Assembly (NCBI GenBank): GCA_021828375.1
Contig: JAKARS010000001.1
Span: 91,822 to 125,349, forward strand
DNA length: 33,528 nucleotides
Source: Nitrospirota bacterium
GTDB lineage: Bacteria; Nitrospirota; Leptospirillia; Leptospirillales; Leptospirillaceae
Reading direction: 5' to 3'
In this document: positions 1 to 33,528 of the stretch, piece after piece
How the letters are laid out: each line of letters opens with the position of its first letter
Position numbering within the stretch: position 1 is the stretch's first letter
Made by a program: the position numbers and the translations under genes
The notes under the pieces: model-generated
Databases searched by the model: none
Told to the model about the DNA's origin: nothing
Seen by the model: the letters and a program-made list of their open reading frames with translations, nothing else

Positions 1-630
1 TTGAGGTGAAGTTTTGAAGCCGCTCCCCCAAAGGCGGATGATCGAACTGCGTCGAACTCCGTCTTCGCCAAGGCAGGTAAGAAGGAGTTCGCTCGTTGCC
101 TCCTCTTGGAATCTTTCGATCTTGTGCTCTGGCCAACGAGAGCGGATGCCCCGGATGTCCATGATATCCCGAAAGTCGGCATCAGCTTTGATTGCGACGG
201 GGATTTGTATGTCAAAAGGAGCATGATTCTCTATCTTGACCTCATCTTCGAAGCCGTTACTCAAACAAAAACGCTTGTGTCTAACAAGGAGCGGACCATC
301 CACGAAAAGATTTTTCCCCTTTGACGAAGCGAAATCGGAAGTGATTGACGGTCCAAGAAGGATTAGGGAGAAAAGAAAGGGGCTGGGCCCATTGCCACCA
401 TCGGAAAGAGGTGTGATAGGTAAGACCGGTTTTCCGGCAACTTCTAGAAAGTAAGTGGAAAAATGGCGCATTCCCTTCCAGTATGCCCCATGAATTCCTC
501 TCTGATCTGCGTTGATCTCCATCGAGTTTCCCCAGATTCCACAAAGGTCGCCATTTTTAAAAAGATGGTCGTTGGGGGTGAGCGTCAAGGGAATGTTTTG
601 CCGCAAATCACTTCGATGAATGCCACTCAT
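1..630 (-). CDS. Glycogen-debranching-type amylo-alpha-1,6-glucosidase, N-terminal part (cut by window edge)
   Basis: An uninterrupted frame of 210 codons starts with ATG at 630 and runs off the left edge. The ATG overlaps the bioF stop (ATGA) and has a strong ribosome site (AGGAGG, six bases upstream), so this is a real gene coupled to bioF. The visible part looks like the N-terminal beta-sandwich domain of bacterial debranching enzymes: a KNGDLCGIWGN segment near residue 25, FSTYFLEVAGKPV near residue 60, VDGPLLVRHKRF near residue 110 and ADADFRDIMDIRGIR near residue 150. Each matches the family pattern of a ligand-binding domain that precedes an (alpha/alpha)6 glucosidase barrel; that catalytic barrel lies outside the window. 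Expected role: hydrolysis of alpha-1,6 branches in glycogen or a related glucan in the cytoplasm. The domain match is from memory of the family and the catalytic half cannot be checked here. Confidence 0.72.
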   Translation of the reverse strand, partial: MSGIHRSDLRQNIPLTLTPNDHLFKNGDLCGIWGNSMEINADQRGIHGAYWKGMRHFSTYFLEVAGKPVLPITPLSDGGNGPSPFLFSLILLGPSITSDFASSKGKNLFVDGPLLVRHKRFCLSNGFEDEVKIENHAPFDIQIPVAIKADADFRDIMDIRGIRSRWPEHKIERFQEEATSELLLTCLGEDGVRRSSIIRLWGSGFKTSPQ

Positions 631-1757
631 TTCTGGCCTCCTTTCCCGGGAGGGAGGAGCGTCTCGAGGGTTTTTCTGACATTTTTGTCCCATCCAATGT
701 TAACGGACAGTCTGAGCATGTCTTCTCCTCGCGGGACAGTAGGGTAGGTGATGACCGGAAGATGATAGCCCTGTGTTCGAAGGCTGTCCGAGATTGACTG
801 AAGTGTCGGGACATCGCCCCTGACTGGAATAATGGGAGAGGAGGATTCTGTGTCACCTTGGAGATATGCATTCCATATTTGGCTTTCTCTCTGGAGGCTT
901 CTCACGATTTCTGTGGTTTCAGCAAGAACGCGAATGGCTTCAAGTGACGCAGCCAGAACTCCGGGAGGAAGTGCGGTTGTGTAAATAAGCGTGCGGGCAG
1001 TTGACTCCAAAATTTTCGCGGCCTTTTCATGAAGAATGACAAATCCTCCCAAGCTTCCCAGGGCTTTGGAGTAAGTCCCTGTCAGAATCATTCGTCCTGG
1101 AACATAAGGAAGGCCAAGAGCCTCGAGGGCCCCTCTCCCGCTGATCCCTGTCGTTCCTGTGGCATGGGCTTCATCAATGACAAGAATCCCATCGTATTCT
1201 TCTGCAATTTCAAAAAGAGCACGCAGTGGGGCCAGATCTCCCCTCATGCTGAAAAGGGATTCAGTGACAATTACTGGCTTTTTCTGCGGATTTTCCTTGA
1301 GATATTCCCTGATGAATTCGGGGTTGTTGTGTGGATATACAACTTTGCGTCCCTTTAGATTCCTCATCCCGTCAATAAGGGATGCATGATTTTCTGAATC
1401 AGAAAATACCAAAGGGCTGAACTCTGAAATCATTGATACGGTCGCCAGATTCGCATGATAACCGGATGAGAAAACAAGTGCAGTTCCTTTCCCTCCTGTT
1501 TTGAACTGGGAGGTGGAATCGGAAAGGTCACGGTTGAGTGGGTGGTTTCCCGAGAGGTAACGCGATCCCGTCGCGCCAGTTCCGAAGTTTCTGGTGGCAC
1601 GAAGGGATGCCTCGATAACCAGGGGGTTGCGGGAAAGGCCCAGGTAATCGTTTGAGGAGAGGGAGACTAACCCAGGAGGAGGCATCTTTTTGAAACGTCC
1701 TGAGGTTTCAAGAGCTGCATAATTTTTTTCGATAAGGGAGGAAATGGATTCTTCCAT
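627..1757 (-). CDS. bioF: 8-amino-7-oxononanoate synthase
   Basis: PLP enzyme that condenses pimeloyl-CoA with alanine to give 8-amino-7-oxononanoate (KAPA), CoA and CO2, the first ring-assembly step of biotin synthesis. The 376-aa product has the alpha-oxoamine synthase hallmarks: GTGATGSRYLSGNH near residues 59-72, FSSGYH at 96-101, the PLP-contacting IDEAHATG at 194-201 (Asp195, His198) and TYSKALG with the Schiff-base lysine at about 231. Length fits the family (E. coli BioF has 384 aa). I chose ATG at 1757, one base after the bioW stop, with GGAGG and AAGG upstream; an in-frame upstream start would add a basic tail lying wholly inside bioW and not seen in the family. Third gene of the bioB-bioW-bioF operon, followed by an overlapping debranching-enzyme gene. 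Confidence 0.93.
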   Translation of the reverse strand: MEESISSLIEKNYAALETSGRFKKMPPPGLVSLSSNDYLGLSRNPLVIEASLRATRNFGTGATGSRYLSGNHPLNRDLSDSTSQFKTGGKGTALVFSSGYHANLATVSMISEFSPLVFSDSENHASLIDGMRNLKGRKVVYPHNNPEFIREYLKENPQKKPVIVTESLFSMRGDLAPLRALFEIAEEYDGILVIDEAHATGTTGISGRGALEALGLPYVPGRMILTGTYSKALGSLGGFVILHEKAAKILESTARTLIYTTALPPGVLAASLEAIRVLAETTEIVRSLQRESQIWNAYLQGDTESSSPIIPVRGDVPTLQSISDSLRTQGYHLPVITYPTVPRGEDMLRLSVNIGWDKNVRKTLETLLPPGKGGQK

Positions 1758-1758
1758 T

Positions 1759-2616
1759 TCAGCCTTGCCTCCCCGTGGGCTCAAGATCGTGAATCGAGGC
1801 AAGGTTGAACGGGAGAGGCGAATGCGGCTGCTGCGAGGAAAAGAGAACGGGAGTTTCACGAAGAAATGCCAAAAGATCTTTTAAGACATGTTCACTTCTA
1901 AGAATGTAGAGTCTCCCTCCTCTGGGGAGTCCTTCCGGCTTGATGAAGGGAATGCGAATGTATCCTGTTGTTCGGGAGGCGATGTATCCCGTCTGGTAGT
2001 TCGGATCATCCGAGGCGCAAAGCTCAAGCAGAATTTCTTCGGCCATAAGAACCTTACTCGAAAGAATGAGGGCATCAACGAATCGGTAACTCGGCTGGAC
2101 GAGACTCCGGGCGGCAGCCTCTTCAAGTGTTTTTCGGAGAATCGGGAGGCATCCGAAGTGGGTTGTCCGAACCCCCTCTGTCGCAGACTCATTTAAGATG
2201 CGGCCCTCTTCATTGACGAGCAAGGCTCCATTTCGGGGAGGATGCCCTAAAATCTCTTCTTCAAATATCGTGAGCACCCGAGACGCCAAGGAGGGAGGCA
2301 GAAGGTTTTCCAGAATCATCCGAACTGCTTCCTGAGACTCTTTGATGTTCGACGACTCAAGCACACGAATCGGTAGGAGCGCCCCTTGGTGAATGTTCGA
2401 AGGCGGAATCGGGTCAATGGTAAGAATCTGCTGGAGGGAGGGAGTTTCGTTCAGATAAAGAGGCAACCTCGAAGCCAACCGAGCAATGGTGCGCTCGAAA
2501 TTTTCAGACGAAACAAGATCCTCGGCGCCGGAAATATGACGACCGTCTTTGTGGATCCTCATCCGGATGCTGAAATAAGGCTCAGTCAATGTGGACGGTC
2601 GGAGAAGGAAGAGCAT
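1759..2616 (-). CDS. bioW: 6-carboxyhexanoate--CoA ligase (pimeloyl-CoA synthetase)
   Basis: Activates free pimelate with ATP and CoA to pimeloyl-CoA, the substrate of BioF encoded next door. The signature is the N-terminal YFSIRMRIHKDGRHISGAE segment, matching the Y-S-V-R-M-R-A-S...KHISGAE pattern of BioW, and a later LCASDDPNYQTGYIAS stretch matching the ELCWSDDPDYITGYVA block of Bacillus BioW. Length (about 285 aa) is slightly above the roughly 260 of Bacillus. The start is uncertain: ATG at 2616 (used here), GTG at 2646 and TTG at 2589 are all in frame, all overlap the end of bioB, and none has a clear ribosome site. TTG at 2589 would give the most family-like N terminus, so translational coupling to bioB is likely. 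The stop is one base before bioF. Confidence 0.88.
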   Translation of the reverse strand: MLFLLRPSTLTEPYFSIRMRIHKDGRHISGAEDLVSSENFERTIARLASRLPLYLNETPSLQQILTIDPIPPSNIHQGALLPIRVLESSNIKESQEAVRMILENLLPPSLASRVLTIFEEEILGHPPRNGALLVNEEGRILNESATEGVRTTHFGCLPILRKTLEEAAARSLVQPSYRFVDALILSSKVLMAEEILLELCASDDPNYQTGYIASRTTGYIRIPFIKPEGLPRGGRLYILRSEHVLKDLLAFLRETPVLFSSQQPHSPLPFNLASIHDLEPTGRQG

Positions 2617-3619
2617 GCGGAGGGACAAGATCGAACCCTTCCTCACGGATCATCTGGATGTCGAGATCCGGTGAGCGACCCGATCGAGTCAGGTAGTTCC
2701 CGATCATAACCCCGTCAGCTCCATTGTAAAAAATTTCTGGATGGCGGTTCTTCAGCGCATGAATCCTTCCTCCACAAATCCTGACCTCTTTTTGAGGGAA
2801 GAAAAGTCGACTTACGGAGATGATTCTGAGAGCCTCGTTAGCCCCGAGAGCGGGATCGTTCTCGGAGAGAGGGGTTCCCGCAATCGGGACGAGAAAATTG
2901 ATCGGGATCGAATCAACGTCAAGTTCCCGGAGGAGAGAGAAAAGGGAAACTCTGTCTTCGTTGGATTCTCCTACCCCAAAGATTCCACCTGAGCAAACAG
3001 AGATTCCGGCGTCTTTGGCCATTCGGACCGTTGAGACGCGCTCATCATAGGCATGGGTGGAGACGATTTTGGGAAAATGATTTCGGGAGGTTTCAAGATT
3101 GTGATGTAAACGGTCAAGTCCGGCACTCTTGAGAATGGACACAGTCTCCCCTGACACCGAACCAAGAGTGGCGCAGGCCCAGAGTCCAAGCTCCGAATGC
3201 ATTCTTCCCAGAGCGTCTTCGACGATGCGAAGTTCTGTCGGATTCTCAAGGCTTCGTCCGCTTGTGCCGATACAAAATCGACGGGTTCCATTTTGTTGGG
3301 CCGCCTTGGCAGCCTCGACAATTTTATTGGCTGCCAGCAGGTCATAGGTCGGCGCAATGGTGCGGAAGTGGGTTGACTGGGCGCAAAAATGGCAGTCTTC
3401 AGAACAAGCGCCAGATTTTGCATTCATGACAGTGCAAGGATCAATAAGACGTCCACGGAATTTTTCTCGGACGGCATCGGCCCCCTCACTGATGACAGGG
3501 GAAAAGTCTTCGGGGAGGGAGAGGAGCCAGAGGGCTTGTTCCGGAGAAATTCCATCTCCGGCGAGGGATGATTGGCGACACTCTCCGATTCTGTCGAGGG
3601 TCTCTTTTTCGTTCATCAT
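2582..3619 (-). CDS. bioB: Biotin synthase
   Basis: Radical-SAM enzyme that inserts sulfur into dethiobiotin in the last step of biotin synthesis, using one 4Fe-4S and one 2Fe-2S cluster. The 345-aa product (E. coli 346) carries the radical-SAM motif CSEDCHFC with cysteines at about 72, 76 and 79, followed by AQSTHF, plus SGGIFGVGE and INFLVPIAGTPL typical of BioB. The frame stays open upstream to 4021, but I place the start at ATG 3619 (a second ATG follows directly), because AGGAAAGGA lies five bases upstream and the extra sequence has no family match. First gene of the biotin operon. It is transcribed away from clpC, with a 306-bp divergent gap, and its 3' end overlaps the start of bioW. 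Confidence 0.95.
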   Translation of the reverse strand: MMNEKETLDRIGECRQSSLAGDGISPEQALWLLSLPEDFSPVISEGADAVREKFRGRLIDPCTVMNAKSGACSEDCHFCAQSTHFRTIAPTYDLLAANKIVEAAKAAQQNGTRRFCIGTSGRSLENPTELRIVEDALGRMHSELGLWACATLGSVSGETVSILKSAGLDRLHHNLETSRNHFPKIVSTHAYDERVSTVRMAKDAGISVCSGGIFGVGESNEDRVSLFSLLRELDVDSIPINFLVPIAGTPLSENDPALGANEALRIISVSRLFFPQKEVRICGGRIHALKNRHPEIFYNGADGVMIGNYLTRSGRSPDLDIQMIREEGFDLVPPHALPSPTVHID

Positions 3620-3728
3620 GAGAATCCTTTCCTGCCTATGGCAGATATTGGCAAAAACGTCAGGGTGGCTTATTCGGATATGAGAGGGATTGCCGCGGTC
3701 TCTTAAAAAAGACGTCACAGCCTTTCTG

Positions 3729-3758
3729 AAATTACCCCGAATTGTCGAAAAAATCCAA
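3729..3758 (-). promoter_or_regulatory. Possible promoter for the biotin operon
   Basis: On the minus strand TTGGAT and TAATTT are separated by 18 bases, a loose match to -35 and -10 boxes, and would start transcription about 100 bases upstream of bioB. The match is weak (four of six in each box) and the spacing is one longer than ideal, so this is only a candidate. Confidence 0.28.
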
Positions 3759-3807
3759 TTGGCCCCCTCCAAGAGTATCATGGAGAGACCCTTCGCTGTT
3801 CCATCGT

Positions 3808-3842
3808 TGTCAAGGATGCTGTATTTATTTTGATTCTTGACA
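3808..3842. repeat. Spaced 7-bp inverted repeat in the divergent promoter region
   Basis: TGTCAAG at 3808-3814 and its exact reverse complement CTTGACA at 3836-3842 are separated by 21 bases. The right arm contains the TTGACA -35 box of the clpC promoter. It could be a regulator site spanning about three helical turns, but 7-bp arms this far apart also occur by chance. Confidence 0.25.
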
Positions 3843-3865
3843 GGGTACCGGGGCAGGATTACTAT
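3837..3865 (+). promoter_or_regulatory. Sigma70-type promoter for clpC
   Basis: A perfect -35 box TTGACA (3837-3842) is followed after exactly 17 bases by TACTAT (3860-3865), four of six matches to the -10 consensus. Transcription would start near 3872, about 55 bases before the clpC ATG. The surrounding sequence is AT-rich and non-coding, and clpC has no gene in the same orientation upstream in the window, so it needs a promoter here. Confidence 0.62.
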
Positions 3866-3925
3866 TTTTATTAGGGGAAAGTATTGCTGGACCATATTGC
3901 TTGAGCCAAATTCAGGAGCCCTGCC

Positions 3926-6367
<2,442 letters not shown>

Positions 6368-6377
6368 TTTTCCTTTC

Positions 6378-7382
6378 ATGATTCTGGCCCTCGAAACGTC
6401 CTGTGACGATACATCTGTGGCCCTGGTCGACATGACCGGGGCCATTCTTTTTCATCGCTCCCTTTCCCAAAGCTCTCTGCATGCTCCCTTCGGGGGGGTC
6501 GTCCCCGAACTTGCCTCCCGTACCCATGCCCTTCATCTCCCCCAACTCGTAGAGGATGCCTTCAGGGAAACCGGGCGAGGCCTCTCCGATCTCACTGCGG
6601 CAGCATTGACGATCGGACCGGGGCTTTCTGGAGGACTCCTGTCGGCCATTGCCTATCTCAAAGGTCTATGCTTCTTTTCGAGGCTGCCCATCATACCGGT
6701 CCACCATGTTCGGGCGCATCTTCGTGTGGCTGTTGGCTCGGTTGACGAGATCCCTCACGGGGCTCTGGGGCTTGTTGTTTCGGGAGGGCACTCCCACCTC
6801 TATGGCCTCAGTGCCTGGCCTAAACTGGAGCTTCTGGCCCGAACTGTCGACGATGCTGCAGGAGAGGCCTTTGACAAGGGAGCCAAAGCTCTGGGGCTTC
6901 CGTATCCCGGAGGGCCAGAAATTGAGCGCCTCGCCTCCCTTTACGAGGGAGAAGTCGATCGCCTTGTCAAGAATATCCAGACACCCATGCCGTTTGATAT
7001 GAGTTTTTCAGGGCTGAAAACTGCGTTTGTTTCGCTTGTCTCCCGGGAAGGAAAAGATCCTTCAGGAAGGCCCTATCTTGCGGCCACCTGTCAGGAAGCG
7101 ATCATTTCCCATATTGTCGATCGCTTGGGGAAGGCTCTCCGCCATTACCGTCCTCCGGCTCTTCTTGTTGGGGGAGGCGTGGCAGCCAACGGGGCCTTTC
7201 GAAAGGCGCTGGAGTCCCTGTGCGGAGAAATGGGAGTCTCCCTTTTCGTGGCTCCTCGCCCCCTTTGCGGGGACAATGCAGTTATGGTAGCTTTGATGGG
7301 TTTGGAGATTTTTAGGAGTGGACAGTTCAGTTCGTTTCCCTACGATGAGATCGCTCCCCGTCCACGATGGGATGAGGATTAG
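6378..7382 (+). CDS. tsaD: tRNA N6-adenosine threonylcarbamoyltransferase
   Basis: Transfers the threonylcarbamoyl group to A37 of ANN-decoding tRNAs (t6A), working with TsaB and TsaE. The 334-aa product (E. coli 337) begins MILALETSCDDTSVA, the standard ASKHA phosphate-1 motif, and has the metal-binding pair His110 and His114 in HHVRAH, the segment GPGLSGGL near 80, GEAFDKGAKALGLPYPGGP in the middle and GGGVAANGAFR near the C terminus. A longer frame reaches back to 6243 inside clpC, but the family N terminus begins at ATG 6378, ten bases after the clpC stop. No clear ribosome site is visible, so translation may be coupled to clpC. argS follows 12 bases downstream. Confidence 0.95.
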   Translation: MILALETSCDDTSVALVDMTGAILFHRSLSQSSLHAPFGGVVPELASRTHALHLPQLVEDAFRETGRGLSDLTAAALTIGPGLSGGLLSAIAYLKGLCFFSRLPIIPVHHVRAHLRVAVGSVDEIPHGALGLVVSGGHSHLYGLSAWPKLELLARTVDDAAGEAFDKGAKALGLPYPGGPEIERLASLYEGEVDRLVKNIQTPMPFDMSFSGLKTAFVSLVSREGKDPSGRPYLAATCQEAIISHIVDRLGKALRHYRPPALLVGGGVAANGAFRKALESLCGEMGVSLFVAPRPLCGDNAVMVALMGLEIFRSGQFSSFPYDEIAPRPRWDED

Positions 7383-7394
7383 GATGGAGAAGGC

Positions 7395-9164
7395 GTGCCC
7401 GAAGGAGTTGTATCCGAGATTGTGACCCGTGCCATAAGGATGGCAGGGGCGCAGAACTCATGGCCCCAGGATGTTCTTGACCGGGCTCTTGCCCGGGGGG
7501 TCCGGCTTGAATGGCCAAAGAAGGAAGAGTTTGGAGATCTTTCCACCCCCATGGCCATGTCCTTGGCCAAGGATATGGGAAAGCCTCCCCGCCATGTCGC
7601 CGGGACAATTCTTGAGTCCCTTCGGCAAATCCCTGAAACCTTGTCATTGTTTTCCAAGGTCGACATCGCCGGACCGGGATATCTCAACTTTTTCTTTTCC
7701 TCCCCCTATTTCTCCGATTTCCTTGTTCAGTGCCTGTCTGGCTCAGCTCTTGTCGATCGGGTCGCTATTCCCAAAAAGATCAATGTCGAGTTTGTGAGCG
7801 CCAACCCGACTGGCCCCTTGCATGTGGGGCATGGCCGCGGAGCAGCCTTTGGTGATTCTCTGGCCCGGATCCTTCGGGAAGTCGGCCATGACGTCTCCAC
7901 CGAGTATTATATAAACGACGCCGGGAACCAGATGAATATGCTGGGAAAATCAGTCTATCTGGCCTTCCGGAAGCTGACAGGCCATGAATCATCCGAAGAG
8001 AAAGTTCGGTTGTTGGGCGATACGGAGGGATACCGAGGAGACTACATCGCCGGCATTGCCAAGGAGATTCTCGACAACCCCAGAGGACTTCCCGAGGATC
8101 TTCGGGAGGACGTCCTGGCCGGACGCTTTACCGATCAGGTCCAGTCGTTTTTTACCGATGCTTCCCAGCGTCGCATCATGGAGGGGATCCGGGAGGATCT
8201 CGATCAGTTTGGTGTGACCTTCGATCGTTACTTTTCCGAGAAAACCCTCCATGAGAAGGGAACTGACGGACTCTCCGCCATCGCCCGATGGTTGGCCCGT
8301 CTTGAAAAAGAGTCTGACGGAGCTGTCTACGCCTCAGACGGGGCGCTTTGGTTCCGGACAACGGCCATGGCTGACGACAAGGATCGTGTTTTGCGAAAGT
8401 CTGATGGATCCTATACCTATTTTGCGGCTGATATTGCTTATCATGCCGATAAGGTTGACCGGGGTTATGACATCATGGTGGATGTCTGGGGGGCTGATCA
8501 CCATGGTTACCAGGCTCGCATGCAGGCAGTGGCAAAGGTCTTGTCCGAGCGGGCAAAACGGCAGGTCGACCTGAAGATCTGTCTCATTCAGCTTGTCTCC
8601 CTCCTGCGGGATGGAAAAGCCGTCAGCATGTCCACTCGTGCCGGAGAGTTTGTGACGCTGGCGGAGGTTCTCGATGAGGTCGGTGTCGATGCCACACGCT
8701 TCTCCTATCTGACCCGAAGCCATGAATCGGCTCTGGAGTTTGACCTGTCAAAGGCCAAAGAGCGATCCATGGATAACCCGGTCTATTATGTTCAGTATGC
8801 CCATGCCCGGGTTAAAAGTCTGCTCGCCCAGGCCAACTCGCGGGGAGTGGAGGTCGGAGAGTTCCATCCGAAGGACTTCTCCCCCCTTGAGGAGCCGGCC
8901 GCCCGTTCCCTGATTCGTCTCATGGCCCAGTTTTCCGGAGTGCTTCATCGGGCCGCAGAGTCCTTTGAGGTCCACCCCCTGACGGACTATCTGACGGCCT
9001 TGGCAGGGGCCTACCATCATTATTACTTTCACCACAGAATCCTCTCAGCGGAAGATGCGGATCGACCGGTTATGATGGCGAGAATTGGCCTCTCCATGGC
9101 GGTGGGACGAATTCTGGCATCAGGTCTTGCCCTTCTGGGTGTCCGAGCTCCGGATTCCATGTGA
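7395..9164 (+). CDS. argS: Arginyl-tRNA synthetase
   Basis: Class I aminoacyl-tRNA synthetase charging tRNA-Arg. The 589-aa protein has an N-terminal Arg-tRNA recognition domain (1-90), the HIGH-type motif HVGH at 143-146 within NPTGPLHVGHGRG, a KMSKS-region equivalent at DGKAVSMSTR and a C-terminal anticodon-binding DALR domain (LMAQFSGVLHRAAESFEVHPLTDYL region). It starts with GTG at 7395, preceded by GGAG; the nearby ATG at 7384 is in another frame. The gene is 12 bases after tsaD and its TGA overlaps the GTG of tgt, consistent with a shared transcript for tRNA charging and modification. Confidence 0.96.
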   Translation: MPEGVVSEIVTRAIRMAGAQNSWPQDVLDRALARGVRLEWPKKEEFGDLSTPMAMSLAKDMGKPPRHVAGTILESLRQIPETLSLFSKVDIAGPGYLNFFFSSPYFSDFLVQCLSGSALVDRVAIPKKINVEFVSANPTGPLHVGHGRGAAFGDSLARILREVGHDVSTEYYINDAGNQMNMLGKSVYLAFRKLTGHESSEEKVRLLGDTEGYRGDYIAGIAKEILDNPRGLPEDLREDVLAGRFTDQVQSFFTDASQRRIMEGIREDLDQFGVTFDRYFSEKTLHEKGTDGLSAIARWLARLEKESDGAVYASDGALWFRTTAMADDKDRVLRKSDGSYTYFAADIAYHADKVDRGYDIMVDVWGADHHGYQARMQAVAKVLSERAKRQVDLKICLIQLVSLLRDGKAVSMSTRAGEFVTLAEVLDEVGVDATRFSYLTRSHESALEFDLSKAKERSMDNPVYYVQYAHARVKSLLAQANSRGVEVGEFHPKDFSPLEEPAARSLIRLMAQFSGVLHRAAESFEVHPLTDYLTALAGAYHHYYFHHRILSAEDADRPVMMARIGLSMAVGRILASGLALLGVRAPDSM

Positions 9165-10312
9165 CGGGCTCCCCGTTTTTTCAGCACCTTTCCTCCGATC
9201 GCTCCTCCCTTGCCAGGGAAGGCGTGATCAGGACTCGCCATGGGGCCGTTCCCACTCCGGCCTTCATGCCCGTGGGAACCCGCGGAACGGTCAAGGGGCT
9301 GACCCCCGAAACCCTGTCGGCCTGTGGGGCAGAGATCGTCCTTGTCAACGCCTTCCATCTCTGGCTTCGACCCGGAACGGAGAGGGTTCGGGAGGCGGGG
9401 GGGATCGGCCGGATGATGGGTGTCGACTGTCCCATTCTCTCCGACAGCGGAGGGTACCAAGTCCATAGCCTTGAGACCCGCAGGACGGTGACGGAGGAAG
9501 GAGTCTCCTTTCTGTCGCCCTACGATGGCGCCAAGGTCTTTCTGTCTCCCGAGATCTCCGTGGCCCACTCGGAGGCTCTGGGTGTGGATATTCGGATGGT
9601 TCTCGACGACCTTGCCGGTGCAGCCGCTCCCTCCGAAAGAATTCGCGAGGCAATGGAACGGACTCACCGGTGGGCCCTTCGGGCACTCAATGCATGGGAT
9701 CCGGAAACGACGGCGCCCCTCTTCGGAATCGTCCAAGGCGGAGTCGATCGGGCTCTGCGTGAGGAGAGCGCCCAAGGCCTCGTTTCTTTGGCCGGCTCCC
9801 AGGGCCAATCCTTTTCAGGATTCGGAATCGGAGGGCTGGGCGTCGGTGAAACCGTGGAGGAGAGACTTTCAGTTCTTGATGCCACTGTTCCCATTCTTCC
9901 GGAGGATCGCCCTCGCTACCTGATGGGCGTCGGGTATCCAGGGGACATTCTTGAGGCCGTGCGTCGGGGCGTGGACCTTTTTGATTGCGTCCTCCCCACG
10001 CGAAATGCCAGAAACGGGAGTTACTTCACCCGTGAAGGGGCCATCGCGATTCGGAACGCCCGCTTTCGGGAGGACGATCGTCCGATCGACCCCTCCTGTG
10101 GCTGTGCAACCTGCCGACGCCACTCCCGGGCCTACCTCCATCACCTTGTGAAAAACGATGAGATGACTGGGGCGATCCTGGGAACAATTCACAATGTATC
10201 GTTTTATCTTGAGATCATGCGCGAAATTCGGGCCCGCATTCGCTCCGGAACACTTTCCGGACTTGACTGGCCCTGCTTTACCACACGTCATGCCACTGGA
10301 GGAGACTCGTGA
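9161..10312 (+). CDS. tgt: tRNA-guanine transglycosylase
   Basis: Exchanges G34 in the wobble position of tRNA-Asp, -Asn, -His and -Tyr for preQ1 or a related base on the queuosine pathway. Catalytic Asp95 in LSDSGGYQ, nucleophile Asp275 in VDLFDCVLPTRNARNG, zinc ligands Cys313, Cys315, Cys318 and His344 (CGCATC...IHN) and VGGL-type GIGGLGVGE near 222-230 are all present; length 383 aa is normal. Odd point: the preQ1-pocket motif, usually FDEC in bacteria, reads LDDL here, so the specificity cysteine (Cys158 in Zymomonas numbering) is Leu151, closer to the LDDV of eukaryotic queuine enzymes. GTG start at 9161 overlaps the argS stop and the 3' end overlaps yajC. Confidence 0.94.
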   Translation: MTGSPFFQHLSSDRSSLAREGVIRTRHGAVPTPAFMPVGTRGTVKGLTPETLSACGAEIVLVNAFHLWLRPGTERVREAGGIGRMMGVDCPILSDSGGYQVHSLETRRTVTEEGVSFLSPYDGAKVFLSPEISVAHSEALGVDIRMVLDDLAGAAAPSERIREAMERTHRWALRALNAWDPETTAPLFGIVQGGVDRALREESAQGLVSLAGSQGQSFSGFGIGGLGVGETVEERLSVLDATVPILPEDRPRYLMGVGYPGDILEAVRRGVDLFDCVLPTRNARNGSYFTREGAIAIRNARFREDDRPIDPSCGCATCRRHSRAYLHHLVKNDEMTGAILGTIHNVSFYLEIMREIRARIRSGTLSGLDWPCFTTRHATGGDS

Positions 10313-10608
10313 ATACCCAAGCCCCGGCCGGTTCGTCGGCCCAGACCCTCATGCAGATCGTTCCCATCCTGCTTATCGTCGTGCTTTTTTATGCACTGGT
10401 GATCATGCCCCAAAAGAAACGCCAGAAGAAAATGGCCGAATTCCTCTCGGCCCTCAAGGTCGGAGATCGTGTGGTGACCGGAGGAGGGCTTGTGGGAACA
10501 ATAACGGCCATCGGTGAAAAGGAGATCTCCCTCGAGATTGCCCCCGGTGTCGTCATTACCGTCATGCGACAGGCCGTGCTGGCTTTGGCGGGAGAGAGTC
10601 TGTCCTGA
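10309..10608 (+). CDS. yajC: Preprotein translocase subunit YajC
   Basis: Small inner-membrane partner of the SecDF complex. The 99-aa protein has one membrane span (about residues 14-34, MQIVPILLIVVLFYALVIM), the diagnostic PQKKRQKK basic stretch just inside and a C-terminal cytosolic beta domain (VGDRVVTGGGLVGTI). It starts with GTG at 10309 overlapping the tgt stop, with GGAGGA upstream. The order tgt-yajC-secD-secF is conserved widely in bacteria and supports the call. Confidence 0.95.
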   Translation: MNTQAPAGSSAQTLMQIVPILLIVVLFYALVIMPQKKRQKKMAEFLSALKVGDRVVTGGGLVGTITAIGEKEISLEIAPGVVITVMRQAVLALAGESLS

Positions 10609-10661
10609 CCGAAACATCGTAATGTTGGTTCGTCTTACCCATCCCCGGAGAACAGTCGGTC

Positions 10662-12233
10662 ATGCATAAAAAAAGCGTGCGCGGGCGCATTTTGCTCCTG
10701 ATCACATTCACACTTCTGTCCCTTGTTTTTCTTCTTCCCTCGCTTCCGGTCTGGAACTCATTGCCCCCAGGGGTGAAAAAGGTTCTTCCGGATGGGGCAA
10801 TCTCCTTGGGGCTCGACCTGCGGGGGGGCATGTCTGTCACCCTTCAGGTGATGGAGGAGAAGGCCATTTCCGGAACGCTGACGGAAATCGTTGCCGGCCT
10901 CTCCGAAAAAGGAGTCCATGCACAGGTGCAGGGGACATCCATCACCGCATCCTTTGACACTCCCGCCAAGAAGAAGGAGATCCTCGACTACCTCGCAAGC
11001 CGGGCCCCCTTCATGAAAAAGACACAGGAGACTCCGGGGACATTGACCCTTTCCCTCTCCGATGCCGAGGCGGCCCGGATCCGGAAGCATGCCATGACCC
11101 AGGCGATCGAGGTCATCCGAAATCGCATCGATCAGTTTGGCGTTTCAGAGCCTGTCATCGAGCAGCAGGGACGTGATCGCATCCTGATCCAGCTTCCCGG
11201 AGTGACCGATCCGGAGCGTGCGATGGCCCTGATTGGTCGGACCGCCCGCCTTGAGTTCAATCTGGCCGATGATTCCACCGATCCCGCCCTTTACACCTCC
11301 GGCAAGACCCCTCTTCCCCCCGGCGACGAGATCCTCTACGGAAATGCTTCCGCAAAGTCGGGAGGGTCCCGTATCCCTTACCTTTTGAAATCCGTTCCCC
11401 TCATGGGAGGAGATACGATCAGTGATGCCCGGGTGGCCTTTGGACAGTTCAACGAACCCTATGTCTCCCTGACCTTCAACAGCACCGGGGCCAAACTCTT
11501 TGATCGGATCACGAAAGACCACGTCAAGGAGCGTCTGGCGATCGTCCTTGACAAAACGGTCTACTCTGCCCCGGTGATCCAGGAGGAAATTTCCGGAGGG
11601 CAGGCCCAGATTACCGGAAGCTTCTCCCTGAAAGAGGCCAAGGACCTGGCCATCGTTCTTCGATCCGGGGCCCTTCCTGCTCCGGTCCGGATCCTCCAGA
11701 ATGTGACCGTCGGTCCTTCTTTGGGGAAGGATTCCATCCGTGCAGGCCTTCATGCCACACTCATTGCCCTTCTTCTGGTGTTGGCTTTCATGGCGGTCTA
11801 CTATCGGTTGTCCGGAGTCGTGGCCGACTTTGCCCTCATGCTCAACATGCTGTTTCTTCTGGGCGCCATGGCGGCCCTGCATGCGACGTTGACCCTTCCG
11901 GGAATCGCCGGTGTCATCCTGACGGTGGGAATGGGCGTTGACTCGAATGTCCTGATCTTCGAGCGCATCCGGGAGGAGTTGCGGGCCGGCAAGCCCGTTC
12001 GCTCTTCCATCGACTCGGGCTACGACAAGGCCTTCCTGACCATCGTCGACTCCCATGTCACGACACTGATTACGGCGATCATTCTCTTTATTTTCGGAAC
12101 GGGTCCCATCAAGGGGTTTGCCGTGACCTTGACGGTGGGAATCGCCATCAACCTCTTTACCTCCCTGGCCGGGACCCGTATCGTCTTTGACCTCCTGGCG
12201 CGCCGGTCGAAGCTCGAACGGCTGTCGATATGA
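10662..12233 (+). CDS. secD: Protein translocase subunit SecD
   Basis: RND-family membrane protein that uses the proton gradient with SecF to pull exported proteins across the inner membrane after SecYEG. The 523-aa product has an N-terminal span (about 8-28), LGLDLRGGMSVTLQV at the start of the large periplasmic P1 domain, AIEVIRNRIDQFGVSEPVI (hallmark), and five spans between about 350 and 515 containing GMGVDSNVLIFERIREEL. ATG at 10662 has CGGAGA upstream. It is separated from yajC by 53 bases that hold nothing more than a short weak hairpin, and from secF by 28 bases. Confidence 0.96.
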   Translation: MHKKSVRGRILLLITFTLLSLVFLLPSLPVWNSLPPGVKKVLPDGAISLGLDLRGGMSVTLQVMEEKAISGTLTEIVAGLSEKGVHAQVQGTSITASFDTPAKKKEILDYLASRAPFMKKTQETPGTLTLSLSDAEAARIRKHAMTQAIEVIRNRIDQFGVSEPVIEQQGRDRILIQLPGVTDPERAMALIGRTARLEFNLADDSTDPALYTSGKTPLPPGDEILYGNASAKSGGSRIPYLLKSVPLMGGDTISDARVAFGQFNEPYVSLTFNSTGAKLFDRITKDHVKERLAIVLDKTVYSAPVIQEEISGGQAQITGSFSLKEAKDLAIVLRSGALPAPVRILQNVTVGPSLGKDSIRAGLHATLIALLLVLAFMAVYYRLSGVVADFALMLNMLFLLGAMAALHATLTLPGIAGVILTVGMGVDSNVLIFERIREELRAGKPVRSSIDSGYDKAFLTIVDSHVTTLITAIILFIFGTGPIKGFAVTLTVGIAINLFTSLAGTRIVFDLLARRSKLERLSI

Positions 12234-12261
12234 TGTCCACCTCCATCGGGAGACCTCACCC

Positions 12262-13209
12262 ATGTTCGAACTGATCCGCAATCCCTCCATTGACTTCATG
12301 GGAAAGAAGAAAATTTCCCTGGGGCTTTCATCCCTTCTGGTTCTGATCGGTCTCTTTGCCCTGCTCCAGATTGCCCGGGGGCAGGCCAACCTGGGAATCG
12401 ACTTTACGGGGGGAACGGCCCTTCTCGTCCATTTTGAGCGCCCCGAACCCATTTCCGAAGTCCGAACCGTCCTTTCCGGCAATGGTTTTTCCGGGGCCCA
12501 GATCCAGAATGTCAACGGAACCTCCGATCTGTTCATTCGGGTGAAGGCCCGAAGCGAGTCGGCCCACTCGGTGACAGAGTCGATCCTGGCCCTTCTCCAT
12601 GGACATTTTGCCGGGAATCCCCTGACCATCCGCCAGTCGATCGAGATCGGTCCGACGATCGGCAGCGAGCTAGCCGGCAAGGCTCTTGTGGCGATCTTCT
12701 TCTCCCTGGTCGGCTTCATTCTCTACATTGCCGTGCGTTTCGAGTTCCGTTTTGGCCTGGCCGCCGCGATCTCCACCTTCCATAACGTCATCGCGGTTCT
12801 CGGAATCCTCTATCTTCTCCATGTCGAGATCAACCTTCTGATCGTCACAAGCCTGTTGACCTTGGCGGGATACTCCCTGACCGACACCGTGGTCGTCTTC
12901 GACCGGATTCGGGAACAGATGCGCCGATCCGTCCGTCAGACTCCGGAGGCGCTGATCAACTCAGGGATCAATCAGGTGCTCTCGCGGACGGTTGTGGTAT
13001 CATTAACAGTGGAGCTCGTGCTTTTTGCGCTCCTGATCGGTGGGGGGCCTGTCATCCACGACTTTTCGCTGGCCCTTTTTATCGGCGTTCTGGTCGGGAC
13101 CTACGCCTCCATCTTTGTGGCGAGCCCTCTCCTGCTGATCCTGCCGGGCCGCAGGAAAGGATTGGGGTTTGCGCCGCGGAAACCGGCTCCGGAAAAGAAC
13201 GGGGTCTGA
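12262..13209 (+). CDS. secF: Protein translocase subunit SecF
   Basis: Second half of the SecDF export motor. The 315-aa protein has a first span at about 20-37, GIDFTGGTALLVHF beginning the periplasmic domain, and five C-terminal spans with GYSLTDTVVVFDRIRE, the SecF equivalent of the SecD RND motif. An in-frame start 25 codons upstream lies inside secD; I prefer ATG 12262 because it gives the family N terminus (MFELI...NPSIDFMGKKK) and has GGGAG upstream. The stop codon borders a small hairpin with a T-run (13209-13226) that may partly end the transcript. Confidence 0.95.
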   Translation: MFELIRNPSIDFMGKKKISLGLSSLLVLIGLFALLQIARGQANLGIDFTGGTALLVHFERPEPISEVRTVLSGNGFSGAQIQNVNGTSDLFIRVKARSESAHSVTESILALLHGHFAGNPLTIRQSIEIGPTIGSELAGKALVAIFFSLVGFILYIAVRFEFRFGLAAAISTFHNVIAVLGILYLLHVEINLLIVTSLLTLAGYSLTDTVVVFDRIREQMRRSVRQTPEALINSGINQVLSRTVVVSLTVELVLFALLIGGGPVIHDFSLALFIGVLVGTYASIFVASPLLLILPGRRKGLGFAPRKPAPEKNGV

Positions 13210-13226
13210 CCCGTTAGACGGGTTTT
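13209..13226 (+). terminator. Short hairpin with T-run after secF
   Basis: ACCCGT, loop TAG, ACGGGT followed by TTT forms a six-base-pair stem immediately after the secF stop codon. The stem is short, so it is at best a weak or partial rho-independent terminator before the small membrane ORF and recJ. Confidence 0.35.
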
Positions 13227-13244
13227 GGGGAAAGGAACAGTCTG

Positions 13245-13355
13245 GTGCAGGGTGGTATCGACATTTCGGAGGTTCTTGGAAGCATCGGCCTTTTTGTGTT
13301 GCCGCCGGTGACGGTTCTCGTCATTCTTTACCTCAAGAAGAAGAATGTCATCTGA
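13245..13355 (+). CDS. Small single-span membrane peptide between secF and recJ (36 aa)
   Basis: A 37-codon frame starts with GTG at 13245, preceded by AAAGGAA seven bases upstream, and ends with TGA at 13353-13355. The peptide begins MQGGIDISEVLGS, has a continuous hydrophobic stretch (about residues 12-30, IGLFVLPPVTVLVILYL with a central Pro-Pro) and ends KKKNVI, the layout expected for a single-span protein with its C terminus in the cytosol. It lies 35 bases after secF. I recognise no family. The good ribosome site, the coherent hydrophobic design and the otherwise unexplained 209-bp gap support it; the tiny size and GTG start keep confidence moderate. Position suggests a link to SecDF, but that is only inference. 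Confidence 0.5.
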   Translation: MQGGIDISEVLGSIGLFVLPPVTVLVILYLKKKNVI

Positions 13356-13418
13356 AGTGTGTCCGGGAGGGCGGTCGGATGACCTCCCCCCGCGCTTCCA
13401 CATGGCAGGAGAGTTCCT

Positions 13419-15086
13419 ATGATGGACACATCTTCTCGCCGTCAGGCGATTCGTGACTGGGATGTTCAGGATACAGACGAATCCAGCGTCTATGCCCTCT
13501 CTCGGGCATGGGGGCTCGATCCGGTCTGGGTTCGGGTTCTCCTTGGCCGAGGAATCGACAAAAGATCTTATGAAAGGGATATTACTGCGCCGGGTCCTCC
13601 GGGAGACGACTCCCTGGGGGAGATGACAGAACCCCGGGCGTGGTTTCATGACCTTCTCTCTTCCGGAGAGCCGGTGCTCGTCTATGCGGATCTTGATGTT
13701 GACGGTCTCTCCTCCGCCGCCATCCTCTCCCGCTTCTTTCGTCTCCGCCATCATTCCCATGCCGTTCTTCTTGCCAATCGCGAGGACGGCCGATCTCTCC
13801 TTCCCTCCCGGATCCGACCCTTCCAGAAGAAGGGATTCCGGAGGATCATCGTCTGCGACATGGGGACATCGAGTGCCGATGTCCTTCGGATGCTTCTGGG
13901 GGAGGGGATGTCCTGCCTGGTGGTGGATCACCACCTCGTTCCCGAGGAGTGGCCCCGCCACTCCGTCCCTCTTGTCCACCCTTCCGGCCGATCGGCCCTG
14001 ACCTCTGCCGGGGCGGCCTATACCCTCATCCGTCCCTACCTCTCTTCGGAAGAGGAGCCGCAGATGGCCTTTCTTGCGGGCCTCTCCGTCCTGGGCGACC
14101 GGGCACCGCTCATTCGGGAGAATCGCTACCTTACCCTGTCCCTCCTCTCCGAAGAGACGCTGGCCGTCTTTCCCGGAATTCGTCTCCTCCTTCGCCGGCG
14201 AGTGCGTCGCGCTCCGATTGTCAGCGACTACTCTTTCGGGGTGATCCCTTTCCTGAATGCCCCGGGGCGCATGGGGGATCCCTCCCCCTCGTTTGACCTT
14301 CTCATGTCGTCTTCTGCCGGGGAGTCCGAAAAGACCGTGGCCGTTCTTCTCGAGATGAACCGTCGCCGACAGGAGCTTGAGTGGCTTCTTTACGAAGAGA
14401 TCCGCCGCAAGGGACCCGAAGAATTTGTCTTCTTCGACAAGGACTGGTTTCCCGGGGTCTTGGGGCGTGTCGCCCATCGGGTTTCGGAGGAATGGAACCG
14501 AACCGTTTTCGTGGGAACCATGACCGCATCCTTTACGATCCGGGGGTCGATACGCTGCCGGAACGCAGATCGCTTTTCTGATATCATGGCAGCCCTTTCC
14601 GGTCTCCCGATCACGGGGGGCGGTCACCCCATGGCCGGGGGGCTCGAGTTTCCGGCCGATCTCCTTCCGGAGGTCTCCCGCCGCCTTTCCCGGGTGCTCA
14701 ACACCTCTCCCCTGAACTCCGAGGGAGGGACGATGGAGGGGACGGACGATCGGGATCCCTTGAGAATCGATGCCTTTCTTCCCGCCTACTTCAGAAATCC
14801 GATCTTCTGGGAGGGATACCGAAAGCTCTTTCCCTTTGGGGAAGGTTTTTCCCGTCCCCTTTTCGGGGTCCGACGGGCCCGGATCGAAAGGCTGGAAGAG
14901 GGAAACGGGAAGATGCAGGCCTGTGCCTATCGATGGCGGCATGGGAGCGGCCGGGCCTTTTTTCGGGAAGGGGAGGCGGTCCTCTCCCCCGGGCAGGACT
15001 ATGATCTTGTTGTAACCCCCGAGATTCGGGGCAAGGGAGATTATCTTGAGCGCCTCTTCGTTGTCGCCGATTACCGACCGGCCTGA
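13419..15086 (+). CDS. recJ: Single-stranded-DNA-specific exonuclease RecJ (DHH family)
   Basis: 5'-3' single-strand exonuclease of recombination and mismatch or base-excision repair, using Mn/Mg. The 555-aa protein has DHH motif I as DLDVDG (91-96), motif II Asp147 in VCDMG (family usually DNG or DxG), motif III DHH at 170-172, motif IV Asp227 in LGDRAP, and the DHHA1 motif GGGHPMAGG with His403; a C-terminal OB-like domain follows. Overall similarity is plainly RecJ but several motifs are looser than in E. coli (LGDRAP where VADVxP is usual). ATG 13419 is followed by a second ATG, with AGGAGAG upstream. Its last 41 bases overlap the start of the rel gene. Confidence 0.88.
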   Translation: MMDTSSRRQAIRDWDVQDTDESSVYALSRAWGLDPVWVRVLLGRGIDKRSYERDITAPGPPGDDSLGEMTEPRAWFHDLLSSGEPVLVYADLDVDGLSSAAILSRFFRLRHHSHAVLLANREDGRSLLPSRIRPFQKKGFRRIIVCDMGTSSADVLRMLLGEGMSCLVVDHHLVPEEWPRHSVPLVHPSGRSALTSAGAAYTLIRPYLSSEEEPQMAFLAGLSVLGDRAPLIRENRYLTLSLLSEETLAVFPGIRLLLRRRVRRAPIVSDYSFGVIPFLNAPGRMGDPSPSFDLLMSSSAGESEKTVAVLLEMNRRRQELEWLLYEEIRRKGPEEFVFFDKDWFPGVLGRVAHRVSEEWNRTVFVGTMTASFTIRGSIRCRNADRFSDIMAALSGLPITGGGHPMAGGLEFPADLLPEVSRRLSRVLNTSPLNSEGGTMEGTDDRDPLRIDAFLPAYFRNPIFWEGYRKLFPFGEGFSRPLFGVRRARIERLEEGNGKMQACAYRWRHGSGRAFFREGEAVLSPGQDYDLVVTPEIRGKGDYLERLFVVADYRPA

Positions 15087-17304
15087 CTCCTTCCCTGAAT
15101 CAATCCACCCTCCCCGGGAGGGAGAGCTCACGATCGAGAACCTGATCGAGGCGGTTTCTTCCTACAACCCCAACCCCGAAGCCCTCGACCTTCTCCGCAA
15201 GGCATACTCCCTGGCGCTCAAGTCCCATGAAGGCCAGCGCCGTCAGTCGGGGGAGTCCTATATCCACCATCCCCTTTCCGTGGCCATGATCCTGGCCGAC
15301 ATGAAGGTCGACACCCAGTCGCTCGTGACGGCCCTTCTCCACGACACCCTGGAAGACACCTCCCTCACTCCCGAAGAGATCGAGTCCACTTTTGGCAAGA
15401 AGGTTCTCCAGCTCATCGATGGCGTGACCAAGATCGGAAAGTTCCACTTCAAGAAGTCCCGGGCCGAAAAGCAGGCGGAGAACTTCCGGAAGATGCTTCT
15501 TTCCATGGCCGAAGACATCCGGGTTCTTCTCGTCAAGCTGGCCGACCGCCTCCACAACATGCGCACCATCGAATGGCTTGATCCGGCCAAGCAACGCTCC
15601 ATTGCCCAGGAGACCCTCGATATCTATGCCCCTCTGGCCAATCGTCTGGGAATCGGGTGGATCAAGCTCGAACTCGAGGACCTCTCCTTTCGGGCGCTCG
15701 ATCCGGAGACGTTTTCCGACCTTCGGGCCCGTGTGGCAAAGAAGCGCCGGGAGAGCAAGAACTATATCGACCAGATAGTCCGGAGCGTGACCCGCGTCCT
15801 TCAGGAGAATGGCGTTCCCGGACGGGTTATCGGCCGCTACAAGCATATTTACAGCATCTATCGCAAGATGACCATGCAGGAAATCCCCTTTGACGAAATC
15901 TACGACCTGATGGGGATCCGGGTCATCACCGACTCCAAGCTCCACTGCTATGGCATCCTGGGCCTGCTTCACGGAATGTACAAGCCGATGACGGGGCGGA
16001 TCAAGGACTTCATTGCCGTTCCGAAGTCCAACATGTACCAATCCCTCCATACGACCGTGATCGGACCCGAAGGGGTCCTGATCGAGTTCCAGATCCGGAC
16101 CGAAGAAATGCACCGGGTGGCGGAAGAGGGGGTGGCCGCCCACTGGAACTACAAGGAAAATGCCGACGGAGCGCCGGCGCTCTCCGATCTCCAGATCGTC
16201 ACTTGGCTTCGGCAGCTGGTGGAGTGGCAGAAGGAGCTTTCCGACAACCACGAGTTCATGAACTCCGTGAAGCTCAACCTCTTCCCCGATGAGGTCTATG
16301 TCTTCACGCCCAAGGGGGATGTCCGGGAGATGATCAAGGGCGCCACCGCCATCGACTTTGCCTATGCCATCCATACCGAGGTGGGCCATCGGACGGTGGG
16401 GGCGCGGGTGAATGGGCGATGGGTTCCCATCAAGACCGTTCTCGAGAGCGGGGATGTGGTCGAAATCATCACCAACCCCTCCCAGACCCCCTCCAAGGAC
16501 TGGCTTCGGTTCGTGGCCACCCCCAAGGCCCGGGCCCGGATCCGCCACTGGATCAAGGAGGAGGAGACCCGTCAGGCGGCAGAGATCGGACTTCGGGCTC
16601 TCGAGTCCGAGGCGTCGAAGCTCCACCACCGCTTCAGTGAGTTTACGAAGGGGACACACCTTGAGACCGTCCTTTCCTTCTCGGACCTTCCCGAGCCCAC
16701 CCTGACCGATGTCTACGCCCGGGTGGGCTTCGGACGGCTCCCGGCGTCGGCGGTTTTGCGGAAGCTTTTGCCGGAACAGGCGGAGGAGCCTGCCACCGGG
16801 GTTCCTCCCGTCCACATCGCTCCGACGGTTCCCATCATCGTTCGCGGGGGCGGCAAGGATCTTCTCATGTCCCTGGCACATTGTTGCAGCCCCGTTCCCG
16901 GAGAGGATATCGTGGGGTACGTCTCCCGGGGCCGGGGAATTATCGTCCATACGGCCGATTGTCCCAATCTCATCCATCTGTCCCTGGAGGCGGACCGGAT
17001 CGTTCCTGCCGTCTGGGAGTCCTCGCGGGATGCGATCTTTGATGTCCATCTCCGGGTGTCGATGGAGGACAAGCCGGGGATGCTGGCCGCCGTCTCTGCG
17101 GCGATCAGCGAGCGAGGCGCCAACATCACCCACGCCGAGGTCAAGCAGGCGAAGCACCGGATGGGCGTTCTCGACTTTACCGTAACGGTGGGGAATCTCT
17201 CCCATCTTCAAGAGATCATGGCCCGGGTTCAGCATGTCAAGGGAGTTGTCCGGGTCCAGAGAGTCAAGACACCGAACAATCCGGCCGACGGGTCGGGAGT
17301 CTGA
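15046..17304 (+). CDS. rel: Bifunctional (p)ppGpp synthetase/hydrolase (Rel/SpoT)
   Basis: Makes and degrades the stringent-response alarmone (p)ppGpp. The 752-aa protein has an HD hydrolase domain with His75 and the HD pair at 99-100 plus LVKLADRLHNMRT, so hydrolysis should be active. The synthetase domain (about 240-370) contains RIKD at 318-321, the RxKD form typical of bifunctional enzymes rather than the ExDD of RelA, and EFQIRT near 347-352. TGS (VYVFTPKGDV near 417), a CC domain (AHCCSPVPGEDIVGY) and a C-terminal ACT domain follow. The start is TTG at 15046: AAGGGAGA sits just upstream and no ATG or GTG gives a complete HD domain. It overlaps recJ by 41 bases, and fdhE starts two bases after its stop. 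Confidence 0.94.
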   Translation: MSASSLSPITDRPDSFPESIHPPREGELTIENLIEAVSSYNPNPEALDLLRKAYSLALKSHEGQRRQSGESYIHHPLSVAMILADMKVDTQSLVTALLHDTLEDTSLTPEEIESTFGKKVLQLIDGVTKIGKFHFKKSRAEKQAENFRKMLLSMAEDIRVLLVKLADRLHNMRTIEWLDPAKQRSIAQETLDIYAPLANRLGIGWIKLELEDLSFRALDPETFSDLRARVAKKRRESKNYIDQIVRSVTRVLQENGVPGRVIGRYKHIYSIYRKMTMQEIPFDEIYDLMGIRVITDSKLHCYGILGLLHGMYKPMTGRIKDFIAVPKSNMYQSLHTTVIGPEGVLIEFQIRTEEMHRVAEEGVAAHWNYKENADGAPALSDLQIVTWLRQLVEWQKELSDNHEFMNSVKLNLFPDEVYVFTPKGDVREMIKGATAIDFAYAIHTEVGHRTVGARVNGRWVPIKTVLESGDVVEIITNPSQTPSKDWLRFVATPKARARIRHWIKEEETRQAAEIGLRALESEASKLHHRFSEFTKGTHLETVLSFSDLPEPTLTDVYARVGFGRLPASAVLRKLLPEQAEEPATGVPPVHIAPTVPIIVRGGGKDLLMSLAHCCSPVPGEDIVGYVSRGRGIIVHTADCPNLIHLSLEADRIVPAVWESSRDAIFDVHLRVSMEDKPGMLAAVSAAISERGANITHAEVKQAKHRMGVLDFTVTVGNLSHLQEIMARVQHVKGVVRVQRVKTPNNPADGSGV

Positions 17305-17306
17305 GG

Positions 17307-18227
17307 ATGCCAAGCGATATGGATCAGTCAAAACGGGAAAAACTTCTGGCAGAGCACATGCGGGCTCGCCCTCACCTTCGGGAGATCTTCCAGTTTCTCG
17401 AAAAGATCGAGGAGGTGAGGAATGCCTCGGCTCCGGACGACCTTCTCTCCCTGGTGGACCTTCGGGACGCCTCGGTCAAGGACCGCCTCTCCCGGGGCAT
17501 CCCGTTGATCGACCGTCCGGGCTTTGCCCGGCTTTCCCTTCCCCACACGGGGGGAACCTTCCGAAAGCTTCTGACGGTGATGCGTCAGGGGGGAGGGGAG
17601 CGGGAAGTGTTTGCCTCCCGCATCGCCACCTTCATTCGGAGCGAAGGAGGAGAAGAGGGGGCCGTCATTGCCCGGATTCTCTCCCGGGAGGATGGCTATC
17701 TCGACGGGGTCTCCCAAACCATGGAGGTCCCTCGACCTCTCCTGGTTTTCCTCATCAAGATGTCGCTCCGGAGCTCTTTCGAACGGCTTCACGAGACGCT
17801 GTTGGCCGTTCTCCGGGGATTGGCCTGGGAGTATACCCATTGCCCGGTGTGCGGGGCCCCTCCCGTCATCGGGCAGGCCATGGACAACGACCGTCGCCGT
17901 TATTACTGCTTCTTCTGTTCCTGGCACTGGGAGACCCGTCCCTTGGCCGGATGCCCTTCCTGTGGAGAGATGGACACCGAGCTCTTCAACCTCCTCTACA
18001 AGCATCCCAACGAACACCAGGGACTCCTGGCCTGCGAAAGCTGCGGAACCTATCTCAAAATGGTCGACCAGCGCGAAGGTCCCGATCTGCTGAACCCTGA
18101 CATTCAGGAGATTCTGGGCCTTCACCTCGACATGGCCGCGGGAGAGTTGGGGTTGCGTCCTCTGGGACAACCCCTCTCCCAGGCGGAAACGATCGTCCGT
18201 CCCGGCATCGACGACTATCGCCCCTAA
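17307..18227 (+). CDS. fdhE: FdhE-like formate dehydrogenase accessory protein
   Basis: Zinc/iron-binding protein thought to help mature the catalytic subunit of respiratory formate dehydrogenase in the cytoplasm. The 306-aa product has the family layout: a helical N-terminal half with FxFLEKIEE, and a C-terminal half with four CxxC knuckles at about Cys179/182 (CPVCG), 201/204 (CFFC), 216/219 (CPSCG) and 243/246 (CESC), forming two rubredoxin-like sites; CPVCG...GQ, YYCFFCSWHW and CESCGTYLK match FdhE. ATG 17307 is two bases after the rel stop. No formate dehydrogenase structural gene lies in the window, so its client is unknown here. A 76-aa membrane protein gene follows 24 bases downstream. 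Confidence 0.85.
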   Translation: MPSDMDQSKREKLLAEHMRARPHLREIFQFLEKIEEVRNASAPDDLLSLVDLRDASVKDRLSRGIPLIDRPGFARLSLPHTGGTFRKLLTVMRQGGGEREVFASRIATFIRSEGGEEGAVIARILSREDGYLDGVSQTMEVPRPLLVFLIKMSLRSSFERLHETLLAVLRGLAWEYTHCPVCGAPPVIGQAMDNDRRRYYCFFCSWHWETRPLAGCPSCGEMDTELFNLLYKHPNEHQGLLACESCGTYLKMVDQREGPDLLNPDIQEILGLHLDMAAGELGLRPLGQPLSQAETIVRPGIDDYRP

Positions 18228-18251
18228 TCTCCGACTGACGAAAGGATTTCC

Positions 18252-18482
18252 ATGGACGACGTTCCAAGCCTTCCCAACATGATCGTGAATTACTCGATCA
18301 TCATCGCCGGTCTCGTATTGACCGTGTTCATCATCTCCGCCAGCTTCTACTTCATCGTTCGTCATGAACGCCAGCTGAACAAACGCTTTCCCGAATCGGA
18401 GAAAAAGGTGGACCCCTGGGGCTATCCCCTCGAAGAAAAAAAGGATTCTCCGCCTTCTCCCCCGGGACCCTCCAAGCCTTGA
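18252..18482 (+). CDS. Small single-span membrane protein, unknown family (76 aa)
   Basis: ATG at 18252 has AAAGGA upstream. The 76-aa product has one strong membrane span at about residues 11-36 (MIVNYSIIIAGLVLTVFIISA, then SFYFIV), a charged RHERQLNKRF segment, a WGYPLEEKK motif and a proline-rich tail (PPSPPGPSKP). Positive charge after the span predicts the tail is cytosolic. I do not recognise the family. It follows fdhE closely and its stop codon lies inside the -35 box of the hrcA promoter. A role alongside a membrane-bound respiratory enzyme is possible but not shown. Confidence 0.75.
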   Translation: MDDVPSLPNMIVNYSIIIAGLVLTVFIISASFYFIVRHERQLNKRFPESEKKVDPWGYPLEEKKDSPPSPPGPSKP

Positions 18483-18507
18483 CAGATTTTCTCCTTCCTG
18501 ATATATT
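18479..18507 (+). promoter_or_regulatory. Consensus sigma70 promoter of the hrcA-grpE-dnaK operon
   Basis: TTGACA (18479-18484) and TATATT (18502-18507) are separated by exactly 17 bases: a perfect -35 and five of six in the -10. It overlaps the stop codon of the preceding small gene. The CIRCE operator begins one base after the -10, so the start site falls inside the operator, the classic arrangement for repression by HrcA. Confidence 0.9.
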
Positions 18508-18508
18508 T

Positions 18509-18535
18509 TTAGCACTCCCGAGTTGTGAGTGCTAA
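18509..18535 (+). promoter_or_regulatory. CIRCE operator (HrcA binding site)
   Basis: TTAGCACTC, nine bases, GAGTGCTAA: a perfect match to the CIRCE inverted repeat. HrcA, encoded directly downstream, is expected to bind it and repress this operon until heat shock draws away GroEL, which keeps HrcA active. It lies between the -10 box and the hrcA ribosome site, so it would also sit in the 5' end of the transcript. Confidence 0.97.
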
Positions 18536-18549
18536 ATCAGGAGGAAGGG

Positions 18550-19626
18550 ATGAGAGGTCAGGACGAACGACACGATTTGCTGGATGCCAGGAAATGGGAG
18601 GTTCTTGCGGCCACCGTTTCCGGCTATATTCGCTCCGCCCTTCCCGTGGGGTCCCAGTCGGCGGGACGCTCCTTTGGACTTTCCTATTCTCCCGCCACCA
18701 TCCGGAACATCATGAGCGAGCTGGAGGCCCTGGGATACCTGACGCATCCTCATACCTCCGCCGGTCGCATTCCCACGGAAAAGGGCTTTCGCTATTTTGT
18801 GGACCATGCCGATTTCCCGGACGAGGGGACCGATTCCTGGGAGAGCGTCTCCCGCGACATCGAACCTCTGTTGGCCGGTGCCCCCCTTTCCGAGTTCGGA
18901 CAGGTGGTCACAGAGGTGATCCGTCGCGTGGGAGAGCAGTCGGGCTACGCCGGATTTGTCGTTGAGACGGGAAATGCATCGGAGCTTGTGGTCGTGGCCT
19001 TTGAGGCCTGCCCGCTCTCCGAGCGTCATGCCCTTCTCGTGGTGATCCTCGAGACCGGCCATCTGCTCAAGAGGACATTTTCCTATCCCGACGGCATCGG
19101 GTGGACGGAGTTTCGGAGGATCGTCGCCCGAATGAACCGGATCGGTCGAGGAAAGACCCTCTCCGAACTCATGGAGGCTCTTCTGCGCGAGAGGGAAGGG
19201 ATCTCTCTGTCCATCGAATCGCTTCTCTCGGCCCTGGCCCGGGCGGGAGGATCTTCGGACGTCCGACTTTTCGGGGCCTCCCGATTTGCCAAGGTTCCCG
19301 AATTCTCGAATCCCCAGGAGCTGGAGTCGGTCTTTGAGGCCTTCGAGCAGCAGGTGGCCCTTGTGGGCTTCTTTCAGAAGATCTCTTCCCTGGCCACCCC
19401 TCGCCGGGTCTTTGTCTCGATAGGCTCTGAAAATGAGCTTCCGGGACTCGACTCCTGCACCATGGTGTCGATCCCCCTCTCACGCTCCGGATCCTGGTAC
19501 GGAACCATCGGAGTGGTGGGGCCGGTCCGCATGGAATACGGACAAGTCATCCCGCTGATGATCCGTCTGTCCGAACGCCTCAATCTCTGGCTGGCCTCAC
19601 CGGACGGATTCGACGGCGAAGGATGA
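18550..19626 (+). CDS. hrcA: Heat-inducible transcription repressor HrcA
   Basis: Represses chaperone operons by binding CIRCE; activity depends on GroEL. The 358-aa protein has the N-terminal winged helix (about 1-75, with SYSPATIRNIMSELEALGYLTHPHTSAGRIPTEKG in two recognisable blocks), then the GAF-like dimerisation domain and the C-terminal IGVVGPVRMEYGQVIPLM block diagnostic of HrcA. An in-frame GTG at 18529 lies inside CIRCE; ATG at 18550 with AGGAGG five bases upstream is clearly the start. It is autoregulated through the CIRCE element at 18509-18535. First gene of hrcA-grpE-dnaK. Confidence 0.96.
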   Translation: MRGQDERHDLLDARKWEVLAATVSGYIRSALPVGSQSAGRSFGLSYSPATIRNIMSELEALGYLTHPHTSAGRIPTEKGFRYFVDHADFPDEGTDSWESVSRDIEPLLAGAPLSEFGQVVTEVIRRVGEQSGYAGFVVETGNASELVVVAFEACPLSERHALLVVILETGHLLKRTFSYPDGIGWTEFRRIVARMNRIGRGKTLSELMEALLREREGISLSIESLLSALARAGGSSDVRLFGASRFAKVPEFSNPQELESVFEAFEQQVALVGFFQKISSLATPRRVFVSIGSENELPGLDSCTMVSIPLSRSGSWYGTIGVVGPVRMEYGQVIPLMIRLSERLNLWLASPDGFDGEG

Positions 19627-19670
19627 CCGAAAACGGATAAACCCAAGAGTCTTCTTCGAAAGGATGGATA

Positions 19671-20231
19671 ATGACAGGAGACGAGACAGAAAATCCCCGG
19701 GAAGGTAACCCTGAGGTCATCATTCCCGGAGACGATCCTTCCCAGGCGGGGGCTTCTTCTGAGGGAGCGCCCGAGGAAAAGGGTCCGGAAGATGTCTGGA
19801 AGGACAAATATGTTCGACTCCTGGCCGACTTCGACAACCACAGAAAACGAACCGTCCGGGACCTTGAGGATGGCCGACGCTATGCCAACGAAGCCCTTCT
19901 TCGGGATTTTCTGCCGGTTCTGGACAATCTCGAGAGGGCGCTCGCCCACGCAAAGGATGGCTCGGCACTTGGCCCCGCCTGTCAGGGACTGCTTGAGGGC
20001 CTTCGGCTGACGGCGAAGCAGTTCCTCGAGATGCTTGAGAAAAACGGTGTCACGCGGATTCCTTCGGAGGGCCAGCCCTTCGATCCTTCCGTCCACGAGG
20101 CCGTCGGGTATGCCGAGAGTACGACCCACCCTGAAGGTACCGTTGTCGAGGTCTATCAGCAGGGCTATCGCCTCCAGAACCGGCTCGTGCGTCCCGCCAT
20201 GGTGACGGTCAGCCGGGGGAGCAGCACCTAG
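19671..20231 (+). CDS. grpE: Nucleotide exchange factor GrpE
   Basis: Releases ADP from DnaK during the chaperone cycle. The 186-aa protein has an acidic disordered N terminus (about 1-40), a long coiled-coil helix with KYVRLLADFDNHRKRT, the segment LLRDFLPVLDNLERALAHA and the C-terminal beta-wing GTVVEVYQQGYRLQNRLVRPA, which is the GrpE signature. ATG 19671 has AAAGGA upstream. It lies 44 bases after hrcA, consistent with one CIRCE-controlled transcript. Confidence 0.96.
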   Translation: MTGDETENPREGNPEVIIPGDDPSQAGASSEGAPEEKGPEDVWKDKYVRLLADFDNHRKRTVRDLEDGRRYANEALLRDFLPVLDNLERALAHAKDGSALGPACQGLLEGLRLTAKQFLEMLEKNGVTRIPSEGQPFDPSVHEAVGYAESTTHPEGTVVEVYQQGYRLQNRLVRPAMVTVSRGSST

Positions 20232-20260
20232 AAGTTTTCGCCTGTTTCGAACAATAGGAC

Positions 20261-20280
20261 GGCGCACGGAACGTTGCGCC
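20261..20280 (+). other. Hairpin between grpE and dnaK
   Basis: GGCGCA and TGCGCC form a six-base-pair stem around an eight-base loop in the 84-bp grpE-dnaK gap. No T-run follows, so it is not a terminator; it might be a processing or stability element separating grpE from the more abundant dnaK message. Confidence 0.35.
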
Positions 20281-20315
20281 AGAGGGTTTTCCATATATCT
20301 GAAAGGACAGTCTCC

Positions 20316-22238
20316 ATGGGAAAAATTATCGGAATCGATCTGGGAACCACCAACTCCTGCGTGTGCATCATGGAAGGGGGCGAGCCCGTCGTCATCCCGA
20401 ATCAGGAAGGCTCCCGCATCACCCCGTCGGTGGTGGCCTTCACGGACAAGGGTGAGGTGCTGGTGGGGCAGGTGGCCAAGCGTCAGGCCATTACCAACCC
20501 CGAAAACACCATCTATTCGGTCAAGCGCCTGATCGGACGGAAGTACAACTCCGACGAGGTCGTGCATGCCATGAAGCGGCTTCCGTACAAGGTTGTGTCG
20601 GGCCCCAACGGGGATGCCTATGTCGAGATCCGCGGCAAGCAGTACTCCCCCGCCGAAATCTCCGCCAAGATCCTCATCAAGCTCAAGCAGGCCGCGGAAG
20701 ACTATCTCGGCGAGAAGGTGACCGATGCGGTCATCACCGTCCCGGCCTACTTCAACGATGCCCAGCGCCAGGACACCAAGAACGCCGGAGCCATCGCCGG
20801 CCTCAATGTCCTCCGGATCATCAACGAGCCGACCGCTGCCTCCCTGGCCTATGGCCTCGACAGCAAGAAGGAAGAGAAGATTGCGGTCTACGACCTCGGG
20901 GGAGGGACCTTCGACATCTCCATCCTTGAGATCGGCGAGGGAGTCTTCGAGGTGAAGTCCACCAACGGGGACACCTACCTCGGCGGAGACGACTTCGACT
21001 CGGCCCTGATCGACTTCATTGCCTCGTCCTACCTTCAGGAGGCCGGGATCGACCTCAAGAAGGACAAGATGGCCCTCCAGCGACTCAAGGAGGCGGCCGA
21101 AAAGGCGAAGATCGAGCTCTCCACCGTCATGGAGACCGAGGTCAACCTTCCCTTCATCACGGCCGACGCCTCCGGGCCCAAGCACCTTGTCATGAAGATT
21201 ACCCGATCGCGCCTCGAACAGCTCACCGACGGACTTGTGACCCACTCCCTCGAGCCGGTCAAGAAGGCCCTGGCCGATGCCGGGATCGAATCCTCCCGCA
21301 TCGACGAAGTGGTTCTTGTCGGGGGACAGACCCGCATGCCCAAGGTCCAGGAGACGGTGAAGAAGTTTTTCGGCAAGGAGCCCCACAAGGGCGTGAACCC
21401 CGACGAGGTGGTGGCCATCGGCGCGGCCATCCAGGGCGCCGTGCTGACGGGCGACGTCAAGGATGTGCTCCTCCTCGATGTCACTCCCCTGTCTCTGGGC
21501 CTTGAAACCCTGGGCGGGGTCTTCACCAAGCTGATCGACCGCAATACCACGATTCCGGCCAAGCGGAGCCAGACCTTCACCACCGCCGCCGACAACCAGC
21601 CCTCCGTCACGATCAAGGTCTTCCAGGGCGAGCGGGAAATGGCCGCGGACAACAAGCTTCTGGGCGAGTTTGATCTCACCGGCATCACCCCCGCCCCCCG
21701 GGGCGTTCCCCAGATCGAGGTGACCTTCGACATCGATTCCAATGGCATCGTCCATGTGGGCGCCAAGGACAAGGGGACCGGAAAGGAGCAGTCGATCCGC
21801 ATCACCGCTCAGGGGGGACTCTCCAAGGAGGAGGTCGACCGCCTGATCCGCGAGGCCGAGGCGCACGCCGCCGAAGACCACAAGCGCCGGGAGAGGATCG
21901 AGACCCGGAACACTCTCGAGAACATGATCTACTCCATGGAAAAATCCCTGGGAGAGGTGAGCGACAAGATCTCCGACGTGGAGAGAGGGCAGTTCCGGGA
22001 GGCCATCGAGACGGCCAAGGGCAAGCTCACCTCGGAGGATGCCGAGGAGCTCAAGGCGGCCCTGTCGGCCCTGCAGACGGAGTCCCACAAGCTGGCCGAC
22101 ATCGTCTACAAGTCCACCCAGGCCCAGGGCGGACAGCCCGGAGCGGAAGGGGCGGCTCCCGGAGCCGGATCTGCCGGACCGTCCGGGGAGACGGTGGTCG
22201 ACGCCGAGTACGAGGACGTCAAGAAAAACCCCTCCTGA
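20316..22238 (+). CDS. dnaK: Molecular chaperone DnaK (Hsp70)
   Basis: ATP-driven chaperone for nascent and stress-damaged proteins, working with DnaJ and GrpE. The 640-aa protein starts [16 protein letters not shown] and has all Hsp70 landmarks: the ATPase segments [17 protein letters not shown] and [27 protein letters not shown], the linker DVTPLSLG, the substrate-binding domain and a helical lid ending in a Gly/Ala-rich tail with [10 protein letters not shown] longer frame reaches 20274, but ATG 20316 with AAAGGA upstream gives the universal N terminus. Third gene of the CIRCE-controlled operon, followed by a strong terminator. Confidence 0.98.
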
Positions 22239-22272
22239 TGCGGTCATGCCGTCAGGAAAAAATGGTCATGGC

Positions 22273-22306
22273 ACGGGAGGAGCGCGGCTCCTCCCGTTGC
22301 CGTTTT
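22273..22306 (+). terminator. Rho-independent terminator after dnaK
   Basis: An 11-base-pair perfect GC-rich stem (ACGGGAGGAGC, loop GCG, GCTCCTCCCGT) is followed by TGCCGTTTTT. The stem is very stable; the T-run is interrupted by GCC, so some read-through into dnaJ is likely. This would give more dnaK than dnaJ mRNA. Confidence 0.82.
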
Positions 22307-22323
22307 TGCGACGCGAAAGCCAC

Positions 22324-22340
22324 TGTCCGGTGATCGGACA
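22324..22340. repeat. Short inverted repeat upstream of dnaJ
   Basis: TGTCCG and CGGACA flank the five bases GTGAT, 20 bases before the dnaJ start. It could be a small regulator site or an mRNA hairpin close to the ribosome site. It does not resemble CIRCE, and no clear promoter surrounds it. Confidence 0.35.
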
Positions 22341-22360
22341 ACCACGGGAAGGACAATCCG

Positions 22361-23506
22361 TTGTCATCCAAGGACTATTATAGTGTTTTGGGAGTCAGCC
22401 GCTCCGCCTCGGCCGATGAGATCAAGAAGGCCTACCGGAAGCTGGCCATGCAGTACCATCCCGACAGGAATCCGGGAGACAAGGCCGCCGAGGCCCAGTT
22501 CAAACTGATCAACGAGGCCTACGAGGTTCTCGGCGATGCCAAGAAGCGTCAGGTCTACGACACGGTGGGGCCGCAGGGCTTCTCCGAAGGCTTCGACCAG
22601 GGAGGATTCCCGGGGGGCTTCTCCGGAGGCTTTGGCCGGGGAGCCGGAAGCTTCGGGGACATTTTCTCCGAGGTCATGGACGGCTTCTTTGGAGGCATGG
22701 GGGGATCGGCTTCGGGAGGACGCTCCCAGGGAGAGCACATCCTCCGCCAGGTCGATCTCTCCTTTGAGGAGGCCGCCCTGGGCAAGGAGATCTCGATCAA
22801 GATCGCCCGGTGGGAGTCCTGCGCTCCCTGCTCGGGGAACGGATCGAAGAACGGGAAGAGCGTCACTGTCTGCTCGACCTGTCGGGGGACCGGCCTCATT
22901 CGCGTCCAGCAGGGTTTCTTCATCGTCCAGAGAACCTGCAACGCCTGCGGTGGAGAGGGCCGGGTCATCTCCGAGATCTGTCCGGCCTGCTCTGGCAAGG
23001 GCCGGATCTCCGTGGACCGGACCATTACCCGCTCGATTCCGGCGGGGGTCACCACCGGGATGCGCGTGCGCATTTCGGGAGAGGGGCACGCTGGCCTTCA
23101 GGGAGGACCGGCGGGAGATCTCTACCTCGATATCTCGGTTCGCCCCCATCCTGTCTTTGTTCGCGAGGGGGACGACCTGGTGGTGGAGAAAAGTCTGACG
23201 CTCACCCAGGCGATCTTCGGGACGACCCTGGAGATCCCGACCCTGGGGGCCGGCTATCCCCTCAAGGTCGATCCCGGAACGCAGCCGGGAACGGTCCGGC
23301 GGGTCCGGGGGAAGGGCATCGCCAACCCCGCCACCAAGGGGATCGGGGATCTTGTCGTGCGCCTTGGCGTGGAGATTCCCACCCGCCTGACCCGCGAACA
23401 GCGGGAGATCCTCGAGCGCTATGCGGAGGTCTCGGGGGACTCCCCGGCGGCCGGCTCCTCTCCTGACGGGGGACTCTTCTCCAAGGTCAAGTCCATCTTT
23501 GACTGA
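22361..23506 (+). CDS. dnaJ: Chaperone protein DnaJ (Hsp40)
   Basis: Delivers substrates to DnaK and stimulates its ATPase. The 381-aa type I protein has the J domain with HPD at 33-35 (QYHPDRN), a Gly/Phe-rich region (about 70-115), a zinc region at about 154-214 with all four CxxCxGxG repeats ([32 protein letters not shown]) and two C-terminal substrate domains. The start is TTG at 22361: GGAAGGA lies seven bases upstream and no ATG or GTG gives a complete J domain. It follows the dnaK terminator with no obvious own promoter. rsmE overlaps its end. Confidence 0.96.
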
Positions 23507-24353
23507 GCAAGGTCGCGGGGAGGAGCGGGAGGGAGGGCGCGCTTCCGGGCCGGTTCTTTTTTGGCTCACCCCCTCCGACCGGATCGAATCGGGACCCGAC
23601 GGGGCGCTCCTGTATCCGGGAGAGATCCTCGCGCGCCATCTCTTCCGAAGCCTGCGGGCCGGCGTGGGGGACAGGTTTTGTTTTGTCGACCCCGACCGTC
23701 CGGAGAGGCGCCTTTGGGGGCGGGTCCTGAAGGAGTCGCCTCCGGAGATTTTCCTGGAGGAGCTCCCCAAGGGGAGCTCCTCCTCCCGACGGATCTTCGA
23801 TCTGGCGGTGGCCCTTCTCAAGGGGGAGGGATGGGAAGATCTCATTGAGCCGGCGGCCATCCTGGGGGCCCGCCGCCTTGTTCCCCTTCTGGCCGACCGC
23901 TCCCAGCTTCGGTGGTCCTCTGCCGTCCTGGCCAGAAAGCGTGAGCGGTTCATGGCGAAGGTCCGGGAGGCGAGCCAGCTCGCCGGCCGGGCCGACCGGA
24001 TGGAGATCTCCGAGCCGGTCTCGTTGGGGGGACTCCTGTCGGGACTGCCCCCCGAGGCATCGTTTCTCTTTTGTGATGTGGCGGGTCCGGTTGAGCCCGC
24101 CGGGACAGTTCTGGGGAGCCTGGGGAGCTCTCTCGCGGTGGCCGCCATCGGGCCGGAGGGAGGATGGTCGGAGCGGGAGCGGGACCTCGTGGAGGACTTC
24201 GGGCGCAAGGGGGGGCGGCTCCGTCGGATTTCTCTGGGACCGCTCATTCTTCCGGGGCGCCTCGCGCCGGTGGTCGTGGCCTCGCTTCTCTCCCAGGAGG
24301 GGGCCCAGGTGGAGGAGCGGACAGAACATCAACAGGGAGAGGGACCCTCATGA
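23499..24353 (+). CDS. rsmE: RsmE-like 16S rRNA methyltransferase (m3U1498), divergent
   Basis: Belongs to the RsmE branch of SPOUT (knotted) methyltransferases, which methylate U1498 of 16S rRNA with SAM. Support: an N-terminal PUA-like region ([23 protein letters not shown]), [10 protein letters not shown] where EASEQSGR is usual, and [11 protein letters not shown], the RsmE knot motif. dnaJ-rsmE adjacency is common. Odd: the SAM-site block usually LGxRILRxETA reads [11 protein letters not shown], and the QKxxELG block reads EPAAILG, so several conserved residues are missing. The start is unclear: I use TTG 23499, which overlaps the dnaJ stop; the frame is open upstream inside dnaJ and no good ribosome site is seen. 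About 284 aa, slightly long. It may be active with altered residues or non-functional. Confidence 0.75.
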
Positions 24354-24817
24354 TCGGCCGTCGCATTCTCGCCTTCTGGCTCGACCTCTTCATCGGGCTT
24401 TTTCTGTCCTCGGCCGCTCTCTGGCTTCTGCGGGAGGCCTTTCTTCGGGGCACCGACCCCGATGACCTCTTCAATCCCCTCCGGGAGTGGGCCTTGGCCC
24501 CTGCCCATCCTCTCGCCCTCCTCTTCGGGCTCTTCCTGTATTTCTTCCTTTTTTTGGCGGTCAATTCGGAGACGCCGGGCCTTGTGGCCTTTGGCCTGAC
24601 GGTGGTTCGGGACCCGGAGGGCGGCGAGTCGTCCTCCATCGGCGGCCGGCGGGCCCTGGCCCGGGCCCTCCTGCTCGGCGTATCGAGCCTTTTTCTCGGT
24701 CTGGGCTTCCTGACGGTCCTGACGAATGACCGAAGGCTGGCCCTTCACGACTGCCTCTCGGGAACCCGGATCGTTCGCGTCCGCTCCCGCCGGGTCCGTC
24801 CGGCCGGACCCCCCTGA
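24350..24817 (+). CDS. RDD family membrane protein
   Basis: 155-aa integral membrane protein. It begins [15 protein letters not shown], the R-x(3)-A-x(2)-D-x-F pattern that names the RDD family, with further spans at about 50-70 (LALLFGLFLYFFLFLAV) and 100-122 (ALLLGVSSLFLGLGFLTVL), and ends with the family NDRRLALHDCLSGTRIV motif. Its function is unknown in general; some members transport ions or compatible solutes. ATG 24350 overlaps the rsmE stop (ATGA) and has GGGAGAGGG upstream, so it is the last gene of the dnaJ unit. It converges on ogt with only 28 bases between, and I see no terminator there. Confidence 0.87.
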   Translation: MIGRRILAFWLDLFIGLFLSSAALWLLREAFLRGTDPDDLFNPLREWALAPAHPLALLFGLFLYFFLFLAVNSETPGLVAFGLTVVRDPEGGESSSIGGRRALARALLLGVSSLFLGLGFLTVLTNDRRLALHDCLSGTRIVRVRSRRVRPAGPP

Positions 24818-24845
24818 TCCTTTCCCTGGGCCTCGTCTGAGCTCT

Positions 24846-25403
24846 TCAGTCCTTTTCGAGCTCTCCTTCACAATCCCCCGGTTCGCCTGTCATCCTTTTT
24901 CTTCCGCGCTCCCACTCCAGCATCCGCCTCTTGTTTCCGGCTCCCCCGGAATAGCCGCCCTCCTCCCCGCTGGCACGGATGACCCGATGGCAGGGGAGGA
25001 GAAGCGGAAGGGGATTGCGGGCGAGTGCCCCTCCCACGGCCCGGGCGGCCCTTGGCCGGCCGAGGGCTCTTGCCACATCGGCATAGCTCGCCGTGGTGCC
25101 GAAGGGGATCCGGCGGATCGTCTCGAGGACCTCCCGATCGAAGGGACTGACCTCCGATGGCAAGGGTCCGGCATAGACGGCCGCTCCCTCCAGGATCCTC
25201 CGAAGAGCCTCCCCAAGGGGATGCCTAGGGGAGAGGAGGGGCGGAGGAGAGGGATCCTCCTCCAGGGGGTCTTCTGCGATGCGAAGGCGTCGGGGCCACC
25301 CGTCCTCTCCCAGGACCACGAAAAAATCTCGGGAAAAGGGGGGCAGGGGGGGGAGGCGGAACAGAGCGGGGGAGGGGAGGGGCCAGGGCCAGGTGAGAGC
25401 CAT
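24846..25403 (-). CDS. ogt: Methylated-DNA--[protein]-cysteine S-methyltransferase
   Basis: Suicide repair enzyme that moves an alkyl group from O6-alkylguanine (or O4-alkylthymine) in DNA to its own cysteine. The 185-aa protein has a poorly conserved proline-rich N-terminal domain and a clear C-terminal MGMT domain: VLETIRRIPFGTTASYADVARALG with the DNA-binding helix-turn-helix, then LPCHRVI with acceptor Cys138 and GGYSGG. ATG 25403 has AAGGA eight bases upstream. It lies 27 bases after ybhR in the same direction, so it is probably the last gene of the exporter operon. Confidence 0.93.
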   Translation of the reverse strand: MALTWPWPLPSPALFRLPPLPPFSRDFFVVLGEDGWPRRLRIAEDPLEEDPSPPPLLSPRHPLGEALRRILEGAAVYAGPLPSEVSPFDREVLETIRRIPFGTTASYADVARALGRPRAARAVGGALARNPLPLLLPCHRVIRASGEEGGYSGGAGNKRRMLEWERGRKRMTGEPGDCEGELEKD

Positions 25404-25430
25404 GCGGGCGATCCTTCGAAGAAGGGGGGG

Positions 25431-26549
25431 CTACCCGAGACGCTTTCGGAAGAAGTGGGCGGCCAGGGCCAGAGAGGCCAGTCCGATGGAGAGAAGGGCC
25501 GCATATTCGGGGAGAAGGATCCGGACGCCCGCCCCCTGGAGAAAGACCTCCCGGAGAATCACCAAAAAGTAGCGGAGAGGATTGATGAGGGTCAGGTCCT
25601 GGATGAACGTTGGCATATTGGCAATGGGCGTGGCAAATCCCGAAAGGATGATGGAGGGAACGAGAAAGAGGAAGGCCCCCAGAAGTCCCTGCTGCTGGGT
25701 CTGGGAGATGGCGCTGATCATGAGCCCCACTCCCAGCCCCGAAAGGGTGAAGAGGAAGATCCCGAGATAGAGGGCCGTCACCGATCCCCGCAGGGGGACA
25801 TGGAAGAGGAGGGTCGCCACCAGCACGATGGCGGTGGACTCGGCAAAGCCGATGACAAAGCCCGGGATGATCTTGCCCAGAATGATCTCGAAAGGGGTGA
25901 GCGGCGTCACCAGAAGCTGGTCGAAGGTGCCATCCTCCCGCTCGCGGGCCACCGACAGCGCCGTGACCAGAAGCGAGACGACCAGGGTGAGAAGCCCCAC
26001 GATCCCCGGCACGATGAACCATCGGCTCTTGAGGTTCGGGTTGTACCAGGCCCGGAGGGTCAGGGGGGCGGCGGGGGGCGTGAGGCCCAGAGCCGTGGTC
26101 ATGTCGTCGTTGTAGCTTGACACGATGGTCTGGACGTATCCGGCCAGGATCATCGCCGTATTGCTCTGGCGACCGTCGATGATGGCCTCCACCGTGGCGG
26201 CCTTCCCCGAGAGGAGATCCCGGCTGAAGGTCGGGCGGAGGTGAAGGACCAGGAGAACCTGGCGGTTGTCGATGAGCCGCCGGACCTCCTGGGGGGAGGA
26301 GACGGACTGGCGGAAGTTGAAGTTCGGCGATCCCGAGAATCGGGCCAGGACCTGCCGGGAATAGAGCCCGGGATCCTCGTTCCAGACGGCGTAGGCAATG
26401 TGCTTCAGGTCGAAGGTCGCGGCATAGCTGAAGACGATGAGCTGGACCAGGGGAGGAACGATGAGCACCATCCGGCTCTTCTTGTCCCGAAGAAGGGCGA
26501 GAAACTCCTTCTGGGCCAGCCTCAGGATCCGGATGAGGGCCGCCTTCAC
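25431..26549 (-). CDS. ybhR: ABC-2 type exporter permease, YbhR-like
   Basis: One of two inner-membrane permeases of a YbhGFSR-type exporter. The 372-aa protein has an N-terminal span (about 28-45), a large periplasmic domain with YNPNLKSRWFIVPG near 205 and five further spans containing SVAREREDGTFDQLLVTPLTPFEIILGKIIPG, matching E. coli YbhR (368 aa; SVAREREQGTLDQLLVSPL). It starts with GTG at 26549, overlapping the ybhS stop (GTGA), with GAGGATC upstream. It pairs with YbhS to form the channel powered by YbhF. Confidence 0.9.
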   Translation of the reverse strand: MKAALIRILRLAQKEFLALLRDKKSRMVLIVPPLVQLIVFSYAATFDLKHIAYAVWNEDPGLYSRQVLARFSGSPNFNFRQSVSSPQEVRRLIDNRQVLLVLHLRPTFSRDLLSGKAATVEAIIDGRQSNTAMILAGYVQTIVSSYNDDMTTALGLTPPAAPLTLRAWYNPNLKSRWFIVPGIVGLLTLVVSLLVTALSVAREREDGTFDQLLVTPLTPFEIILGKIIPGFVIGFAESTAIVLVATLLFHVPLRGSVTALYLGIFLFTLSGLGVGLMISAISQTQQQGLLGAFLFLVPSIILSGFATPIANMPTFIQDLTLINPLRYFLVILREVFLQGAGVRILLPEYAALLSIGLASLALAAHFFRKRLG

Positions 26550-27676
26550 AGGATCCTCTTTCGGCTGATCCGGAACAGGACGGCAAACAGGAAAATCGCG
26601 AAGAGAAGGAGCGCCGCCGCATTGGGCCAGACGACCCCCGGGATGTCCCCGGCCAAAAAGAGGGACTGGAGGATGGTGACGTAATAGGAGGCCGGGATGA
26701 TGTGGGTGAGGATCCGGATGAAGAGGGGCATGGAGTGGATGTCAAAGATGAATCCCGACAGGATGAAGGCCGGCAGGAAGGTGAAGACGATGGCGATCTG
26801 GCCGGCGACGAACTGGTTCTTCGAGACGGTGGAGATGACCAGCCCCATCCCCAGGGCCGTCGTGAGAAAAAGGGCCGAGGTCACGGTCAGGACAAAAAGC
26901 GACCCCCGGAGCGGGACCTCGAAGAGGTAGTGCCCCATGAGCACCGAGATCCCCATGCCGGCCATCCCCAGAACGAAGTAGGGGAGGAACTTCCCCAGAA
27001 GGATCTCCGGGATCGTGACCGGAGTGGAGAAGAGGGATTCCAGGGTGCCCCTCTCCCACTCGCGGGCCACCACCATGGAGGTGAGGAGGGCCCCGATGAG
27101 GGTCATGATCACCGCAATGAGTCCGGGAACGAGAAAGTCCCGGCTTCGGACGTTGGGGTTGTAAAGGATCCTCATGTCGAGCCCCACCGGAAGAAAGGAG
27201 AGGGTCCGTCCCCGGAGGTTCCGCTGCTCGAGCCAGCCCTCCCAGGTGTTCTGGAGGTATCCCTCCACCAGTCGCGCGGTGTTGTCGTCCACGCCGTTCA
27301 CCACCACATGGACGCCATGGTCCCGGAAGGATTCCATCGATCGCCCGAAGTTTTCCCGGAGCCAGAGGATCCCGTCCACATCCTGGCGCTGGAGCGCCGC
27401 CACGGCATCGTGGATGTCGGGGTAGGATCGGGGGATGAACCAGGGGGAGTGGCGAAGCCCCGCCACGAATCCTTCGGCCGCGGGGGTCCGGGCCTCTTCG
27501 ACGACCGCAATGGGAACGTGGCGGGCATCGAGGGAGACCCCGTAGCCGAAGATCAGCAGAAGAAGAATCGGCAGCGCGATGGCGATGAGAAGGCTCGACG
27601 GATCCCGAAGGATCTGGAGCGACTCCTTTCTGATCATGGCCCGGGTGCGGCGGGCGCTGTCGGTGAGCGGGCTCAT
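26546..27676 (-). CDS. ybhS: ABC-2 type exporter permease, YbhS-like
   Basis: Second permease of the exporter. The 376-aa protein (E. coli YbhS 377) starts with RKESLQILRDPSSLLIAIALP and a first span, then a periplasmic domain ending in YNPNVRSRDFLVPGL, then spans with SMVVAREWERGTLESLFSTP and SGFIFDIHSMPLFIRILTHIIPA, both near-identical blocks to YbhS. ATG 27676 overlaps the ybhF stop (ATGA), with GGGAG upstream. Substrates of homologues include drugs and sodium/lithium ions; the substrate here is unknown. Confidence 0.92.
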   Translation of the reverse strand: MSPLTDSARRTRAMIRKESLQILRDPSSLLIAIALPILLLLIFGYGVSLDARHVPIAVVEEARTPAAEGFVAGLRHSPWFIPRSYPDIHDAVAALQRQDVDGILWLRENFGRSMESFRDHGVHVVVNGVDDNTARLVEGYLQNTWEGWLEQRNLRGRTLSFLPVGLDMRILYNPNVRSRDFLVPGLIAVIMTLIGALLTSMVVAREWERGTLESLFSTPVTIPEILLGKFLPYFVLGMAGMGISVLMGHYLFEVPLRGSLFVLTVTSALFLTTALGMGLVISTVSKNQFVAGQIAIVFTFLPAFILSGFIFDIHSMPLFIRILTHIIPASYYVTILQSLFLAGDIPGVVWPNAAALLLFAIFLFAVLFRISRKRIL

Positions 27677-29466
27677 TCTCGGGCTCCCGCGGCTTCAAGT
27701 GTTCCGGCTTTCTCGAGGTGCAGGATGAAGGCCTCCTCCAGCGTCGGCTGGAGGTTTTGGGGAGTCTTGGCGCTTTCGGTGATCTCCCGGGGGGAGCCCA
27801 GGGCCACGAGGCGCCCCTGGGCCATGATGGCCAGCCGGTCGCAGGCGGTGGCCTCGCCCATGAAGTGGGTGGTCACGAGAACGGAGACGCCCCGAAGGGA
27901 AATCTGGCTGATGACCCGCCAGAACTCCCGTCGGGCCACCGGGTCCACCCCGCTGGTCGGCTCGTCGAGAAGGAGAATCGAGGGCTCGTGCATGATGGAG
28001 GCCGCCAGGGCGAGCCGTTGCCGGAACCCCAGAGGGAGGAGTCCCGACGACTCGTTCTTGAAGGGGGTGAGGTCGAAGAACTCCAGGAGCTCCTCCACCC
28101 GGTCCCGCTGGCGCTTGCCGCCCATCCCGTAGGCGCTGCTGAAGAAGATCAGGTTCTGAAGCACCGTGAGCTGGGCGTAGAGGGAGAACTTCTGGGACAT
28201 GTACCCCAGGCGTCCCCGGAGGGAGGCCACGTTGCCGCCGGTGACGTCTCTCGAGTCGATCCGGAGGGTCCCCGAACTGGGGAGAAGAAGTCCCGCCAAC
28301 ATCCGGAAGGTGGTGGTCTTGCCGGCCCCGTTGGCTCCCAGAAGGCCAAAGATCTCTCCCCGCCCCACCGAAAAGGTCAGGCGGTTCACCGCCACAAAGG
28401 AGCCGAAGGTGCGGGTCAGCTCCCGGATCTCGATGGCCGGCTCGCCTCCCTTTTTCGTTCCGCTCCCTCCGCCCCAGGAGAGCTCCTTCCTGGGAGAGGC
28501 CGGGGCGTTTTCCCCGCCGGCGCCTGTCATCCTCAGGGCCAGCCGCAGCATGAAGGCATCCTCGAAGACAGGCGGCGTGGGGTCGATCCGGGCCGGAAGG
28601 GTCGGCGGAAGGTCCGGGGGGGAAGGGGCCAGGGTGACGGTGCGGACCCCCAGCTCAGATCCTGAACAGTCGGCCACTCCGGGCAGGAGGGCGATCTCCG
28701 GCTCGAGCCTTCGGGGAGGCATGTCGGGAAGGGAGAGGAGGAAGACATGGCCCGTGGCCTCGGTGACGAAGTCCCCGGGGGGGCCCTCTCCCAGGATCTT
28801 GCCGTTGTAGAGGATCACCACCCGGTCGAATTTCTCGGCCTCGTCCATATAGGCGGTGCTCACCAGGAGGGTCGTGGAGGATTGTCCGACCTCCGTCCGA
28901 AGGATCTCCCAGAGCTCCCGGCGGGAGACCGGGTCGACGCCGACAGTGGGTTCGTCGAGCAGGAGGAGGGCGGGGGCATGGACAAGGGAGCAGGCCACGC
29001 CGAGCTTCTGCTTCATTCCCCCGGAGAGTTTGCCCGAGAGGCGGCCGATAAAGGGAGAGAGGGCGGTCATGCGAAGCAGGGGCGCATAAAGCGCGGCCCG
29101 CCGCTCCAGGGGAACTCCGTGAAGGTCGGCGTGAAGATCCATGTTCTCCCCCACCGTCAGATCCTCATAGAGCCCGAACTTCTGCGGCATGTAGCCCAGG
29201 TTGTCGAGGATGGCCGCCCTCTCGGTCCGGGGATCCCGCCCGAGGATCTCCATCGTGCCGGAGTCGGGCTCCATGATGCCCGCCAGGATCCTCATGAGGG
29301 TCGTCTTTCCGGCGCCGTCCGGGCCGATGATCCCGGTGATGGTTCCCGGGGCGACCTCGAAGGAGACATCGTCGAGGGCCCGGAGGATTCCCCGGGGGGT
29401 CCGGAAGGTGCGAACGAGGTTGCGGATCCGGAGGGCCGGGCCGGGGCGTCCCTTATCCTCCGCCAT
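27673..29466 (-). CDS. ybhF: Tandem ABC transporter ATPase, YbhF-like
   Basis: Cytosolic ATPase with two nucleotide-binding domains in one chain, energising the YbhS/YbhR permease pair. NBD1 has Walker A GPDGAGKT at 48-55, signature LSGGMKQ at 147-153 and DEPT at 171-174; NBD2 has GANGAGKT at 377-384, a degenerate signature LPLGFRQR at 477-484 and DEPT at 501-504. The NBD1 H-loop is Ala (STAYMDEA, Ala205) while NBD2 keeps His (TTHFM). Both quirks are, as I recall, also found in E. coli YbhF. I chose ATG 29466 (597 aa; E. coli 578) over the upstream in-frame ATG 29523, which would add a proline-rich tail lying inside ybhG. It overlaps ybhG by 14 bases. Confidence 0.92.
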   Translation of the reverse strand: MAEDKGRPGPALRIRNLVRTFRTPRGILRALDDVSFEVAPGTITGIIGPDGAGKTTLMRILAGIMEPDSGTMEILGRDPRTERAAILDNLGYMPQKFGLYEDLTVGENMDLHADLHGVPLERRAALYAPLLRMTALSPFIGRLSGKLSGGMKQKLGVACSLVHAPALLLLDEPTVGVDPVSRRELWEILRTEVGQSSTTLLVSTAYMDEAEKFDRVVILYNGKILGEGPPGDFVTEATGHVFLLSLPDMPPRRLEPEIALLPGVADCSGSELGVRTVTLAPSPPDLPPTLPARIDPTPPVFEDAFMLRLALRMTGAGGENAPASPRKELSWGGGSGTKKGGEPAIEIRELTRTFGSFVAVNRLTFSVGRGEIFGLLGANGAGKTTTFRMLAGLLLPSSGTLRIDSRDVTGGNVASLRGRLGYMSQKFSLYAQLTVLQNLIFFSSAYGMGGKRQRDRVEELLEFFDLTPFKNESSGLLPLGFRQRLALAASIMHEPSILLLDEPTSGVDPVARREFWRVISQISLRGVSVLVTTHFMGEATACDRLAIMAQGRLVALGSPREITESAKTPQNLQPTLEEAFILHLEKAGTLEAAGARE

Positions 29467-30361
29467 GGATCGTCTCGGCGGGGGATCCGTCCGGACAGCG
29501 GGCGGGGAGCGTCGGTCCTCCATGCAGGGGGATGGTGACGGTCACGGGCATGCCCAGGCGAAGCTTCCGCGTGGGGCAGGAGAGGTAGACCCGGGCCCGG
29601 TAGACCAGGATGGTCCGCTGGTGAACGGTCTGGACCTCCTTGGGGGTGAACTCGGAGGAGGGGGAGATGTAGCCGACGTAGCCCACAAAGGACTCATGGG
29701 GATAGGAGTCGGAGGTGACGATGGCCGGCATTCCCTCATGGACATGGCCAAGCTCCGGCTCTTCGAGGTAGACCCGGGCCCACAGGGGACGGGTTCGGGC
29801 CAGCGTGTAGACGGGGGTCTGGGGAAAGGCCATGTCGCCGGGCTCCAGGATCCGGGTCTGGACGATCCCGTCCACGGGGGCATAAAGGCGGGTGTCGTTC
29901 AGCTGGCGAAGGTCGTAGGCCTTCTGGGCCACATCCTTCTGGATCTGCGCCTTGGCCATGTCGAGGGCGGCCCGGGCGTCGTCCTGCTGTTGCCGGGTGT
30001 TGAAGTCGGCCCGGGTCAGCCGCTTTACCCGGTCCCAGGTCTTTTGGGCATCGACCTCCTGGGCCGTGTCATGGATGAGGGCCTGGGTGTCGGCATCGAC
30101 CAGGTCCTGATAGCGGATCGGATCCATGAGGGCGATGAGTTCGCCGGCATGGACGGAGGCTCCTTCCACAAAGAGGAGCTTTTCGATGCGGCCGGTGTCG
30201 TGAAAGGCGGCCTGGACCTCCCGAAGATCGATGTTGCCGTAAAGGACGAGTCGATCCTTGGGGGTCTCGTCGGCCTTCCGGAGGCGGAGGGCCCAGAAGG
30301 CGCCCCCGGCGACGGCGAGGAGGACGATGAGGGCGATGAGCCGCTTGGCGATGGGGGGCAT
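29453..30361 (-). CDS. ybhG: HlyD-type membrane fusion protein, YbhG-like
   Basis: Periplasmic adaptor linking the inner-membrane YbhFSR pump to the outer-membrane channel. The 302-aa protein has a membrane anchor at about 7-25 (RLIALIVLLAVAGGAFW), a biotinyl-lipoyl half motif (GNIDLREVQAAFHDTGRIEKLLFVEGASVHAGELIALMD, in pieces), a coiled-coil hairpin (about 85-150), the second half TRLYAPVDGIVQTRILEPGDMAFPQTPVYTLA and a beta-barrel domain. It is slightly shorter than E. coli YbhG (332). ATG 30361 has AAAGGAGATCCC directly upstream; an upstream in-frame start lies in tolC. It is second in the operon, 19 bases after tolC. Confidence 0.91.
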   Translation of the reverse strand: MPPIAKRLIALIVLLAVAGGAFWALRLRKADETPKDRLVLYGNIDLREVQAAFHDTGRIEKLLFVEGASVHAGELIALMDPIRYQDLVDADTQALIHDTAQEVDAQKTWDRVKRLTRADFNTRQQQDDARAALDMAKAQIQKDVAQKAYDLRQLNDTRLYAPVDGIVQTRILEPGDMAFPQTPVYTLARTRPLWARVYLEEPELGHVHEGMPAIVTSDSYPHESFVGYVGYISPSSEFTPKEVQTVHQRTILVYRARVYLSCPTRKLRLGMPVTVTIPLHGGPTLPARCPDGSPAETIHGGG

Positions 30362-30380
30362 GGGATCTCCTTTGTGCCGG

Positions 30381-31892
30381 TTACCGGATCTGTCCGGAGT
30401 CTGTCGACCTCGCGGCGGAGGCCTCATGCTCCGCCGCTTCCGGCGAGGCCAGTGTTCCGACGGCGTAACGGTAAAGGACGTTGCTGTTCATGAGAAGGTA
30501 GCGGGCCCGGATCACGGATTCCCGGGCTTGCCGGAGGGCTGTCTGGGCATCCATGACATCCACCGATTGGACCTGACCCATCCGATAGGCCTCCTGAACC
30601 AGCATTTCGTTCTTGCGGGCATTGTCCAGAGAGGTGAGGGCCCAGTCGAGCTGCTCCTTGGCATCTGTGATGGAGAGCGCGGCCTTTTTCAGGTCGGTGG
30701 CAATGGAGAGGCGTGTCGCCTCCCGGTTGTCCCGGGCGGTCATGACGTCGGCCCGGGCCCGGGCGGTCTGATGAACCATGTAGCCCCCCTCAAAGATCGG
30801 AACGGTGAGCGTGCCGCCGATGCTGAAGGTCGAATAGGGATAATTGTTGGGAATGTAGGTAAAGGGGAGGGCTCCGGAGGGAAGGGTGGCCGTGAAGGAC
30901 TGGCCCAGGGCCGTGATCGACGGGTAGTTCTGGGCCTTGGAGTTCTTGAGGGTCGCCTTGGCGCTCTCCAGGTCGGCCGTGGCCTCCTTCCACTCGGGGC
31001 GATGGGAGAGGGCCTTCGACATGTCCCTGTCGGGATCGGGATGGGCGATGGCGTTGGGGTCCCGGTCGAGATCGGCGGCGACAAGAAAGACCGTCTTTGA
31101 GAGCCCCATGATCTGGGCCAGGGTCACGGAATCCGAGCGAACCTGGTCCTGGGACTTCACCAGGGCGAGACGGGCCGCCGAGACATTGACCCGGGCCCGG
31201 GTGACATCGAGGATCACGGAGGTTCCCTCCTGATGGCGCACCGTGGCCTCATCGAGCTGAAGGTCGGCATCCTCGAGGTTCTTCCGGTCGGCCAGGACCT
31301 GGTGCTGGTCGGCCAGGAGGGTCAGGTAGGCCGACTCGGCATCCCGGATGGTCTGCTCCCGGACCGTCTCCATGTGGGCCTTGGCTGCCCGATAGCCCCA
31401 GCGGCTCTGGTCGACCTGGGAGGAGGTCTTTCCAAAGTCGAGAAGGGTCTGGGAGAGGGTGACCGTCAACAGGTTCAGGTTCTCGAACTGGTATCCGGGA
31501 AAGAGGAAAAAGCCAAAAAGGCTGTTGGCGTACATGGTCTGCAGGCTCGCCGACAGCTGGGGGTAGTAGTTGGACTTGGCCTGGCCGATGGTCTCCTGGG
31601 CACTTTGGACCTTGTCCTGCTCCGCCCGGAGCTCCGGGCGGGCGTTGAGGGCGGAGAAGACGGCCTGGGACAGTGTCACATTGGGCGGAGGAGAGCTTCC
31701 GGAGTCTGCGGCAAGGGCCGGGCTCGAGGGCCAGAGGAGCGAGAGGCAAAGAAGTCCGGCGCCAACCCAGGAGGTGCCGGGAGAAGTCTTCGGGAGGGGG
31801 GACGGGGCAATGGCGTTCCTGGGGTCGATCTCTTGGGATGGGGGCAACCGAAGAAGGTCTTCAGAAATGTCTGACTCTATCGCGATCTTCAC
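30381..31892 (-). CDS. tolC: TolC-family outer membrane efflux protein
   Basis: Outer-membrane channel and periplasmic tunnel for the exporter encoded just downstream. The 503-aa frame contains a signal peptide (about residues 43-62, SWVGAGLLCLSLLWPSSPALA with cleavage after ALA), two OEP repeats rich in heptad helices (A-x-N-x-RPELRAEQDKVQSAQE near 85 and ALSHRPEWKEATADLESAKA near 295) and short strand segments such as TFSIGGTLTVPIFEGG. The start is uncertain: GTG 31892 with AAGGA upstream leaves about 40 unusual residues before the signal peptide, so a downstream start may be used. A promoter and an operator-like repeat lie upstream. First gene of tolC-ybhGFSR-ogt. Confidence 0.9.
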   Translation of the reverse strand: MKIAIESDISEDLLRLPPSQEIDPRNAIAPSPLPKTSPGTSWVGAGLLCLSLLWPSSPALAADSGSSPPPNVTLSQAVFSALNARPELRAEQDKVQSAQETIGQAKSNYYPQLSASLQTMYANSLFGFFLFPGYQFENLNLLTVTLSQTLLDFGKTSSQVDQSRWGYRAAKAHMETVREQTIRDAESAYLTLLADQHQVLADRKNLEDADLQLDEATVRHQEGTSVILDVTRARVNVSAARLALVKSQDQVRSDSVTLAQIMGLSKTVFLVAADLDRDPNAIAHPDPDRDMSKALSHRPEWKEATADLESAKATLKNSKAQNYPSITALGQSFTATLPSGALPFTYIPNNYPYSTFSIGGTLTVPIFEGGYMVHQTARARADVMTARDNREATRLSIATDLKKAALSITDAKEQLDWALTSLDNARKNEMLVQEAYRMGQVQSVDVMDAQTALRQARESVIRARYLLMNSNVLYRYAVGTLASPEAAEHEASAARSTDSGQIR

Positions 31893-31964
31893 GAGCTCTT
31901 GTCCTTGTCGTTCGCTTGTGGGAGTCCGTCCGGCGCCTGATCGTCTTCCCCACGGCTCGAAATG

Positions 31965-31994
31965 AGTCTACTGCAGCACATGCATGAATTTCAA
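31965..31994 (-). promoter_or_regulatory. Candidate promoter of the tolC-ybhGFSR operon
   Basis: On the minus strand TTGAAA (five of six to the -35) and TAGACT (four of six to the -10) are 18 bases apart. The start would fall near 31958, about 65 bases before the tolC GTG. The -35 box lies inside the inverted repeat at 31988-32007. Confidence 0.5.
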
Positions 31995-32007
31995 GCCTTG
32001 TTGAAAT
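31988..32007. promoter_or_regulatory. Operator-like inverted repeat upstream of tolC
   Basis: ATTTCAA, six bases, TTGAAAT: a perfect 7-6-7 dyad in the 226-bp gap between the phosphate acyltransferase gene and tolC. It covers the -35 box of the candidate tolC promoter, the position expected for a repressor of the TetR or MarR type. E. coli ybhGFSR is controlled by the TetR-family CecR, which gives a precedent. No regulator gene is in the window. The rest of the gap holds GC-rich repeats of GGATCC and no open frame with a ribosome site. Confidence 0.5.
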
Positions 32008-32118
32008 GTTTCCCGGAGGCTGGCGCCGGTCAAGGGGGAGACACCGGGATCGGGAGAGGGATCCTCCGGGATCCTGCCTCAGGGAGAGAGGATCTTCCCG
32101 GGAGGCCTCGGGAGCCTG

Positions 32119-33033
32119 TCATGAGGCCGGCTCCGGGTTCCGGGAGCGCCACAGGAGTGCGGCCAGGGCGGCGGAGAGGAGCCGGGAGCGGGGGGGATCG
32201 CTTCGGGAGGTGAGGATGATGGGCACCCGGGCCCCCAGAACGACCCCGGCCAACGTGGCTCCCGCCAGATACTCCAGGTCCTTGGCCAGAATGTTTCCCG
32301 AGATCATGTCCGGAACGAGGAGAATGTCGGCCTTTCCCGAGACGGGGCTTTCGAGGCCCTTGGCGCGGGCCGCCTCCCGGGAGATGGCGTTGTCGAAGGC
32401 CAGGGGACCATCCACCGTGGCCCCCCGGATCTGTCCCCGGTCGGCCATTTTCGACAGGGCCGCGGCATCCACCGTCGAGACGATGGCGGGTGTGACCAGC
32501 TCCACTGCCGACAAAACGGCCACATGGGGGGCGCGGCCGCCCAGGGAGAGGAGCATGTCGATGGCGTTCTGGAGGATCGCCGCCTTCGTGGCAAGGTCGG
32601 GGGCGATATTGATGGCGGCATCGGTAATGAAGAGCAGTTTTTTGTAGCGTGGCAGCTCGGCGACGAAGACGTGGGAGAGCCGATGGCCCGTCCGGAGCCG
32701 CTCGAGGATCGGGTGAAGGAAGACATCGCTGTGAAGATGCCCCTTCATCAGGATCTGGGCCGTTCCTTCGTCGACGAGGCGGGATCCCTCCCGGGCCGCC
32801 TCCTCTTCCGAGCCGGCCTGGACAATGGGGATCTTCCCCCGAATCCCCACCTCCGAGAGCATGGCCCGGATCTTTTTCTCCTCTCCCACCAGAATGGGGT
32901 TCATGATCCTTTCTTCAAGAAGCAGGCGAACGCTCTCCAAGACCACCCGGTCGGCGGCATCCACCACGGCCACGGTGAGGGGGGCGCTTTTTTTGGCCTG
33001 GGCGAGGAAGGCCGCGAGGGTGCGGGGAATCAC
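32119..33033 (-). CDS. Phosphate acetyl/butyryltransferase family protein
   Basis: PTA/PTB-fold enzyme that exchanges acyl groups between acyl-CoA and acyl-phosphate. The product (about 304 aa) shows VAVVDAADRVVLESVRLLLEERIMNPILVGEE at the start (in two blocks), ILMKGHLHSDVFL, LLFITDAAINIAPDL and DILLVPDMISGNILAKDLEYLAGATLAGVVLGARVPIILTSRSD at the end (in blocks), the pattern of phosphate butyryltransferases and short PTAs. I prefer GTG 33033, overlapping the E2 stop (GTGA) with GGGGGAG just upstream, over ATG 33051. Coupling to an E2 acyltransferase gene suggests the acyl-CoA made by the dehydrogenase complex is turned into acyl-phosphate; whether acetyl or a longer chain cannot be told. Confidence 0.86.
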   Translation of the reverse strand: MIPRTLAAFLAQAKKSAPLTVAVVDAADRVVLESVRLLLEERIMNPILVGEEKKIRAMLSEVGIRGKIPIVQAGSEEEAAREGSRLVDEGTAQILMKGHLHSDVFLHPILERLRTGHRLSHVFVAELPRYKKLLFITDAAINIAPDLATKAAILQNAIDMLLSLGGRAPHVAVLSAVELVTPAIVSTVDAAALSKMADRGQIRGATVDGPLAFDNAISREAARAKGLESPVSGKADILLVPDMISGNILAKDLEYLAGATLAGVVLGARVPIILTSRSDPPRSRLLSAALAALLWRSRNPEPAS

Positions 33034-33528
33034 GAGACTCCCCCCATCCACTCCTCCGGCGTTGCGAGCAGGGATCCCAGGGCCCCCATGAACCGGGCGG
33101 CATGGGCCCCGTAGAGGGTCCGGTGGTCGCAGGCCAGGGTCATGTGGACGCTCCCGTTCTCGTCGGGGGCGGCGACGGCCAGGATCGCCCCTGCGGTGGA
33201 GGGGAGGATGGCATCGAAGGAGAGGACCTCCGGGAAGGTTCCCAGATTGGACAGGTAAAAGGTGCCCCCGGAGTAGTCCTCGGGGCCGAGCCGTCCGAGC
33301 GTTGCCTTCTGTTTGAGGATTCTCCAGTCCTCCCGGAGTTCGGAAAGGGGGCGCGCTCCCGCATCCCGGAGGATGGGCGTCACCAGCCCCTCTCCGGTGT
33401 CGACGGCCACGCCCACGTCGATGCGGTCCCTCTCCAGAATCCCCTGTCGGGTCCAGAGGCTGTTGACGCGGGGGGTGCGGGCCACGGCCAGGGCACAGGC
33501 CCGGGCCAGGGCGAGGGTGAGGGAGAGG
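33030..33528 (-). CDS. 2-oxo acid dehydrogenase E2 acyltransferase, C-terminal part (cut by window edge)
   Basis: Catalytic domain of a dihydrolipoamide acyltransferase, the core of pyruvate or branched-chain 2-oxo acid dehydrogenase complexes, which moves the acyl group from lipoamide to CoA. The frame is open to the right edge, about 165 codons. Visible blocks: ARTPRVNSLW, RIDVGVAVDTGEGLVTPILRDA, YSGGTFYLSNLGTFPEVLSFDAILPSTAGAILAV (in pieces) and CDHRTLYGAHAARF. The last is the active-site motif, usually DHRxxDG; the histidine is kept but the aspartate is tyrosine here. Lipoyl and E1/E3-binding domains would lie outside the window. It overlaps the acyltransferase gene by four bases. Confidence 0.88.
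   Translation of the reverse strand, partial: LSLTLALARACALAVARTPRVNSLWTRQGILERDRIDVGVAVDTGEGLVTPILRDAGARPLSELREDWRILKQKATLGRLGPEDYSGGTFYLSNLGTFPEVLSFDAILPSTAGAILAVAAPDENGSVHMTLACDHRTLYGAHAARFMGALGSLLATPEEWMGGVS

Follow-up and report, generated by a model that had tools for sequence, protein, structure and literature searches.

A conserved single-span microprotein encoded directly after secF in the Leptospirillaceae, a candidate accessory helix for SecDF

Does the gap between secF and recJ in the Leptospirillaceae encode a protein, and might that protein serve the export machinery beside which it is encoded? The gap in question lies in a 33,528-nucleotide stretch of DNA from a Nitrospirota bacterium of this family (assembly GCA_021828375.1, contig JAKARS010000001.1, positions 91,822 to 125,349 of the forward strand), hereafter the window. 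From the letters alone, the first-pass annotation had placed here a short membrane peptide with a good ribosome site. Both the frame and the site are present. Between the secF stop at 13209 and the recJ start near 13419, a frame that we call X runs on the plus strand from a GTG start to a TGA stop (13245..13355) and translates to MQGGIDISEVLGSIGLFVLPPVTVLVILYLKKKNVI, a predicted single-span membrane microprotein of 36 residues. Its ribosome-binding site, AAAGGA (13231..13236, plus strand), is assigned from the sequence and lies 8 nt 5' of the GTG; judged by eye, each of the other 13 genomes that carry the frame also has a purine-rich site ahead of its start.

X is embedded in a series of plus-strand genes. 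Upstream lie yajC (10309..10608; PF02699, E 1.8e-27), whose membrane helix resembles X, secD (10662..12233; PF22599, PF21760 and PF02355) and, directly 5' of X, secF (12262..13209; PF02355, E 1.7e-55). Directly 3' of X is recJ (13419..15086; PF01368 and PF02272 above cut-off), followed by a relA/spoT-type gene (15046..17304; profile match and synteny) at which the conserved order ends. This order, tgt-yajC-secD-secF-X-recJ-relA, is kept in the family. The frames of tgt and yajC overlap by four bases (10309-10312), as do those of recJ and relA at 15046-15086 over a longer stretch, and these two overlaps give the cluster the look of a single transcription unit; they also suggest that translation is coupled throughout it. 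A search for terminator-like sites in 12900-13600 gave none.

It is close to certain, judging from the way the sequence varies among relatives, that X is a real, conserved coding gene under purifying selection. The search for SecF covered the window's own genome and 60 relatives, and all 14 family genomes in which secF and its downstream flank are available hold a frame of 36 or 37 residues at the same place. A profile search recovers X in those same 14 of the family's 21 genomes. The seven without a scorable locus are one in which secF is cut at a contig end (G013) and six in which a true SecF match was not found (G001, G005, G006, G007, G011 and G018), and the missing X says little here because all seven genomes are 64-86% complete. 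Variable columns at codon positions 1, 2 and 3 number 7, 1 and 23 of 35 each among eight sequences from the window's genus (Fisher p = 2e-8), and 18, 5 and 34 of 36 each among six other sequences (p = 1e-10); the direction is plain, although the p values do not come from independent events, since the sequences share ancestry. Pairwise dN/dS of X within the genus is 0-0.15, and the window's copy differs from that of one relative (L004) by 13 synonymous changes and no amino-acid change. Neither of the outcomes by which the first-pass annotation would have been refuted, a frame that close relatives lack or substitutions without third-position bias, occurred, and its reading of an actual membrane protein is strongly supported.

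The same observations make it very improbable that the conservation stems from an RNA element or from chance rather than from a protein. Some members of the genus do have a GC-rich hairpin just 3' of X, but an RNA element would sit poorly with the third-position bias and the uniformly open frame, and there is no Rfam match in 9000-17500. The hairpin itself (13364-13392, between X and recJ) lacks a T run. It is also found in L076-L078 and is absent from L080 and L081; its stem sequences differ among members, and its z-scores are only -1.0 to -2.3. It might be a mark of mRNA processing, or it might decouple recJ from the sec genes.

The distribution of X is narrow. Of 395 genomes of the phylum searched with its profile (21 from the family and 374 others), 41 gave matches at E <= 0.1, 16 within the family and 25 outside it; given the number of genomes scanned, the outside matches are taken as chance, and the best of them (E 0.0077) lies in a stretch broken by a stop. 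X was not found outside the family in the 374 other genomes or in one scan of GTDB species contigs. That scan returned 10 X loci, in each of which the gene order is the same up to the contig ends; three of them, L083-L085, match more distant family members. Weak second matches in several family genomes (E 0.03-1) lie mostly inside long frames and were also taken as chance. Within the family X sits after secF in all five genera; tblastn at E 1e-3 misses it in L013-L015, though the frames are present there. Among 35 loci from other families, no X-like frame was found after secF (downstream sequence is short in L023, L029 and L116). A small hydrophobic frame follows secF in 4 of 34 such loci (L103, L109, L114 and L115), and none of these is X-like; the one in L115, a 72-residue frame 3' of secF (145-363 in the secF direction), looks by eye like an ATP synthase c/K subunit. 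In 12 of these 35 loci recJ comes directly after secF, without an X-like frame; the secF-recJ junction is therefore older than X, and the simplest reading is that this lineage gained X.

AlphaFold2 predicts X to be one helix spanning residues 7-32 (mean pLDDT 89.8). Acidic residues precede the span and lysines follow it, so that under the positive-inside rule the protein is probably oriented with its N terminus out and its C terminus in. In a ten-row alignment 13 columns are invariant (E9, V10, L11, G12, S13, G15, L16, F17, L19, P20, L30, K31 and K33), including two of the three C-terminal lysines. The central Pro-Pro that the first-pass annotation had pointed out holds for its first member only: the mid-span P20 is invariant in 14 of 14 genomes, whereas the second proline is Val in the other four genera.

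Searches against known families returned little. No Pfam or NCBIfam model reaches its cut-off for X, the YajC model PF02699 matches none of 10 X members at E <= 10, and the AcrZ family is not among the Pfam matches. Among solved structures, the profile of X matched nothing but a defensin (E 1.5), which we disregarded. The sole recurrent weak family match is CcmD; others are PsbM and a receptor transmembrane model. We consider the chance that X is CcmD, the small subunit of a haem exporter, to be next to negligible. PF04995 picks up four of 10 members (best E 0.012), but the best score is 16.1 bits against a cut-off of 25.6, none of the 21 family genomes passes that cut-off, and the model also gives sub-cut-off matches in 11 of 14 control genomes. 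CcmB, moreover, was found in none of the 21 family genomes, and cytochrome c maturation in this family therefore apparently proceeds without the Ccm (System I) exporter. Because X belongs to none of the Pfam and NCBIfam families searched, family-based annotation is expected to miss it, and our literature searches, which covered titles and abstract openings of open-licence papers, found no report of an X-like protein. X has apparently been overlooked inside a protein-export gene cluster.

Profile comparison suggests a resemblance to the membrane helix of YajC. With hhalign, X aligns to 30 YajC sequences of other families at a probability of 51% (P 1.5e-4), with Pro on Pro and Tyr on Tyr, and to the membrane helix of the family's own YajC at P 7.7e-4. 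When the columns of the YajC helix were permuted, 1 of 200, 1 of 150 and 1 of 600 permutations in three runs were as good as the real score. Profiles of 10 SecD and SecF membrane segments score 5.6-12.2 against 23.7 for YajC, and the maximum among 203 E. coli membrane segments (16.7) is below the median for the 30 single YajC sequences (18.7, range 11.9-22.0); E. coli YajC, which is without the proline, scores only 12.5. HMMER gives no significant match in either direction: the X profile finds YajC at a best E of 0.15, and the reverse search finds X at E 0.85, outranked by four background translations and E. coli YajC, though in one direction the first ten ranks are all YajC sequences. The YajC of its own family is not nearer to X (15.4-20.0) than other YajC are (11.9-22.0), which argues against a recent yajC duplication. 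We regard the likeness as a real similarity of helix design, supported but weak; homology is not established.

In architecture, both YajC and X are small proteins of the same operon with one span, a Pro followed nine residues on by a Tyr, basic residues after it and a probable N-out/C-in topology. They differ in that X has no cytosolic domain, ending 6 residues after the span, and in that its basic end begins 1 residue after the Tyr rather than about 7. Full-length YajC is encoded in addition to X. A YajC chain of 37 residues is present in PDB entry 2rdd_B.

SecDF is a member of the RND superfamily and shares the RND fold. Two small proteins have been placed on another RND transporter: AcrZ of E. 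coli, 49 residues long, binds the pump AcrB, an interaction that P16A abolishes and glycine variants keep (PMC7267776), and a review describes YajC as binding AcrB at a site similar to that of AcrZ, with which it may compete (PMC10710835). The physiological function of YajC has been called unknown (PMC7897499). Because X would be a proline-bent, YajC-like helix encoded after secF, it is most simply read, by analogy with AcrZ and YajC on AcrB, as a belt helix on SecDF. We propose, tentatively and at somewhat short of even chances, that X is an accessory helix of the AcrZ/YajC kind. Translated from the tgt-yajC-secDF-X-recJ-relA cluster and inserted in the membrane, it would form one transmembrane helix with the N terminus outside, the Lys-Lys-Lys end inside and a bend at P20. 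This helix would dock on the outer surface of the SecDF membrane domain, as the AcrZ or YajC helix does on AcrB, and would stabilize or tune the proton-driven export motor, beside YajC or in competition with it. Here topology, partner and effect are all matters that we infer; what ties X to SecDF and YajC is constant synteny and the resemblance to the YajC helix, and motor tuning is a further step beyond these.

The comparison with AcrZ is one of form. Both are single-span proteins under 50 residues with a mid-helix proline, but the similarity of their sequences is at chance level (hhalign P 0.016, with a score reached in 17 of 200 permutations), and homology to AcrZ was rejected. The C terminus of AcrZ is longer than that of X, and its gene is found away from that of its pump, with modE on one side and modA on the other. 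CydX offers a parallel in gene order: the gene for this short protein with one span comes directly after cydAB, which encode the large subunits. CydX differs from X in sequence (score 8.4) and belongs to a different complex.

It is quite possible, if still doubtful, that X is a genuine single-span microprotein for another membrane complex, or for the membrane in general, which merely rides in the operon. Position after secF does not in itself prove partnership with SecDF, and many small subunits could have a span of this kind, kinked at a proline and ending in basic residues, as the weak matches to CcmD, PsbM and the receptor model illustrate. Against a role elsewhere stand the constancy of the position across five genera and a YajC-like order of residues that scores above permuted controls. 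A more specific version of the SecDF proposal is unlikely: that the Leptospirillaceae SecDF carries a second YajC-type helix, with YajC and X each taking one of the two outer faces, related by pseudo-symmetry, that the SecD and SecF halves present. X would then be a YajC anchor minus the cytosolic domain, gained by the lineage at the old secF-recJ junction.

If X does act on SecDF, a lone YajC-like helix, kept by strong selection next to the motor, would separate the role of the helix from that of the cytosolic domain, and the idea that RND-type transporters have small belt helices would reach beyond drug efflux and take in protein export.

Through co-transcription, X could just as well be linked to recJ. 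The stop of X lies only about 10-13 nt from the recJ start in other genera, which makes coupling of the two plausible, but in the window's genus the two are separated by at least about 63 nt. That X is a leader peptide or a translational coupler that sets recJ expression nonetheless seems improbable to us, as its conserved part is the amino-acid sequence, above all the helix. Nor does X resemble Sec arrest peptides of the SecM, MifM or VemP type. Those lie upstream of a sec gene, whereas X, at 36-37 residues, lies downstream of secF and is shorter than the >40 residues after the targeting signal that one arrest-peptide search is described as requiring (PMC7897499). As for the neighboring RecJ (13419-15086), its OB domain falls below the Pfam cut-off (23.4 against 27 bits), and the protein shares only about 24-31% identity with the RecJ of other families over most matched stretches.
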